In this document: positions 1 through 64,000 of the stretch, piece after piece
How the letters are laid out: each line of letters begins with the position of its first letter
Numbering within the stretch: the first letter of the stretch is position 1
Origin: Holophagaceae bacterium
GTDB lineage: Bacteria > Acidobacteriota > Holophagae > Holophagales > Holophagaceae
Direction of reading: 5' to 3'
Assembly: GCA_021286765.1 (NCBI GenBank)
Contig: JAJTBS010000001.1
Location: forward strand, 992,001-1,056,000
DNA length: 64,000 bases
Position numbers and translations under genes: made by a program
Notes under the pieces: model-generated
What the model was told of the DNA's origin: nothing
Databases searched by the model: none
What the model saw: only the letters and a program-made list of their open reading frames with translations

Positions 1-187
1 GGCGTCCAGTCGGTTAGCCGATGGGGCCCCTCGGACCATCCCCCGATCGCCCAGCGCCCCGCGCTGGACTCCCGCTCCTCGGCTGCGCCGGATCGCGGAG
101 GGGGCCCCGTTCCATCGGCAGCGATCTCGAATATGCCGATGAGCTCACCTTGGACCGCGCCATGGAAGGCAGGCGGATCGTCGGTAC
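1..187. other. Left edge, no supported gene
   Basis: No gene can be supported here. A frame on the plus strand stays open from position 18 to a TAG at 189-191, which overlaps the stop of the ferredoxin gene. Its 56 codons show no recognisable domain and no ribosome site. A perfect 7-bp hairpin (CCAGCGC, loop CCC, GCGCTGG) lies at 51-67. The stretch could be the 3' end of a gene or plain spacer. Confidence 0.3.
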
Positions 188-469
188 CTAGTACTTCACG
201 CTGACGTCGCCCCGGGCCCAGGTCTGGCAGGCGAGGCGCTGGTCGGGGGCGGCCTTGAGGGCGAGGAGCACCCGCGTTTCAGCCGCGCCCTTCTCCGTGA
301 GGTGCTCGGCGCCATCCAGCACCGTGACGAGGCAGGTGCCGCAGCGCGCATGTCCCCCGCAGCGGTGGTTCAGGGGCACGTTCGCCTTGGCGCTGGCGGC
401 GAGGAGCGCTGTCTCCCGGTCGCATTCCGCGGCACCAGGTGTCTTGCCGTCGAATCGGATGGTGTGCAT
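188..469 (-). CDS. [2Fe-2S] ferredoxin
   Basis: This 93-residue soluble electron carrier has the adrenodoxin/plant-type cluster pattern: Cys37, Cys43, Cys46 and Cys81 (C-x5-C-x2-C-x34-C), followed by a short C-terminal strand. The length is that of a stand-alone ferredoxin, not of a ferredoxin domain in a larger reductase. No partner oxidoreductase is adjacent, so the redox partner is unknown. The ATG is preceded only by a weak GGGTAA-like ribosome site. It reads in the same direction as the photolyase upstream (56-bp gap), so it may be the last gene of that transcript. Confidence 0.85.
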   Translation of the reverse strand: MHTIRFDGKTPGAAECDRETALLAASAKANVPLNHRCGGHARCGTCLVTVLDGAEHLTEKGAAETRVLLALKAAPDQRLACQTWARGDVSVKY

Positions 470-525
470 GTGTTACCCATAAGTCATTAACGCAGAAGGG
501 ATAGGACAGTTCCTCCCCCACTCTA

Positions 526-1935
526 TCAGGCTGGTCCCTGACCCAGATGGCCTTTCGCGGTGGCCAGGAACCGCTCCCGGGCCAAGGCGTGATCCACGAT
601 GGGATCCGGATAGTCCCGGCGGGTCCGCTGCCCCCGGGGCTGCTTCCAGGGCTCGTGGATGAAGGCCGTGGGGCAGTCCGCCAGCTCAGGCACCCAGCGC
701 TTCACGTAGACACCTTTCGGGTCGAACCTCTGCCCCTGGGCCGTGGGATTGAAGATGCGGAACCAGGGCTGGGCATCGCAGCCGCAGCCGGCGCTCCACT
801 GCCATCCAGAGCTGTTCTGGGCCCAGTCGCCATCCGTGAGCCACCGCAGGTAATGGGCCTCGCCCAGGCGGTAGTCGAGCAGCAGGTGCTTGGTGAGGAA
901 GCTGGCGGCGACCATGCGGGCGCGGTTGTGGACGAAGCCCTCGGCCCGCAGCTGCCGAGCCGCGGCATCCACCACCGGGTACCCCGTGCGCCCCTCGGTC
1001 CAGGCCTGCCACGCAGCTGCGTCCATTCGCCAGGGGAAGGCTCCGAAATCCGCGCGGAAGGGCTTCTCCAACAGCTCCGGCCACTCCCACAACAGGTGGT
1101 GGCTGAATTCCCGCCAGAGCAGCTCGTTGAGAAAGCGCCGCCCCCCTTCGCCAGCCTCGGCCGCCCAGGCGGCCTGCCAGACCGTCAGCACCGACAGCGT
1201 GCCGAACTTCAAATCGGCGCTGATCCGCGAGGTGCCGGGACGGTCCATGCGGTCTCGGTCCACGCCATAGTTGCCGATGGGACCCTTAACGAAGGCCTTG
1301 AGCCGGTCGCGGCCCGCCTTCTCGCCACCCGCCTGCAGATCGGCATTCAGAGCCAGTCCAAGGTCCTCCATCGTCGGAATCGGCACCGTCTCGAAGGCGG
1401 GCCCATCAGGCAGGGGCGGCAACGCCCGTGGCGCGGACAGCGCGGGCCCAAGGTCCAGCTTCGCCCCTGCGGCCCTTCCAAAAGGGGTGAACACCCGGAA
1501 CATGGCCCCCTGCCCATTCCGCACGGAGCCGGGCGGCAGCAGGGTCTCCCCTTCGAAGAGCCGGAAGGCGATGCCATCCCGACCCAGCGCCTCGCCCACC
1601 CGGCGATCCCGCTCGCGACCGAAGGGCTCCACCCAGCGGTGGGCCAGCACCTGGTCTGCCTTCCATTGCGCTGCCAGGCGGGGCACCACCTCCACGCTGC
1701 GACCCGGCACCACCAGCAGGCGCGAGCCCAGGTACGCCAGGTTGGCTTCGAGGGCCCGGAGCGAGTCCAGCAGAAACTGCATGCGGTGGGGCAGCTCCCG
1801 GGCCCGTTCGGGTGCGAAGAAATACGGATCCAGCACGAAGAGCGGGATCACCTCACCGCTGGCCACGGCCTCCGCCAGTGGCCCATGGTCCGCCACGCGC
1901 AGATCCTTCCCCCTGAACCACACGATGGACCGCAT
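526..1935 (-). CDS. phrB: Deoxyribodipyrimidine photolyase
   Basis: Light-driven repair of cyclobutane pyrimidine dimers in DNA. At 469 residues it has the usual size of class I photolyases. The N-terminal alpha/beta domain starts with VWFRGKDLRVADHGPL (usual form WFRxDLRxxDN), and the C-terminal FAD domain has the signature stretch TGYPVVDAAARQLRAEGF, then HNRARM and WAQNSSGWQWSAGCG. These are the family's FAD and DNA-contact motifs. The end has the conserved YPDPIVDH stretch. It follows the dodecin gene by 62 bp on the same strand; dodecin binds flavins and photolyase uses FAD, so the adjacency is suggestive but may be chance. A cryptochrome role cannot be excluded. Confidence 0.93.
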   Translation of the reverse strand: MRSIVWFRGKDLRVADHGPLAEAVASGEVIPLFVLDPYFFAPERARELPHRMQFLLDSLRALEANLAYLGSRLLVVPGRSVEVVPRLAAQWKADQVLAHRWVEPFGRERDRRVGEALGRDGIAFRLFEGETLLPPGSVRNGQGAMFRVFTPFGRAAGAKLDLGPALSAPRALPPLPDGPAFETVPIPTMEDLGLALNADLQAGGEKAGRDRLKAFVKGPIGNYGVDRDRMDRPGTSRISADLKFGTLSVLTVWQAAWAAEAGEGGRRFLNELLWREFSHHLLWEWPELLEKPFRADFGAFPWRMDAAAWQAWTEGRTGYPVVDAAARQLRAEGFVHNRARMVAASFLTKHLLLDYRLGEAHYLRWLTDGDWAQNSSGWQWSAGCGCDAQPWFRIFNPTAQGQRFDPKGVYVKRWVPELADCPTAFIHEPWKQPRGQRTRRDYPDPIVDHALARERFLATAKGHLGQGPA

Positions 1936-1997
1936 GACCCGAGGCTACCCCGGGCCCCCCGGGCCGTGGCCGGTTCAAAACCTGGACGGGATCCGGC

Positions 1998-2204
1998 TCA
2001 GCGCTCGAGCTTGAACCCGATGCGGATCGTCACCTGGAACTCGGCGACCGTCCCGTCCTGGATACGACCCCGCTGCTCGACCACCTCGAACCAGGCCATG
2101 TGGCGGATGGACTTACCGGCCTCCTCCACGGCCTGCTTCACCGCCTCGGCGAAGCTGACCGGGGAGGTGCCGACGATCTCGACCTTCTTGTAGATGCCGG
2201 ACAT
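1998..2204 (-). CDS. Dodecin family flavin-binding protein
   Basis: A 68-residue protein of the dodecin family, which forms hollow dodecamers that store or buffer flavins. The start YKKVEIVGTSPVSF, the HMAWFEVVEQRG stretch carrying the flavin-stacking tryptophan, and the VTIRIGFKLE end match the family along its whole length. I chose the ATG at 2204 because AAGGAGG lies just upstream. Longer in-frame extensions run back into glnB and look non-coding. It sits between glnB and the photolyase gene on the same strand. Confidence 0.92.
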   Translation of the reverse strand: MSGIYKKVEIVGTSPVSFAEAVKQAVEEAGKSIRHMAWFEVVEQRGRIQDGTVAEFQVTIRIGFKLER

Positions 2205-2244
2205 GGATGCCTCCTTGCCGCTGATTGTGGGCAGGGAGGCCAGG

Positions 2245-2280
2245 GGTTTCATAGAGCCATTTTTTGAAAACAATGAAACC
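2245..2280. promoter_or_regulatory. Inverted repeat upstream of dodecin
   Basis: GGTTTCAT at 2245-2252 and ATGAAACC at 2273-2280 form a perfect 8-bp inverted repeat around a 20-base AT-rich centre, in an otherwise GC-rich gap between glnB and dodecin. It ends 41 bases from the dodecin start. It could be an operator, part of a dodecin promoter, or an mRNA hairpin between the two genes. There is no run of T after it, so a classic terminator is unlikely. Confidence 0.4.
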
Positions 2281-2298
2281 GGCCCGGAGGCCTGCCGC

Positions 2299-2640
2299 TC
2301 AGATGGCCTGGCCGCCCCGCTCGCCGGTGCGGATGCGGATGCACTCCTTGAGATCCTGGATGAAGATCTTCCCGTCGCCCACCTCGCCGCCACCGTGGCG
2401 GGCAGTGCGGATGATGGTGTCCACGGTGATGTCCTCGAAGGCGTCGTTGCAGGCGATGGTGATCTGCACCTTGGGGATGAGGTTCGGCACGACCTTCTTG
2501 CCGCGCTGGACCACGATCTCCTCCTGGCGGCCGTGGCCGCTGACCCTCAAGACGGTGATGCGCTCGATCTCGGCGTCGATAAGGGCTTCGCGGACTTCAT
2601 CCAGCTTGTCCTCGGGGATGATGGCGGTGATGAGCTTCAT
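2299..2640 (-). CDS. glnB: P-II nitrogen regulatory protein
   Basis: A 113-residue P-II signal protein, a trimer that senses ATP/ADP and 2-oxoglutarate and blocks AmtB. The N-terminus MKLITAIIPEDKLDEV, the T-loop region near residues 35-55 and the C-terminal signature TARHGGGEVGDGKIF are clear. The gene lies 12 bp after amtB, the classic GlnK arrangement, which suggests an ammonium-gate role. The T-loop is odd: the usual ...ELYRGAEY... is replaced by VVQRGKKV, so the uridylylated Tyr51 is missing. In fact the protein contains no tyrosine at all. It therefore cannot be controlled by tyrosine uridylylation. Confidence 0.95.
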   Translation of the reverse strand: MKLITAIIPEDKLDEVREALIDAEIERITVLRVSGHGRQEEIVVQRGKKVVPNLIPKVQITIACNDAFEDITVDTIIRTARHGGGEVGDGKIFIQDLKECIRIRTGERGGQAI

Positions 2641-2652
2641 GATCGCCTCCGC

Positions 2653-3975
2653 TCAGCTCAGGTTGTTGAGGCCGTAGGCCCGCTCGCCGTGGATTTCATG
2701 GTCGAGACCGGTCTTCTCCACCGCCTCGGCCACGCGGAAGCCCACGAGCTTCTCCACCAGCAGCGCGATGAGCAGCGTCATGCAGACGGAGAAGAGGATC
2801 GTGGCGCCCACGGCGAAGGCCTGCACCTTCAGCTGGGCGAAGAGGCCCCAGCCCGGAGCCTTGGCCGCGGCCTCCGCCCACCAGGAATCGCGGATGAAGA
2901 AGGTGAGGCCCAAAGCCCCCACGATGCCCCCGGTGCCGTGGATGCCGAAAGCGTCCAGCGAGTCGTCGTAACCCAGGCGGTTCTTCAACAGGATCATGCC
3001 GAAGCAGGCGCAGGCCGCGATGGCCCCCAGCACGATGGCCCCACCCACCTGCACGACGCCGGCGGCGGGGGTGATGACCACCAGACCCGCCAGGATGCCC
3101 GAGGCCATGCCCAGGCTGGTGGGCTTGTCGTCACGGATGGTCTCGATGAGCACCCAGGTGAGGGCGCCCGAGGCCGCGGCCACCTGCGTCACGGTGAGGG
3201 CGCGGGCCGTCTCCAGGTTGGAGGCGATGGAAGAGCCCGCGTTGAAGCCGAACCAGCCCACCCACAGCAGGCCCGCGCCGATAAGCGTGAACGTGAGGTT
3301 GTTGGGAGCCATCGCGGTCTTGGGGTAGCCGTGCCTCGCCCCCAGGAACAGGGCCAGGGCCAGACCCGCGGCGCCGGAGGAGATGTGCACCACTGTGCCA
3401 CCCGCGAAGTCGATGGCGCCCTTGGCACCGAGGTTGAAGAAGTAGCCGTCGGGCGCCCAGACCCAGTGGCAGAGCGGGCAGTAGACGAAGATCACCCAGA
3501 CCGTGATGAAGGCCACCCAGCCCCGGAAGGAGATCCGCTCGGCCACGGCACCGGCGATGAGCGCGGGCGTGATGATGGCGAACTTGCCCTGGAACATGGC
3601 GAAGGCGTACTCAGGCACGCCGGCGGGCAGGATCGTGTGGTCGATGCTCCGCAGCAGCACCAAGCCGCGGCTCCAGCCGATGAGGCCGCCCAGCGCGTTG
3701 GGACCGAAGCTCAGGGCGTAGCCCACCACAGTCCAAAGGACACCCACGACCGCCATGGCGGCGAAGGAATGCATCATCGTGCCCAGCACGTTCTTGGTGC
3801 GCACCAGGCCGCCATAGAACATCGCCAGGCCGGGCACCATCAGCAGGACCAGGGTGGTGGAGGTGAGCATCCAGGCGGTGGCCCCGGAATCGTTCACGGG
3901 GCCGGCCCCCTGCGCGCAGAGGGGGAGTCCCGCGCCCAGCACCAGGGTGAGGGAGAGGATGCGCTTCCAGATCAT
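2653..3975 (-). CDS. amtB: Ammonium transporter AmtB
   Basis: Inner-membrane ammonium channel of 440 residues with a cleavable-looking signal peptide (KRILSLTLVLGAGLPLCAQ) and about 11 membrane spans. The twin pore histidines are present in GGTVVHISSG and DAFGIHGTGG, and the Phe-gate/selectivity region FAMFQGKFAIITPALI is conserved. The C-tail EKTGLDHEIHGERAY is the conserved cytoplasmic part that contacts P-II. glnB follows after 12 bp, so the pair is probably one transcript. The 131-bp upstream gap holds an AT-rich stretch and an inverted repeat that may be regulatory. Confidence 0.96.
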   Translation of the reverse strand: MIWKRILSLTLVLGAGLPLCAQGAGPVNDSGATAWMLTSTTLVLLMVPGLAMFYGGLVRTKNVLGTMMHSFAAMAVVGVLWTVVGYALSFGPNALGGLIGWSRGLVLLRSIDHTILPAGVPEYAFAMFQGKFAIITPALIAGAVAERISFRGWVAFITVWVIFVYCPLCHWVWAPDGYFFNLGAKGAIDFAGGTVVHISSGAAGLALALFLGARHGYPKTAMAPNNLTFTLIGAGLLWVGWFGFNAGSSIASNLETARALTVTQVAAASGALTWVLIETIRDDKPTSLGMASGILAGLVVITPAAGVVQVGGAIVLGAIAACACFGMILLKNRLGYDDSLDAFGIHGTGGIVGALGLTFFIRDSWWAEAAAKAPGWGLFAQLKVQAFAVGATILFSVCMTLLIALLVEKLVGFRVAEAVEKTGLDHEIHGERAYGLNNLS

Positions 3976-4060
3976 CGGGTCCTCCAGAAAAGGGCTCGTG
4001 AATCCAACCAGGGGTGGGGCTATAAAAAAAGCCTATCCCGAAGGCCCGATTCGACGCCCG

Positions 4061-4102
4061 GGTTATGACCCATCCATTTAGATTTCTGATGAACCCATAA
4101 CC
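4061..4102. promoter_or_regulatory. Inverted repeat upstream of amtB
   Basis: GGTTATG at 4061-4067 and CATAACC at 4096-4102 are inverted, with inner CATC (4071-4074) and GATG (4088-4091) also paired. The element lies about 85-125 bases upstream of amtB, where a nitrogen activator could bind, and next to the 3' end of yqgE. An AT stretch (TATAAAAAAA, 4021-4030) lies between it and amtB. I found no convincing sigma-54 site. Binding factor unknown. Confidence 0.4.
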
Positions 4103-4106
4103 GCCG

Positions 4107-4619
4107 TCACCCGCTGGCTTCGCTGCCCAGGGCGACCTGCCAGAGCCCCGTGGGATCAGGATGCAGCAGCCACTCGGAGACCACCGGCCGGCGCGTCCAC
4201 GCGCCCATCTCCAGTTCCTGGTCCAGCTGGCCGGGGCTCCACCCGGCATAGCCCAGGAACAGCCGATACCGGGCGATCGGGTCCCCCAGCAGGGTCTCCA
4301 GCAGGTCCTTGCGGTGGCTCACGAAGTGGGTGAGGTCCACCACCGTGTCCTCCTCCTCGGGCAGCCCGCCCTGCACCACGAGGATGCCGCGCTGGGGATC
4401 GACCGGCCCACCGCGCCAAGCGGTGGCCTCCTCGGAGCCCAGGTAGGCCATGTCGCCCTCGGCGCACACCTGCGCCAGGGTCAGGGGCAGCGGCCGGTTG
4501 AGAATCAGCCCCAGGGCCCCCTCCTCGTCGTGCTCCACGACCAGCACCACACTGTGCAGGAAGTTCGGATCCAGGAGCGCGGGGCTCGCCACCAGGAGGC
4601 AAGGGGCTTCGTACGACAT
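4107..4619 (-). CDS. YqgE/AlgH family protein (UPF0301)
   Basis: A 170-residue member of the YqgE/AlgH family, a conserved bacterial protein of unclear biochemical role, linked in pseudomonads to alginate regulation. Family landmarks are LLVASPALLDPNFLHSVV near the start, GALGLILNRPL, the WRGGPV segment and the FLGYAGWSPGQLDQEL signature. I took the ATG at 4619; an ATG ten codons upstream (4649) is also possible. The gene is divergent from the membrane protein gene 36 bp away. No function beyond the family name can be read from the sequence. Confidence 0.88.
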   Translation of the reverse strand: MSYEAPCLLVASPALLDPNFLHSVVLVVEHDEEGALGLILNRPLPLTLAQVCAEGDMAYLGSEEATAWRGGPVDPQRGILVVQGGLPEEEDTVVDLTHFVSHRKDLLETLLGDPIARYRLFLGYAGWSPGQLDQELEMGAWTRRPVVSEWLLHPDPTGLWQVALGSEASG

Positions 4620-4655
4620 GATGCCGATGATGATAGCCCAGGGCACCATGGAGGG

Positions 4656-5399
4656 ATGCGCACACCCCCGCCTTCCCACCTGGGTGCCCTGTCCGAAGGA
4701 TTCAGGCTCCTCAAGCGTCATCCTTGGCTGACCCTCGGGCTCGCCGTCCTGGCCATGCTCCTGGCCCAACTGGGCCCGGCCCTGGAGCTGGCCGCAGGGG
4801 TGGGGCCGAACCTGATCCTCCAGGCGGTGTTCGGGTTCGCGGGCCTGCTGCCCCTCGAGATGTATTTCATCCCCCGTCTGCAGGCCCAGCTGGATGCCGA
4901 GACGCGGAATGACGCCGCCAATCCCATCGGAGGCTGGCATGAGGCCTTCGATGGCCGCTGGTTGCGGACCTTCCTCGCCCGCCTGGGCATCAGCCTCGCC
5001 ATCGGACTGGGCCTGCTGATGTTCCTGATCCCCGGGATCCTGATCCTGGCCCTGTTCGGCTGGGCTCCCATCCGAATGCTTCTGCGCGGCGAGGGCCTGT
5101 TGACTGCCTTGAAGTGGAGCCAGGCCACCATGGTGCGGCACTGGCCGCGCGTCATTCAGGCGGTGCTGGCCATGACGCTGGTGGCGATGGCGTACCAAAT
5201 GGCGGCCAGCTGGGCGCTGGACCGCCTGCTCCCGGCGATGGATCCGGACCTGGGGCCGGGTGCCCTGCTGCGTCTGAAACATCCCGCCTTCTGGTGCTTC
5301 AATCTCCTGGGCGGAACGCTCAACCTCTGGCTCAGCTGCGCCCTGCTGGCGCTCTATCAGCGGCTGGAGGCCGCGGCCCAGCCCTCGGCAGACGCCTGA
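4656..5399 (+). CDS. Multi-spanning membrane protein, unknown function
   Basis: A 247-residue integral membrane protein with five or six hydrophobic segments (around residues 25-47, 53-73, 105-135, 165-190 and 210-235) and a soluble charged loop after residue 75 (PRLQAQLDAETRND). The shape resembles YciC/DUF975-like inner-membrane proteins with a glycine-rich IPGILILALFGWAP segment, but I do not recognise a precise family. GGAGGG lies almost directly before the ATG. It is convergent with the cysteine-synthase-like gene, with stops 3 bp apart. Confidence 0.75.
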   Translation: MRTPPPSHLGALSEGFRLLKRHPWLTLGLAVLAMLLAQLGPALELAAGVGPNLILQAVFGFAGLLPLEMYFIPRLQAQLDAETRNDAANPIGGWHEAFDGRWLRTFLARLGISLAIGLGLLMFLIPGILILALFGWAPIRMLLRGEGLLTALKWSQATMVRHWPRVIQAVLAMTLVAMAYQMAASWALDRLLPAMDPDLGPGALLRLKHPAFWCFNLLGGTLNLWLSCALLALYQRLEAAAQPSADA

Positions 5400-5402
5400 G
5401 GC

Positions 5403-6464
5403 TCAGCAGCCGCAACCGGGGGTGACGGCTCCGGCCTGCACGCATACTTCGCAGACCCGGATGGCCTGCCCGATCCCGAGCAGTTCGACCTGGGGGCTGA
5501 GGAAGCCCGCCTTGATGGGTTCCTCCTTCATGAGATCCGTCGACAGGTACTTCTTGTTGCTGTCGCTGAAGACCGTCACCACCACGGCGTCCCGGCCCAG
5601 CAGCTCCTGGGCCTGAAGGGCCGCCAGCAGGTTCGCGCCGCTGCTGATCCCCACCCCGAGCCCCCGGTCCGCCAGCTTCTGGGCCATCAGAATGGCGTCA
5701 CCGTCATCCACGGCCAGGATCTCGTCCAGCTGCTCCAGCTTCACGATCGCGGGGATGAACTCGTCGGAGATGCCCTGGATGCGGTGTTTGCCGACCTTGT
5801 GCCCCGTGTGCAGGGTCGGCGAGTTGGCGGGTTCGACCGGATGGATGCGGATGCCGGGATCCATGCCTTTGAGGAACCGCGCCACGCCCATCACGGTGCC
5901 GCCGGTTCCCACGCCGGCCACAAAGGCCTGGGGCTTCAGCCCCACCGAAGCCAGCTGGGCCCAGATCTCAGGTCCGGTGGTGGTCGCATGGGCCTCCACG
6001 TTGGCATCGTTGGCGAACTGGCAGGGCAGGAAGGCGTCTGGCGTCTCCGCGGCCCAGGCCTCGCTGAGCCGGATGGAACCCAGGAAGCCCCCCTCGCCAT
6101 GGCTCACCAGCCGCACCTCCGCCCCGAAGGAGCGGATCAGGTCCTTGCGCTCCTGGCTCATCCAGTCGGGCATGAAGATGGTGACGGGGTGCCCGAGCGC
6201 CCGGCCAAGGGCCGAGAACGAGATGCCGGTGTTGCCGCTGGTGGCCTCGGCGATGGGCGCCCCCGGCTTGAGGATGCCGCTTTCGTGGGCCTGACGCAGG
6301 ATGTGCAGGGCCATCCGGTCCTTGATGCTGCCGGTGAAGTTGAAGTTCTCAGCCTTGGCGTAGAGCCGCCGCGACTCACCCCGGAACTTCAGATCCAGGG
6401 CCAGGAGGGGGGTGCGACCGACCAGGCGGCTCAGGGTCTGGAGGGTCGGCTGGATTCCGGTCAT
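5403..6464 (-). CDS. Cysteine synthase-like PLP enzyme with Cys-rich tail
   Basis: A fold-type II PLP enzyme of the CysK/CysM/CBS group that would make cysteine from O-acetyl- or O-phosphoserine, or a related beta-replacement product. The Schiff-base lysine lies in [11 protein letters not shown], the substrate loop is EATSGNTGI, and the phosphate-binding loop is GVGTGGT. GISSGAN is also conserved. At 353 residues it is about 40 longer than CysK. The extra C-terminus carries four cysteines (338, 341, 351, 353; CEVC and a final CGC), unusual for the family and suggestive of metal binding, redox control or sulfur transfer. Exact substrate uncertain. Confidence 0.85.
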
Positions 6465-6549
6465 TCCGTGGCCTCGTCAGAGATACCCTTCCACGATCTC
6501 ACAGACCACCCGAGGGGGTGCTGACCAGGGATGTCCGGCGCCCGGCCCT

Positions 6550-6765
6550 TTACACCTCGTCATGGAAGTAGCCGGGGTCCTCGATTTCGACCAGGCCCCC
6601 CGCCTCCAGGCCCGCCCGCTGTTCGGCGGTCAACCCCGCGTCGAGCCACCGCGGATCGGTGCGCCCGTTCAGGAAGTGAGCCGAGGGCTGGGCCGAGTCG
6701 TAGTCCTCGCGCAGGCGCCAGAGGTGGACCCAGCCCACGTGGTTGATGCGGGCCCAGACCTTCAT
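6550..6765 (-). CDS. Small conserved-looking protein, unknown
   Basis: A 71-residue acidic protein rich in Trp and Tyr with no cysteines, no membrane segment and no domain I recognise. Its ATG overlaps the mogA stop in an ATGA, so it is probably translationally coupled as the last gene of purE-mogA-orf. That overlap, more than the sequence, is why I consider it real. The tail GGLVEIEDPGYFHDEV and the start MKVWARINHVGWVHLWRL look like an ordinary folded protein. Confidence 0.65.
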   Translation of the reverse strand: MKVWARINHVGWVHLWRLREDYDSAQPSAHFLNGRTDPRWLDAGLTAEQRAGLEAGGLVEIEDPGYFHDEV

Positions 6766-7247
6766 GTGCAGGGCCCCCCGGCCTCACCCTCCTTGCGGAG
6801 GACGGCCACCGCGTGGGTCAGCAGGGGCCAGGCCAGCTGGATCTGCTCCAGGGCCGCGGCGGGCCGGCCGGACAGGTTCAGGATCACCGTTCTCCCGGCG
6901 ATCCCGCACACGGCCCGGCTGGCGAAGGCCAGCGGGTGGCCGCCCTTGGCGCGGATCAGTTCGCAGATGCCCGGGGCCTCGCGCTCCATGACGCGGCGGG
7001 TGGCCTCTGGTGTGGTATCCCGGGAGCCGAAGCCCGTGCCCCCGCAGGTGAGGACCAGGGGCGCGCCTTCCGCCACGGCGCCATGGAGGTCCTGCTCGAG
7101 CAGGTGCGGCTCGTCGGGCATCAGCGAGGCGGTCACGGTCTTCACCCCCTGGCCCTTCAGCCAGGAGGTGAGCAGCGGCGTGGACTGGTCCTGGTACTCG
7201 CCCCGGGAGGCGCGGTCGGACAGGGTGATGAGGTGCACGCGCTCCAT
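6762..7247 (-). CDS. Molybdenum cofactor protein MogA/MoaB family
   Basis: A 161-residue protein of the MogA/MoaB family, which adenylylates molybdopterin before molybdate insertion. The core motif TCGGTGFGSRDTTPEATR matches the family's nucleotide/molybdopterin-binding signature, and GRTVILNLSGRPAAA matches the later conserved stretch (usually LPGxPxA; here LSGRP). The start codon is one base after the purE stop, and the gene overlaps the following small ORF by 4 nt. No other molybdenum-cofactor gene is in the window, so MogA versus MoaB cannot be separated. Confidence 0.88.
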   Translation of the reverse strand: MERVHLITLSDRASRGEYQDQSTPLLTSWLKGQGVKTVTASLMPDEPHLLEQDLHGAVAEGAPLVLTCGGTGFGSRDTTPEATRRVMEREAPGICELIRAKGGHPLAFASRAVCGIAGRTVILNLSGRPAAALEQIQLAWPLLTHAVAVLRKEGEAGGPCT

Positions 7248-7248
7248 G

Positions 7249-7746
7249 TCAGGGCATCACGAGATCGTCGTCAGCCAGGGCTTTCTCGGTCTGGGCCTGG
7301 CGGTAGGCGAGGTAGCGCTCACGGATCGCCGCATCCCCTGTGGCCAGGATGGCCGTGGCCAGCAACGCCGCGTTGATGGCGCCGGCTTTGCCGATGGCGA
7401 GGGTACCCACCGGAATGCCCGAGGGCATCTGGACCGTGGACAGCAGGGCGTCCATGCCCTCGGTGGCCCAGCCCTTCATGGGCACGCCCAGCACCGGGAG
7501 GTGCGTTTTGCTGGCGCAGACACCGGCCAGGTGGGCCGCCCCGCCGGCCGCCGCGATGATGACCTTCATGCCCCGGCCCTCGGCGCCTTTGCAGAACTCG
7601 ACCACTTTTTCCGGTGTTCGGTGGGCGCTGGCCACGTGGGCCTCGCAGGGGATGCCCAGGGCCTTCAGCGTCAGCGCCGTGTGCTGCATGGTCTCCCAGT
7701 CGTTCTTGGAGCCCATCAGGATGCCCACCAGGGGAGTCGTCGTCAT
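7249..7746 (-). CDS. purE: N5-carboxyaminoimidazole ribonucleotide mutase PurE
   Basis: Converts N5-CAIR to CAIR in purine synthesis. The 165-residue length is typical of class I PurE. The signature [13 protein letters not shown] carries the Ser/Asp pair of the active site, [10 protein letters not shown] holds the catalytic histidine region, and [13 protein letters not shown] and LGVPMKG are conserved. purK is not adjacent. It leads a tight three-gene run with mogA and a small ORF, which has no evident pathway link. GAGGC lies before the ATG. Confidence 0.96.
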
Positions 7747-7821
7747 GGATGCCTCGGAAAGGATGGGGGGTGACTCAGGGAACGGCCATTCTAGCGGAGG
7801 GTCCCCTTCTGGCGAAGCGCC

Positions 7822-8235
7822 TCAGCGCCGCACCCAGCTGAGCACCCAAAGCACGCCCAGCAGGGCCAGGGCATCGCGCTCGGTGGGATCCATGCGCTCG
7901 TTGCGGGAGGCAAGTTCTTCGGGGCCGGGGCCGCGCATGATGACGCGGTGGGTGTCCTGGGCCGGATCCTCCAGCAGCACCCAGTCCGGGGCCGTGCGGC
8001 CCACCACGGCAGCCCCGATGGATGGCGTGCCCAGTTTCCAGCGGATGTCGAGGGGTTCCCACAGCCCCGCGTTCATGAGGCGCCAGGGGCCCTCGGCGGG
8101 CACCGCGGCCAGATCCAGCACCGCGTCCCGGTCCAGGAACCGCACGATCAGCCGGGCCTGGGGCGGTGGCGCGGGCTCGGGCTTGCGGCAGCCCAGACCG
8201 GCCATCACCAGCAAAGCAACCACCAGGTACCGCAT
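7822..8235 (-). CDS. Small lipoprotein, unknown function
   Basis: A 137-residue predicted lipoprotein: MRYLVVALLVMAGLGC is a short signal peptide ending in an LGC lipobox, so Cys16 would be lipidated and the protein anchored in a membrane facing the periplasm. The ATG at 8235 is preceded by GGGAGGT; the longer in-frame extension lacks such a site. The mature part is proline-rich at first, then has no domain I recognise, and ends in a hydrophobic LALLGVLWVLSWV segment. It follows the amidase gene by 19 bp, suggesting a cell-envelope role. Confidence 0.75.
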   Translation of the reverse strand: MRYLVVALLVMAGLGCRKPEPAPPPQARLIVRFLDRDAVLDLAAVPAEGPWRLMNAGLWEPLDIRWKLGTPSIGAAVVGRTAPDWVLLEDPAQDTHRVIMRGPGPEELASRNERMDPTERDALALLGVLWVLSWVRR

Positions 8236-8254
8236 GGGACCTCCCGGCGAACCC

Positions 8255-9940
8255 CTACTTCCGATAGTACGCCCGGATGGCATTGACCACCGCGACGGCG
8301 TAGCGCTCCCGGAATTCAGGATTCTTCAGGCTGGCGGCATCGTCTTCGTTGGTGAGGTTGGCCACCTCGATGAGGGCCTTGGTGGCGCTGCTGCTGTAGC
8401 GGACGACCGCCGGCACCCACTTCCCGCCATTCCGGTAGATCACGTTGCGGATGGGACGGTTGGCGTGGATGGGGATGCGCTCTTTGTGGAGCGCCTTCAT
8501 TAGGGTCTCGGAGAACTGGCGGCTGCGAGCCTCGCCCTGGAGCTTCTCCCGGCCGGTGAAGGTGACGCGGGCGGAACGCTTCCCTTCGGCCACACGACCG
8601 GTCTTGGCGCCGCCCAGGGCGAAGGAGGTGGGCACCAGGGCCGCGCTCGGCACGTAGACCATGGAGCCCCGGGCCGAAGGGTGCAGGCTGTCCGCGTGGA
8701 AACTCAGGAAGAGGGTCTTCTGGGCGTCGCCCTTCGTTTTGCGGAAGGCGGCGAAGAGGTCGTTGGCCAGCACCCAGCGCAGGTGGACACTCACGGCCGA
8801 GGGGCTTTCGCCATCCACGGCGAAGGGCGGCGTGGTGAGGATCTCTGCAGCACGGCTGGGCGCCTGGATCTCCTCGCGGACCTTGAACCCCAGTCCGGGA
8901 TAGCGGATGGTGCTGCTCACCTGGGCCTCGGTCTCCTGCTCCAGGAGGCGCCGCACGCGCATGGCGATGTCGTAGACGAAATCGGACTCCCAGAGGCCGT
9001 TGGCCCGGGCGCCCGGATCGATGCCGCCATGGCCCGCGTCCAGAATGATGCGCACGCCCTTGAGCTTGGGGCCTGCCTCCACACGGATGGTCCGGCGCAC
9101 CTCGGCGCGGACCTCCCGCTCCTCGGCCAGCTGGGAACTGCCTTCCGCCTGGAAGGGATCGGCCAGGAAAGTCACCGGGATCTTGATGAGCTGGCCCGGC
9201 TGGATGCCCCTCACGTCGGTGATGCCGGTGCGCCTGGCGATGCGGTCCGCCAGCTCGTTCACGCCCTTGGGATCCACGCGGTCCGTGTAGCGGATCACGA
9301 CGCTGGAGTACAGAGCCTCTCCTTTGCGCAGGCGATAGGCGGCGTACTTGCCCTGGGCATCCTCACCGAACGAGAGCAGGGCGCGGTAGGCCGCCACCCT
9401 GGCCTCATCGTCCAGATCGTCTTCCGGCTGGGTGCGGTCGGGCCCCTTGCCCGCGCCACCCAGGTCCACCGACAGCAGGCTGCGGGGAATGCGCCAGGTA
9501 TCGCCCTCCCGGAGCTTCTCCGGCAGGTCTGGGTTCGCGGCCATGACCTTGTCGTAGTTCTGCCCATGGCCCGTGAACAGCGCAGCCAGGGTCCAGACGG
9601 ATTCCACCTCGGGGTGGCGGATCCGGTGCCGGACCTCGTCCGGGCGCCACTGGTCATCAGGAAACAGCGCGGCCAGGGCCCAGCGCTTGCCTTCGGGGCT
9701 GAGGCTTTCGAAGGGGACCCAGCCGCTGGGATCAGCCCCCCTGCCCAGGAAGGCTCGGGGCAGTGCCTTCCCCTCCACGCTGAGCCCGCGCCGGAACTGC
9801 AGGCGCAGGATGATGGCCCGGTCCTCCGGCGTGCGCGCGTGGGATAGCACGGGCGCGGGCTCCTGGGCCCCCAGGGCCGCGGGCGCGGCCAGCAGCAGGC
9901 CGGCCAGGCCCAGTGGCCTGCAGAGCCTCAGGCCTCCCAC
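8255..9940 (-). CDS. N-acetylmuramoyl-L-alanine amidase (Amidase_3)
   Basis: A periplasmic cell-wall hydrolase of 561 residues that cleaves the amide bond between MurNAc and L-alanine. A signal peptide (LGLAGLLLAAPAALGAQ) starts it. The middle has two LysM-like peptidoglycan-binding stretches, the clearest being ITDVRGIQPGQLIKIP. The catalytic domain has the zinc ligands in ILDAGHGGIDPGA, a Glu in GLWESDFVYD and FLSFHADS. The start overlaps the upstream RdgC-like gene by 13 bp. The N-terminal half is longer than in AmiB/AmiC and contains no AMIN domain that I can see. Confidence 0.9.
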   Translation of the reverse strand: MGGLRLCRPLGLAGLLLAAPAALGAQEPAPVLSHARTPEDRAIILRLQFRRGLSVEGKALPRAFLGRGADPSGWVPFESLSPEGKRWALAALFPDDQWRPDEVRHRIRHPEVESVWTLAALFTGHGQNYDKVMAANPDLPEKLREGDTWRIPRSLLSVDLGGAGKGPDRTQPEDDLDDEARVAAYRALLSFGEDAQGKYAAYRLRKGEALYSSVVIRYTDRVDPKGVNELADRIARRTGITDVRGIQPGQLIKIPVTFLADPFQAEGSSQLAEEREVRAEVRRTIRVEAGPKLKGVRIILDAGHGGIDPGARANGLWESDFVYDIAMRVRRLLEQETEAQVSSTIRYPGLGFKVREEIQAPSRAAEILTTPPFAVDGESPSAVSVHLRWVLANDLFAAFRKTKGDAQKTLFLSFHADSLHPSARGSMVYVPSAALVPTSFALGGAKTGRVAEGKRSARVTFTGREKLQGEARSRQFSETLMKALHKERIPIHANRPIRNVIYRNGGKWVPAVVRYSSSATKALIEVANLTNEDDAASLKNPEFRERYAVAVVNAIRAYYRK

Positions 9941-10476
9941 GGGGCCTCGCCCGTGGGCAACGCCTCGCCTGCGCGGCCGGCGCGGACCCAGGCGCGCATG
10001 GCCTCCTGCAACCCCTCCGGGTCCTCGGCGCGCTCACGCAGAAAGCGCTTCAGGCGCCGCTCCAGGTGACCCGCGCCCTCCTCCAGCAGGAAGAGGCGGT
10101 CGTGGAGCCGCTCGTGGGGGGCCTTGCCGGTGCTGGGCGGCAGCTTGAGCGTGCCCATGTCCAGGGTGGCGGCGTTGAGCGTGAACACCCACTCCAGGTC
10201 GCCGGAGAGGATGCGCAGCTTCACCTTCGCCGGGCGCATGCCGCGGCCAAGGGCCTCGAAGGCCTCACGGCATTCGGAGGGGTTGCCCTTGCGGAGGGAG
10301 ATCTCCTTCACCTCGCCACGCTCGGAAGCCAGCTGGATGGCATCGTCCACGAAGCAGCCGGAGCCGTCACCGTCCTCGCCGCTGGCGCCGCCCTCGGTCA
10401 TGCTGCGCATCCAGAGCCAGAGCAGGAATTCCTCCCCGAGGAAACGCCCCTGTTCCATGAGTTCAAGCGGCTTCAT
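9928..10476 (-). CDS. RdgC-like protein, C-terminal half
   Basis: A 182-residue protein that matches the second half of recombination-associated RdgC. FLGEEFLLWLWMRS corresponds to the RdgC segment after the central domain, and the later EISLRKGNP ... RPAKVKLRILSGDLEWVFTL follows the same order as the E. coli RdgC region from IRAKK through VVTKLALDWQQRIQFVM. The C-terminal 40 residues are helical and charged. The ATG lies one base after the stop of the gene for the N-terminal half. Together they would rebuild a ring-forming DNA-binding RdgC. Assignment is by my own alignment from memory. Confidence 0.6.
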   Translation of the reverse strand: MKPLELMEQGRFLGEEFLLWLWMRSMTEGGASGEDGDGSGCFVDDAIQLASERGEVKEISLRKGNPSECREAFEALGRGMRPAKVKLRILSGDLEWVFTLNAATLDMGTLKLPPSTGKAPHERLHDRLFLLEEGAGHLERRLKRFLRERAEDPEGLQEAMRAWVRAGRAGEALPTGEAPWEA

Positions 10477-10477
10477 G

Positions 10478-11089
10478 TCAGGCTTCCTCGAGTTCGAGAT
10501 CCAGGGGATCCAGCGCCATCAGGGCTTCCACGGACAGGTCCGGACAGAGCCGACCCGACAGCACCAGGGGCGCCAGGGGATGGATCTCGCAGCCGAAGGA
10601 CTTGATGAACAGGGTTGTCAGCGCGCCCTGGGCCTTGCTGGACGAGGCCGTGGTCCAGAGGATGCCCCCCTTGAGATCCCAGGCCACCTCCACCACCTTG
10701 GGGGTGGGCAGCACCTTGCGCAGCAGCTCGACCTTCACTTCGTCTGCCAGGGAGATGCGGGCCTCCTTCCCGATGAAGGCCAGATCCTTCTCCTTCTGGA
10801 GCGTCTGCAGACGCAGGTCCACATGGGCCTTGAGCAGGGCGGGCGGCACGCGGCGTGTGTCGATGCGCAGGCCGAAGACCGCGAAGCGGTCCTGGCCCAC
10901 CCAGTTCTCATCAGGCGGCGTGATGAGCGGGTTGCGCCAGTCGCACCAGCCCATGCGCTCCTCCTCGAGCCCATCCTGGAAGGGGCGGAATTGGTCTTGC
11001 TCCAGGCCAGCCTGCAGGTCCTTCTCGTCGGGCACGGGACCGAGCACCAGAAAGCGTTTGAGGGACACGGTCCCCTGAAGGATGCTCAT
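10478..11089 (-). CDS. RdgC-like protein, N-terminal half
   Basis: A 203-residue protein resembling the N-terminal domains of RdgC, a double-stranded DNA-binding ring protein that limits RecA action. The order of elements agrees: an opening strand SLKRFLVLG, the FRPFQDGLEEERMGW block, a helix with alternating charges (ALLKAHVDLRLQTLQKEKD), ADEVKVELLRKVLPTP, and then the strand-helix GILWTTASSSKAQGALTTLF. It ends where RdgC would continue. It overlaps the PP2C gene by 4 nt and is followed after 1 nt by the second half. Stand-alone RdgC-like proteins of about 200 residues exist in other phyla. Confidence 0.65.
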   Translation of the reverse strand: MSILQGTVSLKRFLVLGPVPDEKDLQAGLEQDQFRPFQDGLEEERMGWCDWRNPLITPPDENWVGQDRFAVFGLRIDTRRVPPALLKAHVDLRLQTLQKEKDLAFIGKEARISLADEVKVELLRKVLPTPKVVEVAWDLKGGILWTTASSSKAQGALTTLFIKSFGCEIHPLAPLVLSGRLCPDLSVEALMALDPLDLELEEA

Positions 11090-12003
11090 GGGGCACCGCC
11101 TCCGAAAAACCTGCGGAACCGGTCCCAGAGGCCCTTGCCACGGGTCAGGCTGGGATGGATCAGATCGAGGGCCTCGCCGGGTTTGGGCAGCGGAAGGCCG
11201 GGGTCATTGAGGGTGAGGAGCACGCCGGTGATATTGTCGCGGCCACCGTGCGCCAGGGCCTCGTCCACCAGCAGTTCCAGGCTGCGCCGGGGACTGAGCC
11301 CCTGGGTCAGCACGTCCTGGATCTGGACATCGGTGACCTCCCCATGCAGGCCGTCGGAGCAGCAGAGCAGCCGGTCGCCCCGCCGGAGTGCGAGCCGCGA
11401 GAGGACCACCCGCAGCGGCTGGGGCGAGCCCAGCGCCTGCGTGATCATGTTGCGCTGCGGATGGGTGCGGGCCTGCTCGCGGGTCAGGCTGCCCTGGGCC
11501 ACCAGATCATTCACAAGGGTCTGGTCCTCCGTGATCTGGTGCAGCACCCCCTGGCGCAGCAGGTAGGCCCTGGAATCGCCGATCTGGGCCACATAGGCGG
11601 AGCCCTTCCAGATGACTGCGGCCGTCAGCGTGGACCCCATGCCCCGGGCCGTGCGGTCGTCGTCCGAGTAGCGGAGGACCGCGTCACTGGCCTGCTCCAC
11701 CGCCGTCTCAAGGGCTTCGAGCAGCACGTCCTCGCGGTCCCTGGTCGACCCCAGCTGGCCCCAATGACCGAAGAGGAACAACGACACGGCCGCCAGCCCC
11801 TCACGGCTGGCCACCTCGCCGGCAGCTGCCCCGCCCATGCCGTCGGCCACGGCCACCAGCAGCCCGGATTCCCCTACCTTGAGCGATCTTGCGGGCCCAT
11901 TGATGATTGGTTCATCACCATCGAGCGCGCTCAGCAGGTAGGCGTCTTCGTTGTTCTTCCGGACCTTGCCCGGATGCGTAATGGCGGCGTAGTCGATGAG
12001 CAT
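11086..12003 (-). CDS. PP2C-type serine/threonine protein phosphatase
   Basis: A metal-dependent protein phosphatase of 305 residues. Metal-binding aspartates are in RKNNEDAYL, VAVADGMGGAAAGEVAS, AQIGDSRAYLL, CSDGLHGEV and HGGRDNITGVLL, which together are the full PP2C motif set. The last 50 residues are a basic, proline-containing tail (LTRGKGLWDRFRRFFGGGAP) that could mediate docking. It leads the run with the RdgC halves, amidase and lipoprotein, overlapping the first by ATGA. No Ser/Thr kinase is nearby, so its substrate is not evident. A second PP2C lies at 18320-19087. Confidence 0.92.
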   Translation of the reverse strand: MLIDYAAITHPGKVRKNNEDAYLLSALDGDEPIINGPARSLKVGESGLLVAVADGMGGAAAGEVASREGLAAVSLFLFGHWGQLGSTRDREDVLLEALETAVEQASDAVLRYSDDDRTARGMGSTLTAAVIWKGSAYVAQIGDSRAYLLRQGVLHQITEDQTLVNDLVAQGSLTREQARTHPQRNMITQALGSPQPLRVVLSRLALRRGDRLLCCSDGLHGEVTDVQIQDVLTQGLSPRRSLELLVDEALAHGGRDNITGVLLTLNDPGLPLPKPGEALDLIHPSLTRGKGLWDRFRRFFGGGAP

Positions 12004-12150
12004 GAGGGTAGATGGCCCTGACAGGGATGGGCGTGGTTGCGGTGGCGTACGGGCGGCCCTTTCCGTTCATCATAGCGGGTGGAGGCGCGAATCCATGACC
12101 GAAGGACCCCAAGGATCGGAACTTCTCGGCCTCCTCGCCAAAGCCCCAGG

Positions 12151-13026
12151 GTGCAGGCCTTGAGCGCCGTGCTGGCCATCCTGGGCCCGGGCGTCCTGGG
12201 TCTGTCCACGGCCCAGTGGGCCGCGGAATGCGGCCTGCCCACCCGGCTGCTGGGCCGGGACCAGGAACACGCCGAGGCGGGTCTCCGGGAGGTCCACCGC
12301 CGCTGGGACCGGGCCGTCACCCAAGGCCGAATGACCCCAGAGGCCAGGGACCGCGCCATCGAGAGGCTTTCGGCCGCGGCGTTCGGCGCGCCCGCGCTGG
12401 AAGGTGCCTCGGCTTTCCTTGAAGCGCTGCCTGAAGCTCTGGAGCTCAAGGCCCCGGCCCTGTCGGCGGCCATCGCCTGGGGTTCCCCCGAGATGCTGGT
12501 CCTTTCCGGCACCTCGTCGCTCCCCATCGCGGATCTGGCTCGCAGGGCCGGGGCCGTGGGCCGCGTGGTGGGGTTTCACCTGTTCGTACCCGTGCCGCGG
12601 ATGGCCGTGGTCGAAATGGCTGTGCCGGAAGGAACAGACCAGGCTTGGGTGGACCAGGCCAGAGCTCTGGGATCGACCCTCCGGAAACGGGTGGTACAGG
12701 TCCGCGATCAGCCTGGCTTTGCTGCGGCCAGGATGGCCCTGGCGCAGGGCCTGGAGGCCATCCGGCTGGTGGAAGCCGGGGTGGCTTCGGCCGATGACCT
12801 GGATGCCCTCATGACCCTCGGCTACGGACACCCCGTGGGTCCCCTGGAGCTGTCCGACCGGATCGGCCTCGACCTGCGCCTCCGGATCGCGGAGGGCCTC
12901 TTTGCCAACGGAGAGGACCGATTCCATCCTCCCGGACTGCTTCGGGCGAAGGTAATCGCCGGGCAGACGGGCCTGAAGGGCGGCCTTGGCTTCCACACCT
13001 GGACACCCGACCGGAGGCGGTCATGA
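12151..13026 (+). CDS. 3-hydroxyacyl-CoA dehydrogenase family protein
   Basis: An NAD-dependent 3-hydroxyacyl-CoA dehydrogenase of about 291 residues. The N-terminal Rossmann loop is ILGPGVLGLSTAQ; the conserved catalytic-histidine block reads GFHLFVPVPRMAVVEM where most relatives have HFFNPVP, so His is kept but the following Asn is Val. The C-terminal domain has LMTLGYGHPVGPLELSDRIGLD. The start is unclear: GTG 12151 is used here, with TTG 12160 or GTG 12169 possible. A frame from ATG 12095, with a better ribosome site, ends at 12163 (see findings). The stop overlaps the next small gene by ATGA. Confidence 0.82.
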   Translation: MQALSAVLAILGPGVLGLSTAQWAAECGLPTRLLGRDQEHAEAGLREVHRRWDRAVTQGRMTPEARDRAIERLSAAAFGAPALEGASAFLEALPEALELKAPALSAAIAWGSPEMLVLSGTSSLPIADLARRAGAVGRVVGFHLFVPVPRMAVVEMAVPEGTDQAWVDQARALGSTLRKRVVQVRDQPGFAAARMALAQGLEAIRLVEAGVASADDLDALMTLGYGHPVGPLELSDRIGLDLRLRIAEGLFANGEDRFHPPGLLRAKVIAGQTGLKGGLGFHTWTPDRRRS

Positions 13027-13175
13027 CCACCGCCGGAATGGTCTTCTGCGGAATGCTGATCCTCCTCGTGATCTATGTCGCATATCGGATCGGCAAGTTC
13101 CTGCTGCGGGTCTTCGTCGGCCTCGCCGCGCTGGCTCTGCTAAGCTGGGGGCTCTGGAAATTCTTCCACTCCTGA
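13023..13175 (+). CDS. 50-residue two-helix membrane peptide
   Basis: A 50-codon gene whose ATG overlaps the stop of the dehydrogenase gene (ATGA). The product is almost entirely hydrophobic: residues 5-21 and 27-44 would form two short membrane helices joined by a YRIGK turn, ending in WKFFHS. Nothing in it is recognisable as toxin, holin or signal peptide with certainty. The exact overlap and clean hydrophobic pattern support expression, probably as a small inner-membrane protein. Confidence 0.55.
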   Translation: MTTAGMVFCGMLILLVIYVAYRIGKFLLRVFVGLAALALLSWGLWKFFHS

Positions 13176-13198
13176 ATCCCAATTCCCGAGGAGCCAGC

Positions 13199-13399
13199 AT
13201 GGCCGCCATCTCCTGCACCCACTGCGGCGCCGACCTGACCGCACCCCAGAGCGTTCGCATCGCCGAGTACCACTTCGGCCGGATGGAAAAGGTCGACGAA
13301 GACCCCGGATTCAAATACCACTTCGAGCAGGCCGACAACTTCACCATCCTCTGCAACAGCTGCAAGCGTCTGGTGCGGACCCTCCCGATCAGCAAGTAG
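13199..13399 (+). CDS. Small zinc-ribbon protein
   Basis: A 66-residue protein with two CxxC knuckles, CTHC near residue 6 and CNSC near residue 52, about 43 residues apart, consistent with one bound zinc. The middle has an aromatic stretch (AEYHFGRMEKVDEDPGFKYHF). GAGGAG precedes the ATG. It is followed by a strong terminator at 13415-13442, so it ends a three-gene plus-strand unit. No named family; a DNA-, RNA- or protein-binding role is only a guess from the zinc ribbon. Confidence 0.72.
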   Translation: MAAISCTHCGADLTAPQSVRIAEYHFGRMEKVDEDPGFKYHFEQADNFTILCNSCKRLVRTLPISK

Positions 13400-13414
13400 C
13401 TTTTTCTCATTATG

Positions 13415-13442
13415 AAAAACGGCCCCGAATGGGGCCGTTTTT
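13415..13442. terminator. Bidirectional intrinsic terminator
   Basis: A perfect 12-bp stem (AAAAACGGCCCC, loop GAAT, GGGGCCGTTTTT). It has A runs on the left and T runs on the right, so it can stop transcription in both directions. It separates the convergent zinc-ribbon gene and pilQ. Confidence 0.93.
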
Positions 13443-13458
13443 CTGTCGTCGGGTCTAG

Positions 13459-15495
13459 CTACTGGCGCAGGACACGGGGCGTGATGAAGATCAGCAGTTC
13501 GACATTCTTCTCCTGCTTGGTGTCGTTGCGGAAGAGGAATCCAATGAGGGGGATCTTCGACAGGAAGGGCACGCCGGTCGTTCCAGTGGAGGAGTTGGTG
13601 ATGTAGACACCACCCAGGACCGCGGTGCCACCATCTCGAACCAGGACCTGGGTTTCGATGGCCTTGCGGATGATGGTCGGGGTTCCCTGCACCGTCCGGG
13701 TGAAATCGGCCTCGGCCTTTTCAACCTTCAGATCCATGATGATGGTGCCTTCGTTGGTGACCTGGGGCGTGACGTCCAACTGAAGGTTCGCGTCGATGAA
13801 GGCGACCGTGATGGCGCCGCCCTGGGCACCGCCCTGCTGGGTGGGATAGGGGATCTTCTCACCGCTGAGGATCGTGGCCTTCTTGTTGTTCTGGGTCACG
13901 ACCTTGGGCGAGGAGACGATCTTGAGGGTGCCGTCCTTCTCCATGGCCTGCAGGACCGCGTTGATGCTGAAGCGGTTGCTGAGGAAGGAGAGCCACAATT
14001 CGCCAGCCGGAGCCGTGATGGAGGTGGCGCCATCCTTGCCGGGCGACCATGCAATGGAGGCGTTCTGGCCCGAAGCTTCGCGGTTGAAACCCTGCACACC
14101 GTTCCAGAAAGGCGAGGACGTGCCTACCCACGGAGTACCTGTGGAGGTCGAGCCACTGGTGATGGCGACAGATCCGTTGTTGGACTGGGGCCACTTGACA
14201 CCGAATTCCCGCTGCCAATTCTTGTTGGCTTCCACCACGCGGGCTTCGATCTGGACCTGCTGGATCTGGACGTCCAGGGTCTGGAGCAGGTCATCGATGA
14301 CCGAAATGTTGCGGGGGAGATCCGTGATGATCAGTGTATTGGTGCGGTCATCCAAGATCGCGGAGCCGCGCTTGGTGAGCATGTCCTTGAGGATCTTCTG
14401 GACCTCGGCGACCTTTGCATAGGACAGGGGGCGAGTGATCGTCTGGAGTTCCCCGGCCAGGGCCTTGGTCTCGTCGAGCTTCTTGCGCTCCTCTTCCTCT
14501 TTCTGCAGCTTGTCAATCTTGGCGACCCGGAGAACCCCGTTCTGGATCTCCTTGCCGAGCCCCGCGTTCTTCAGGACCACGTCCAGGACCTGATCCCAAG
14601 GGGTGTCCGTGAACTTGAAGCCAAAGTTGCCCTGCACATCAGGGTCCATGACCAGATTGAGCTTGCCGGTATCAGCCAGGATCCGCAGGAAGTCTCGGAT
14701 CTCAGTGTTCTGGAGGTCGATGGTGATCTTGGATCCCGAGTATTTGGTGAGGCCCTCGCCGAGGGTCCGACCGGGGGCCCTGCTCGGGGTCGCAGCCTGG
14801 ACATGGGGCTTTTCGACTTCTGGAGTCTGGACGGCCTCAGGGCTCACCACTGGCAATGCGGTCGAGAGCGCCAACTGGGGCAGCAGCTGGAAGGAACCAC
14901 CCACGGAAGGAAGCGCGGCGAGAGGCCTGGGTGCCGCCTTAGGAACCGAATTAGGCGTGGTAGTCGCGGAGGCAATGGCCGTGGTAGAGGCTTCTGCCGG
15001 GATCGGGGTGGGGAGGGTCGGCTTGACGACTCCTTCGAGGCGAGCCTGGACCCGGCCATCACCCGGTGTCAGATGGAGTTGGACCCCTTCAGCGCTGGAC
15101 CCGACCAGGACCTGCGTCCCAGGAGCAACTTCCAGGACCAGGCGCGTCACTGGCTTGGGATCCATGGAGAACTGGGCGAGGCGGGACTTGAGGATCAAGG
15201 GGTGCGCCAGCTGGGCAAGGTCCTTCCGGGTGACGGAGCTGCCGCGCTCGACACCATGGAGATCCAGAACCACCCGGTGGGGATTGGCCAGAACCTGCAC
15301 TCCAGGCTGAGAGGTCATTCCGGTCACGCGGAGAAAGACCTTGGCCCCCGGGCCATCAACTTCCATGGATGTGGAGACAAGGACGCCCTTTCGGGCCGCA
15401 GCCTCCAGCACAGGTGACGCGTGGAGGGACCCGGTGTGGATCCCCGCCAGGACCACGCCCCCTGCAACCAGCAAGGAACTCAGGCGAGCATTCAT
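13459..15495 (-). CDS. pilQ: Type IV pilus secretin PilQ
   Basis: The outer-membrane channel through which the type IV pilus leaves the cell. The 678 residues comprise a signal peptide, an AMIN-like domain (about 40-150, VVLDLHGVERG), a Pro/Ala/Thr-rich linker, an STN/N0 domain near 250-320 (ITIDLQNTEIRDFLRIL), one N1-type domain (SAILDDRTNTLIITDLP) and the C-terminal secretin barrel with PKVVTQNNKKATILSGEKIPYP and VPFLSKIPLIGFLFR. It overlaps pilP by ATGA and is the last of the pilMNOPQ block, ending before the shared terminator. Confidence 0.96.
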   Translation of the reverse strand: MNARLSSLLVAGGVVLAGIHTGSLHASPVLEAAARKGVLVSTSMEVDGPGAKVFLRVTGMTSQPGVQVLANPHRVVLDLHGVERGSSVTRKDLAQLAHPLILKSRLAQFSMDPKPVTRLVLEVAPGTQVLVGSSAEGVQLHLTPGDGRVQARLEGVVKPTLPTPIPAEASTTAIASATTTPNSVPKAAPRPLAALPSVGGSFQLLPQLALSTALPVVSPEAVQTPEVEKPHVQAATPSRAPGRTLGEGLTKYSGSKITIDLQNTEIRDFLRILADTGKLNLVMDPDVQGNFGFKFTDTPWDQVLDVVLKNAGLGKEIQNGVLRVAKIDKLQKEEEERKKLDETKALAGELQTITRPLSYAKVAEVQKILKDMLTKRGSAILDDRTNTLIITDLPRNISVIDDLLQTLDVQIQQVQIEARVVEANKNWQREFGVKWPQSNNGSVAITSGSTSTGTPWVGTSSPFWNGVQGFNREASGQNASIAWSPGKDGATSITAPAGELWLSFLSNRFSINAVLQAMEKDGTLKIVSSPKVVTQNNKKATILSGEKIPYPTQQGGAQGGAITVAFIDANLQLDVTPQVTNEGTIIMDLKVEKAEADFTRTVQGTPTIIRKAIETQVLVRDGGTAVLGGVYITNSSTGTTGVPFLSKIPLIGFLFRNDTKQEKNVELLIFITPRVLRQ

Positions 15496-15938
15496 CGTTT
15501 ACCCTCCTCACGCTTGAACGTCTTCGTGATGGTTCGGAATATGGAACGGTTGGTGGTATTCAATTCCCACTGGTGGAAAGTCACTGCCTTGTCGGTGATG
15601 GCGGTGATTTCCCCGTCTTTGAACCGGTGCCCGACAGGAAGCCAGCGGACATTCCCCCGGCTGTCAGAAACGATTGCGAAATTCTTGCCATCCTTCTTGA
15701 TCATCCCCTTGACGGCGATGTCATCGAGAACGTCGAGGGCATCCGCGGGCCTCTCATCTCTCGGGGCGGAGAAGGGATCCCGCTGGATGGTCGGCTTATA
15801 GGGAGTCGCCTTGATCAGGGCCACATCCTCGATCGGGGCCACCGGCGACGCAGGCGGCGCCTGGTCCACCTTGGCGGGTGCCTGGGCCAAGAGCCCGATG
15901 GCGGATAAGAGATGGATGGTGAAGAGTCGACGGGTCAT
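15492..15938 (-). CDS. pilP: Type IV pilus assembly protein PilP
   Basis: Links the inner-membrane PilN/PilO pair with the PilQ secretin. It is 148 residues, with a hydrophobic N-terminal signal (LFTIHLLSAIGLLAQ), a proline-rich linker and a C-terminal beta domain with VKGMIKKDGKNFAIV and VRWLPVGHRFKDGEI. Unlike many PilP proteins, no lipobox cysteine follows the signal, so it is probably cleaved or anchored by its first helix rather than lipidated. Nine bases separate it from pilO, and it overlaps pilQ. Confidence 0.88.
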   Translation of the reverse strand: MTRRLFTIHLLSAIGLLAQAPAKVDQAPPASPVAPIEDVALIKATPYKPTIQRDPFSAPRDERPADALDVLDDIAVKGMIKKDGKNFAIVSDSRGNVRWLPVGHRFKDGEITAITDKAVTFHQWELNTTNRSIFRTITKTFKREEGKR

Positions 15939-15947
15939 GGCGGGACC

Positions 15948-16553
15948 TCAATCCTCTTTGGCGCTGGCCTTGGGGGCCGCGGCTGGCTTCTTCACGGGTT
16001 CAGCCGGAGGAGGCTCGGGATTGTAGATGAATGCGCTGATGGTGCACTTGACCGAGGCGGGGTAGACGCTGCGATTGTCGGTCTTGCGGGCAAACTCGAT
16101 GTTCGAGATGTTGATGATCTTGTCATAGCCCGAAATCAGGGAAGCGAACTGGCCGAAGGAGTGGAATCCGACACGGAATTCAAACTCCACGGGTTTTTCG
16201 GTGTAGTAGGTGTCCTTCCGCTCAGGCTTGAGGGAGAACGAGACCTGGTCGATGCCGGCATCATCGGCAATCTTCTTGATCCGGTAGGGAATCTCGCCGT
16301 AGTCCGTTTCGGAGGGCATGATCTTGATCAGTTCTTCGATGCGCTTGTCCTGCTTGGCGACCTCTTCCCGGAGCTTCTCATAGCTCTGTTTCAGGAGCTT
16401 GCCCTTGTCCACATCGGCCTGGAGAATCTTCACACTTTCGTTCGTAGCTTCCAGATCAGAGCGCTTCCCACCGAGCAGAAAGTAAACCAATCCGGCCAAG
16501 ACGATGCCGACCAGCGCACCCACACCAATTTGTTTCTGAAGTTGGGGATTCAT
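15948..16553 (-). CDS. pilO: Type IV pilus assembly protein PilO
   Basis: Inner-membrane alignment-subcomplex protein of 201 residues: a short cytoplasmic start, one membrane span (residues 10-27, VGALVGIVLAGLVYFLLG), a coiled-coil stretch (about 30-85), and a ferredoxin-like periplasmic domain (EFRVGFHSFGQFASLISGYDKIINISNIE). The last 25 residues are a Pro/Ala/Lys tail. Its place between pilN and pilP, with 8-9 base gaps, is the canonical order. Confidence 0.92.
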   Translation of the reverse strand: MNPQLQKQIGVGALVGIVLAGLVYFLLGGKRSDLEATNESVKILQADVDKGKLLKQSYEKLREEVAKQDKRIEELIKIMPSETDYGEIPYRIKKIADDAGIDQVSFSLKPERKDTYYTEKPVEFEFRVGFHSFGQFASLISGYDKIINISNIEFARKTDNRSVYPASVKCTISAFIYNPEPPPAEPVKKPAAAPKASAKED

Positions 16554-16561
16554 GGCCTACC

Positions 16562-17161
16562 TCAGACGGCGTTCTGGAGTTCAAAGGAGATGGTGAATTC
16601 GAATGCCCCACTGGTGCCACGCTTGGCGCCGGGATAATTGATCTTCTTGAACCACCGTGTCCTGGACTGGAGATTCCCGTAGAACGCGTTGATGGACTCG
16701 AAGTTGCGGCCCTCTCCTTCGATCGTAACGGTCATCCCCTTCTGAGCGATCTTCTTGAACCAAACGTCGTCGGGCAGGCTGTTGGCGAGTTCCTCAATGA
16801 AATGCACTGGCAGGGCCTGTTGGCGCTTCAAGGCCGTCATGACCTCTTCTTTCTTCTGCAGCGCTTCCTTCTTCTCGCGGTACTTCTTTTCCTGGGAGAT
16901 GTAGGGCTCGTAAACCTTCTTGTCACGTTCGAGATCGGCCTTCCTCTTCTCGGCCTTCGTGGCCTCGCTGTTCAGCCACAGGTAATAGCCGCCGCCGAGG
17001 GCCGCGAAGAGCAGCCCCACGACCACGCCGGCGATGGGGAGGCTGGAACGGCTGCCGCCTTCACCCGTGTAGACCTGGACAGGCTCGGCCGAGGCCTTGT
17101 CACCGCCCTTCTTGCCTCCGGCCTGGGCCAGCGCGTCACCGAGCAGGTTGATCTTGATCAT
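16562..17161 (-). CDS. pilN: Type IV pilus assembly protein PilN
   Basis: A 199-residue partner of PilO and PilM. The short N-terminal MIKINLLGD motif, which docks in PilM, is present. It is followed by an unusually long Gly/Ala/Lys-rich linker (10-40), one membrane helix (IAGVVVGLLFAALGGGYYLW), a coiled coil rich in Lys and Glu, and a periplasmic ferredoxin-like domain (PDDVWFKKIAQKGMTVTIEG). In most relatives INLLP sits right before the membrane span, so the ~30-residue linker is longer than usual. ATGA overlap with pilM. Confidence 0.93.
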   Translation of the reverse strand: MIKINLLGDALAQAGGKKGGDKASAEPVQVYTGEGGSRSSLPIAGVVVGLLFAALGGGYYLWLNSEATKAEKRKADLERDKKVYEPYISQEKKYREKKEALQKKEEVMTALKRQQALPVHFIEELANSLPDDVWFKKIAQKGMTVTIEGEGRNFESINAFYGNLQSRTRWFKKINYPGAKRGTSGAFEFTISFELQNAV

Positions 17162-18240
17162 CGGTCCCCCACTTGGCGCATGGCCAGCCCGACGACGACG
17201 GCGGCGGCGCCACCAATCTCGCGGACCGTCACGGGATCCTCGGTGCGACCATCCACCTCGATGAGTTGGAAGGGATTGAAGCGATCTACGGACACCCGAA
17301 GGCGGTCACTCAGCACATCCATCAGTCCATGGATCATGGAGCCACCGCCGCAGACCAGCACCCGGTCCAGACGGTCCACCTTGAAGCTGCTCTTGAAGAA
17401 ATCCAGGGTTCGGGTCAGCTCATCAGCGAAGGCATCGGAAACGGCATTGATGGAGGGTTGGATCTCCTCGGGTTCCCGGCCTTCGGAGGCCTGGTTCCGC
17501 TTGAGGCGTTCAGCGGCCTCGCGGCTCACACCCCAGTCCTCGGTGAGTTTTTCCGAATATCGGCCGCTCCCCCAAGCCATGTCCCGCCAGAACACGGACT
17601 TGCCCCCCACCATCATCGTGAGGTTGGTAAAAGTGGCCCCCATGTTCACCAGGGCGACGACCTCATCCCTCCCTGCTCCCATGGTATTGATTTCATAGGC
17701 GTTCTGGACAGCAAAGACATCCACGTCCACGACCTTGGGGCTGCAGCCGGCCTGGGCGACGCAACTGACGTAGGCTTCGAGTTTGTCCTTCCGGCAGGCG
17801 ACAAGGACCACATCCATGTTGCCTTCACCGGCCCGCTCCTCGATCAGGTAGTAATCGAGGGCGTAGGAGTCCAACCCCTGTCCGGCCGGAAAGAAGCTCT
17901 CAGCCTCCCAGCGGACGGATTCAGCCAGCTCGGCCTGGCTCATCAGGGGAAATGTCACTTTTTTGACCATCACCTGCTGGCCCGACACAGAAATGGCCAC
18001 TTCCTTGGCTTTGATTTTCTGTTCCGCCAAGGCCTGACGGATAGCCGACGCCACAGCGTTACTATCCATGATGTCCCCATCGACGATGGCGTCAGCAGGG
18101 AGCGCCACCTGGCCCAGTTTCTGGAGACGGTAGCGGATGTTGCTTCCCTTCCCCATCTGTTGGAGTTCACAGACTTTCACTGAGCTGGAGCCAATATCCA
18201 AGCCGACAAGACTTTTGGTTTTGCTTCCGAAAAGACCCAC
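17158..18240 (-). CDS. pilM: Type IV pilus ATPase-like protein PilM
   Basis: Cytoplasmic actin-like protein that binds the PilN N-terminus. SLVGLDIGSSSVKVCEL is the FtsA/actin-type phosphate-1 motif, with further conserved VKKVTFPLMSQAELAESVRWEAE and VLVCGGGSMIHGL. I placed the start at GTG 18240, six bases after GTGAGG; GTG 18252 adds four residues. About 360 residues, the family size. It begins pilMNOPQ and sits 79 bp after the PP2C gene, with a possible promoter in that gap. Confidence 0.93.
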   Translation of the reverse strand: MGLFGSKTKSLVGLDIGSSSVKVCELQQMGKGSNIRYRLQKLGQVALPADAIVDGDIMDSNAVASAIRQALAEQKIKAKEVAISVSGQQVMVKKVTFPLMSQAELAESVRWEAESFFPAGQGLDSYALDYYLIEERAGEGNMDVVLVACRKDKLEAYVSCVAQAGCSPKVVDVDVFAVQNAYEINTMGAGRDEVVALVNMGATFTNLTMMVGGKSVFWRDMAWGSGRYSEKLTEDWGVSREAAERLKRNQASEGREPEEIQPSINAVSDAFADELTRTLDFFKSSFKVDRLDRVLVCGGGSMIHGLMDVLSDRLRVSVDRFNPFQLIEVDGRTEDPVTVREIGGAAAVVVGLAMRQVGDR

Positions 18241-18274
18241 CGGATGCCTCACTTGGAGAAATTAGGTAATGGAA

Positions 18275-18302
18275 AGGGTACCGCCAGAATGGATTAGGTC
18301 AA
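18275..18302 (-). promoter_or_regulatory. Possible promoter before pilM
   Basis: Reading on the minus strand, TTGACC (18297-18302) is a good -35 box, followed after 16 bases by TACCCT (18275-18280), a weak -10. It lies 35-60 bases upstream of the pilM start in the only sizeable gap between the PP2C gene and pilMNOPQ. Without the box the pilus genes would depend on read-through from dnaJ-PP2C. Confidence 0.4.
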
Positions 18303-18319
18303 GGTTAACTATGCTTGCG

Positions 18320-19087
18320 TTAGGCTTCCTCGGATTCCCAGCCCACCAGGACGGCTGTGATATTGTCCTCGCCTCCGTGCTCCCTGGCCGCTGAAATTAA
18401 TGATTCCACAGCATGTTGGATATCACTGGATTGCTCCACGATGTCCCAGATCTGTTTGTCGCCGATCATTCCTGACAGACCATCAGAGCAAAGCAAAAGT
18501 CGCTCCGATTTGGAAAGCTCCAGATTCTGCAGTTCCACGTCCAGTTCCCCGCCATTGCCAAGGGCCTGGGTGATCACGTTCCGGAAAGGGTGCACCCTGG
18601 CCTCAGAGGGCGTCAGGATCCCATTGGCCACCTGCTCGGCTACCCAGCTGTGATCGCGGGTCACCTGGCGGATGCCTTCTGGCCCCAGAACGTAGGCCCG
18701 GCTGTCTCCTACATGGGCCAGGGTGACCTTCGGGCCATGGAAGAGGCCGGCCACCACAGTGGAGCCCATGGTTTCCCGTTCCGGATTGCGCCGGATGTCT
18801 TCGGCGATGGCCTGATCAGACAAGAGCAGGGCCACCTTCAATCGGTTCCCGTCATAGGAAAGGCTCGGGTCGTATTCCACAGGCCAGGTGCGGTCCTTTT
18901 CGAGGGTCTCTCCCACGAAGCGGGCCACGGTCTCCACCACAATCTGACTGGCCACTTCGCCAGCGGCGTGGCCTCCAAGGCCGTCCGCCACCACGAAGAG
19001 CCCCAGGCCAGGGTCCGAAAGAAAACTGTCTTCATTGTGTTTCCGGACACAACCCACATCGGTCAAGCCCGCGGCTCGGATCCCCAT
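18320..19087 (-). CDS. PP2C-type serine/threonine protein phosphatase
   Basis: A compact 255-residue PP2C phosphatase. The metal motifs are complete: VRKHNEDSFL, FVVADGLGGHAAGEVAS, AHVGDSRAYVLG, CSDGLSGMIGD and HGGEDNITAVLV. The ATG at 19087 (MGIRAAGLTDVG) is two bases after the dnaJ-like stop; a longer frame from 19117 runs into that gene. It sits immediately upstream of pilM, so it might act on pilus or motility regulators, but no kinase is adjacent. Unlike the 305-residue phosphatase at 11086, it has no C-terminal tail. Confidence 0.93.
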   Translation of the reverse strand: MGIRAAGLTDVGCVRKHNEDSFLSDPGLGLFVVADGLGGHAAGEVASQIVVETVARFVGETLEKDRTWPVEYDPSLSYDGNRLKVALLLSDQAIAEDIRRNPERETMGSTVVAGLFHGPKVTLAHVGDSRAYVLGPEGIRQVTRDHSWVAEQVANGILTPSEARVHPFRNVITQALGNGGELDVELQNLELSKSERLLLCSDGLSGMIGDKQIWDIVEQSSDIQHAVESLISAAREHGGEDNITAVLVGWESEEA

Positions 19088-19089
19088 GA

Positions 19090-19821
19090 TCAACCCTTTC
19101 CTGTCAGTCGGCCCCACAGGTCCTTCAGTTGATCGAGGAGGCTCGCAGGTGGTGCGGCGCCCTGTGGCTTCTGCCCCTTCATGGGCTTGCCCTTGACCCC
19201 CTGGGGGCCCTTGGCCGCCTTCGCGGTCGGCACGCGGAGCTTCGGATGGTTGGGCAAGATCTCGCGTGCCGCTTGGAGGTGGCGCTGGGCCCGAGCGCCC
19301 ATGCCCAGTGCCTGGAAGTGGCCGGCAAGCCGGATGTGGCTGTCCACGTCGCGGGGCGCGAGGCGAACCGCCGTCTCAAGCGCCTTCACCACGGCACGAA
19401 GGTCCCCCCCTTCCCGCTCGAGGATGGAGGCGAGCAGAGCGTGGTAGTGGGCCTTTTCATCGTCAAGACGGATGGCGTAGTGGATGAGCGCGCGCGCCTG
19501 ATCGTTGTTCCCTTCCTCAAAGGCGGCCTTCGCCATGGAAGCCCAGTCTTCGGGAGTCCGTTCCTGGGCGGACTCCGGTTCCCTTTCAGCGGTGGTCGGA
19601 GATTGCGGCTTCGGCATCTGCTGCTGCAAGGTGAGCCGCTTGGCCGGGTCCTTGAGCATGCTGAAAGCCTCGGCCAGCTCACGGAACTTCGACTCGGCCT
19701 CCTCTTTCTCCGCGCCAGCATACCGGTCCGGATGCCAGCGCTTGGCCAGCCGGTGGTATGCAGCCTTGATGTCCTCTGGCGAGGCATCGGGCGGAATTTC
19801 CAAGACATTGAATGGATTCAT
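19090..19821 (-). CDS. J-domain protein with TPR-like repeats
   Basis: A 243-residue DnaJ-family co-chaperone. Residues 1-65 form the J domain with the Hsp70-stimulating HPD in AKRWHPDRYAG, followed by a charged linker. Residues about 90-200 hold TPR-like helix pairs (ARALIHYAIRLDDEKAHYHALLASIL; AVVKALETAVRLAPRDVDSHIRLAGH). The C-terminus is Lys/Gly/Pro-rich, then amphipathic (LLDQLKDLWGRL). It lacks the zinc and substrate domains of true DnaJ. Together with the PP2C gene it precedes the pilus block on the same strand. Confidence 0.85.
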   Translation of the reverse strand: MNPFNVLEIPPDASPEDIKAAYHRLAKRWHPDRYAGAEKEEAESKFRELAEAFSMLKDPAKRLTLQQQMPKPQSPTTAEREPESAQERTPEDWASMAKAAFEEGNNDQARALIHYAIRLDDEKAHYHALLASILEREGGDLRAVVKALETAVRLAPRDVDSHIRLAGHFQALGMGARAQRHLQAAREILPNHPKLRVPTAKAAKGPQGVKGKPMKGQKPQGAAPPASLLDQLKDLWGRLTGKG

Positions 19822-20029
19822 GTGTTTCCAGAGAGGCCTGCCACCAGCGAGTCGAACGGGATGGAAGGACAGGGCTTGAGCAGAGGATGGTAGCCTATTT
19901 CCATCCTGAGCGCAGTTCCTGAGCTTCTGAACGGGAGGGAATCCCTTCGGCAGACGGTCCAGGAGCGCTTCACCAGGCTGGCAGTGCCCCAGTCTCGATG
20001 GCACAGTAGAAGGCTCTGGAGGCGCAGGC

Positions 20030-21484
20030 ATGGCGGTGGGCACGGCGGTGGATTTGCGCGAAGGCCTCGATGCCGGCGACCTATCCTCTGAAGCCCTGGT
20101 TCGGGCCGCCTTCGACCGCATGCGCCACCTGGAGCCCCGCCTTCACGCGATCCTGGCCAAGGACGAGGACCGCAGCCTCAGATTGGCCCAGGCCGCGGAC
20201 GCGCGGCTGCAGGCCGGAGAACGCTCCCCCGTGTTGGGTCTGCCCATCGTGCTCAAGGACAACCTGAACTGGACGGGCCTGCCTGCCTCCTGTGGCTCCC
20301 GCGTGCTCGACGGATACCAGGCCCCGTACGATGCCACCGTCGTGGCCCGCCTCGTCCGGGCCGGAGCGATCCCTGTGGGCAAGGCCAATATGGACGAATT
20401 CGCCATGGGCTCCAGCGGCGAATACAGCGCCTTCGGCCCAGCCCGCAATCCCTGGGATACGGGGCGGGTTCCCGGGGGCAGCAGCAGCGGTTCCGTGGTG
20501 TCCGTCGCCGCCGGCTACGCGCCTCTGGCACTCGGCAGCGATACCGGCGGTTCCGTGCGACTGCCCGCCAGCTTCTGCAATGTCACGGCCCTGCGCCCGA
20601 CCTATGGCGTCCTCAGCCGCTTCGGCCTGACGGCCATGGCCTCCAGCCTGGATCAGGTCGGCCCGATCGCCGCCTCTGCCGCAGATGTGGTCCTGGCCCT
20701 GGGCGTCATGGCCGGCCAGGACCCCCTGGACAGCACTTCCTCCGACCTCCCCGGCGTGGAGCGCCTGGCCGCTTTCCGACCAAAGGGACTCAAGGGCCTG
20801 CGCATCGGCCTGCCCAGCGAGTACTTCGCCGAAGGCCTCGAACCGGGCGTGCGCAGCCTGCTGGAGGAGTCCCTCCGGGTGTTCGCCGGCGAGGGCGCGG
20901 AGATCCGGGAGGTCAGCCTCCCCCACACCCGCTATGCCATCGATACCTACTACCTGATCTGCACCAGCGAGGTCTCCAGCAACCTCAGCCGCTTTGATGG
21001 GGTCCGATACGGCCACCGCGCCAGGGGCGGGAACCTGCCGGCGATGATCGCCGAAAGCCGCGACGAAGGGCTGGGTGCCGAGGTCAAGAGGCGCATTCTC
21101 CTGGGGACCTTCTGCCTCACCAAGGGGTACTACGATGCCTTCTACCTCAAGGCGAGGAAGGCCCGGGCCCTCATTGCCAGGGACTTCGAGCGCGCCTTTG
21201 AATTCGTCGACGTGCTCGCCACCCCGGTCAGCCCGGGCGTGGCCTTCCCCTTTGGGGCCAAGACAGATGACCCCATGGCCATGTACCTGGCCGATGCCTT
21301 CACCGTGACGGCCCCCCTGGCGGGACTCCCCTGCCTTTCCATGCCTGCGGGCTTCACCGCGGGACTCCCGGCCGGCATCCAACTCATCGGGCCTGCTTTC
21401 TCCGATGTCATGCTGCTTGAGACGGCCCACGCGTACCAGCTGCTCACCACCCATCACCTCGAGACCCCTCCCCTTTCCGCATAG
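20030..21484 (+). CDS. gatA: Asp/Glu-tRNA amidotransferase subunit A
   Basis: The amidase subunit of GatCAB, which turns Glu-tRNA(Gln) or Asp-tRNA(Asn) into the amide form using glutamine. The Ser-cisSer-Lys triad is visible: Lys in LPIVLKDNLNWTG, the glycine/serine loop PGGSSSGSVVSVAAG and the nucleophile region LGSDTGGSVRLPAS. At 484 residues it has the full size. GGAGG lies eight bases before the ATG. gatB and gatC are not in the window; the next gene is a 2-oxoacid dehydrogenase E2, so this is an uncommon neighbourhood. Confidence 0.94.
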   Translation: MAVGTAVDLREGLDAGDLSSEALVRAAFDRMRHLEPRLHAILAKDEDRSLRLAQAADARLQAGERSPVLGLPIVLKDNLNWTGLPASCGSRVLDGYQAPYDATVVARLVRAGAIPVGKANMDEFAMGSSGEYSAFGPARNPWDTGRVPGGSSSGSVVSVAAGYAPLALGSDTGGSVRLPASFCNVTALRPTYGVLSRFGLTAMASSLDQVGPIAASAADVVLALGVMAGQDPLDSTSSDLPGVERLAAFRPKGLKGLRIGLPSEYFAEGLEPGVRSLLEESLRVFAGEGAEIREVSLPHTRYAIDTYYLICTSEVSSNLSRFDGVRYGHRARGGNLPAMIAESRDEGLGAEVKRRILLGTFCLTKGYYDAFYLKARKARALIARDFERAFEFVDVLATPVSPGVAFPFGAKTDDPMAMYLADAFTVTAPLAGLPCLSMPAGFTAGLPAGIQLIGPAFSDVMLLETAHAYQLLTTHHLETPPLSA

Positions 21485-21493
21485 GAGCGAACC

Positions 21494-22837
21494 ATGGCCT
21501 TTGACGTCGTCATGCCCCAGATGGGCGAGAGCATCGCCGAAGCCACCGTGCTGAAGTGGCACAAACAGGTGGGAGAAGCGATTGCCAAGGACGACACCCT
21601 CTACGAGATCAGCACCGACAAGGTGGATGCGGAGATCCCGGCTCCGGCGGCCGGCACGCTGCTGGAGATCCTCGTGGACGTGAACATCACCGTTCCCGTG
21701 GGCACCGTGGTTGCCCGCATCGGCGATGCCTCGGAAAAGGCGGCCGGTGCCCCGGCTTCGGTTCCCGTCGCCCCACCGGTGGAGCAGATCGCCGCAGCGG
21801 CCATCATCCAGGCGCCCCTGGAGGATGACAACAGCCTTGAGGGACGTCTGAAGACCAAGAGCAGCCCCCTGGTCCGGGAGATGGCCAAACAGCACGGGGT
21901 GGACCTCGCGAAGGTCCAGGGGACCGGCCAGGCCGGGCGGGTCACCAAGGAGGACCTGGAGGCCTTCCTCGCGAAGGGGCCCGCAGCCGCCCCAGCCGTC
22001 CCAGCCGCCCCGGCCCGGTCCCCCGCCCCTGTCCTGCCGGCGGTGCATGATCCCTCCGCTCCGACCATGGGGATCACCCCGGCCCTGGCCGTCCCCCCCG
22101 CTGCCGTGGTGCCAGCCTTTGCGCCGGGTGAGCGGGTCAAGGTGGAGCCCATGAGCCGCATGCGGAAGATCATCGCCGACGGCATGGTGGCCAGCAAGCG
22201 CACCTCGGCTCATGTCTACACGGTCTTCGAGATCGACATGACCCACGTGGCCCAGCTGCGCAACAAGCACAAGCAGGCCTTCGAATCCCAGTTCGGCACC
22301 AAGCTGAGCTTCATGCCCTTCGTGATGATGGCCGCCTGCAAGGCCCTGCGCGCCTATCCCGTGGCCAACGCCTCCGTGGATGGCGACAACATCGTCTACA
22401 AGCAGGACATCAACCTTGGCATCGCCGTGAGCCTGGACTGGGGGCTCATCGTGCCCGTGGTCAAGAACGCCGACATGATGAACCTGGGCGGCCTGGCCCG
22501 CAGCCTGAATGACCTGGCCGACCGCGCCCGCACCAAGCAGCTCAAGCCCGACGAAATCAGCGGCGGTACCTTCACCATCACCAACCCCGGCGTCTACGGC
22601 GACACCTTCGGCCTGCCCATCATCAACCAGCCCCAGGTGGCCATCCAGGGCGTGGGTGCCATCGTGAAACGCCCCGTGGTCATCACAGGTCCCGATGGCA
22701 CCGACTTCATCGCCATCCGCCAGATGATGTTCAGCAGCCTCGGATTCGACCACCGCATCATCGACGGCGCCACCGGCGACCTGTTCATGGCCTTCGTCAA
22801 AAAGGAGCTGGAGACGTCGACCTTCGGCCTGGAATAG
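21494..22837 (+). CDS. 2-oxoacid dehydrogenase E2 acyltransferase
   Basis: Dihydrolipoamide acyltransferase core of a pyruvate, 2-oxoglutarate or branched-chain 2-oxoacid dehydrogenase. Residues 1-78 are one lipoyl domain with the lipoyl-lysine in EISTDKVDAEI. A linker leads to the E1/E3-binding domain (SSPLVREMAKQHGVDLAKV). After a Pro/Ala hinge, residues 215-447 form the catalytic domain, ending with the active-site FDHRIIDGATG. The lipoyl sequence MGESIAEATVLKW resembles SucB and BkdB types, and with livKHMGF nearby a branched-chain role is possible. E1 and E3 genes are not adjacent. Confidence 0.92.
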   Translation: MAFDVVMPQMGESIAEATVLKWHKQVGEAIAKDDTLYEISTDKVDAEIPAPAAGTLLEILVDVNITVPVGTVVARIGDASEKAAGAPASVPVAPPVEQIAAAAIIQAPLEDDNSLEGRLKTKSSPLVREMAKQHGVDLAKVQGTGQAGRVTKEDLEAFLAKGPAAAPAVPAAPARSPAPVLPAVHDPSAPTMGITPALAVPPAAVVPAFAPGERVKVEPMSRMRKIIADGMVASKRTSAHVYTVFEIDMTHVAQLRNKHKQAFESQFGTKLSFMPFVMMAACKALRAYPVANASVDGDNIVYKQDINLGIAVSLDWGLIVPVVKNADMMNLGGLARSLNDLADRARTKQLKPDEISGGTFTITNPGVYGDTFGLPIINQPQVAIQGVGAIVKRPVVITGPDGTDFIAIRQMMFSSLGFDHRIIDGATGDLFMAFVKKELETSTFGLE

Positions 22838-22851
22838 CCGCCAGAGGTGCC

Positions 22852-22889
22852 TTAGCAAAACGGCGGCTTTCCAGCCGCCGTTTTGCTAA
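22852..22889. terminator. Bidirectional terminator, E2 / dnaB
   Basis: A perfect 17-bp stem, TTAGCAAAACGGCGGCT (22852-22868), loop TTCC, AGCCGCCGTTTTGCTAA (22873-22889). A- and T-runs lie inside the stem on both sides, so it can serve both convergent genes. It even contains the last codons and stop of dnaB (22886-22888). Confidence 0.93.
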
Positions 22890-24250
22890 TAGGTTTCCCG
22901 AACCATCTCCCGGTACATGGCGTACTCGCCCTGGAAGTGGAGCTGGATGATGGCGGTGGGGCCGTTGCGGTGCTTGGCCACGATGAGCTCTGCCGACGGA
23001 TCTGGTTCTTCCGTGGCCGAAGGCATCATCTTCCGGTGGATGAAGGCCACCATGTCCGCGTCCTGTTCAATGGCGCCGGAGTCCCGAAGGTCGCTGAGCT
23101 GGGGACGACCGCCCGTGCGGTGTTCCACCTCGCGGTTGAGCTGCGAGAGCACCACCACCGGAATGCCGAAATCCTTGGCCATGAGCTTCAGGCCGCGACT
23201 GATCTCGCCGATGCGGACAGCCTCGTTCTGTTTCGCGCCGCGGCTACCTTCAGGACTGCTGAGCAGCTGCAGGTAGTCGATGATGACGAACTCCACCCGC
23301 CGGTTGCTCTGGCTGCCCTGCTTCACGATCATGTTCTGGATCTGAGGCACCGTGATCGAGGCCCGATCGCAGATGAACAGGGGCATCTGGATGAGTTCGT
23401 CCCGGGCCTTCATCACGTCATCCATGCGACCCGTGGCGCGGCCAGATTGCAGGTCCTTCATGTTGGTCTGGCTCTTGGCGGCGAGGAGGCGCATGAAGAC
23501 CTCCTCGTGGCTCATCTCCAGGCTGAAGAAGGCGCCGCAGTGCCCCGACCGGCCATCCCGCTCCTGGGCGGCCCGCAGGATCCAGTTCAGGGCCAGGGCG
23601 GTCTTGCCGATGCCAGGCCGGGCGGCGAGCACGATGAGGTTCCCCGGCTGGAAGCCCTGGGTGAGCTCATCGAAGCGGCTGAACCCCACCCGGACGCCGG
23701 GTGACAGGCGCCCTTCCAGGCGGTCCGACAGGCGCTCCATGGTGTCGTCGGCAACGGCCTGGATGCTGAGGAGCCCCTTGGCCTGCGCATCCCCTTGAGC
23801 CAGGTGGAACAGGCTCTGGGCAGTCTGGTCGACCAGCACCTCGGGGGCCTCGTCCTCTTCAGCGGCCTGGCGCACGAGCTGGGCCCCCAGATGCACCAGC
23901 CGGCGGAGCTTGGCCTTGCGGCGGATCACGTCCGCCAGAACCTGGGGCCGCTCCACGTCCTCGCCCGCCAGGAGCTCCACCAGCCCGGGATAGCCGCCCA
24001 CCTTGTTCAGGCTGTCGTCCTGGTCCAGGGCATCTTTCAAGGTGAGGGAATTGACCTCGACCTGGGCCTCGATGAGGGTTTTCAAGGCCCGGAACACCGC
24101 CCGGTGGGCCGGGTGGACAAAGTCCTCCTCCACCAGCGCGAACACAGCCTCGCTGGCCGCGAAACCTGCCCCGGGCGCGCAGCAGGTGGCCAGGAAGGAC
24201 CGCTCTGCGTCGATATCCTCCGGAAGCCGTTCCGGAAGCCAGTCCGCCAT
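22886..24250 (-). CDS. dnaB: Replicative DNA helicase DnaB
   Basis: The hexameric helicase that unwinds DNA at replication forks. The N-terminal domain (about 10-110, FLATCCAPGAGF to VGGYPGLVELL) is followed by the RecA-like motor: Walker A in ARPGIGKTALALNW, SLEMSHEEVFMRLLA, Walker B in EFVIIDYLQLL, VVVLSQLNREVEHR and the arginine-finger region DLRDSGAIEQDAD. 454 residues, standard size, no intein. The ATG at 24250 is preferred over GTG codons just upstream. It lies 13 bp after the large lipoprotein stop in the opposite sense of the operon order (dnaB is downstream-convergent with E2). Confidence 0.96.
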   Translation of the reverse strand: MADWLPERLPEDIDAERSFLATCCAPGAGFAASEAVFALVEEDFVHPAHRAVFRALKTLIEAQVEVNSLTLKDALDQDDSLNKVGGYPGLVELLAGEDVERPQVLADVIRRKAKLRRLVHLGAQLVRQAAEEDEAPEVLVDQTAQSLFHLAQGDAQAKGLLSIQAVADDTMERLSDRLEGRLSPGVRVGFSRFDELTQGFQPGNLIVLAARPGIGKTALALNWILRAAQERDGRSGHCGAFFSLEMSHEEVFMRLLAAKSQTNMKDLQSGRATGRMDDVMKARDELIQMPLFICDRASITVPQIQNMIVKQGSQSNRRVEFVIIDYLQLLSSPEGSRGAKQNEAVRIGEISRGLKLMAKDFGIPVVVLSQLNREVEHRTGGRPQLSDLRDSGAIEQDADMVAFIHRKMMPSATEEPDPSAELIVAKHRNGPTAIIQLHFQGEYAMYREMVRETY

Positions 24251-24263
24251 CACCACTCCCGAA

Positions 24264-27200
24264 TCAGAGTCCTGGAGGAGTGTAGCCGCCGCCGTTCACA
24301 TCCACAAAAATGGGGTTGGTCACGGCGATGGGATAGATGCCCTTCATGATCTTGTTCCAAGGTGTGCCCGTGCGGTAGGCGCCGGTCTGGGTTCTGGCGA
24401 CGCCTGCTTCGGCAACGACCCAGGCATCCTTGCCCGAGGGCATGGGCAGGCTGACGGTGGCCGTCCTGAGCCTGGGATCCGTGGCCGAGGCCGTGAAGCT
24501 GGCCAGCGGCACGGAGACGGGCGCAGAACCATTCACCACGAGGCGCACCTCATCCACAGGAACCCAATCGGGGGCGTAGAGCGAAATGGTCACACTCACC
24601 GTCGCATTGGTGCCGGTGACGAGTCCGCCGGGTCCGATGGCTCCCACCGACACGTCCAGCAGCGGCCCCGTGGAGGCGACAGCGGCTCCTGAGCGCAGGG
24701 CTGCCAGCACCGGATCCAGGGCGGTCTGGCTCAGGGTGGTGGAGGGCGCGAGCTTCAGGTAGGTCCGGGCCAGTCCCACGGGCGTGTCCAGGCTGTAGCG
24801 GGCCGCGGACAGCCCAAGCCCCTTGGTAAAGGCCGTGGGGGTCTGCTGGCTGAGGATGGCGAACCAATCGTCCCGGAGGGTGCTGTACTCGGCATACCAG
24901 GCGGTGGGATCAGCAGGATTGCAGCCCTCGGCACGCAGCAACTCGATGGCGTCGAAATCCCCCACCCGCTTCCCGAGGGAGGATGGGCCCGTCTGGGTCC
25001 ACCAGGCGTTGGCGCCCGTCCCAAGTGGCACGGTCCGATCAAATCCGCGCACAGTGAACAGCCCTTTGGCACCCCGGGGCTGATGGACGATGGTGTAGCC
25101 GCCCTCGGCCTGGGTGATGAACTCGGCGAGGTTCCACCCCTTGGAGGGCCGGGCTCCACCGTTGCGGTCCGTGGTCGGCGAAGGCGTGAACAGGGCGGTG
25201 GTGAAACCATCCGCGAGGGACGAGCTGCGGGCGCCCACCACGAAGGGATCGGCACCCAGGGGAGCGCGCTGAGCATCCGTCACAGCGGGGACGTCGATTT
25301 CCGCCCTGAATTCCGTCCGAAGGGCCGTGGGATCCGTGAGGACATCCTCCTCCGTGCGTGCCACGACCTGGATGCCCTCGGCCACGGCGGAACTCAGCAG
25401 TTCGCCGGGATTGAAGCCGCCGGTCGTCATCTGGGTCGGTGCCGGGACATCGAAACTGGTCCACCCGGCGGGTAAGGTGGGAGGGCTCACGACAAATCCA
25501 TGGGTGACCTTGTCCTGGCCACTAAAGGCCTTGACCGGAAGTGAATCCAGGTGGGACATGGGACCGCGGGTGGCATAGGCGAGGTAGTCCCCAGGCGGGA
25601 AGAACATGACTGCCGTGGAGGCCACGGAGCCGAAAGCCGTTCCGAAGATCTGATTTCCGGCGGTGTAGTGATAGGAGCCGTAATTGGCGCCTGCTCCGAT
25701 CTTCTCTTTGAAGACTTCGCTGTAGATGCTGGATAAGAGTCGGGTGCGCTGCACCTTTGGATCGGGAACCCCCAGCCCCAGGAAGGTAAGCCTCAGCGGG
25801 TTGAGGCCACCATATTCAAGCGTGCCAACCTGGCGGGCTGAGAAGCCATGGGCGGTCTGTTTGAACCCGATCACGTTCCCCACGGAGTCAAGCACGCCCG
25901 GATCATTGCGCTCGGGACTGAGAGCCTCGACCACCTGCCAAAGCTGAGTCTTCGAAGGGGTGATGAAGGTTGGAACCAGTGCTCGGGTGGAGTCGAGGGC
26001 ATTGGTCCCTCGGACAAGGGGAATAGCCTCTTTTTGGGCGTTCCTTGCTGTGATCCGGTACCGATAGGAGAATCCGGTAGTAGGATCTGGGATCACCGGC
26101 AACAGCATTCCGATGGGGCCCTGACCAGATTGAATTTCAGTCGGTTCAAGCCACTCCGCACGCTCAAGACGCCAGTTGGAAGGATTGGAGAGGTTGACGG
26201 GATCGTCCGAGTCGGCAGCACTAACGCCTTTATAGATGTAGCGCTCAACCTTGAACTCGGTCTGAAGCGGGCCGTTTCGAATGGCGGTGCCGAAGACGCT
26301 GAAGGCCAGGTAGCCGAGGTCCTGATTCTGTAAACCTCCCTTGGCCTGAGCCATCAGGTTGAAGACCGTGGTGGCCTGTGCAGGGAAAACGGTGGCATAG
26401 CTGGGCCCGCCCACCACATAGATTCTGCGGCGATAGGTGAGGGACTCACCAACGCCCAGAGGGGTCGATTTGACGGGGCTACCGACCACGAGACGGGCCG
26501 GGACCAGTGGGCGACTCTCGGACAGAGCATGCTGGGGATCCGATGCCACCAGAACCACTCCCTCATCCGCATTGTCCGGGATGGGGAGGATGCCCAGAGA
26601 AGCGTGGGAATCCACGGTGTTCGCGGCCGATTCGGACCCCATGAGCGCCACCATGGAGGCTCGAACGCTGTTGTGTAGAGGATCAGAAAAATCAGTCCCG
26701 GGAATCTCCACACCCCAGTTGTGGACCTGAATTGTCCCATCGAAGTTGGCATTGGCCGGCACATTGAAACGGAAGCCGCCCCCGCGCTGGAAGAGGAAGT
26801 CGCCCACGCTCTTCACCGGCAGGGCCGTGCCGCTGGCAGGGGTCAGTGTGGTCTCCAGGGTGAAGAAGATCTCGCCCTTGTTGAGGGTGATCCGGTGGGA
26901 CACGGAAACACCGGCCACACGGCCCTGGAGGTCGGTCGCCACCCCCAGTTTCCCCTTGGGATCCAGCAGGTAGCCCTGCATGTCGAGGCGCACCGAGTTG
27001 GTCTCAGTGCCCGGCATGTAGCGATCGAAGACCAGGGGCAGCTCCGGGTCCTGATTGGCCACGGGGCCCAGGCGCTCAAGCATGTCCGTGGGCATCGAGA
27101 CGCGGTGGAAGCTCTGATCCAGGGAGATGGATCCCACATCGAGCACGGCCCCGCCAGAGGGCGCTCCGAACTGGCCTTCCCGGTCCCCGAAGGCGGCACC

Positions 27201-27455
27201 ATCGATGGCCAGTTGGATGGAGTCATTGCCCAGATAGAAATCCCCAGGCCCAGCCGTGGCCTTGAGGCCGGCCACGCGATCCCCGCCCGTGGCTGGAATT
27301 TCCTCCACAGCCACATTGGGCCTGGCCACGCCCGTAGCCCGGAAGCACCCCATCCCTCCCGCCGAAAACAGCAAGGTCAGGGGCACCAGGGTCCGCAGGC
27401 TCAGCGAGGAGGCGCCCCGGAAGGGGGTGGCGACGGAAGCAGGGCTCATGTTCAT
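24264..27455 (-). CDS. Large lipoprotein with degenerate PHP (CehA/McbA-like) domain
   Basis: A surface or periplasmic protein of over 1000 residues with a signal ending in GGMGC. The N-terminal half is beta-rich and unassigned. From about residue 675 (counted from GTG/ATG 27485) it follows the layout of CehA/McbA-type PHP metallohydrolases: the GFNPGELLSSAVAEGIQVV helix, HQPRGAKGLF (801), DFDAIELL, DDWFAILSQ, then the LRSGAAVASTGPLLDVSV and PDWVPVDEVRLVVNG end. The metal ligands are lost: DxHxH is replaced by APTQMTT, TDHD by RTEED and NSDSH by GLGLSAARYS. Probably non-catalytic, perhaps a binding protein. Start uncertain (27485, 27455 or 27449). Confidence 0.7.
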   Translation of the reverse strand: MNMSPASVATPFRGASSLSLRTLVPLTLLFSAGGMGCFRATGVARPNVAVEEIPATGGDRVAGLKATAGPGDFYLGNDSIQLAIDGAAFGDREGQFGAPSGGAVLDVGSISLDQSFHRVSMPTDMLERLGPVANQDPELPLVFDRYMPGTETNSVRLDMQGYLLDPKGKLGVATDLQGRVAGVSVSHRITLNKGEIFFTLETTLTPASGTALPVKSVGDFLFQRGGGFRFNVPANANFDGTIQVHNWGVEIPGTDFSDPLHNSVRASMVALMGSESAANTVDSHASLGILPIPDNADEGVVLVASDPQHALSESRPLVPARLVVGSPVKSTPLGVGESLTYRRRIYVVGGPSYATVFPAQATTVFNLMAQAKGGLQNQDLGYLAFSVFGTAIRNGPLQTEFKVERYIYKGVSAADSDDPVNLSNPSNWRLERAEWLEPTEIQSGQGPIGMLLPVIPDPTTGFSYRYRITARNAQKEAIPLVRGTNALDSTRALVPTFITPSKTQLWQVVEALSPERNDPGVLDSVGNVIGFKQTAHGFSARQVGTLEYGGLNPLRLTFLGLGVPDPKVQRTRLLSSIYSEVFKEKIGAGANYGSYHYTAGNQIFGTAFGSVASTAVMFFPPGDYLAYATRGPMSHLDSLPVKAFSGQDKVTHGFVVSPPTLPAGWTSFDVPAPTQMTTGGFNPGELLSSAVAEGIQVVARTEEDVLTDPTALRTEFRAEIDVPAVTDAQRAPLGADPFVVGARSSSLADGFTTALFTPSPTTDRNGGARPSKGWNLAEFITQAEGGYTIVHQPRGAKGLFTVRGFDRTVPLGTGANAWWTQTGPSSLGKRVGDFDAIELLRAEGCNPADPTAWYAEYSTLRDDWFAILSQQTPTAFTKGLGLSAARYSLDTPVGLARTYLKLAPSTTLSQTALDPVLAALRSGAAVASTGPLLDVSVGAIGPGGLVTGTNATVSVTISLYAPDWVPVDEVRLVVNGSAPVSVPLASFTASATDPRLRTATVSLPMPSGKDAWVVAEAGVARTQTGAYRTGTPWNKIMKGIYPIAVTNPIFVDVNGGGYTPPGL

Positions 27456-27521
27456 CAATCGATCTCGCAGGAAGCGGAGGTCCATGGGTCTGGGCGGACG
27501 AAAGGTCTATGCTAACTCACG

Positions 27522-28205
27522 ATGCCGATCTCCGCCTTCCTTCATCGCTGCTGGCAACGCCGGTGGCCCCTGATCCTGGTCCCGACGCTGGCCCTCCTGG
27601 GAGATTTGCTGTGGACCCTGGGAAGGTTCCCCACCATGCACCGTCTGCAGATCTTCCCGGTGGAGCGCATGCCCGCGGTGGGCGGGGCCGTTCTGGTGCT
27701 CGGGGCCGGTGTCTATGGAGACGGGGAGCCCACCTCGATCCTGGAGGGCCGCCTCCGGACGGCCCTGGACCTCTACCGGAGTGGGCGGGTGCGGTGGTTC
27801 CTGGTCTCGGGCGACAACCGCCACGCCACCTACAACGAACCCCAGGCCATGCGGCGCTGGCTGGTCAAGCAGGGGGTGCCACCCACGCACATCGTCAGTG
27901 ACTACGCCGGGTTGCGCACCTGGGACAGCCTCCGGCGGGCCCAGGTCGTCTTCGGGCAGCGCCAGGTCGTGATCGTGACCTCGGATTTCCACCTGCCGAG
28001 GGCCCTGTACCTGGCGGATCACATGGGGCTCATGGCCTGGGGCGTCCCCGCCCGGACGGACGACCGCCCCTGGGCTTCCCGGTTCCGCTTCTGGACCCGC
28101 GAATACATCGCCCGCCACCTGGCCCTGTGGGACGCCTGGTTCCCCCCGGACGCCCGGCTCGGCCCCCGGGAACCCACCCCGGATGACTGGGATCCAGTCC
28201 GATGA
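27522..28205 (+). CDS. SanA/YdcF-like DUF218 membrane-anchored protein
   Basis: A 227-residue protein with one N-terminal membrane span (PLILVPTLALLGDLLWTLG) and a DUF218 domain. VLVLGAGVYGDGEPTSILEGRL, WFLVSGDN, the NEPQAM element, SDYAGLRTWDSLRRAQ, and VIVTSDFHLPRAL are the family's conserved blocks. E. coli SanA is linked to envelope permeability; the chemistry is unknown. The catalytic-looking acidic and glycine residues are all kept. It overlaps the thiolase start by 4 nt and is divergent from the large lipoprotein with only a short gap. Confidence 0.85.
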   Translation: MPISAFLHRCWQRRWPLILVPTLALLGDLLWTLGRFPTMHRLQIFPVERMPAVGGAVLVLGAGVYGDGEPTSILEGRLRTALDLYRSGRVRWFLVSGDNRHATYNEPQAMRRWLVKQGVPPTHIVSDYAGLRTWDSLRRAQVVFGQRQVVIVTSDFHLPRALYLADHMGLMAWGVPARTDDRPWASRFRFWTREYIARHLALWDAWFPPDARLGPREPTPDDWDPVR

Positions 28206-29341
28206 GGGGATCGCGGGATGTGGTCATCCTCGAAGCCCGGAGGCTACCCCAGGGACGATATGGAGGGGCCCTCGCGGGCCTGGGCGCAGTCAACCTCGGA
28301 CTGGCCGCGGTGGAGGGCGTCATCCGGAATCCCGCCCTCCCCCAAGCCTGCAGCCTGCTTTGGGGCATGGCCCGGAGCCATACCCAGGGCATGAACCCGG
28401 CCCGGACATTGGCCCTGAAGGGCGGCTTGCCCCACGACACCCCCGCCTTCACCCTCAACATGGCTTGCGGCTCCAGCCTCCAGGCCCTCATCCTCGGCGC
28501 CCAGCGCCTGACCGCTGGCGGGGCTCCCGTGCTGGTCGGCGGGAGCGAGGCCATGTCCGACACGCCCCATCTGGTCCCTGGGCTCCGCCGGGGTTTCCGC
28601 ATGGGCCACCGCCAGCTTCCGGACGTGATGCACCTGGACGGCCTCCGCTGTCCTGTCACGGGCCTCCTCATGGGGGAGACCATCGAGCGGCTGGTCCGGA
28701 AGCGCGGCATCACGCGGCTGGAGGCGGACGCCTGGGCTGCGGAGAGCCACCGCCGGGCCCGGCTCAGCGACACCCGCGCCGAGCGCCTGCCGCACCCCAA
28801 GCTCGACCAGGACGAATGCATCCGGGCGGATGTCTCGGAGGCTTCGCTGGCCCGGCTCGCACCCGCCTTCGACCCGGCCGGTCAGGTCACCGCGGGCAAT
28901 GCCTCGGCCCTGTCCGACGGAGCCGCAGCTCTGCTCCTGGCCCGCCGGGACCAGGCAGGCGAGGCCAGGCCCCTGGCTCGAATCCTCGGCTGGAGCGAAG
29001 CGGGCGTGGACCCCCTGGACATGGGCGAGGCGCCCGTGCCGGCCGTCCAACGCCTTCTCGCCGAACGCGGGATGGTCGTGGGGGACATCGACCTCTGGGA
29101 GCTGAACGAGGCCTTCTCCGCCCAACTGCTCGTCTGCCAGCGGCAACTCGCCATTCCGGCCGACCGGCTGAATGTGGTGGGGGGCGGCGTGGCCCTGGGC
29201 CACCCCATCGGCGCCACTGGCGCCCGGATCGTCTGTACGCTGGTCCACCAGCTGCGGCAGCGGGGCGGTGGACTGGGCATCGCCACCCTCGGCATTGGAG
29301 GAGGACTGGGCCTGGCTTTGCTGATCGAGGCGGAGGCCTAA
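28202..29341 (+). CDS. Thiolase-family acyl-CoA acyltransferase, atypical
   Basis: A 379-residue thiolase fold protein. The nucleophilic cysteine is Cys89 in LNMACGSSLQAL. The conserved NEAFSAQ and the catalytic histidine in GGGVALGHPIGATGAR are also present. The C-terminal block, normally ATLCIGGGMG with the acid/base cysteine, reads GIATLGIGGGLGLA, so Gly364 stands in place of the second catalytic cysteine (GGC codon). The enzyme may do one half-reaction, act as a different acyl transferase, or be impaired. It begins four bases inside the sanA-like gene and is convergent with the acyltransferase/ligase gene, overlapping by 4 nt. Confidence 0.82.
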   Translation: MRGSRDVVILEARRLPQGRYGGALAGLGAVNLGLAAVEGVIRNPALPQACSLLWGMARSHTQGMNPARTLALKGGLPHDTPAFTLNMACGSSLQALILGAQRLTAGGAPVLVGGSEAMSDTPHLVPGLRRGFRMGHRQLPDVMHLDGLRCPVTGLLMGETIERLVRKRGITRLEADAWAAESHRRARLSDTRAERLPHPKLDQDECIRADVSEASLARLAPAFDPAGQVTAGNASALSDGAAALLLARRDQAGEARPLARILGWSEAGVDPLDMGEAPVPAVQRLLAERGMVVGDIDLWELNEAFSAQLLVCQRQLAIPADRLNVVGGGVALGHPIGATGARIVCTLVHQLRQRGGGLGIATLGIGGGLGLALLIEAEA

Positions 29342-31968
29342 ACGGCCGTTTCGGCCAGCAAGGCTTTCAGTGCCCGGTAGTCGGTCTTGCCGGTACCCAG
29401 GGTGGGAATCTGGTCAACCTTGCGGACCACCCGGATGTTGTGCAGCGAAGAAAGTCCGGCGGCGCGGATGGCCGCATTGGCTTCATCCCGGGCGATGCCA
29501 GACACCGAAAAGAGGATCAGGTCGGGGTTCAGCTCCTCCGCGGAGGATTCAACCGCCAGCAATGGCTCCGTCTCCTCCTCGCCCTGGAACCGACGGGACA
29601 GGGCCTCCTCGATGGCCGGCAGGGAGACCATCTCGCCACCCAGCTTCACGAAGCGCTTGAGTCGTCCCGAGAACACGAGGACACCACGGTCCTGGTAGAC
29701 GAGATCGCCCGTGCGATACCACTGGCGGCCCTCGAAGGTCTCGAACGGCGATTCCACATCGGGGTTCAGGTAACCGGAAAAAATGCTGGGTCCGCGCACC
29801 AGGAGCATGCCGGGCTGACCGGGTTCGACCCTCCGGCCGGATTCCAGGTCGACGATGGCCCACTCCACGGAAAGCAGAGGCTTCCCGATGGTGCCGGTCC
29901 GGGGATCGTCATCCCGGTTCACCGACACCACAGGGGAGCATTCCGTGATGCCATAGCCTTCAAGCACGGTGGTCTTCGGCCAGCGCTTCGCGAGGGTGGC
30001 GTAGATTTGCTCGGGGCATTTCTCCGCGCCGGACACGACGATGCGCAGGGACTCCAGGTGGCGGTCCTCGGCCATGCGGAGAATGCCCCCCAGGAAGGTG
30101 GGCGTGCCGACCAGCAGCGTCGCGTGGTAGGCCTCGATGAGGCGGGCCAGCATCCGGCCCTCGGTGGGATTGGGGTGGTAGACCACGCGCAGTCCCACGA
30201 GAAGCGGCAGGATGGTGGTGGTGGTGAGGCCGAAGGCGTGGAAGGGCGGCAGGCATCCCATCACCCGCTCATCTGCGCGGAAGTTCAGGGCCTGGGCCGA
30301 GTCGCGGATGTTGGCCAGGATGTTCCCATGGCTCAGGGGCACGGCCTTGGGCAGGCTCTCGCTGCCGCTGGTGAAGAGCACCGCGGCCGTCTCGGGAGCC
30401 TTCGCGGCCATCAGGGACACCCAGTTGAATCGCGCCCGGAAGGCCGCAGCCAGCTTGGTGGAGAGGGTGATCTTCTTGCCGACTTCGTCCAGCAGCAGCA
30501 GGCGGCCCTTGACGGCCCCAAGGTCCACGCCCTGGGCATCCAGCCGGTTCACGAGGGTGGAGACGGTGACGACGTGCTTGACGCCCACGAGATCCAGCCC
30601 GTAGCCCATGCTGCGGGCGCCGGCGGTCCAGTTCACCAGGACCGGCGTCTTCCCGGCGAAGAGCAGGGCCAGGTAGAGGATGCTGGCGCCGCCCGAGGCG
30701 GGCAGCATCAGCCCCACATGGGAGCCTTCCAGGGTCTCGAAGATGGGCTTCAGGACCATGATGGCGGTGATGACATCGCGGTAGGTCTTCACCCCGCCGG
30801 TCTGGTCCGCCAGTACCACGCGCCGGGGGTCTCGCTTGGCCTGCTTGAGGAACACCTCGGGAATGGTGTCTCCGACCGGCATCTCGATGGGAAGGTCGGT
30901 GCGGGAGTGGAACCAGGCATGGGGCACGGCCTTGAGCTCACCCTGCCTCAAGGAAATGGCGGCCCCGGTGGCAGCCAGCATGACGTCGGACACCGTCTGC
31001 AGCGAAGCGGGGTCACTGCAGGCATACCCGTAGGCCCGCCAGATCCAGAGTTCCAGTTCCCGGTGGCCCAGGGCGTCCATGTCCAGATCCCGCACCAACG
31101 AGTGGGATTCCTGGATGTCGGACAGACCCGTCACCACCTGGAGGTGTCGGCGCACCGCATCCCGCACGGCGGGTGGCACATTGCGGGGGTTGCCCTCCAC
31201 CCGGGGCCTCGGTGGTTCCGGCAGGGTGCGGGGGGCATGGTCCTTCCACACCAGGTAGGGCACGAAGGTCCGGGGCGAGGCCTCCCGGTTCAGACGGGCT
31301 TCCAGGGCCTGATTCAGGGAGGCCCGCCCTTCCCCGAGGGGCAGGCCAAACACCTCCTCCAGGACCAGGTGGACTTCCCGGCGAGGCATGAAGAAGAGGC
31401 CATTGGCGAAGAGGTATCCCAGGCTCTTGGCCAGTTCAAGCCCCAGCGCGGGCCGTCGGCCTGAGGCGGCGCTGAAGCGGCTGCCCCAGAGGCCCTGGAG
31501 CCGGACCATGACCACCCGTGTGCCGGGCGCCTGCCGGAGGATGGAGGCCACGACGCTGTTGTCCGACAAATCCTCGGTCTTCTGGCGCGCCAGGCGCCCT
31601 CCGGGAAACAGCAGAAGGTTCCGCCCCGCCTCCAGGCATCCGGCCAGCGAGGCCAATTCATGGTCCAGGGCTTCGCGGCAGCGATCGCCGTGCGTGACGG
31701 GATCTGGCAGCGCCCGCGCGCCCAACAGGCGCGCCAACCACCTCAGGGGTGCGGATGCGGCGTGGTCCCGCCCTGCGACCAGGATCGGAGCATGCCGATG
31801 GTGCAGCTCAGAACTGAGAAGGAAGGGATCCATCAGGGTCGGGTGGCTGGCCAGGAAGAGGATGCCCTTCCCTCCGTCACTGGCGGGAGGATCACCGCCC
31901 TCCCGATGGATGCGGTATCGCAGCCGCAACAGCGGCCGACCCAGGGCTCGGATCAGGGATGCAATCAT
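29338..31968 (-). CDS. Acyltransferase / acyl-ACP or acyl-CoA ligase fusion with ACP-like insert
   Basis: An 876-residue protein like Aas, which re-acylates lysophospholipids. Residues 1-230 are a PlsC-type acyltransferase with the HX4D motif SHPTLMDPF (His42, Asp47) and LFPGGRLAR. Residues about 265-335 look like an acyl carrier domain, LVRDLDMDALGHRELEL, but the DSL serine is Ala299. Residues 350-876 are an AMP-forming ligase with LFTSGSESLPKAVPLSHGN, GYGITECSP, WYRTGDL and the C-terminal lysine region GTGKTDYRAL. The ACP-like piece cannot take phosphopantetheine, so it is perhaps a docking module. No known partner nearby. Confidence 0.83.
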   Translation of the reverse strand: MIASLIRALGRPLLRLRYRIHREGGDPPASDGGKGILFLASHPTLMDPFLLSSELHHRHAPILVAGRDHAASAPLRWLARLLGARALPDPVTHGDRCREALDHELASLAGCLEAGRNLLLFPGGRLARQKTEDLSDNSVVASILRQAPGTRVVMVRLQGLWGSRFSAASGRRPALGLELAKSLGYLFANGLFFMPRREVHLVLEEVFGLPLGEGRASLNQALEARLNREASPRTFVPYLVWKDHAPRTLPEPPRPRVEGNPRNVPPAVRDAVRRHLQVVTGLSDIQESHSLVRDLDMDALGHRELELWIWRAYGYACSDPASLQTVSDVMLAATGAAISLRQGELKAVPHAWFHSRTDLPIEMPVGDTIPEVFLKQAKRDPRRVVLADQTGGVKTYRDVITAIMVLKPIFETLEGSHVGLMLPASGGASILYLALLFAGKTPVLVNWTAGARSMGYGLDLVGVKHVVTVSTLVNRLDAQGVDLGAVKGRLLLLDEVGKKITLSTKLAAAFRARFNWVSLMAAKAPETAAVLFTSGSESLPKAVPLSHGNILANIRDSAQALNFRADERVMGCLPPFHAFGLTTTTILPLLVGLRVVYHPNPTEGRMLARLIEAYHATLLVGTPTFLGGILRMAEDRHLESLRIVVSGAEKCPEQIYATLAKRWPKTTVLEGYGITECSPVVSVNRDDDPRTGTIGKPLLSVEWAIVDLESGRRVEPGQPGMLLVRGPSIFSGYLNPDVESPFETFEGRQWYRTGDLVYQDRGVLVFSGRLKRFVKLGGEMVSLPAIEEALSRRFQGEEETEPLLAVESSAEELNPDLILFSVSGIARDEANAAIRAAGLSSLHNIRVVRKVDQIPTLGTGKTDYRALKALLAETAV

Positions 31969-32100
31969 CGGGAATCAGGACCTGCCTACCGGACAACGGA
32001 GGAATCCAGGATTGTAGCGGGAATTATTTCCAAGCCCTAAACGGGTTCATCCACATCTGCGAAGATAGGTGGGGTTCCTGCGCATCCCCTTGAGGTCTTC

Positions 32101-32832
32101 ATGTCCGACGCCCCCCTGATCCGACTTACTAACATCACCAAGGTCTATCAGATGGGTGACATGGAAGTGCGTGCGCTGGACGGCGTCTCCATGGAGATCG
32201 CCCGCGGGGAATACGTGGCCATCATGGGCCCCTCTGGCTCCGGCAAGTCCACGATGATGAACGTCATCGGGTGCCTGGACACCCCCACCGACGGCACCTA
32301 CGAGCTGAACGGCAAGCTGGCCTCGGCCATGACAGATGACAACCTGGCCCAGATCCGCAACGAGGAGATCGGCTTCGTCTTCCAGACCTTCAACCTGCTG
32401 GCCCGCACCACCTCTCTGCAGAACGTGGAACTGCCCCTGATCTACGCGGGCAAGACGCCCGCCGAGCGGCACGAGATGGCTCAGAAGGCCCTGGAGAACG
32501 TCGGCCTCGGCACCCGCAGCGACCACATGCCCAACCAGCTCTCAGGCGGACAGCGCCAGCGCGTGGCCATCGCCCGGGCCCTGGTGAACGACCCCTCCAT
32601 CCTCCTGGCGGATGAGCCCACCGGGGCCCTGGATTCCAAGACCAGCATTGAGATCATGGCCCTGTTCGAGGAGCTGTACCAGAAGGGCAACACCATCATC
32701 CTCGTGACCCATGAAGAGGACATTGCCCGCCACGCCCACCGGATCGTGAAGCTCCGGGACGGGAAGATCATCCACGACGAGCCGAACACCCCCATCACCC
32801 CCGAAGAACATCTGGCCAACCTGAGCCTCTAA
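32101..32832 (+). CDS. MacB/LolD-type ABC transporter ATPase
   Basis: A 243-residue ATP-binding subunit of the MacB/LolD/FtsE group. Walker A is GPSGSGKST, the Q-loop lies in [13 protein letters not shown], the signature is LSGGQRQR, and Walker B is [13 protein letters not shown] followed by the H-loop VTHEED. MacB-like permease partners normally lie next to it; here the next gene is carbonic anhydrase, so it is an orphan ATPase in this window. It could serve a permease encoded elsewhere for lipoprotein or peptide export. Confidence 0.9.
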
Positions 32833-32862
32833 GGATGGCCTGACCTCCGGTAGAATCCTCGG

Positions 32863-33531
32863 ATGCAGAAGCTCGTCCAAGGCATCCACCACTTCCAGAC
32901 CCAGATCTTCAGCTCCCACAGAGAGCTGTTCGAGCGGCTGGACCAGGACCAGGCCCCCGAGACGCTGTTTATCACCTGCTCGGATTCGCGCATCAGTCCG
33001 AACCTGATCACGCAGACCCAGCCGGGGGAGCTCTTCATCCTCCGCAACGTGGGGAACCTGATCCCGCCCTACGAAAGCATGGGCGGCATGGCCGCCGGCA
33101 TCGAGTTCGCCGTGGCCAGCCTGCAGGTGAAGGACATCATCATCTGCGGCCACTCCAACTGCGGCGCCATGAAGGCCCTGCTGGAGCCCGAGACCGTGGG
33201 CGAGCTGCCGGCCACCAAAGCCTGGCTGGCCCATGCCCGAACTACCGAACGGATCATCTGGGAGAGCTACGGACACCTCAAGGGCAACGAGCTGCTCCAC
33301 GCCACCGTGGAGGAGAACGTCCTGGTCCAGCTGGACAACCTCCGGAAGCACCCCTCCGTGGCCAAGGCCATGGCCAACGGCATGCTGCACCTGCACGCCT
33401 GGTACTACAAGATCGAGACCGGCGAGGTCTTCGCCTTCGATCCAGGGCGCGGCCAATATGTCTCCGTCACGGGCACGGACGGCCTGGCCCCGCTGAACGA
33501 GGAACACCGCGCGACAGACCTGTCGATCTAG
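32863..33531 (+). CDS. Beta-class carbonic anhydrase
   Basis: Interconverts CO2 and bicarbonate. In 222 residues the zinc ligands Cys39 (TCSDSR), His97 and Cys100 (GHSNCGAM) and the Asp41-Arg43 dyad are all present, with LRNVGNLIPPYE nearby. Its length and motifs suit a plant/bacterial beta-CA. The ORF ends in LSI-stop within a palindrome shared with era on the opposite strand (33520-33539). A 30-bp gap from the ABC gene suggests possible cotranscription. Confidence 0.93.
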   Translation: MQKLVQGIHHFQTQIFSSHRELFERLDQDQAPETLFITCSDSRISPNLITQTQPGELFILRNVGNLIPPYESMGGMAAGIEFAVASLQVKDIIICGHSNCGAMKALLEPETVGELPATKAWLAHARTTERIIWESYGHLKGNELLHATVEENVLVQLDNLRKHPSVAKAMANGMLHLHAWYYKIETGEVFAFDPGRGQYVSVTGTDGLAPLNEEHRATDLSI

Positions 33532-33539
33532 ATCGACAG
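33520..33539. repeat. 20-bp perfect palindrome over two convergent stop codons
   Basis: CTGTCGATCTAGATCGACAG reads the same on both strands and contains the stop codons of the carbonic anhydrase and era genes, which overlap by CTAG. Both proteins therefore end in Leu-Ser-Ile. It lacks T-runs and a loop, so a classic terminator is unlikely. Confidence 0.85.
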
Positions 33540-34460
33540 CCGGTCCAATCGCTCCGGCCGGTCCCGCCAGCCCTCATCCACCTTCACGAAGAGCTCCAGG
33601 CGCACAGGCCGCTGGAGCAGCTTCTTCAGCTCGCGCTGGGCACTCTGGCGGATGTCCTTGATCATTTCCCCGCCGCTGCCCAGCAGGATCTTGCGGTGGC
33701 CATCCCGATCAACGAGAATCTGGGCCGCGATGAGGACGCCCTCGGGTCCCAGGTCTTCCGGGTAGTCCTCGTGACCCGGCTCCAGCCACTGTTCGATGAG
33801 CACTGCCACGCCATGGGGGACTTCCTCCCGCGTCTTGCGCAGCACCTTCTCCCGGATGAACTCCGAGGCCAGGGAGCGCTCGGTCTGGTCGGTGAAGACT
33901 TCCTCATCATGGAGCCAACCGGGCTGGGTCGCATCCCGCTCCAGGATGGTCCAGAGCGGATCCAGGTTCAGGCCCATCTTGGCGCCGATGGGAACGATCT
34001 CCTTGAAGGGAAGCAGATCCTTGTAGGTGGCGATCTTCTCGAGGAGACGCCCCTTCGACAGCAGGTCGATCTTGTTGAGCAGCAGATAGGTGGGCCGGCC
34101 CAGCTTGCGCAGACGCTTGGCCAGAGCGTGCTCGCCGGTGCCCAGGTAATCGTCCGCATCCACCACCCACAGCAGCAGATCAGCCTCTTCGAGGGCCTGC
34201 TCCACGTGGGCCATCATGCGCTCGTTGAGGGCGTGCTTGGGCAGATGGATGCCGGGCGTGTCCAGGAAGGCCAGCTGCACATCGCCGCGGTCCACCACGC
34301 CCAGGACACGGGTTCGGGTGGTCTGGGGGATCTGGCTGGTGGCCGCCAGCTTCTGGCCCAGCAGGGCATTCAGCAGGGTGGACTTGCCGGCATTGGGGAG
34401 GCCGATGATGGCGAGGGTCGCGTGGCGCCGATCGGGGGCCTTGGCAGGCTGGTCAGCCAC
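33528..34460 (-). CDS. era: GTPase Era
   Basis: Essential small GTPase for 16S rRNA maturation and 30S assembly. Of 310 residues, the G domain has GLPNAGKST (about 20-28), the effector TTR, LDTPGIH and LNKIDLL motifs; the C-terminal KH domain carries ILVDRDGHRKILLGSGGEMIKDI. It begins with GTG at 34460, overlapping the end of lpxA by 8 bp. fabZ, lpxA and era are thus closely coupled. It shares 4 nt of stop codon with the convergent carbonic anhydrase gene. Confidence 0.97.
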   Translation of the reverse strand: MADQPAKAPDRRHATLAIIGLPNAGKSTLLNALLGQKLAATSQIPQTTRTRVLGVVDRGDVQLAFLDTPGIHLPKHALNERMMAHVEQALEEADLLLWVVDADDYLGTGEHALAKRLRKLGRPTYLLLNKIDLLSKGRLLEKIATYKDLLPFKEIVPIGAKMGLNLDPLWTILERDATQPGWLHDEEVFTDQTERSLASEFIREKVLRKTREEVPHGVAVLIEQWLEPGHEDYPEDLGPEGVLIAAQILVDRDGHRKILLGSGGEMIKDIRQSAQRELKKLLQRPVRLELFVKVDEGWRDRPERLDRLSI

Positions 34461-35238
34461 GGTGCACGCCCCGCTTGGCCTCGCGAATGAAGGTCAGCAG
34501 GTAGGCGACCTCGGCGATGTGGCCCACTTCCTTTTCGGTCTGGGCCATGGCCTCTTCCCGCAGGAGGCCCGCGTGGAAGAGCAGCCGGTGGGCCCGCTTC
34601 AGCCCCTCGACCACCTCGACGGGGAAGCCCTTCCGCTGCAGGCCGATGGTGTTCACGCCGTAACTCTTGGTGTCCCGGGCGCCGGCGGTCTTCATGAAGG
34701 GCAGCACGTCCTGGGTGGCCACCGTGAAGCCGCCCATGAAGGCGTGGTGACCCACCCGGCAGAACTGGTGCACGGCGGAGAAGGCGCCGATGTTGCAGCC
34801 GTCGCCGACCTCGACATGCCCCGCCAGCGTGGCGCAGTTGGCGAAGATGTTCTTGTTGCCCACGTGGCAGTCATGGGCGACATGGGAACCGGTCATCAGG
34901 AAGTTGTCATCGCCCAGGGTGGTCAGCCCGCCGCCGCCTTCGGTGCCCCGGTGGAGGGTGCAGCCTTCGCGGACCACATTGCGATGCCCCACCTGCAGGC
35001 GCGTGGGGGCGCCCTTGAACTTCAAGTCCTGGGGCCCCATGCCCAGCGTGGCGTGGGGGTAGATGTCGTTGTCCTCGCCAAGCTCGGTGTGGGGGCCGAT
35101 GACGACGTGGCTGCGCAGCAGGGTTCGGGCGCCGATGACGGCATTGCCCTCAATCACGCAGAAGGGGCCCACGACCACGCCCTCACCCAGCCGGGCCTCC
35201 GGGCTCACCACGCTGCTCGGATGGATCTGTGCGCTCAT
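34453..35238 (-). CDS. lpxA: UDP-N-acetylglucosamine acyltransferase LpxA
   Basis: First enzyme of lipid A synthesis: adds a 3-hydroxyacyl chain from acyl-ACP to UDP-GlcNAc. The 261 residues show the hexapeptide left-handed beta-helix pattern (repeats such as IGARTLLRS, VVREGCTLHRG), the catalytic histidine in GSHVAHDCHVGN, and the C-terminal helical domain with NTIGLQRKGFPVEVVEGL. It overlaps fabZ by ATGA and is followed by era. lpxB and lpxD are not in the window. Confidence 0.97.
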   Translation of the reverse strand: MSAQIHPSSVVSPEARLGEGVVVGPFCVIEGNAVIGARTLLRSHVVIGPHTELGEDNDIYPHATLGMGPQDLKFKGAPTRLQVGHRNVVREGCTLHRGTEGGGGLTTLGDDNFLMTGSHVAHDCHVGNKNIFANCATLAGHVEVGDGCNIGAFSAVHQFCRVGHHAFMGGFTVATQDVLPFMKTAGARDTKSYGVNTIGLQRKGFPVEVVEGLKRAHRLLFHAGLLREEAMAQTEKEVGHIAEVAYLLTFIREAKRGVHRG

Positions 35239-35705
35239 CGTCCTTCTCCCTCGGCCAGGTCCATCAGCATGGACATGAATTCGGCTTCCGCGACCTTCTG
35301 GCCATCCACAAAGGCCTCGCCGCGCATCTTGCAGATCCGCCCCTTCAGCTGGAGCACCTTCACTTCCATGACCAGCTGGTCGCCGGGCAGGACCGGCTTG
35401 CGGAACTTCACGCCGTCAATGCCCATGAAATAAATCACCTTCCGCGCCCGGTCCTCGATCTCCTGCAGCAGCAGGCAGCCCCCGGTCTGGGCCATGGCCT
35501 CCACGATGTAGACGCCCGGGAACACCGGCCGACTGGGGAAGTGGCCCTGGAAGACCTCCTCGTTGTAGCTGACGTTCTTCAGGCCCCGGATCCACGTCTT
35601 GGGCTCGAAGTCCAGAATGCGATCCACCAGGAGGATGGGATAGCGGTGGGGCAGCAGGTCCATGATGCCCTGCAGGTCGATCGTGCGTGGTTCGCGTTCA
35701 GACAT
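35235..35705 (-). CDS. fabZ: 3-hydroxyacyl-ACP dehydratase FabZ
   Basis: Dehydrates 3-hydroxyacyl-ACP in fatty acid synthesis and competes with LpxA for the same substrates. The hot-dog fold motifs LLPHRYPILLVDRI, the active-site histidine in FQGHFPSRPVFPGVYIVEAMAQTGG with the Glu/Gln partner, and GVKFRKPVLPGDQL are present. I start at the ATG 35705, with GGAG seven bases upstream; a GTG two codons earlier is possible. 156 residues. ATGA overlap with lpxA. Confidence 0.95.
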   Translation of the reverse strand: MSEREPRTIDLQGIMDLLPHRYPILLVDRILDFEPKTWIRGLKNVSYNEEVFQGHFPSRPVFPGVYIVEAMAQTGGCLLLQEIEDRARKVIYFMGIDGVKFRKPVLPGDQLVMEVKVLQLKGRICKMRGEAFVDGQKVAEAEFMSMLMDLAEGEGR

Positions 35706-35754
35706 GGACACTCCAATCCTCTAGCCTAACCCGTCCCGGCTCCTGCCTCCAGCC

Positions 35755-37572
35755 TCACCCCTTGGGAACCGTCCGCTCGAACACCCTGGCCTCGATGAAC
35801 AAGTCCAGAAGGGGCCGGTCGAGGGCCCCCTCGCGGGCCTCCTCGTCCAGAATGGCGAGGCTCCGTTCCAGGGGTACGGCGCCCTTGTAGGGCCGGTCCC
35901 GGGCCGTCAGGGCATCGAACACATCGGCGATGGCCATGGCGCGGCTCTGGACCGGAATCCCGGCAGCCCCCAGCTGGCGGGGATAGCCCCGGCCGCTGAG
36001 GCGCTCGTGGTGGGCATAGGCGATCTCCGGCACGCCGGCCAGGTCCTTCGTCCAGGGGATGCGCTCCAGGAACCGGAAGGTGTGGGTGACGTGGCTTTCG
36101 ATCTCAAGCCGCTCGGCCTCCGACAGGCTGCCCCGCCGGATCCGCAGGCTGGCCATGGATTCCGGTTCCACCACCTCCCGCCGCTCGCCGCTCCAATGGG
36201 TGAAGGTGAGGGTCTCCAGCAAGCCCAGGCCCGCGGCCACCTCCTGGGCCATGACCGTGGGTTCGTTGCTCTGCCGGATGAGGTGCATGAGCCGCTCGGT
36301 CTCCGCCTGGCGGTCGCGGATGGCCAGCTCCCAGCGGGAAGCGTCAAAGGGGTTGCCGCTGCGCCAAGCCTGGGACAGCAGGTCCAGGGCCTCCTCCAGT
36401 TCCCGCTGCCGCAGGCGCTGGAGGATGATCTCCAGCTGACTGGGGTCCAGCTTCTTCGCCTTCACCAGCACCTGCTCACGGACGCCCACCTTGCCGAAGT
36501 CGTGGAGCAGGCTGGCGTACCGGATCTCCCGGAGCTGCCGGTCCGTGAACAGCAGCTCGCCGTAGGTTCCGTTGGGTGTGGCATTGACGGCCTCGGCCAG
36601 CCCCACGGTCAGATCCGCCACCCGGCCGGAGTGACCGCTGGTGACCGGATCCCGGGCTTCGATGGCCGTCACCGAGGCCGCCACGAAGCCCTCGAAGAGC
36701 TGCTCGATCTCCAGGCGCAACTGGGCATTCTTCACGGCCACGGCGGCCTGGCCAGCCAGGCTCTGAGCCAGGTTCTGGTCTTCGGAGGAGAAGGTGCCGA
36801 CGCCCCCGGAATCGTCGTTCAGGCGGTTCAGCAGCTGGAGGATGCCCAGCACCTCGCCCTCGGTGTCTTGCATGGGCACGACGAGTACCGAGGTGGTGCG
36901 GTAGCCGGCCTGCCGGTCGAAGCTGTCGTTGAAGCGGTAGGGAGCTTCCTGCGGAATCTGATAGACGTCATGGAGGTTCAGGCTCTCGCGGGTCAGCGCC
37001 ACGAAGCCGGCCAGGGTCCGGTCCGAGACCGGCATGACGATGCGGTGGAAGGGGAGCTTCACCCGCGCATTCTGGGTGTGGGCGAAGAGCAGCTCCCGGT
37101 GTTCCCCTTCCCCGGAGAGGAGGTAGATGGAGCCGGCCTCGGCCTTGAGCAGTTCCCGAGCCTTGGTGAGGATCAGGTCCAGCAACCGGTCCAGGTCCTG
37201 CTCCGAGACCAGGGCCCGGCCTACCTCATTGAGCCGCGCCATGGACTGGCGATCCTTGGCCCGCTCCCAGCCCGCCTTCATGAGTGCCAGGGCCGCCTCG
37301 GCTCCGGGCCAGGCGCCACACCCGGCGAACTCTCCCTCGCCCGCCAGCCCCAGGACCACGTCGGCCGGGGCCGCATCCACGAAGACCAGGGCCCCGCGCA
37401 TCTCCCCAGCAACGCAGTCCAGGAGGGTGTTACGGTGCTCTGGGGGGATGGCGACGGTGAAGCGCAAGGCGGAATCAGGCTCCAGAAAGGTCCATGCAGG
37501 CTCTGGGACGAAGAAGGTGCCGCCAGCATATCGGAATTCCCCTTCCCGCAAGGAAGCCTGGCGTGGCCCCAT
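35755..37572 (-). CDS. GAF / HD-GYP cyclic-di-GMP phosphodiesterase
   Basis: A 605-residue signalling protein likely to degrade c-di-GMP. The first 100 residues are unassigned, then a GAF sensor domain (about 120-290, AEAGSIYLLSG ... VLVVPMQDTEGEVLGILQLLNR), then HD-GYP: HSGRVADL, LLHDFGKVGV (His357-Asp358) and HHERLSGRGYPRQL (521). About 100 residues lie between the HD and GYP parts beyond the normal spacing, a helical insert. Start chosen at ATG 37572; upstream frame extension overlaps the divergent methyltransferase gene and looks non-coding. The two starts still overlap by about 56 bp or use alternative codons. Confidence 0.85.
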   Translation of the reverse strand: MGPRQASLREGEFRYAGGTFFVPEPAWTFLEPDSALRFTVAIPPEHRNTLLDCVAGEMRGALVFVDAAPADVVLGLAGEGEFAGCGAWPGAEAALALMKAGWERAKDRQSMARLNEVGRALVSEQDLDRLLDLILTKARELLKAEAGSIYLLSGEGEHRELLFAHTQNARVKLPFHRIVMPVSDRTLAGFVALTRESLNLHDVYQIPQEAPYRFNDSFDRQAGYRTTSVLVVPMQDTEGEVLGILQLLNRLNDDSGGVGTFSSEDQNLAQSLAGQAAVAVKNAQLRLEIEQLFEGFVAASVTAIEARDPVTSGHSGRVADLTVGLAEAVNATPNGTYGELLFTDRQLREIRYASLLHDFGKVGVREQVLVKAKKLDPSQLEIILQRLRQRELEEALDLLSQAWRSGNPFDASRWELAIRDRQAETERLMHLIRQSNEPTVMAQEVAAGLGLLETLTFTHWSGERREVVEPESMASLRIRRGSLSEAERLEIESHVTHTFRFLERIPWTKDLAGVPEIAYAHHERLSGRGYPRQLGAAGIPVQSRAMAIADVFDALTARDRPYKGAVPLERSLAILDEEAREGALDRPLLDLFIEARVFERTVPKG

Positions 37573-38743
37573 CGAACGGCTGGCCTGGGGCGGCATGGGC
37601 GTGGGCCGCTCCGAGGATGGCCGCCTGCTGCTGCTGGAAGCGCCCCTGGCCCTCTTTCCCGGCGAGGTCGTCGAGGCCGAGGTCATCTGGAAGGCCCGGC
37701 ACGGCGAAGGCCGCATCACCAACTGGATCACCCCGGACCCCCGTCGTGCCCAGGCCGCCTGCCCCGTCGCGGCTTCCTGCGGCGGCTGCGAGCTCTGGGA
37801 AGCTGGCCGGCACGCCGCCGACCTGAAGCGCCAGATGGTTGGGGACCTGCTGCGCCGCCAGGTTGGTGAGGGGGTGCCCTGGACCTGGCATCCGGCCCCA
37901 GCCACGGCCCGCCGCCACCGCATCCAGCTGCACTGGGATGGCGCGGAGTTGGGCTACTTCAAGCGGCACAGCCACGCCCTGGTGCCGGTCAGGGAATGCC
38001 CCGCCGCGGCAGAGCCACTGTCGAACGCAATTCCGAGGCTCCAGGCCGCGCTGGATGGCCACGCCCTGCCTGCCCGCCCGGGCCGATGGGAGCTGTCCAC
38101 GGGCACCCCCGCGGACACCGTGTGGGCCACCGACGAACGGGGGCGCACCTGGATCCTGGAGCCCGATGGCTGGCACCGCAGCACGGAGCCCATCCGCCAT
38201 CGGCTGGGGGAGGCCACCCTGCAGCACGAGCCCGGTGCCTTCTTCCAGGTGAGTCCGCCGTGGGCCGCGGAGGCCTTCGGTGGCCTCCTCCGATCCTGGG
38301 CCTTGAAGGGGCACACCCTGTACGACCTCTTCGGCGGGGTCGGCCTTTTCTCGGCCCTGTTGGGCGACCGGTTCAGCCACCGCATCCTGGTGGAGTCGGG
38401 TGAGACGGCCGTGGCCTGGGCCCGGCGCAACCTGGAGGCCGCAGAGCTTCCCGCCGAATGCGTCGTGGCAGACGTGGCGGCCTGGGTGCCCGAAGGCCTG
38501 GGTCATCCCGAGGATGTGCTCCTCCTGGACCCGCCGCGGGCGGGGCTTGAGGCAAGCCTTTGCGATCGCCTGGCCACCGCCGGAGCCGGCACCCTGGTGC
38601 TGGTGGGCTGCGATGGGGCGGCCTTCTGCCGCGATGTGAAGCGCCTCTCTGGCGCCTGGAACCTGGATCAGCTGGCGGTGCTCGACCTCTTCCCCCTCAC
38701 CAGCCTCGTGGAGTGCGTGGCCCTGATGACGAAGCGTCCATGA
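37517..38743 (+). CDS. RlmD/TrmA-type uracil-5-methyltransferase
   Basis: An S-adenosylmethionine-dependent (uracil-5)-methyltransferase for 23S rRNA or tRNA, about 408 residues. It has an N-terminal TRAM-like start (IERLAWGGMGVGR), cluster cysteines in CPVAASCGGC (C-x5-C-x2-C) and a fourth in VRECP, suggesting a [4Fe-4S] site. The SAM motif is LYDLFGGVGLFS; LLDPPRAG and LVGCDGAAFC contain the catalytic cysteine. No strong ribosome site is evident; GTG 37517 is the first start that includes the TRAM part, overlapping the divergent HD-GYP gene. Stop overlaps speD by ATGA. Confidence 0.82.
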   Translation: MPPAYRNSPSRKEAWRGPIERLAWGGMGVGRSEDGRLLLLEAPLALFPGEVVEAEVIWKARHGEGRITNWITPDPRRAQAACPVAASCGGCELWEAGRHAADLKRQMVGDLLRRQVGEGVPWTWHPAPATARRHRIQLHWDGAELGYFKRHSHALVPVRECPAAAEPLSNAIPRLQAALDGHALPARPGRWELSTGTPADTVWATDERGRTWILEPDGWHRSTEPIRHRLGEATLQHEPGAFFQVSPPWAAEAFGGLLRSWALKGHTLYDLFGGVGLFSALLGDRFSHRILVESGETAVAWARRNLEAAELPAECVVADVAAWVPEGLGHPEDVLLLDPPRAGLEASLCDRLATAGAGTLVLVGCDGAAFCRDVKRLSGAWNLDQLAVLDLFPLTSLVECVALMTKRP

Positions 38744-39159
38744 CGGCCCTGGGCCACCACCTGCTGGCCGAATTCACCGGCTGCGACGCCGCCTCCCTCG
38801 CGGACCTGGACCAGGTCACCTCCGCCATGCTCCGAGCCGCGGAAGCCTCCGGCGCGACCATCATCACCCACAGCTTCCACCACTTCAGCCCCCACGGCGT
38901 GAGCGGGGCCGTGATCATCGCGGAGAGCCACCTGGCCATCCACACCTGGCCCGAGCATGGTTTCGCCGCCGTGGATTTCTTCAGCTGCGGGGCGGTGGAC
39001 ATGGACCGGGGCCTCGCTGTGCTGAGACAGGCCTTCAGCGCGGCCGCGGAGACCCGCCTGGCGCTGGAACGCGGGCCCTTGCGGACCATCACTACCTGGG
39101 CGCGCCCTCCAGCCGCAGCAGCCGCTCCTTCATGGCCAGCCCACCGGCGTAGCCCGTGA
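38740..39159 (+). CDS. speD: S-adenosylmethionine decarboxylase SpeD
   Basis: Makes decarboxylated SAM, the aminopropyl donor for spermidine. It is a short bacterial type-1b proenzyme of 139 residues. Processing site Ser63 (ESHLAIHTWPEHG), His68 and Cys83 (FSCG) are at the same numbers as in the Thermotoga enzyme. The last 20 residues (ARPPAAAAAPSWP...) are low complexity and exist only because the frame runs through the antisense end of ogt (68-bp overlap), so they are probably a read-through extension. speE is not in the window. Confidence 0.92.
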   Translation: MTALGHHLLAEFTGCDAASLADLDQVTSAMLRAAEASGATIITHSFHHFSPHGVSGAVIIAESHLAIHTWPEHGFAAVDFFSCGAVDMDRGLAVLRQAFSAAAETRLALERGPLRTITTWARPPAAAAAPSWPAHRRSP

Positions 39160-39592
39160 GGGCGCCATTGGCCCCGATGACGCGGTGGCAGGGCACCAGG
39201 ATGGACACCGGGTTGGCCCCATTGGCCCGGCCCACGGCGCGGCTGAGGTTCGCGTCGCCCAGCTCGGCCGCGAGCTGGCCGTAGCTGCGGGTCTCGCCGA
39301 AGGGGATCTGCTGGAGGGCCCCCCACACGCGCTGTTCGAAGGGGCTGCCATGGAGGCGGAAGGGTACATCGAACGCCCTCCGGCTTCCTGAGGCGTAAGC
39401 TTCCAGCTGGTCACGCAGGCGGGCTGCGGCCCTTGGCTCAGGATTTGGCGCGGGCCCCAGTCGAGCCAGCTTCGCCAGCAACGTTTCGCGGAACTCGTGG
39501 TCGGCGAAGCCCAGGTAGATCACCGCGCCGTCGACGTCGAAGGCCGCTTGTACCGGGCCGAGGGAGGTTTCGATCCGATGGATGCCGCTCAT
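39092..39592 (-). CDS. ogt: O6-methylguanine-DNA methyltransferase (first copy)
   Basis: Suicide repair protein that moves the alkyl group of O6-alkylguanine to its own cysteine. 166 residues with the active site ILVPCHRVIG, the helix-turn-helix WGALQQIPFGETRSYGQLA and the arginine-finger stretch RAVGRANGANP. It overlaps the Ada-AlkA gene by ATGA, so it is translated from the same mRNA. Its 3' end overlaps speD on the other strand by 68 bp. It is the last gene of the alkylation-repair operon. Confidence 0.95.
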   Translation of the reverse strand: MSGIHRIETSLGPVQAAFDVDGAVIYLGFADHEFRETLLAKLARLGPAPNPEPRAAARLRDQLEAYASGSRRAFDVPFRLHGSPFEQRVWGALQQIPFGETRSYGQLAAELGDANLSRAVGRANGANPVSILVPCHRVIGANGALTGYAGGLAMKERLLRLEGAPR

Positions 39593-41004
39593 GCGGGGGT
39601 TCCTTTCAGGCTGGACCAGAGGTGGAAGGTGGCGAGGCTCCGATGGGGCGCGAAGGGTGCCATCAGGCGCAACGTCTCCCCGGCATCCGGGCGGGTGTCG
39701 AGCTGGAACCAGCGCTGCAGCGCCAGGGTGAGGCCCGCATCCCCCACCGGCACGCAGTCACGGAAACCGAAGCCCCGCATCAGCACATACTGAGCCGTCC
39801 AGGGTCCGCAGCCCCTCAGGGCAAGCAGGTCTTTGGCCAGACCCGTGGCGGTGGCCCGCCCTTCCAGAACCAGCCGGCCCGAGGCCACCTCAGCGGCGGC
39901 ATGCAGCAGATACTCCGCCTTGCGGCGAGAGAACCGCAGGGCCAGGAGATCCTCCACACTCAGGGCTGCAATCCGGGACGCATCGGGATGGGCGGTGAGA
40001 CCCTCCGCGGCGGGCCTGCCCGCCAGGCGGATCAGGTCGCGGCGCAGGGCGTAGGCGAAGGCCAGGTTCACTTGCTGGCCAAGGATCGCCCACACCAGGG
40101 CTTCGAAGGGGTCCAGCGTGAGCAGCACGCGCAGTCCATCCCGGCCCTGGGCCAGCCGTGGATGGTTCGCCTCGAAGGCAGCGGGGTCGCCCTGCCAGCC
40201 CAGCAGACGGAGGGCCGCGCCATGGGCCATGGCCATGGCCGCAGGGCCGGTCGCCCCCTGCAGGGAGACCTCCACGGCCTCCTCCTGGAAGACGAGGCTG
40301 AGCACGCAAGGCTGATCCGCGAACAGGAAGGCCTTGTGCAGGCGCCGCCCCTCCGCGCGCTCGGACACACTCTGTCCATCGCGGCTGTGGAAGGCCAGCA
40401 CATCTGGTACCCGCAGTCCCGCAGGCAAGGGCAGGACAAAGCCGCTCGAACCGAGCATGGTGCGGAAGGCGCCCGGACTCAGGCCGGTCTGGCGCCGGAA
40501 GGCCTCGTGGAATCCCGACGCGCTTTCATACCCGGAGTCCAGGGCCAGGTCCGCCAGCTCGCCCTGCCCTGCCGCGAGCCGGGCGGTGGCCCATTGAATC
40601 CGGACACGTTGAAGGAAGGCCGCGGGCTGGAGGTGGACATGGTCGCGGAACAGGTCCTTCAGCTTCGTGACCCCCACGCCCATGGCTTCGGCCAGAGCTT
40701 CGACCTCGGGAAAGGCGGCCGGCTCCACCATAGCCTGGGCCAGGGCGGATTCCAGCCGGGCCAGGTCCGCATCCTCGCCCCGGTAGAAGGCATCGGGGCG
40801 GCAGCGCTTGCAGGGACGGAGGCCCGCGGCCCGGGCAGCCGGTTCGTCGGGGAAGAACCGCACGTTGATGGCCAGGGGCTTCCGGGCGGGACAGGAGGGC
40901 AGGCAGTAGATCCCGGTGGTGAGGACGCCGGTCAGGACCCGGCCGTTGAAGGACGCGTCCTTCGCCAGGATCCGTTCGTAGAGGTGCTCGTCCGACCAGC
41001 GCAT
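39589..41004 (-). CDS. Ada regulator / AlkA DNA glycosylase fusion
   Basis: A 471-residue fusion that senses and repairs alkylated DNA. Residues 1-75 are the Ada zinc domain with Cys34, Cys38, Cys65 and Cys68; the spacing is identical to E. coli Ada, so Cys34 would accept the methyl group of phosphotriesters. Residues about 85-180 form an AraC-type DNA-binding domain (LADLALDSGYESASGFHEAFRR). From 185 on comes AlkA: an N-domain, then the HhH-GPD glycosylase with LRGCGPWTAQYVLMRG and the catalytic Asp in VPVGDAGL. It likely controls its own operon. The Ogt domain of Ada is absent and supplied by neighbours. Confidence 0.93.
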   Translation of the reverse strand: MRWSDEHLYERILAKDASFNGRVLTGVLTTGIYCLPSCPARKPLAINVRFFPDEPAARAAGLRPCKRCRPDAFYRGEDADLARLESALAQAMVEPAAFPEVEALAEAMGVGVTKLKDLFRDHVHLQPAAFLQRVRIQWATARLAAGQGELADLALDSGYESASGFHEAFRRQTGLSPGAFRTMLGSSGFVLPLPAGLRVPDVLAFHSRDGQSVSERAEGRRLHKAFLFADQPCVLSLVFQEEAVEVSLQGATGPAAMAMAHGAALRLLGWQGDPAAFEANHPRLAQGRDGLRVLLTLDPFEALVWAILGQQVNLAFAYALRRDLIRLAGRPAAEGLTAHPDASRIAALSVEDLLALRFSRRKAEYLLHAAAEVASGRLVLEGRATATGLAKDLLALRGCGPWTAQYVLMRGFGFRDCVPVGDAGLTLALQRWFQLDTRPDAGETLRLMAPFAPHRSLATFHLWSSLKGTPA

Positions 41005-41061
41005 GGCTTCATGCTAAGGGGTTGGACCAGGGCCGTCCTCCGCTGGGCGGCGCCGGAATTC

Positions 41062-41586
41062 TCAGCTCCACTCCAGCGGCAATCTCGGCTGCGGCGGCGC
41101 CTTGGGCAGCACGCCTTCGAGGCGGAGGAGGAATTCCTTCATGTCCAGGCCGCCTCCGTAGCCCACCAGGGAACCATCCGAGCCGATGACCCGATGGCAG
41201 GGGATCAGGATCGAGATGGGGTTGGCCCCATTGGCCCGGGCCGCGGCGCGGATGCACTTCTCGTCCCCCAGACGGCGGGCCAGTTCCAGGTAGGAGATCG
41301 CCTGGCCGTAGGGGATCTTCAGGAGTTCCTTCCAGACCCGCCGCTGGAAGTCAGTGCCCTCCATGTGGATGGGGATGTTGAAATCCCGAAGGTTGCCGGA
41401 GAAATAGGCATCCAGCTGGCGCTTCAGGAAGGGGAGGCATTTCGGCGCAGGATCCGTGGGTTCCGGGGGTGGCGCCCCATGGAATCGGATGAGTTGGAGC
41501 AGCTTCCCCTCGTCGTCGAAGACTGCGCCCAGGTCCCCGACGGGCGAGACGATGGGATGGAAGGCACCAGGCATGGAACCAAGCAT
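41062..41586 (-). CDS. O6-methylguanine-DNA methyltransferase (second copy)
   Basis: A second active-looking O6-alkylguanine transferase, 174 residues. It keeps the catalytic ILIPCHRVIG, the helix WKELLKIPYGQAISYLELA and RAAARANGANPIS. The N-terminal domain differs strongly from the 39092 copy and the tail is proline-rich, so the copies are old paralogues rather than a recent duplication. ATG 41586 or 41574 could be the start; neither has a good ribosome site. It lies 57 bp before the Ada-AlkA gene. Confidence 0.92.
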   Translation of the reverse strand: MLGSMPGAFHPIVSPVGDLGAVFDDEGKLLQLIRFHGAPPPEPTDPAPKCLPFLKRQLDAYFSGNLRDFNIPIHMEGTDFQRRVWKELLKIPYGQAISYLELARRLGDEKCIRAAARANGANPISILIPCHRVIGSDGSLVGYGGGLDMKEFLLRLEGVLPKAPPQPRLPLEWS

Positions 41587-41587
41587 G

Positions 41588-41656
41588 TCAGAATCGCGGT
41601 TTTTTGGGATGATGTGCCAGCTTCGACAACCGTTCGAGGGTGGTCATCTCCTTCAT
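41588..41656 (-). CDS. 22-codon ORF between two repair genes (doubtful)
   Basis: A 22-codon frame whose ATG overlaps the alkyltransferase-like stop (ATGA) and whose stop is one base from the next gene's ATG. The product would be basic and short (MKEMTTLERLSKL...). It may just be the spacer between coupled genes, but the two junctions are exact and would help ribosomes pass to the next gene, which has no visible ribosome site. Confidence 0.3.
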   Translation of the reverse strand: MKEMTTLERLSKLAHHPKKPRF

Positions 41657-42117
41657 GGTTTCCGCCAACCCAGCCCTGATTCAAGGTCCCGGAGGGCCCT
41701 GGGCAGGGGGCCCTCGCCCGGCAGGTTCACCCGGTGGGCGGGGATCAGGAGCGCGATGGGGTTGCTGACGCAGGCCATCACCACCACCTCCTCATCGAGC
41801 CCCAGCCAGGCCGCGAAATCCGAGGGCTGCCGGGTCTGGCCATAGGGGATGGTGCGCACCGCGTCCCAGACCCGCAGATGGGAAGGCCGGCCCTGGGGAT
41901 CGAGGGGCACCGTGAAGGTGCGGAGGGTGCCAGCCAGGTAAGCGTCGATCTGCCGGTCGAGGAACCGCTTGGCCTCCCGCTGCTCCCTCGGGGGGAGAGG
42001 GCTGGTCTTGCGGGGGTCGAATCCTTCCAGCACGAGTTCCAGGAGCCGCCCCCGGCCGTCAAAGGCGGCTCGCATGGGCCCCATCGGAGTGTTCAACTCG
42101 TAGTGCCAGAGGATCAT
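41653..42117 (-). CDS. Alkyltransferase-like protein (ATL), PAHR variant
   Basis: A 154-residue relative of Ogt in which the catalytic cysteine is replaced: LLIPAHRVNL instead of PCHR. It retains the Ogt layout, including WDAVRTIPYGQTRQPSDFAAWLG. Such alkyltransferase-like proteins bind O6-alkylguanine without repairing it and hand the site to nucleotide excision repair. Unlike short ATLs it keeps an N-terminal domain. The Arg-finger region (usually RAVGxANxxNP) reads VVVMACVSNPIA. It is first in the alkylation-repair operon and divergent from mqnA by 25 bp. Confidence 0.85.
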   Translation of the reverse strand: MILWHYELNTPMGPMRAAFDGRGRLLELVLEGFDPRKTSPLPPREQREAKRFLDRQIDAYLAGTLRTFTVPLDPQGRPSHLRVWDAVRTIPYGQTRQPSDFAAWLGLDEEVVVMACVSNPIALLIPAHRVNLPGEGPLPRALRDLESGLGWRKP

Positions 42118-42142
42118 TCCGGAATCATCGCATACTGAGGGT

Positions 42143-42952
42143 ATGGTTGCTTCCCCCTTCCGCCTGTCCATCATCGATTACCTCAACGCCGCCCCCCTGA
42201 ACCATGGTTTCAAGCACGGACTGGGCTGGGAGCACTTCCACCTGAAGTTCCACTACCCTTCCGCCTGCGCAGACCGGCTGCGGGATGGCGAGGTGGACGC
42301 CGGCATCGTCAGCTCCATCGAGTACCTGAGGATTCCGGATCTGCGCATCGTGCCGGGCCTGTGCATCGCCTCTCCGAAGCGGGTGCGGAGCGTGCTGATC
42401 CTCTCCAAGATGCCGCCCGAGCAGATCCGCAGCCTGGCCCTGGATACCTCCAGCCGCACCAGCGTGGTCCTGGCCCAGCTGCTGCTGCGCGAGCGCTACG
42501 GCGTGACTCCGGCGGCGGTGGACATGGGGCCTGACCTGCCTGCCATGCTGGAGGCGAACGACGCGGCCCTCATGATCGGCGACGCCGCCATGCGGGCGCC
42601 CAAGCAGGGCCTCTTCGTGCTGGACCTGGCCGAGGAGTGGCACGCCTGGACCGGCCTGCCCTTCGTCTTCGCCCTCTGGCTGGTCCGGAAGGACGCCCCG
42701 GAGCTGCCCGTGCCCGGCGGCGTGGCCCCCTTCTTCCACAAGAGCCTGGAGATCGGCCTCGCCCAGCTGCCCGCCATCGTCGAGGAGGCCCGGCGCACCA
42801 TCGGGTGGACCAAGATCGAGCTGCAGGAGTACCTGACCGAGAACATCAGCTACACCCTGGGCGAGGCTGAGCGGGAGAGTTTGGCCCTATTCTTCGAGAA
42901 GGCCGTCCGCCATGGCTTCGCCCCCGACATGAAACCCCTGCGGTTCCTCTGA
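42143..42952 (+). CDS. mqnA: Chorismate dehydratase MqnA
   Basis: First enzyme of the futalosine route to menaquinone; dehydrates chorismate to 3-[(1-carboxyvinyl)oxy]benzoate. 269 residues with the family's periplasmic-binding-like fold: IIDYLNAAPLNHGF, DAGIVSSIEYLR, the LALDTSSRTSVVLAQLLL block and AALMIGDAAM. The C-terminus ends IELQEYLTENISYTLGEAERESL. No other mqn gene is in the window. The gene begins close to a divergent repair operon. Confidence 0.93.
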   Translation: MVASPFRLSIIDYLNAAPLNHGFKHGLGWEHFHLKFHYPSACADRLRDGEVDAGIVSSIEYLRIPDLRIVPGLCIASPKRVRSVLILSKMPPEQIRSLALDTSSRTSVVLAQLLLRERYGVTPAAVDMGPDLPAMLEANDAALMIGDAAMRAPKQGLFVLDLAEEWHAWTGLPFVFALWLVRKDAPELPVPGGVAPFFHKSLEIGLAQLPAIVEEARRTIGWTKIELQEYLTENISYTLGEAERESLALFFEKAVRHGFAPDMKPLRFL

Positions 42953-42972
42953 CCCCCCACCTGGAAACCCCC

Positions 42973-44283
42973 ATGACCGACCTATCCGCCCTCTATTCCG
43001 CGCACATCGCCGAGCGGCAGCGCACCACCGCCGAGGCCCTGGCCCAGACCGGGTTCGAGGCCCTGGTCATCTCCAGTGGCAAGGCCTACACCCACTTCGC
43101 CGATGACCAGGAAGCCCCCTTCCACCCCACGCCCCACTTCGCCCACTGGTGCCCGGTGGCCGGGCCCCACCATGTCCTCGTGATCCGCCCCGGCCGGCGG
43201 CCGAAGCTGATCCGGTTCGCCCCCGAAGACTTCTGGTACGAGCAGGCGCCCCTGGGGAACCCCTTCTGGGCCCTGGAATTCGATCTCGAAGAGGCCGGCA
43301 ACCTTGACGAAGTCTGGAGCCGGGTGGGCACCCTGAGCCATGCCGCTTACATCGGCCCCGAGACGGATCGGGCCGAGACCGCCGGGCTTGAGCTGAACCC
43401 CGCCCCGCTCACCGCCCATCTCGACTGGCACCGCACCACGAAATCGGCCTATGAGGTCCAGTGCATCGAGGAGGCCACCGTGCTGGCCGCCAAGGGCCAC
43501 GACGCCGCCCGGACCGCCTTCCTGGCCGGTGCCAGCGAGCTGGAAATCCACCACGCCTACGTGCAGGCCGTGGGCATCGTGGATCATGAGATGCCCTACG
43601 GCAGCATCGTGGCTCTCAACGAAAAGGGCGCCATCCTCCACTACGAGGGCAAGCGCAAGGTGGGGAACGGCGCGGTGCTGCTCATCGATGCGGGTGCCCA
43701 GGTGCGCGGCTACGCCGCCGACATCACCCGCACTGTGGCCGCACCCCACTGCGACCGCCGCTTCGCGGCCCTCATCGCGGGCATGGAGAAGATCGAGCTG
43801 CAGCTCTGCGACATGGTGAAGCCGAAGATGCCCTACGGCGACCTCCACCACCAGGGCCACCTGCTCATCGCAGGCCTTCTGAAGGAGAGCGGCATCCTCC
43901 ACGCCACGCCCGAGGAGGCCGTCGAGAAGGGGCTCAGCCGGCCCTTCTTCCCCCATGGTCTGGGCCACCACCTGGGGATCCAGGTCCACGACGTGGCCGG
44001 CCGCCAGGGCACGCCGGATGGGACACCGGCCCCTCCGCCGCCCCAGCACCCCACGCTGCGTACGACCCGCGCCATCGACTCGGACCAGGTCTTCACGGTG
44101 GAGCCGGGGCTCTACTTCATCCCCATGCTGCTCCGCCCGTTCCGGGAGAACGAGCACAAGGCCAAGTTCGACTGGGCACTCATCGACGAGCTCACCCCCT
44201 GTGGCGGCATCCGCATCGAGGACAACCTGCTGGTGACGGCCAACGGCCATCGCAACCTCACCCGGCCGCATCTGCCCCTCTAA
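42973..44283 (+). CDS. pepQ: Xaa-Pro dipeptidase PepQ
   Basis: Metal-dependent cytoplasmic peptidase that splits X-Pro dipeptides. The 436-residue protein has the N-terminal creatinase-like domain, then pita-bread motifs: LLIDAGAQVRGYAADITRT (two Asp ligands), GLGHHLGIQVHD (His), TVEPGLYF and GGIRIEDN (Glu ligands). Size and TRAIDSDQVFTVEPGLYFIP match the E. coli PepQ subgroup. It lies 20 bp after mqnA, on the same strand. A degenerate copy of its last 23 codons is found 158 bp downstream. Confidence 0.93.
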   Translation: MTDLSALYSAHIAERQRTTAEALAQTGFEALVISSGKAYTHFADDQEAPFHPTPHFAHWCPVAGPHHVLVIRPGRRPKLIRFAPEDFWYEQAPLGNPFWALEFDLEEAGNLDEVWSRVGTLSHAAYIGPETDRAETAGLELNPAPLTAHLDWHRTTKSAYEVQCIEEATVLAAKGHDAARTAFLAGASELEIHHAYVQAVGIVDHEMPYGSIVALNEKGAILHYEGKRKVGNGAVLLIDAGAQVRGYAADITRTVAAPHCDRRFAALIAGMEKIELQLCDMVKPKMPYGDLHHQGHLLIAGLLKESGILHATPEEAVEKGLSRPFFPHGLGHHLGIQVHDVAGRQGTPDGTPAPPPPQHPTLRTTRAIDSDQVFTVEPGLYFIPMLLRPFRENEHKAKFDWALIDELTPCGGIRIEDNLLVTANGHRNLTRPHLPL

Positions 44284-44372
44284 GGGCGTTCGGATTCGGG
44301 CTACCCCCGATCGCCGTGCGCCCCATGCTGGGTGATCGATCAGCAGGCCGCCTCGCGGCGGGACCCCGCTGC

Positions 44373-44441
44373 GTCGAATTCAACCCACCGGCGACCTCCC
44401 AAGGGGACCGCAACCTCACAGGACCGCACCTGTCCCTCTGA
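44373..44441 (+). pseudogene. Remnant of a pepQ 3' end
   Basis: In the pepQ-dpp gap, a stretch reading VEFNPPATSQGDRNLTGP(HLSL stop) matches the end of PepQ, IEDNLLVTANGHRNLTRP(HLPL stop). 12 of 23 residues agree, and the reading frame, gap-free alignment and stop are in the same place; the DNA CGCAACCTCAC is identical. It is probably the tail of a lost tandem pepQ copy or a recombination scar. Confidence 0.6.
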
Positions 44442-44490
44442 GCCGGTCGGCAGCGGCTGGGCCGGGGCCCACAGAGGCCTCAAGATGCGA

Positions 44491-44515
44491 TATATATAGA
44501 ATCCCCCTTCGGAGT
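44491..44515 (+). promoter_or_regulatory. AT-rich element and ribosome site before dpp gene
   Basis: TATATATAGAAT at 44491-44502 stands out in GC-rich surroundings and could be a -10 box for the peptidase gene; I see no good -35. GGAG at 44511-44514 is the ribosome site, six bases before the ATG at 44521. Confidence 0.35.
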
Positions 44516-44520
44516 GCGAC

Positions 44521-46689
44521 ATGTCCTTCCGCGCCAGCCTGGCCAGCCTCCTCCTTGTGCCCTGCCTGCTCGGCCAGGGGACGGAGCGCCTCACCCTTGA
44601 ATCCATCGCCCACCCCACGCTCAAGAAGACCTTCGTGGGGATGCCCAGCACGCGGCTGGAGTGGATTCCCGACGGAAGCCTGATGCAGACCCGTCGGGAG
44701 GGCGACCAGGTGGCGCTCCTCCGCGTGGACCCCAAGACCTGGGAATCGAGGCCCCTGATCGAGGCGGCTCCGCTCCAGGCCGCCCTGGTGGCTGCCGGGG
44801 CCACCGAGGCCGATGCCAAGGCCGCCCTCGGGCGGGGTAGCCTCCTGTGGAATGAGGGCCGCAGCACCTTCCTGATCACGGTGGCCGATGCGCTCTTCCA
44901 TGTGGAGGTGAAAACCTCCAAGGCCAAGCGGCTTGCGGGCGGCCACCCCGATGAGCCCACCTACAGCCCCGATGGCACCCAGGTGGCCTTCCTCCGCCGG
45001 AACGACCTCTACCGGGTGGAGGTGTCCACCGCCAGGGAGACCCGCCTGACCTCCGGGGGCAGCGAGACGGTCTTCAACGGCCGTCTGGACTGGGTGTACC
45101 AGGAGGAAGTCTATGGCCGCGGCAGCTTCCGGGCCTTCTGGTGGTCGCCGGATTCCAGGCGGCTGGCCTACCTGAGGCTTGATGAGACCAAGGTCCCTGT
45201 CTTCACACTCGCAGATGACCGCACCCAGCCCCAGCAACTCGTGAAGACGCGCTACCCCAAGGCTGGCGATCCCAATCCCACCGCCCGCCTGGGCATCGTG
45301 AACCTGGCGGGCCGCACCTCCTGGCTGAAGAACCCCTACGCGGGCAAGGAGACCCTCATCGTGCAGGTGGGCTGGGATCCGGCGGGCCGCCTGCTGGCCG
45401 CCTACCAGGACCGGATCCAGTCCTGGCTGGACCTCCGTCGGTACGAGGGCGCCGCATCCACCGTGCTGATCCGGGAGGAGCGGAAGGCCTGGCAGGAACG
45501 CCTCCCCCTGCCCCACTTCCTCCCCGATGGCACCTTCCTGTGGGAATCCGAACGGACGGGCCACCATCACGTCTACCGTTACGACCGGGCCGGGCGCCTG
45601 CTCGGCGCCGTCACCGCGGGCGATTGGGATGTCAGGAAGGTCCATGGCGTGGATGCCGAGGGTCGCCAGGTCTACTTCGACGCGACCGAGCGCAGCCCCA
45701 TCGGCCTGGACGCCTACCGCATCGGCCTGGATGGCAAGGGCCTGACGCGGCTGACGGACCAGCCCGGTACGCACCGGGTGCGCTTCAATGCCACCCGGAC
45801 CGCCTTCCTGGATACCTGGAGCGACATTCACACGCCTGCCCGGCAGTCGCTGTATGAAGGCGATGGGAAGCTGGTTCGCCTCATCGATGCCAACCCCAGC
45901 GAGGACCTGAAGAAGCTGAAGCTGGGCGAGGTCCGGTTCCAGCAGGTGAAGACCCGCGACGGCTTCACCATGGAGACCATGCTCGTGCTCCCAGTGGACT
46001 TCGATCCGTCGAAGAAATACCCGGTCTTCCAGCACACCTACAGCGGTCCGGCAGCCCCCACCGTGCGCAACGCCTGGAGTCGAGACATGCTCTGGTACCA
46101 GTTCCTGGCCCAGCAGGGCATCGCCACCTGGATCTGCGACAACCGCAGCGCCTCCGCCAAAGGCCTGGCCAGCGCCTACGGCGTCCACCGGAACCTGGGC
46201 GTCCAGGAGCTGCAGGATCTGCTGGACGGCCATGCCTGGCTGAAGGCCCAGGGCTGGGCGGACATGGACCGCATCTGCCTGGATGGCTGGAGCTATGGTG
46301 GCTTCATGACCGCCTTCGCCCTCACCCACAGCAAAGGCTGGAAGCTGGGCATCGCCGGCGCCCCCGTGGTGGACTGGTCCCTCTACGACAGCATCTACAC
46401 TGAGCGCTACATGGGGCTTCCCGCCGACAACAAGGCCGGCTACGAGGCCAGCTCCGTGGTGAGAGCTGCCAAGGACCTCTCAGGGCGGCTGCTCATCCTG
46501 CACGGAACCGTGGATGACAACGTGCACCCCCAGAACACCGTGATGCTCATCGACGCCCTGCAGAAGGCCGGCAAGGACTTCGACCTGCGCCTCTATCCCG
46601 GCGCCGACCATGTGAGCGCCTTTGGCAAGCCCTGGCAGAACTGGGACATCGTCCGCGCCCGCTGGGACTTCATCTCGAAACACTTGTAG
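44521..46689 (+). CDS. Dipeptidyl peptidase IV-type S9 peptidase
   Basis: A 722-residue periplasmic or secreted serine peptidase that releases X-Pro (or X-Ala) dipeptides. A signal peptide (SLASLLLVPCLLGQG) begins it. Residues about 30-470 form the beta-propeller with the double-Glu motif DWVYQEEVYGRG that binds the peptide N-terminus. The hydrolase domain has the nucleophile in DGWSYGGFMTA, the Asp in HGTVDDNVHPQN and the His in YPGADHVSAF. With PepQ upstream and a peptide transporter facing it, the three form a proline-peptide use set. Confidence 0.93.
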   Translation: MSFRASLASLLLVPCLLGQGTERLTLESIAHPTLKKTFVGMPSTRLEWIPDGSLMQTRREGDQVALLRVDPKTWESRPLIEAAPLQAALVAAGATEADAKAALGRGSLLWNEGRSTFLITVADALFHVEVKTSKAKRLAGGHPDEPTYSPDGTQVAFLRRNDLYRVEVSTARETRLTSGGSETVFNGRLDWVYQEEVYGRGSFRAFWWSPDSRRLAYLRLDETKVPVFTLADDRTQPQQLVKTRYPKAGDPNPTARLGIVNLAGRTSWLKNPYAGKETLIVQVGWDPAGRLLAAYQDRIQSWLDLRRYEGAASTVLIREERKAWQERLPLPHFLPDGTFLWESERTGHHHVYRYDRAGRLLGAVTAGDWDVRKVHGVDAEGRQVYFDATERSPIGLDAYRIGLDGKGLTRLTDQPGTHRVRFNATRTAFLDTWSDIHTPARQSLYEGDGKLVRLIDANPSEDLKKLKLGEVRFQQVKTRDGFTMETMLVLPVDFDPSKKYPVFQHTYSGPAAPTVRNAWSRDMLWYQFLAQQGIATWICDNRSASAKGLASAYGVHRNLGVQELQDLLDGHAWLKAQGWADMDRICLDGWSYGGFMTAFALTHSKGWKLGIAGAPVVDWSLYDSIYTERYMGLPADNKAGYEASSVVRAAKDLSGRLLILHGTVDDNVHPQNTVMLIDALQKAGKDFDLRLYPGADHVSAFGKPWQNWDIVRARWDFISKHL

Positions 46690-46693
46690 GCCC

Positions 46694-47968
46694 TCAGCGG
46701 ATGGTTTCGTCGGCCTTCGCGGGCAGCATGCGGTCATACGCCCACAGCAGCGCGGCCGTGAGCACGCCCACCCCGATGATCGTCCAGAGCATGCCGGTCG
46801 GCTGGTGCCTCACTTCGCCGAAGTGGTGCATCAACTTGCCCCCGAACCAGCCACCGATCAGCGAGCCGAGGCCGATGGGCAGGAAGGCGAAGCCCATGTA
46901 GGTGCCCTGCTGGCCTGGAGGGGCGAGCCGCGAGATGTACTCGTAGTAGCGCGGAGACTGCACGATCTCCCCGAACGCGACGCAGACGAGCGTGAGGATC
47001 ACGCCGGTCACGGTGGGCATGAAGATCAGCACGACCCAGGCCAGGGATGACATCAGGGTTCCCAGCGTCACGGCCTTCACGGAAGCGATCTTCTGTGTGG
47101 CCAGGTTGATCAGCACCGTCAGCGAGATCACCACCAGCGGTCCGGTCATCAGCAGAAGTTCCGTGTCTGCTTTGGGGTCGATGTATTTCGCAACGTACAG
47201 GGGCAGCGTGATGAACTCCTGCCAGTACACCACCCAGTACCCCGTGAAGATCAGCAGGAACAGCATGAACTTCGGATTCGAGACCACCGTGACGAAGTTC
47301 CGGCCGGTCTCCGCCAGGGAAGGCGGCGGCGCATCCCCTTCCTTCTGCGGTTCCTTGAACATCACCAGCACCGCGAAGAACATCACGAACACGCTGACGG
47401 CAGCGACACGGAAGACATTCTCGACGCTCATGTGCCGGTGGACGTAGGACGCGACGAAGGGACCAGCCGCGCCGCCGATATTCACCAGCGTGTAGTAGAT
47501 GGAATAGCCGATGGAGCGGACATTGTCCTTCGAAGCCCGCGCCGTCGTCCCGACCACGGCCGGCTTCACCAGGGCGATGCCCAGGGCCGGCAGCATCAAC
47601 AGGAACGCGACCAGCACACCGAGGGGCACCATGCCGCGGATGGGCAGCATCCACGCGGAACCCAGTGAGCCCAGCAGGAAGTAGGAGCAGCTGAGGATCA
47701 GGTAGGCCAGGGAGAGCGCCCGGCGGAAGCCAAGGCGGTCTGCGAACGCGCCTCCGAAGGCCGCCAGGAACCAGACCAGTCCGCCGAAGAGGCCCGCCAG
47801 GCTGCTGGCGTCCTGCGTCGGGAACCCGAGGGATTCATTCAGGTACCGGGCCAGGGAGGCGAAGGCTGCGTAGTAGGAAAGGCGCTCGAACAGTTCACTG
47901 ACGTTGGCCACCCAGAAGGGGCGCTCAAAACCGTCGCGGATGTCGCGCAAGCGCTGAGCTGTGCTCAA
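46694..47968 (-). CDS. POT-family proton-coupled peptide transporter
   Basis: A 12-helix inner-membrane transporter of the POT/PTR group that brings in di- and tripeptides with protons. The signature ExxERxxYY occurs as NVSELFERLSYYAAF near the N-terminus, and helices include LVWFLAAFGGAFADRLGFRR. The C-terminal half has PRYYEYISRLAPPGQQGTYMG. TTG 47968 is preferred because GGAGGA lies directly upstream in the otherwise in-frame extension from GTG 48013. It is convergent with the DPP gene, with stops 4 bp apart. Confidence 0.87.
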   Translation of the reverse strand: MSTAQRLRDIRDGFERPFWVANVSELFERLSYYAAFASLARYLNESLGFPTQDASSLAGLFGGLVWFLAAFGGAFADRLGFRRALSLAYLILSCSYFLLGSLGSAWMLPIRGMVPLGVLVAFLLMLPALGIALVKPAVVGTTARASKDNVRSIGYSIYYTLVNIGGAAGPFVASYVHRHMSVENVFRVAAVSVFVMFFAVLVMFKEPQKEGDAPPPSLAETGRNFVTVVSNPKFMLFLLIFTGYWVVYWQEFITLPLYVAKYIDPKADTELLLMTGPLVVISLTVLINLATQKIASVKAVTLGTLMSSLAWVVLIFMPTVTGVILTLVCVAFGEIVQSPRYYEYISRLAPPGQQGTYMGFAFLPIGLGSLIGGWFGGKLMHHFGEVRHQPTGMLWTIIGVGVLTAALLWAYDRMLPAKADETIR

Positions 47969-48046
47969 GGTTCCTCCAGGGAAGGGGCTTCCATCCCAAT
48001 GTTCCAGGGTCACTGGGCAGGGTCAACCTGCGCCGCTCGGGGGCCC

Positions 48047-48469
48047 CTACTTGCCGGACTTGGCGAATTCCACCACGGCGCGGAGCATGTCGCCCACGGA
48101 CATGATGCCCACGAGCTCGCCCTTGCCGTCCACCACACAGAGGCCATAGAGCTTGTGATCGAGGATCGCCTGAGCGGCGGTGGCCAGGTCTTCCTCAGGC
48201 GTGATGGTGCGGGGCGCGGGATTCATCACGTCCTTGACCGGGGTCTTCGAGAGCAGGTAGTGGACTTCCCAGGTGTCCAGCGAGGTGGCCTTGCCCGGCG
48301 TGTAGTCCTTGATCATCCGCTCCGTGATCAGCCCCGTGAACCGGCCCTTGGCCATGACGGGCAGGCGGCGGATGCCCTTCTCCTTCATGAGGTGGATGGC
48401 TTCGATGATCGAGGCATCCTGATCGATGGTGATGGGGTTCTTGGTCATCCACTTTTCGACGGAAGTCAT
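48047..48469 (-). CDS. CBS-domain pair protein
   Basis: A 140-residue protein consisting almost only of two CBS domains (MTKNPITIDQDASIIEAIHLMKEKG and PAPRTITPEEDLATAAQAIL), which bind adenine nucleotides and act as energy sensors. AGGAGAAGACG precedes the ATG at 48469. It is ten bases downstream of livF on the same strand, so it is probably the last gene of the branched-chain amino-acid transporter operon and may regulate it. Confidence 0.9.
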   Translation of the reverse strand: MTSVEKWMTKNPITIDQDASIIEAIHLMKEKGIRRLPVMAKGRFTGLITERMIKDYTPGKATSLDTWEVHYLLSKTPVKDVMNPAPRTITPEEDLATAAQAILDHKLYGLCVVDGKGELVGIMSVGDMLRAVVEFAKSGK

Positions 48470-48479
48470 CGTCTTCTCC

Positions 48480-49176
<697 letters not shown>

Positions 49177-49184
<8 letters not shown>

Positions 49185-49896
49185 GGGCTTCACCCAGGTA
49201 GGCGCTGATCACTTCAGGGTTGCTGACGACTTCCTGGGGGGAGCCCTCCGTGAGCTTCTCCCCGGACGTCAGGACCACGATCCGGTCGGAGATGCGCATG
49301 ATGGCCTTCATGTCGTGCTCAATGACCATCTGGGTGAGACCCCGCTGTTTGATGTCGAGAATGAGCTGGATGATCTCCTCGCTCTCGGCCGGGTTCAGGC
49401 CACCCATGACCTCGTCGAGCAGCAGCAGCTTGGGCTGGGTCGCCAGGGCGCGCGCCACCTCCAGCTTTTTCCGCTCGCCGATGGGCAGGCCGCCGGCGAT
49501 GAAGTCCGCCCGGTGCTCCATGCGGACCACCTTGATCTGCTCCATGGCCAGTTCCCGGGCGACCTTGAGCGAGGAGGTGCGCGCCAGGGCGCCCACCATG
49601 ACGTTGTCCACCACCGAGAGCTTGGCCAGAGGACGCACCTTCTGCCAGGTGCGTACCATGCCCAGCATGCAGACCTTGTCGGGATCCAATCCGTTCATGC
49701 GCCTGCCGTCGAACACCACCTCTCCCTTCGAGGGCGGGTAGTAGCCGGTGATGCAGTTGAACAGGGTGGTCTTGCCGGCGCCATTGGGCCCGATGAGGCC
49801 CATGATGGTGCCCTCCTCCACGGAGAAGGAGACGTTCGAGTTGGCCGCCAGGCCCCCGAAGAATTTGCTGACGTTCTTGATCTCCAGGATGGCCAT
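49177..49896 (-). CDS. livG: Branched-chain amino-acid ABC transporter ATPase LivG
   Basis: First ATPase of the Liv system, 239 residues: Walker A GPNGAGKTTLFNCITG, VRTWQKVRPLAKLSVVDNVMVG (the usual Q-loop is RTFQ; here RTWQ), signature LPIGERKKLEVARAL and Walker B LLLLDEVMGGLNPAE. The Walker B reads DEVMGGL, common in LivG. Its ATG overlaps the livM stop by one base in TGATG, with GGAGG before. Confidence 0.95.
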
Positions 49897-50945
49897 CAGA
49901 CTGCCTCCTGCTTCCGGCGCTTGGCCAGTTTCTTGATGAATCCCATGAGCCCGTCCGGCATGAAGAGGATGACCACCACCACGAGGATGCCGTAGAGCAG
50001 CACGTGGGCGTGGGACAGGTTCTCCTTCAGGAAGATCCCGATCTTCGACTCCGGGCTCACCAGCCCGATCTTCACGAGTGCCTCGGTGATCATGTTGCTG
50101 CGGAGGGCCTCGGAGAGCGGCACCAGCACCAGGGAGCCCAGCACCGGCCCCCAGAGAGTTCCCATGCCGCCGATGATGCAGATGAGCATGATCTGGACCG
50201 AGACATCCAGCCCCAGCACGGTCGGGGGATCCACGAAGCCCACGTAGATGCCGTAGAAGCTTCCGGCCAGGGAGGTGAGCACCGCCGACAGGACCAGGGC
50301 GATGTTCTTGTAGAGGGAGATGGAGATCCCCAGGGAGTGGGCGGCGTCCTGGTCCTCTCGGATCGCCTGGAAGAAGTACCCCAGCTTGGAGTGCTGGACC
50401 AGGTAGGTGACCCCGACCGTCAGCACCACCAGGAAGAGCCCGATGTAGTAGAAGGGTACTTTGGTGGCAAAGTCCGTGATGATGGCCCCGCCGACCTTGA
50501 AGGGGGGCAGTTCCGTGGCCAGGATGCCTTCGGCGCCGTTGGTGAGCGTGGTCAGGTTGATGGCGGACAGGCGGAGGATCTCCGCCACCGCGATGGAGGC
50601 GAGGACGAAGTAGGGTCCCCTCAGGCGGAAGCAGATGCTGCCGATGATCAGGGCCACGACCACAACCAACGCGATGCCGGCCCACACGCCGATCCAGGGG
50701 GCGATCTGCTTGGTGTGCATGAGCATCATGGTGGTGTAGGCGCCCACGCCAAAGTAGGCCGCGTGGCCGACGGAATGCTGTCCTGCGTACCCGCCGAGGA
50801 TGTTCCAGCTCTGCCCCATCATCACGCTCATGAAGAGGAGGATCATCATGTGCAGCGCGTAGGGGCTGTCCACGAACCTGGGAATGGCCAGGAGGCCGCC
50901 CAGGACCGCAAGAATCGCAATGGCCTTGAGGATGGTCTTGTCCAT
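49896..50945 (-). CDS. livM: Branched-chain amino-acid permease LivM
   Basis: Inner-membrane permease subunit with about ten spans in 349 residues. The conserved NILGGYAGQHSVGHAAYFGVGAY near the start and the coupling loop AIREDQDAAHSLGISISLYK (EAA-like, contacts LivG/F) identify it. The end is basic (KKLAKRRKQEAV). It lies 10 bp after livH. Confidence 0.95.
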   Translation of the reverse strand: MDKTILKAIAILAVLGGLLAIPRFVDSPYALHMMILLFMSVMMGQSWNILGGYAGQHSVGHAAYFGVGAYTTMMLMHTKQIAPWIGVWAGIALVVVVALIIGSICFRLRGPYFVLASIAVAEILRLSAINLTTLTNGAEGILATELPPFKVGGAIITDFATKVPFYYIGLFLVVLTVGVTYLVQHSKLGYFFQAIREDQDAAHSLGISISLYKNIALVLSAVLTSLAGSFYGIYVGFVDPPTVLGLDVSVQIMLICIIGGMGTLWGPVLGSLVLVPLSEALRSNMITEALVKIGLVSPESKIGIFLKENLSHAHVLLYGILVVVVILFMPDGLMGFIKKLAKRRKQEAV

Positions 50946-50955
50946 GGTGATCTCC

Positions 50956-51825
50956 TCAGGTCCGCGACTTGCCCATCAAGCCTGAAGGCTTGAAGAGGAG
51001 CACCAGCAGGAACAGCACGAAGACGATGACGTCCTTCCACCCCGAGGAGACATAGACCGCACTCATGGATTCAGTGACCCCGATCAGGATTCCGCCCAGC
51101 GTGGCGCCCACAACACTGCCCATGCCACCCAGCACCGTGATGACAAAGGCCTTCAGCGTGAAGACTCCGCCCACCTGGGGGAAGATGTAGTAGGTCGGCG
51201 AGATCAGCGCTCCCGCCGTGCCCGCGAGGGCGGCGCCAAGGCCAAACGCGATGATGGACATGCGCTTCACGTTGATGCCCATGAGCTGCGCCGCGTCCCG
51301 ATCCTGGGCCGTGGCGCGGATGGCCTGCCCCGTGTCGGTCTTCAACAGGAACCAGTACAGCGCCGCCGTGATGGCCGAGGTGATCAGGAAGGAGATGAGC
51401 AGGGGCGTGGACACCGAGACCCCACCGCCCACCTGGATGGTGGAGGAGGAGTAGGACGTGGTGAGGATCTTGTAGTCGGAGGTGAAGATCAGCATCACGG
51501 TGTTGCTCATGATGAGCCCGAGGCCGATGGTCAGGAGGATCTGGTTCTGGGCCAGGGCGTTCAGCACCCGGTTGATGAAGACCTTCTGGAGGAAGCCTCC
51601 GAATAGGAACATCAGGGGGAAGGTGATCAGCACGGAGACGAAGGGGTCGATGCCCAGCATCGTGAAGATGATGTAGGTGAGGTACATCCCGACCATCAGG
51701 ATGTCCCCGTGGGCGAAATTGATGACCCGCATCACGCCGAAGATGAGCGTGAGCCCGATGCCGATGAGCGCGTACACCCCGCCGATCAGGATGCCGCTGA
51801 TGAGAGATTGCATGAAGACAGCCAT
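50956..51825 (-). CDS. livH: Branched-chain amino-acid permease LivH
   Basis: Partner permease to LivM, 289 residues with about eight spans. IGGVYALIGIGLTLIFGVMRVINFAHGD is the family's hallmark start, and ATAQDRDAAQLMGINVKRM is the coupling loop. A strong hairpin at 51887-51921 separates it from livK. ATG 51825 is used; ATG 51813 is possible. Confidence 0.95.
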   Translation of the reverse strand: MAVFMQSLISGILIGGVYALIGIGLTLIFGVMRVINFAHGDILMVGMYLTYIIFTMLGIDPFVSVLITFPLMFLFGGFLQKVFINRVLNALAQNQILLTIGLGLIMSNTVMLIFTSDYKILTTSYSSSTIQVGGGVSVSTPLLISFLITSAITAALYWFLLKTDTGQAIRATAQDRDAAQLMGINVKRMSIIAFGLGAALAGTAGALISPTYYIFPQVGGVFTLKAFVITVLGGMGSVVGATLGGILIGVTESMSAVYVSSGWKDVIVFVLFLLVLLFKPSGLMGKSRT

Positions 51826-51886
51826 GGCCGTGAAAACCTCCAGGAAATCAATCCAAAGCTCACCTCAGGTGGACTTTGGCGCTGGG

Positions 51887-51921
51887 CCATGGGGTTCCGC
51901 GCACCGTGTGGAACCCCATGG
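51887..51921. promoter_or_regulatory. Intergenic hairpin between livK and livH
   Basis: CCATGGGGTTCC (51887-51898) and GGAACCCCATGG (51910-51921) form a perfect 12-bp stem around an 11-base loop. No T-run follows on either strand, so it is probably not a full terminator. It is likely an RNA-stability or partial-attenuation structure that keeps binding-protein mRNA above permease mRNA, as often seen in ABC operons. Confidence 0.75.
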
Positions 51922-51933
51922 CTGGTGCCTCAT

Positions 51934-53079
51934 CTACTTCCACTTGGGGAAGGGGTAGACCGCCTTCTTCGTGGCGAATTTGGTGGGCAGGATCGTCTCG
52001 TAGTTCCCAGAGATGATCTGCTGCACCAGCATCTGGTGATTGTTCTGATTCGTGAAGCCCTCGTAGTCGGCGAACTTCACTTCGCCCATCACGCCGTTCC
52101 ACTGGCCAGCCTTGAGGGCATCGCGGGTCTTGGCGCGGTCACCGCCGGCGTTCCTGGCGGTCTCCGCCATGATGACCATGGAGGCGTAGGCGCAGGCGGC
52201 ATGATAGGTGGGTTCCTTTCCGAACTTGGCCTTGTACCGGGTGCCGAAGTCCTTCGCGCCGGGCCAGCTCACGTCATCGGTCCACTGGGTGCAGGAAATG
52301 ACGCTCTCGGAAATGGCCCTCTCCTTGGCGAACTCGGTGGTGGTGAACCCGGCGCCGGCGCCGAGGAAGGCCTGGGGCTGCAGTCCCACTTCCTTGGACT
52401 GCCGCATCAGCAGGATGGCGTCGGCCACGTAGGAGACCATGAAGACCAGATCGGGGTTCTTCGACTTGATCTGGGCCAGCGTGGACCGGTAGTCGGCCGA
52501 TCCCTTGGGGTACGACACGTCCGATACCACCTGGATGCCCTTGGTGGCCACATAGTCCTTGGCGGTCTTCGAGGTGGAGGTGCCGAAATCGGTGTTCTCG
52601 TACACGAAGGCGATGGTCTTGGGCTTCCCCAGCGACAGCGCGGCGTCGATGAGGCTGGAGGCGTACTTGTCGGCCGGGGCGTTCATGCGGAAGACGTGCT
52701 TCAGGCCCTGCCGGGTGATCTCCTCCTTGGCAGCGGCCGGGATGAGCAGCGACACCTTGTACTTCTCCGCCAGCTTGGCCACGGCGTTGGAGCAGGCCGA
52801 GGTGTAGGGACCCACCACGCCCACCACATTGTCGCGGGTGGCCAGCTTCTCCATGGCGCTCATGGAAATCTGAGGCTTACCCGTGTCGTCCTCCCACACG
52901 AGCTGGAGATTGATGCCCTTCTTCTTGAGGTCCTCTTCCGCGAGCTTGATGCCGTTGGTGATGTTCTCGCCGATGGGGGCCTCGGGGCCGCTCATGGAAT
53001 TGATGACGCCGATCTTCTGGGCCAACAGGCACGGGGAGAGCGCCAGAGAGGCGCCCAGGGCCAAGAGGTGCTTGCGCAT
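51934..53079 (-). CDS. Branched-chain amino-acid binding protein LivK-like
   Basis: A periplasmic substrate-binding protein of 381 residues with a signal peptide (LLALGASLALSPCLLAQ). The type-I PBP fold is seen in KIGVINSMSGPEAPIGENITNGIKLAEEDL, DNVVGVVGPYTSACSNAVAKLAEKY, and YANTDFG-like ENTDFGTSTSKTAKDY. It heads livKHMGF, with AGGAG before the ATG. Ligand could be Leu/Ile/Val or another amino acid; family members vary. Confidence 0.92.
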   Translation of the reverse strand: MRKHLLALGASLALSPCLLAQKIGVINSMSGPEAPIGENITNGIKLAEEDLKKKGINLQLVWEDDTGKPQISMSAMEKLATRDNVVGVVGPYTSACSNAVAKLAEKYKVSLLIPAAAKEEITRQGLKHVFRMNAPADKYASSLIDAALSLGKPKTIAFVYENTDFGTSTSKTAKDYVATKGIQVVSDVSYPKGSADYRSTLAQIKSKNPDLVFMVSYVADAILLMRQSKEVGLQPQAFLGAGAGFTTTEFAKERAISESVISCTQWTDDVSWPGAKDFGTRYKAKFGKEPTYHAACAYASMVIMAETARNAGGDRAKTRDALKAGQWNGVMGEVKFADYEGFTNQNNHQMLVQQIISGNYETILPTKFATKKAVYPFPKWK

Positions 53080-53141
53080 GGCTGCTCCTGAACAAAGAAG
53101 ATATGGGTGGGTGGTATTGGGAATACTACACCAGTCGACCT

Positions 53142-53188
53142 AAAAAAAACCACGGAACCCGTGGGTTGTGACCCAGGAGTTCCGTGGT
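53142..53188 (-). terminator. Terminator of the porin gene
   Basis: On the minus strand a 10-bp perfect stem (ACCACGGAAC/GTTCCGTGGT, 53149-53158 with 53179-53188) is followed by a run of eight T (53142-53149 read in reverse). It lies 35 bp after the porin stop and insulates livK. Confidence 0.9.
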
Positions 53189-53222
53189 GTTGCGAATGAA
53201 AGAACCGGCTAGGGAAGCCGAC

Positions 53223-54485
53223 TCAGTAGGACCACATCAGGGAGGCGACGAGGCTGTTGCCGCCCTGCTCACCGGTCTGGCCGGCACGGGGGGTCAGGAA
53301 GTTCTTGCTGCGCATGACGTAGTCAAGCTTCAGCTTGCCCGCCGACTGCTTGGTGGGGATGAAGACGTAGTTGTAGCCCACGGTGATCTCGGTGTACTTC
53401 GGGCTGTAGTCGGCGGTGGCCGTCTTGTAGGGGTTGGTGGCGGTGTACCAGTTGTCGCCGGAGTTGTAGTTCAGCATGTCGTAGCGGCCGGTGATCCAGT
53501 GGTTGCCCATCTTGTAGGCGCCGTCTACCACATAGCCGGTGAACTTCTGGTCGAGGTGCTCGCGCAGGGGCGCGGCGGCAGCCGTGAAGAGGGTGGCGTA
53601 GCGACGGCCCAGGAGGCCCGTGGCGTATTCGGCGCTCATCTGCCAGGTGGGGTTGTTGAAGGCGTAATAGACGCCCATCAGGGTCGTCTTGTCCTTGTTG
53701 TCCTTGATCTGGGTGGCGGAAGGAGCCCCGACGGTCCAGGTGCCCGGAACCGTGGCATTCACCATGGTGGAATCCTTCAGGCCCGTCACGCCTTCGCGGT
53801 AGTAGGCACCGGCCTTGTGGTTGGTGAGGAAGGCGGAGTCGAAGCGGAAGGTCCAGTCCTTCTGGGCGTTGCCGGAGCCGGCCAGGGTGTTCTCGTTGTT
53901 CTTGCCGCCGCTGCCGTCATCGGTGGTGCCGTTGGAAACGGCCACGTTCAGCTTGCCCTGGAAGGCCTTGGCATCGCCGTAGGTGTAGCTGGCCCAGAGG
54001 CCGCGGTCACGGGCATCCGCGAAGCGGCGGTTGATCTGGTTGCGCTCGAAGAAGAGGATCTCGCGGGCGGCGACGAGGGTGGCCTCGTAGCAGGTGGGCA
54101 TCTTGAACTGGCCGGCCTTGACGTTGAAGCCCTTCACGGGGGCCCAGGTCAGGACGAAGTCCTGCAGCACGGCGTTGGGAACGGCCGTCGTGTTGCTGTT
54201 GTTGGGGTCGAACATGATGTTCCAGGTGATCGTGTCGGTCACGGTGCCGCTGAGGTAGACCTCGGAGCGCTTGACCGCGAAGGTGTTCTCCTGGAAGCGG
54301 GAGTCGAGGGCGTAGTACTTGGAGGCGCCAGCGGCCGCGGTGCTGTTGTTGCGCAGGTTGTTGTCCATCATCTGGGTGGCCCAGAACTCGAGGAGGACGC
54401 CATCCAGCTTGATGGTCGGGGTCTGGGCCGAGGCGAACCCGGCGGTGAGCAGCGCGGCGATGCCGGCGATGCGGGAGATCTTCAT
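53223..54485 (-). CDS. Phosphate-selective-type outer-membrane porin
   Basis: A 420-residue beta-barrel protein with a signal peptide (SRIAGIAALLTAGFASA). Alternating strand patterns, aromatic residues at strand ends and the final SLVASLMWSY, ending in an aromatic residue, mark an outer-membrane barrel. The body resembles OprP/OprO-type porins (VKAGQFKMPTCYEATLVAAREILFFERN). AGGAG lies nine bases before the ATG. Single-gene unit with its own terminator; ligand unknown. Confidence 0.85.
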   Translation of the reverse strand: MKISRIAGIAALLTAGFASAQTPTIKLDGVLLEFWATQMMDNNLRNNSTAAAGASKYYALDSRFQENTFAVKRSEVYLSGTVTDTITWNIMFDPNNSNTTAVPNAVLQDFVLTWAPVKGFNVKAGQFKMPTCYEATLVAAREILFFERNQINRRFADARDRGLWASYTYGDAKAFQGKLNVAVSNGTTDDGSGGKNNENTLAGSGNAQKDWTFRFDSAFLTNHKAGAYYREGVTGLKDSTMVNATVPGTWTVGAPSATQIKDNKDKTTLMGVYYAFNNPTWQMSAEYATGLLGRRYATLFTAAAAPLREHLDQKFTGYVVDGAYKMGNHWITGRYDMLNYNSGDNWYTATNPYKTATADYSPKYTEITVGYNYVFIPTKQSAGKLKLDYVMRSKNFLTPRAGQTGEQGGNSLVASLMWSY

Positions 54486-54851
54486 GGGTGTTCTCCTAAG
54501 TGGGAGGGTTGGGGGGCTGAGGGAGGCCCAGGCAGAGGGCGGTCTGACCAACGGACCATCATGCATGGGTGGGATCTGTCGAGTTCAAGCTAAACGGGCC
54601 TCAGAACGCCGTCCATCAAAAAACCCCGAAGGTTCCCGTCCTTGTGATGCAGCGCACAAAAGGCTATCAAACCTTCGGTGAATCCATGGAAACAAGGGTG
54701 TTACGAATTGATGCCCAAACAAATCAACGGGTTGGTAAACCCCTGTCCACACGGGGTTCATTTTCGTCGCAGTCTTGGAAAAAAATCTGCATCCGCAAGA
54801 ATCCGGACCGGTTGTGGAATTCATGGTCCTGATTGCGCATGAAAAAACCTG
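54486..54851. other. 366-bp gap between pfkA and the porin gene
   Basis: No gene is seen. It has lower GC than the surroundings. A hairpin AACCCC-TGTCCACAC-GGGGTT lies at 54738-54758, and on the minus strand a short AACC/GGTT hairpin with a T6 run (near 54616-54630). One may end pfkA, the other may attenuate the porin message. A -35/-10 pair could not be fixed with confidence. Confidence 0.5.
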
Positions 54852-55961
54852 CTAGTCGCCGAAAGCGATGCCCAGGTCCCGCCCAGTCTGGAGGGTGTCG
54901 CAGTCCAGGGGGACGGCCTTCATGCGTCCCGCGACCTCCTCCAGGGGCACGTAGTTCACGCCCGCGAGCGCCAGGGCCACCATGATGCCGTTCTGGCCTT
55001 CCTCCAGAGCTCGCACGGCGGCGGTGCCGAAGCGGAGGGCGGCCAGCCGGTCGAAGCTCGTGGGGCTGCCGCCGCGCAGCAGGTGGCCCAGAACCACCAC
55101 CCGGGAGTCCTTGCCCGTGCGTGCCTGCAGTTCCTTGGCGACCCACTCGCCAATGCCGCCCAGGCGCTCCGCGTGCCCGACCTCCGCCTGTTCCAGCACC
55201 GAGCGGTGGCCATGGGCCGGCTGCGCGCCTTCGGCCACCACCACCAGGGAGTACATGCGCCCCACCTGGTCCCGGGCCCGGATCTTGGCGGCGACCTTGT
55301 CCAGGTCGAAGGGGATCTCGGGGATCAGGATGGCGTGGGCGCTGCCGGAGATTCCGGAATTGAGGGCGATCCAACCCGCGTAGCGCCCCATCATCTCCAC
55401 CACGAACACGCGCTGGTGGCTCTCGGCCGTGCTGTGCAGGCGGTCCAGGCACTCGGTGGCGAACCCCACGGCCGTGTCGAAGCCGAAGGTGGTGTAGGTC
55501 TTGTCGAGGTCGTTGTCGATGGTCTTGGGGACCCCCACCACCCGGAGCCCCTTCTGGAAGAGGGCATGGGCGATGGTGAGGGAGCCATCACCCCCGATGG
55601 AGATCAGGGCATCCAGCTCCTTGCGGGCGAAGCACTCCAGGATCTCGTCCGTACGGTCCACGTCCTTCACCGAGCCATCCGGCATCTTCATGGGAAAGTG
55701 CAGCGGGTTGCCCTTGTTGGTGGTGCCGAGGATGGTGCCCCCCAAGTGGCCGATGCCCCGCACCCGATCCCGGGTCAGGCGGAAGACCCCCCCCTCCGGG
55801 AAGCGCTCGGGAAAGAGGATGCCATTGAAGCCCTCGCGGATGCCGTAGCACTCCCAGCCGCGATTGGAAGCCGCGATCACCACGGCGCGGATGACAGCAT
55901 TGAGGCCGGGGGCATCGCCGCCCCCCGTGGAGATGGCAATGCGTCGGATGGGGTTGGACAT
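54852..55961 (-). CDS. pfkA: 6-phosphofructokinase
   Basis: Phosphorylates fructose 6-phosphate. 369 residues. The start RIAISTGGGDAPGLNAVIRAVV, the GGDGSLTIA loop and PKTIDNDLDKT catalytic region are conserved, with MGRYAGWIAL following. Gly in GGDGS favours ATP as donor (PPi-dependent enzymes have Asp there), but Lys in PKTID is a feature of the PPi/mixed subgroup, so the donor is not certain. ATG 55961 is preferred. 40 bp upstream lies glycogen phosphorylase, reading in the same direction. Confidence 0.92.
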   Translation of the reverse strand: MSNPIRRIAISTGGGDAPGLNAVIRAVVIAASNRGWECYGIREGFNGILFPERFPEGGVFRLTRDRVRGIGHLGGTILGTTNKGNPLHFPMKMPDGSVKDVDRTDEILECFARKELDALISIGGDGSLTIAHALFQKGLRVVGVPKTIDNDLDKTYTTFGFDTAVGFATECLDRLHSTAESHQRVFVVEMMGRYAGWIALNSGISGSAHAILIPEIPFDLDKVAAKIRARDQVGRMYSLVVVAEGAQPAHGHRSVLEQAEVGHAERLGGIGEWVAKELQARTGKDSRVVVLGHLLRGGSPTSFDRLAALRFGTAAVRALEEGQNGIMVALALAGVNYVPLEEVAGRMKAVPLDCDTLQTGRDLGIAFGD

Positions 55962-56001
55962 GGCTGCGCTTCCTGGATGAGGTTTTGAAGGGTTGCTTGC
56001 G

Positions 56002-58461
<2,460 letters not shown>

Positions 58462-58524
58462 CGGGGAGCTCCCTTCGGACGGGTCATCGCCTGGACGCCA
58501 CTGCACCATCTCCCAGGCCCCTGC

Positions 58525-58701
58525 TCAGCCGGCAGGTAACCCGTCTATCGGATATCCCTCCGGGAAGGGTGAAGAGTGGCATTCCGGGCTTGAAAGACCG
58601 GCCTGGCAGGACGGGCAGTGCCCCCGGCACTCCCAGGAGCAGGAGCGGCCGGGACGCGTCGGCCCCGGCGGCAGGACGGGCGTGGGCTCACAGGTGGACA
58701 T
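58525..58701 (-). CDS. Possible 58-residue cysteine-rich protein
   Basis: In the 296-bp gap between glgP and the next gene, a minus-strand ORF encodes 58 residues with seven Cys/His metal-type positions, SCSWECRGHCPSCQAG being the core (C-x3-C-x3-C-x2-C), plus flanking prolines. GGAGG lies 15 bases before the ATG, too far for a strong site. It could be a small zinc-binding protein or an accidental frame. The remainder of the gap shows nothing. Confidence 0.35.
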   Translation of the reverse strand: MSTCEPTPVLPPGPTRPGRSCSWECRGHCPSCQAGLSSPECHSSPFPEGYPIDGLPAG

Positions 58702-58757
58702 GCGTCCAGATTACGCCTCCCAGGGCGCCTTCCTGCGTGCCATCGCCGCCACGGCGC

Positions 58758-59462
58758 TCACCTTGAAGCCACGACCTCGAACCGTTCAAACAGGCAGACG
58801 CTGTCCGCCTTGGTCCAAATGCCCACGTGGCCACTGACCGGCTGGTCGAGGGTGTGCTCCATGAATCGGTTGCCGTCGAGGTAGCCTTCCAGGCGCCGGG
58901 CTTTGACCACGACCTTGAGCTCATGCCACTGGCCACGGGCAATCGTCAGGTTCCGGGCCCACTTCACCGCCTTCCGCTGGCCCTTCACCACGCGCCAAAG
59001 GACGAAGTTGTTCTCCAGGGCGTTGGCCCTCAGGGCGTAATAGCTGCCATTCGGCCTCAGGTCGAAGAGGATGCCACTGGCCTGATCCACCCGCCCCGCC
59101 ACGGCCTGGAAGCGCAGCATGATGTCCCCCTCCCGGAAGTCGCTCACATCCCGGGCGACCGCATAAGGGAAGTAGGCGAAGGCCTTAACACTGTCCAGGA
59201 ACTCCGCGTACCGCTCCCCGTACAGGGCCCTCGCCCTGGCGGGGAGGTTGGCCAGCCGCTGCCCTTCCCTCCAGCGGGTCCCATCAACCTTCAGCAGCTT
59301 CTGCCCCTGGTGTTCGGCGATGGTCCACTTCCCGACGATGGGGATCAGGGTCCTGGGCTCCTCGCCGACCGTCTCGGCGGCAAAGTCCAGGACCTTGGGG
59401 GGCGCCTGGGCAAACGCGGGGAGGGCCAGGAGGATCAGGACGGGCATCAGCGACCGGAACAT
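58758..59462 (-). CDS. Secreted concanavalin-like/DUF1080-type protein
   Basis: A 234-residue protein with a signal peptide (LMPVLILLALPAFAQA). The rest has the layout of concanavalin-like beta-sandwich (laminin G/DUF1080) domains: FREGDIMLRFQAVAGRVDQASGILFDLRP, YYALRANALENNFVLWRV, and QWHELKVVVKARRLEGYLDGNRF. Such domains bind carbohydrate. No catalytic motif is visible, so a periplasmic sugar-binding or structural role is likely. It is the last protein gene before the tRNA on this strand. Confidence 0.8.
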   Translation of the reverse strand: MFRSLMPVLILLALPAFAQAPPKVLDFAAETVGEEPRTLIPIVGKWTIAEHQGQKLLKVDGTRWREGQRLANLPARARALYGERYAEFLDSVKAFAYFPYAVARDVSDFREGDIMLRFQAVAGRVDQASGILFDLRPNGSYYALRANALENNFVLWRVVKGQRKAVKWARNLTIARGQWHELKVVVKARRLEGYLDGNRFMEHTLDQPVSGHVGIWTKADSVCLFERFEVVASR

Positions 59463-59686
59463 GGGGTCTCTCGAGGTGGAGCCTGACGGGAGAGGCTATG
59501 GCTTGCTCCGAGGGTCAGACACCAGTGGCGCGAAAGCAATCAGAACCAGGACCCTGCCCGAGAATCTCGGAAAGGGGCATTCCGAATACACCACGCCCCA
59601 TTCATGCCGGAGCCCCCCCCCGGACGCCAGTCGGAAAGTCAGGAGTCCACCAGGGCCACGAGGCTCGAATGCGGTTGAGCTCGCCC

Positions 59687-59718
59687 CAAAATCAAAGGCC
59701 CACCGCAAGGATGGGCCT
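59687..59718 (-). terminator. Terminator after tRNA-Arg
   Basis: On the minus strand, AGGCCCA (59712-59718 read in reverse) and TGGGCCT (59696-59702) form a 7-bp stem with a 9-base loop, followed by TTGATTTT. It lies 17 bp after the tRNA 3' end. Confidence 0.85.
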
Positions 59719-59734
59719 AGGTGTTTGGTGTTGC

Positions 59735-59811
59735 TGGTGGTCCCGGAGCGACTCGAACGCCCGACCCCAAGATTCGTAGTCTTGTGCTCTATCCAGCTGA
59801 GCTACGGGACC
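59735..59811 (-). tRNA. tRNA-Arg (anticodon ACG)
   Basis: A 77-base cloverleaf on the minus strand with a 7-bp acceptor stem (GGTCCCG/CGGGACC), a D arm with AGCTCAGCTGGATAGAGC, an anticodon stem CAAGA/TCTTG around CTACGAA (anticodon ACG, read as ICG for CGU, CGC and CGA), a T arm with GTTCGAGTC, discriminator A and an encoded CCA. It is 17 bp downstream of the GlpD-like gene. Confidence 0.97.
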
Positions 59812-59828
59812 GCATTGAAAGGATGATT

Positions 59829-61061
59829 CTACCGGATCTGCGCGGGCTGTCCATCCCAAACGCTCAGGGGCTTGGTCCGAGAGGCCGGACAGGGGCGGCC
59901 CGTGAGGTCCGTGGCCAGGCGGTCCATGAGGGCCCGGGCGGTGGTGAGCTTGCCGCCGAGCACGAGGGTGAGGTTCGTGAAGCGGTCGTGCCGCTCCAGG
60001 ACGGCCTCGCGGCTGAGGTGGGTGGTCTGGCCCCCGGCGGCGACCAGGGGGCGCACACCTAGCTCCTCGGCCCGCACGGGCAGCTGCCGCCAGGGAATGG
60101 CCGGCAGGTTGGCCTGGAGGGCTTCGAACAGCTCAGCCCGTTCGGTGTCCTCGATGGGAACCCAGCCATCCTGGACCTCCCGCTCGGTGGTCCCCACCTG
60201 CAGCAGGCCGTCCCGGGGAATGACGAAGAGGATGCGGCCCTTGGGGCGGCGGATGGCCCAGGGCCGCTCACAGCCCGGCACCGCGTCGAACCAGAGGTGG
60301 ATGCCCGAGGACAGGCGCAGGCGCTTCCGGGTCTCACCGAACCATTGGCCCATGGCCCCGTCGGTCCAGGGACCCAGGGCGAAGATCCAGCGCCGGGCGG
60401 AGAGCGTCCGGAGGGTCCCGTCCCGGCGGTCCCGGAGGCGCAGGGTCTTCAACGCCCCACCGGCCTCCCCGAATCCACCGGCTTCATGGAAGTCCAGGCG
60501 GAGAGCCTGGCTGGAGGCGGCCAGATCCCGGGTCAGCTCGCGGTCCCAGGTCATGAGGTCGGCGTAGGCGGTGGCGCCCTGAAAAGGACTCTGCGCTCCG
60601 CGGGGATCGGCCTCGAAGACCGCCCTCGGCACCTGGCCCAGGGCCAGGTGCGGGGGCCAGTCCGGCCGCTCGGCGCCCCAGTGGTCGTAGAGGCCGATGC
60701 CGAGCCGGTGAGCCAATCCCTCCCCCCAGAACCGGTGGGGCATCCAGAAGGCCTCCCAGCGGCAGCGGCGGGGGGCGATGCGCGCCCAGGTGGCTCGCTC
60801 GGCCAGGCCCTCGCGCATCTGCGCGATGTCACCTGTGAGCATGTAACGGATGCCTCCGTGCAGAAGCTGGCTGGACCACTGGCTGGTGCCGCCCCCCACC
60901 TCGCCCTTGTCGATCAGGGCACAGGTCACGCCGCGCAGGGTCAGCTCCCGCGCCAGGGCCGCCCCGTGGATCCCCGCGCCGAGGATGGCGACCTCGGTCT
61001 CCAGCGTCAGGGGCAGCGTGCAGAGGCCTTCGGGTGGTGCGGGCCAAGCGGTCTCGGGCAC
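59829..61061 (-). CDS. FAD-dependent glycerol-3-phosphate dehydrogenase-like (GlpD)
   Basis: Membrane-associated flavoenzyme that oxidises sn-glycerol 3-phosphate to DHAP. The dinucleotide fold is EVAILGAGIHGAALARELTLRG and the substrate/FAD motif is GGTSQWSSQLLHGGIRY. LTLVLGGKLTTARALMDRL, ending the FAD domain, also fits. I start at GTG 61061 (410 residues) because AGGAGG lies five bases upstream. A longer frame to ATG 61157 adds a low-complexity 32-residue N-terminus and would overlap the divergent MFS start codon. No glpK or glpF in the window. Confidence 0.87.
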   Translation of the reverse strand: MPETAWPAPPEGLCTLPLTLETEVAILGAGIHGAALARELTLRGVTCALIDKGEVGGGTSQWSSQLLHGGIRYMLTGDIAQMREGLAERATWARIAPRRCRWEAFWMPHRFWGEGLAHRLGIGLYDHWGAERPDWPPHLALGQVPRAVFEADPRGAQSPFQGATAYADLMTWDRELTRDLAASSQALRLDFHEAGGFGEAGGALKTLRLRDRRDGTLRTLSARRWIFALGPWTDGAMGQWFGETRKRLRLSSGIHLWFDAVPGCERPWAIRRPKGRILFVIPRDGLLQVGTTEREVQDGWVPIEDTERAELFEALQANLPAIPWRQLPVRAEELGVRPLVAAGGQTTHLSREAVLERHDRFTNLTLVLGGKLTTARALMDRLATDLTGRPCPASRTKPLSVWDGQPAQIR

Positions 61062-61155
61062 GGGCTCCTCCTCGGCCCAGTGTGCCCGACCGGAACCCCG
61101 CCTGTCGTCAGGCTCCGGTGCCCGCCCCTTGTCGGGGAATCCGTTCGCATGAACC

Positions 61156-62412
61156 ATGGAGACAATCCCGCCAGCTCCGGAGCAACCCTTGAAGCACTCG
61201 TGGAAGACCATCATCAACCTGACCGTGATCGTCGGCGCGCTGGGCTACTTCGTCGACATCTTCGACCTGATCCTATTCCCCATCGTCCGCACGGCCAGCC
61301 TGTCGGACCTGGGCGTGGCCCCGGACCAGATCCTCCCCACCTTCGTCTACCTGTTCAACTTCCAGATGATCGGCATGCTGGCCGGCGGGGTGCTATGGGG
61401 CGTTCTGGGCGACAAGAAGGGCCGCATGTCCGTGCTCTTCGGCAGCATCACCCTCTACTCCCTGGCCAACATCGCCAATGCGTTCGTCACCACCATCCCC
61501 GCCTATGCGGCCATGCGGTTCCTCGCGGGCCTGGGGCTCTCGGGCGAGCTCGGCGCCGCCATCACCCTGGTGAGCGAAGTGCTGCCCAAGGACGTACGCA
61601 GTTACGGCACGGCCGTGGTGGCGAGTCTGGGCATCACGGGTGCGCTGGTGGCCGATCTCGTGGGTAACAAGCTCGGCTGGCGGGGAGCCTTCATCACGGG
61701 CGGCGTGATGGGCCTGATGCTGCTGATCCTCCGCATCAAGGTGACGGACTCGGGCATGTTCAAGCAGCTGGCCCACCAGAACGTGGCCAAGGGCGACTTC
61801 CTGATGCTCTTCACCAACCGCGCCCGATTTATCCGCTACCTGCGAGCCATCCTCATCGGCGTCCCCATCTGGTACGTGGTCGCCATCCTGGTGGCCTCGT
61901 CGCCCGAGCTGTCGAAAAGCCTCGGCGTGGTGGGCGCCGTGAACCCCGGCCATGCCATCGCGGCCTGCTACCTAGGCCTTGCCATCGGTGACCTGGGCTC
62001 GGGGTTCATCAGCCAGTGGATCGCCAGCCGGAAGAAGACCGTCCTGCTGTTCCAGGCTCTCACGCTGGCCACCGTCCTGCTCACGCTCTTCAGCCGCGGC
62101 ATCTCCGCCCAGGCCTACTACCTGTTGTGCGTGGCGCTTGGCTTCTCCGCCGGCTACTGGGCCGTGTTCGTCACCATCGCCAGCGAGCAGTTCGGCACCA
62201 ACATGCGGGCCACCGTCACAGTCACCGTACCCAACTTCGTGCGGGGGGCGGTCGTCCCCATCACCACCAGCTTTCTGGCCTTGAAGGCGCACTGGGGCAT
62301 CGTCCACTCCGCGCTGTTCATCGGCCTCTGCTGCCTGGCTTTCGCGGCCCTCAGCCTCTGGGGCATGGAGGAGACCCATGCGAAGGATCTGGATTTCCTC
62401 GAAGTGGATTGA
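61156..62412 (+). CDS. MFS transporter, metabolite/H+ symporter type
   Basis: A 418-residue inner-membrane transporter with 12 predicted spans. The loop GVLWGVLGDKKGRMSVLFGS between helices 2 and 3 is the MFS signature, and LAGLGLSGELGAAITLVSEVLPKDVRS follows the metabolite:H+ symporter (sugar/dicarboxylate) subgroup. The ATG at 61156 has no clear ribosome site; TTG 61189, with GGAG six bases before, is an alternative. Divergent from the GlpD-like gene; substrate unknown. Confidence 0.85.
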   Translation: METIPPAPEQPLKHSWKTIINLTVIVGALGYFVDIFDLILFPIVRTASLSDLGVAPDQILPTFVYLFNFQMIGMLAGGVLWGVLGDKKGRMSVLFGSITLYSLANIANAFVTTIPAYAAMRFLAGLGLSGELGAAITLVSEVLPKDVRSYGTAVVASLGITGALVADLVGNKLGWRGAFITGGVMGLMLLILRIKVTDSGMFKQLAHQNVAKGDFLMLFTNRARFIRYLRAILIGVPIWYVVAILVASSPELSKSLGVVGAVNPGHAIAACYLGLAIGDLGSGFISQWIASRKKTVLLFQALTLATVLLTLFSRGISAQAYYLLCVALGFSAGYWAVFVTIASEQFGTNMRATVTVTVPNFVRGAVVPITTSFLALKAHWGIVHSALFIGLCCLAFAALSLWGMEETHAKDLDFLEVD

Positions 62413-62596
62413 CCCTGCCTTGGTTTGAATTTTGCGACCTTGATTCAGGTTCAAAACGCCCCATGTTGGGGATCTTCATCCGAAGCACCCTGCGCCATCC
62501 GCGAGGGGCTTCGTGGATGCTGACCCAGCGCATTCCCTGCGGCGGCGCATCGCGGGTCGCCCCGCACTAGGAAGCGTGCTTCCCAAAGGAGGAACC

Positions 62597-63154
62597 ATGG
62601 GCAACACCGCAACCATGCACAACGGCGTGAACGTCGAGGAACTCGGCGCCCTCGTGTCCCGGGTCAAATCGAACCCGGCCCTCGGCAAGTTCCAGTTCCG
62701 TTCCAAGGCCAGATGGATCAACCGCGCCCACTCCCAGAGCACCTTTGATTCCCTCTATGGCGTGGGGATCAACCACAAGCGATCCACGCCACTCTTCCAG
62801 GAGTGCGACGAACCCGCCGCGCTCCTCGGCACCGACCTGGCCCCCAACGCCGGGGAGGCGGTGTTGCATGCGCTCAGTTCCTGCATGAGCGTGACCTACG
62901 CCTACACGGCCGCCGCCATGGGCATCGACATCTCCAGCCTCAGCTTCGAGCTCGAGACCGACACGGACCTGCGGGGCTTCATGGAGCTGGACAAGAGCGT
63001 CCGCCCCGGACTCTCCCAGATCCGCGTCAAGGTCAACCTCGCCTGCAACGGAACCCCCAAGCAGATCGAGGAGCTCCATGCCCAGGTGCTGAGGACCTCC
63101 CCCATCTACGACACCTTGCGCAACCCGGTGGACATCAAGGTCTCCACGGGCTGA
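62597..63154 (+). CDS. OsmC-family thiol peroxidase-like protein
   Basis: A 185-residue OsmC/YhfA-type protein. AAAGGAGG precedes the ATG. Typical elements are FRSKARWINRAHSQSTFDS (strand), PLFQECDEPAALLGTDLAPNAGEAVLHALSSCMSV and VKVNLACNGTPKQ. Cysteines in SSCMS and LACNG are the usual reactive pair, suggesting an organic-hydroperoxide or redox role; the family also includes proteins without peroxidase activity. A GGAAGCGTGCTTCC palindrome lies just upstream (62570-62583). Confidence 0.85.
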   Translation: MGNTATMHNGVNVEELGALVSRVKSNPALGKFQFRSKARWINRAHSQSTFDSLYGVGINHKRSTPLFQECDEPAALLGTDLAPNAGEAVLHALSSCMSVTYAYTAAAMGIDISSLSFELETDTDLRGFMELDKSVRPGLSQIRVKVNLACNGTPKQIEELHAQVLRTSPIYDTLRNPVDIKVSTG

Positions 63155-63198
63155 TCTTGCGCCTGCCTGGGTCAACGGGAAGGGCCGACGCCGCGGAC

Positions 63199-63927
63199 CT
63201 AGAAGACGGCGTCGGCACCGCCGTCGATCGGGATCACCGCCCCCGTGGTCCAGCCACTCTCATCGCTTAGCAGATGGGCGGCCAGGGCGGCGACCTCGAG
63301 GGTGGTTCCGAGCCGCTGGAGCGGATTCACGCCCGAGAGCTTTGCCAGGTCCCCCGCGGGATCGGCGCTGGTCGCCAGGCGGGCATCCACCATGGGCGTG
63401 TGGACGGGCCCTGGGGCGATGGCGTTGCAGCGAATCCTTCGCGGCGCCCACTCCAGGGCCAGAACCCTGGCCAGCATGTGGATGCCGGCCTTGGCCACGC
63501 TGTAGGCGGCGCTGCTCGGAATGGCCCGGAGGCCGATGTTGGAGCCCACCAGCACGACGCTGGCCCCCTCCCTGAGCCTCGGCCCCAGGTGATGGGCCAT
63601 CAGCCAGGTCCCCGTCAGGTTGGCGGCCAGCACCGCCTCGAAATCCGCGGTGGAGGTGCCTTCCACCGAGCCGATCTTCAGGGCGCCAGCCCCGAGAAAC
63701 ATGCCGTCCAGGGGCCCGCAGGTCCCGGCAAAGGCGGCCACGGAGGCATCCGCTGTGTGGTCCAGCACCACGTGCTCCGCATCCGGAAGGGACTCCTGGA
63801 GGGTCGCCAGCTGACGCCCGACCAGCACCAGATCCGCCCCCCGATCCCGGAACATCCGGACCGCGGCCCGCCCGATGCCGCTCCCCGCGCCCGTGACCAG
63901 GATCCGCTTGCCGGCCAGCGAGGTCAC
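63199..63927 (-). CDS. Short-chain dehydrogenase/reductase
   Basis: A 242-residue SDR oxidoreductase. The NAD(P) loop is LVTGAGSGIGRAAV, the catalytic YxxxK is YSVAK and the Ser region is VLVGSNIGLRAI; the end WTTGAVIPIDGGADAVF is the family C-terminal signature. GAGAL stands where NAG is usual. It starts with GTG 63927 inside the stop of a preceding gene (GTGA overlap). Substrate not evident. Confidence 0.9.
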   Translation of the reverse strand: MTSLAGKRILVTGAGSGIGRAAVRMFRDRGADLVLVGRQLATLQESLPDAEHVVLDHTADASVAAFAGTCGPLDGMFLGAGALKIGSVEGTSTADFEAVLAANLTGTWLMAHHLGPRLREGASVVLVGSNIGLRAIPSSAAYSVAKAGIHMLARVLALEWAPRRIRCNAIAPGPVHTPMVDARLATSADPAGDLAKLSGVNPLQRLGTTLEVAALAAHLLSDESGWTTGAVIPIDGGADAVF

Positions 63928-64000
63928 GGCACAACCCCGGGCTCATCCCTCATCCAGGCACCCTCCGCATGCTGGAGGTGCTGGGCCATGCGCCGGTCCT
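63924..64000 (-). CDS. Partial gene, 3' end only
   Basis: The last 24 codons of a minus-strand gene enter from the right edge and end in a TGA overlapping the SDR start (GTGA). The visible peptide has a helical, acidic look with Met and His residues. Not enough is present to assign a family, but the coupled overlap supports a real gene. Confidence 0.5.
   Translation of the reverse strand, partial: DRRMAQHLQHAEGAWMRDEPGVVP

What the first reader, a model, noticed from the sequence alone, without database searches (positions are those of the whole stretch)
44284..44441. Duplicated pepQ tail between pepQ and the DPP gene
Seen: the frame at 44373-44441 matches the PepQ C-terminus (12 of 23 residues, gap-free, stop in register), 158 bp downstream of the real end. 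Inference: a tandem copy was deleted leaving its tail, so this locus has undergone recombination.
Basis: seen in the sequence. Interest (0 to 1): 0.55.

Follow-up and report, generated by a model that had tools for sequence, protein, structure and literature searches.

The report
Tiny hairpin element duplicates gene ends
The extra pepQ tail is not the stump of a deleted gene copy: it is most likely the gene's own original end, pushed aside by a decayed member of a large family of tiny hairpin-forming DNA elements that sit at the ends of housekeeping genes and supply a replacement end, a combination for which we found no description.

Summary
The repeat is real: 50/71 nt identical, score matched by 0 of 2,000 shuffles and 0 of 4,934 window stretches. 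The deleted-tandem-copy explanation is not supported. Between the pepQ tails lies a decayed copy (44296-44370) of a ~75-88-nt structured repeat, present in 60 of 77 genomes of the family (Geothrix relatives, Acidobacteriota), up to 30 copies each. Four helices show strong covariation; Rfam has no match.

Of 110 copies with readable flanks, 93 have a direct repeat whose downstream copy begins at the element's 3' end (random positions: 23 of 2,000). The repeat is the 3' or 5' end of the neighbouring gene, or a tRNA 3' end: 29 host clusters, including miaB, recR, mutL, ftsK, rpsR, prfB, prfC and tRNA-Ala. Sequence just before the element is complementary to the junction in its own host gene (0 of 20,000 permutations). 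At mutL, relatives have the empty site, and the displaced right-hand end looks native.

Best explanation: a miniature site-specific integrative element carrying a replacement gene end, aimed by short base pairing. The enzyme is unknown: RT, Y1 transposase and IS110 families are absent from this genome.

The parts
42973..44283 (+). pepQ (Xaa-Pro dipeptidase), the host gene, intact
44212..44213 (+). junction X|Y, the inferred insertion point: upstream gene sequence X ends at 44212, the duplicated part Y begins at 44213
44213..44283 (+). left copy of the pepQ end, the one in use (stop TAA); read as the element-borne replacement end
   Evidence: by analogy with mutL
44284..44295 (+). decayed guide region after the pepQ stop; matches the guide of L009/L063 (GCTGCGGATCCGGAC) only in part and is at chance on its own
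44296..44370 (+). structured scaffold S, decayed copy (44.2 bits)
   Evidence: covariance model
44371..44441 (+). right copy: orphan pepQ end (stop TGA), read as the displaced original end
1..17 (+). end of recR (stop TAG 15-17); left copy of a second element, cut by the window start
   Evidence: (L058), 65 for the gene family by its orthologue L067
17..26 (+). guide GCCGATGGGG of the recR copy, complementary to CC|CCATCGGC
   Evidence: sequence; same guide in L067, L068, L071
31..111 (+). structured scaffold S at recR (80 bits)
112..191 (+). right copy: orphan recR end
   Evidence: (L058)

Best explanation
The second pepQ tail is the displaced original 3' end of pepQ. A miniature site-specific mobile element was inserted at one exact base junction (X|Y, 44212/44213) inside the end of the gene. 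The inserted unit has three parts in order: a copy of the gene end (Y to about the stop), a short guide complementary to X|Y, and a structured scaffold S of ~77 nt whose last base is joined to the old Y. Because the unit brings its own gene end, the host gene stays whole and the old end is left behind as an orphan. The same scaffold does this at many different housekeeping genes and at a tRNA, so targeting appears to lie in the short guide and not in the scaffold. Shown by sequence: the architecture, the recurrence in unrelated hosts, the covarying structure, the guide-junction complementarity, empty sites, and (at mutL) a right copy that agrees with the nearest empty relatives. Inferred: that the unit moves by recombination or strand transfer at X|Y with a folded single strand as substrate, guided by pairing of guide to target, with an enzyme supplied in trans. 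Unknown: the enzyme, and how a copy acquires a new host gene end and guide. In the window the pepQ copy is decayed and probably no longer mobile.
For: Element: 44 of 47 genus genomes by BLAST, 60 of 77 family genomes and 8 of 11 genera by covariance model. Structure: 20 pairs in 4 helices, 95.5% of cells paired, 14 pairs with change on both sides, covariation score 0.386 against 0.099 shuffled, 0/500 shuffles on all five measures, and collapse on sliding. Duplication: 93 of 110 copies against 23 of 2,000 random positions. Hosts: 29 clusters, 19 of 20 proteins submitted named by Pfam, and tRNA-Ala in the own genome with the junction inside the tRNA. Guide: own junction preferred, 0 of 20,000 permutations over 29 clusters; X given own Y p = 5e-5. 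Empty sites at mutL in L193, L195, L197. At mutL the empty relatives L193, L196 and L201 match the right copy at 3 of 3 differing sites, while the altered left end is shared by element carriers. pepQ: carrier L049 and the remnants L015-L017 end in TAG plus guide, empty L007, L008 and L012 end in TGA, and the L049 orphan ends in TGA. Scaffold alone can insert: in L126 it lies in frame in an ORF6N-like gene, in place of 3 nt (CAT) of the empty site.
Against: No partner protein found: reverse transcriptase (22 of 77 genomes), Y1 transposase (13 of 77) and IS110 (19 of 77) are all absent from the own genome and do not track the element. No copy seen on phages or plasmids; two exact viral-contig hits were not elements. 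The own target is the single best of 29 for its guide in only 6 of 29 clusters, only 32 of 93 copies pass the 95% null point, and the window's own pepQ guide is at chance. No larger, autonomous version was found. Some left/right pairs differ almost only at synonymous sites (MacB-like locus 24 syn: 1 non in 11 loci, 34: 4 with a twelfth), which local copying followed by free drift of the orphan does not predict. At mutL some more distant empty relatives match the left copy better (L206, L207, L211). Host genes are not secure for five of 29 clusters (H3, H8, H14, H25, and H29 except by its tRNA).
Confidence: 0.68

Rival explanations
1. One reading: pepQ was once duplicated in tandem and the second copy was deleted except for its tail.
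For: The tail is homologous to the pepQ end and in register.
Against: The tail begins exactly at the end of a dispersed element in pepQ and in 28 other host clusters; no second full pepQ seen beside pepQ in relatives.
Confidence: 0.03
2. Scars of larger integrative elements (prophages, ICEs, IMEs) that used these gene ends as attachment sites and later lost their interior; the scaffold would be a conserved piece of the attachment region.
For: Target choice (tRNA 3' end, ends of rpsR, prfC, ftsK, mutL and others) and gene-end restoration are those of such elements (PMC5704250, passages).
Against: The same scaffold at 29 host clusters with unit lengths of only ~150-320 bp; no copy with cargo was met; no phage or plasmid match; a guide specific to each host.
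Confidence: 0.13
3. A non-mobile structured RNA (terminator, 3' UTR or attenuator) whose hairpins provoke replication slippage, so that the gene end next to it is duplicated again and again.
For: Strong conserved fold; tandem arrays and homogenised copies.
Against: Many host genes, both gene orientations, empty sites in relatives, precise 3' boundary, in-frame insertion in an ORF6N-like gene in place of 3 nt.
Confidence: 0.09
4. An RNA-level intron or bypass element: the stretch from X|Y to the scaffold end is removed from the transcript, so that the right-hand copy also serves as a gene end.
For: The guide is complementary to the joined X|Y, like an internal guide sequence (recalled); several left/right pairs differ only at synonymous sites.
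Against: The left copy already completes the gene; antisense hosts (miaB, prfC) would put the scaffold on the wrong strand; the window orphan has decayed (15 non-synonymous: 5 synonymous differences).
Confidence: 0.06

Closest known systems
Integrative and mobilizable elements, ICEs and islands that integrate at gene ends (tyrosine-integrase type)
   Same: Site-specific insertion at tRNA 3' ends and at 3' (more rarely 5') ends of housekeeping genes; [quoted passage not shown]
   Different: Inserted unit of only ~150-320 bp, no genes, one scaffold shared by about 29 targets, and a guide complementary to the junction.
REP sequences with TnpA_REP (RAYT); IS200/IS605 elements
   Same: Small structured repeats; in IS200/IS605 a guide tetranucleotide 5' of the palindrome selects the cleavage site, and changing it retargets the element (PMC8266576, passages).
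   Different: Here the guide differs at each host and gene ends are duplicated; Y1 transposase is absent from the own genome and from 64 of 77 family genomes.
Rickettsia palindromic elements and other MITEs
   Same: Palindromic elements of ~150 bp or less that can sit in frame inside coding genes (PMC10969869, passages), as in L126.
   Different: Mostly at gene ends with duplication of the gene end, and with a guide; no link to an insertion sequence was tested.
IS110 elements with bridge RNA
   Same: A structured RNA that sets the target through programmable loops (PMC11208160 and PMC11208158, search listing and abstract starts only).
   Different: A contiguous guide spanning the junction, no recombinase gene, gene-end duplication; the IS110 family is absent from the own genome.

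Membership tests
Gene-end integrative elements (ICE, IME, island) | Insertion at one exact position in a tRNA or gene end, with the gene kept whole by a direct repeat | tested here: met
   93 of 110 copies; hosts; empty sites
Gene-end integrative elements (ICE, IME, island) | The element encodes its own tyrosine or serine recombinase | tested here: not met
   Inserted units are ~150-320 bp, too short for one; a tyrosine recombinase gene appears only as a host
REP / RAYT | TnpA_REP (Y1_Tnp) in the same genome | tested here: not met
   PF01797 in 13 of 77 genomes, 0 in own
REP / RAYT | GTAG tetranucleotide 5' of a single hairpin | tested here: not met
   Consensus begins CnGGACTACCCCCCGATCG and the fold has four helices
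IS110 with bridge RNA | IS110 recombinase in the genome | tested here: not met
   PF02371 in 19 of 77 genomes, 0 in own
Retroelements (group II intron, DGR, retron) | Reverse transcriptase in the genome | tested here: not met
   PF00078 in 22 of 77 genomes, 0 in own
MITE / Rickettsia palindromic element | Short non-coding structured repeat in many copies | tested here: met
MITE / Rickettsia palindromic element | Terminal inverted repeats of a known insertion sequence with a short target duplication | not tested
   No insertion-sequence library was searched; the repeats seen are 21 to ~240 nt
Rfam RNA families | Match to a curated family | tested here: not met
   Window at gathering cut-off: only a tRNA; 8 loci at E up to 1: one weak hit elsewhere
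Integron attC sites | IntI integrase and the attC core sequence | not tested
   IntI was not searched for

The most novel reading that the evidence does not exclude
A class of mobile element without a described counterpart: one conserved folded scaffold whose insertion site is set by a short host-specific guide complementary to the junction, and which regenerates the end of whatever essential gene or tRNA it enters, so that it can live in many housekeeping genes at little cost. Since the intact junction X|Y remains after insertion, the element can re-enter the same place, giving tandem arrays.
Probability: 0.33. Interest if true: 0.88.

Novelty: new variant of a known kind. Interest (0 to 1): 0.72.

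Why it matters
If the reading holds, bacteria carry mini-elements that enter essential genes without harm because they bring the gene end with them, and whose targeting resides in a few base pairs next to a fixed scaffold. That would be a natural retargetable insertion system of under 350 bp, would explain orphan gene ends in this family, and gives a direct test: change the guide, move the insertion. It also warns that the annotated ends of genes such as mutL, miaB and pepQ in these bacteria can be element-borne replacements and not the ancestral ends.

Tried and rejected
Deleted tandem pepQ: rejected (see rivals). Ordinary target-site duplication: rejected as the sole mechanism, since the gene body lies on the 5' side of the scaffold in the duplicated clusters whose gene could be assigned, while two copies with the gene body on the other side (L146, L157) have no duplication. 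Reverse transcriptase, Y1 transposase and IS110 as partners: no correlation. Phage or plasmid carriage: none found (the single plasmid hit covers 37% of the query). Known RNA: none. Orphans kept as protein: mixed. In one search, after dropping three rows whose frame or offset was wrong (L078, L088, L134), sense copies sum to 60 synonymous: 50 non-synonymous and antisense copies to 36: 58; some rows are second copies of one array. These searches cover open-licence PMC only.

In one search a pattern test labelled the window and L017 'none' and L021 'none'. For the tree I put the window in FULL (covariance-model hit) and L017 and L021 in REM by eye; 15 distant rows were named for removal before the tree. 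The 'order' search returned the same 77 genomes as the family search, so the distribution beyond the family was not tested. The MacB-like locus was judged on 25 loci: 11 with a full right copy, a twelfth decayed (L233), and 13 without one by this test, of which L218, L224 and L238 appear to carry the element at a different junction of the same gene.

Full report
Observation. pepQ ends at 44283; 44371-44441 repeats 44213-44283 with 50 of 71 identical positions and the stop in register. The alignment score (31) was not reached in 2,000 shuffles (maximum 19). The pepQ tail's score against its own downstream region (29) was not reached in 4,934 other window stretches (maximum 17).

The tail is the flank of something else. 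Among pepQ loci of relatives (53 loci) two matches ran ~157 bp past the gene (L003, L009); inspection showed that L003, L009 and L049 have the same second tail, preceded by a nearly identical ~77-nt stretch. That stretch, taken from L049, matches 44 of 47 genomes of the genus, often in several copies and often in pairs or triples 146-180 bp apart. A covariance model built from 27 copies finds it in 60 of 77 genomes of the family (8 of 11 genera; up to 30 copies per genome) at E 1e-3. The own genome has four clear copies and one weak one, two of them in the window: 31-111 and 44296-44370. The pepQ copy is the weaker of the two (44 bits against 80) and has decayed.

Structure. On the 27-sequence MAFFT alignment the four helices pair in 95.5% of cells, 14 of 20 pairs show changes on both sides, and every measure exceeds all 500 shuffles and falls sharply when the 3' partners are slid. 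Rfam holds no match. The consensus starts CnGGACTACCCCCC and ends GGGGGCCCCGTT, with variants.

Rule of insertion. Of 114 model matches in 91 sources, 111 were distinct and 110 had readable flanks. In 93 of 110 the sequence after the scaffold repeats sequence that begins upstream, with the downstream repeat starting within -6..+3 of the scaffold end and score >= 17; at 2,000 random places in the same loci this happened 23 times. Repeat lengths run from 21 to ~240 nt. The 83 first copies fall into 29 host clusters. Pfam names 19 of the 20 host proteins submitted: RecR, a MiaB-type radical SAM protein, RidA type, ribosomal S18, mannose-6-phosphate isomerase type, a helicase, RF3 (prfC), FtsK, an XPB-like helicase, an alpha/beta hydrolase, MacB/FtsX, a glycosyltransferase, a glutaredoxin-like protein, superoxide dismutase, a phage-integrase-family recombinase, prolyl oligopeptidase, YebC, MutL and a class I release factor with PCRF and RF-1 domains. 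Gene names such as miaB, prfB and xerC/D are my reading of these domains. An 80-aa fragment that I read as QueE got no Pfam match, and the thioesterase reading of H19 is from the protein text (recalled). One host is tRNA-Ala in the own genome (L108). In the clusters with an assignable gene the intact gene lies on the 5' side of the scaffold, either sense (3' end duplicated) or antisense (5' end duplicated, as at miaB and prfC), and in many the duplication ends at or near the stop or start codon.

Guide. Just 5' of the scaffold lies sequence antisense to the host's own junction X|Y, for example CCTGGGGCTGCTGGATGAA against TTCAT|CTGGCAGCCCCAGG at miaB in L128, and ATGCGGATCT against GGATCC|GCAT at pepQ in L003. 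By copy, 32 of 93 reach the 95% point of the null, with related copies counted separately. By cluster, own duplex energy beats permuted pairings in all 20,000 permutations (own mean -23.8, others -19.2 kcal/mol), though the own target is the single best in only 6 of 29 rows. The X part adds to the Y part (p = 5e-5), so a stem closing on the orphan Y alone does not explain it.

Which end is native? At mutL, relatives L193, L195 and L197 align across X|Y to the joined flanks, with small gaps only further downstream. At the three sites where the left and right copies differ, the empty relatives L193, L196 and L201 match the right copy at 3 of 3 and the left at none; most other empty relatives are mixed and a few lean left (L206, L207, L211). 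The altered left end is shared by carriers G046 and G010 and in part by G033. At pepQ, the carrier L049 and the remnants L015-L017 have TAG followed by guide sequence, while empty L007, L008 and L012 have TGA, as does the L049 orphan. The window's pepQ ends in TAA, its orphan in TGA, and the near empty relatives L004 and L005 in TGA. This last step rests on stop codons at pepQ and on analogy with mutL.

Scaffold without duplication. In L126 the scaffold lies in frame inside an ORF6N-like gene (family name recalled), whose empty relatives L244 and L249 read ATCTC-CAT-CATG where the carrier has ATCTC-scaffold-CATG; L240 carries the insertion too. In L146 and L157 the gene body appears to lie on the right and there is no duplication.

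Turnover. In the pepQ tree the full element needs at least 3 gains or losses on well-supported branches (group labels partly set by eye). At a MacB-like gene the same junction is occupied in 12 of 25 loci examined. Of 11 with a full right copy, four have identical left and right copies (three of these with species-specific residues), and the other seven differ by 24 synonymous and 1 non-synonymous changes in all; a decayed twelfth adds 10: 3. Fresh local copying and exchange with related strains are both compatible with this; the data do not separate them.

Mechanism. Most likely the folded single strand (guide plus scaffold) is the recognised form, as in IS200/IS605 and REP systems where a short guide 5' of a hairpin selects the cleavage site (PMC8266576, passages), and the outcome resembles integrative elements whose direct repeat keeps the target gene whole (PMC5704250, passages). 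These steps are inferred. No partner enzyme was identified: reverse transcriptase, Y1 transposase and IS110 families are absent from the own genome and do not follow the element.

Verdict. The pepQ locus is a decayed member of a family of miniature gene-end-restoring elements that we could not match to anything in Rfam or in the paper searches listed under Tried and rejected. It works like a gene-end integrative element; membership in that class is not claimed, because the inserted units are too short to hold a recombinase of their own.

Noticed in passing
window 1-191: The window begins inside a second copy of the same element: recR end, guide, scaffold 31-111, orphan recR end 112-191.
   Followed up: yes
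L108 1421-1643 (own genome C4, outside the window): An element copy downstream of tRNA-Ala(CGC) duplicates the tRNA 3' end; the junction lies inside the tRNA.
   Followed up: partly
L070, L110, L089, L084, L085, L128, L121, L107, L159, L152: At miaB the antisense reading frame stays open across the element into the orphan copy, so an N-terminally extended MiaB is conceivable.
   Followed up: no
L218, L224, L238 compared with L214: The same MacB-like gene end appears to be used at two different junctions in different species.
   Followed up: partly
L015, L016, L017, L021 downstream of pepQ: Remnants: guide-like sequence (and in L015 the start of the scaffold) persists after the pepQ stop although the scaffold is lost.
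   Followed up: partly
L077, L127: Three tandem units of gene end plus element downstream of ridA, period ~158 bp; in L127 the last (rightmost) orphan is the most diverged.
   Followed up: partly
L135 2235-2375: Two weak, back-to-back scaffold-like matches on opposite strands with a variant end (GGAGCCTCC), perhaps a related subfamily.
   Followed up: no
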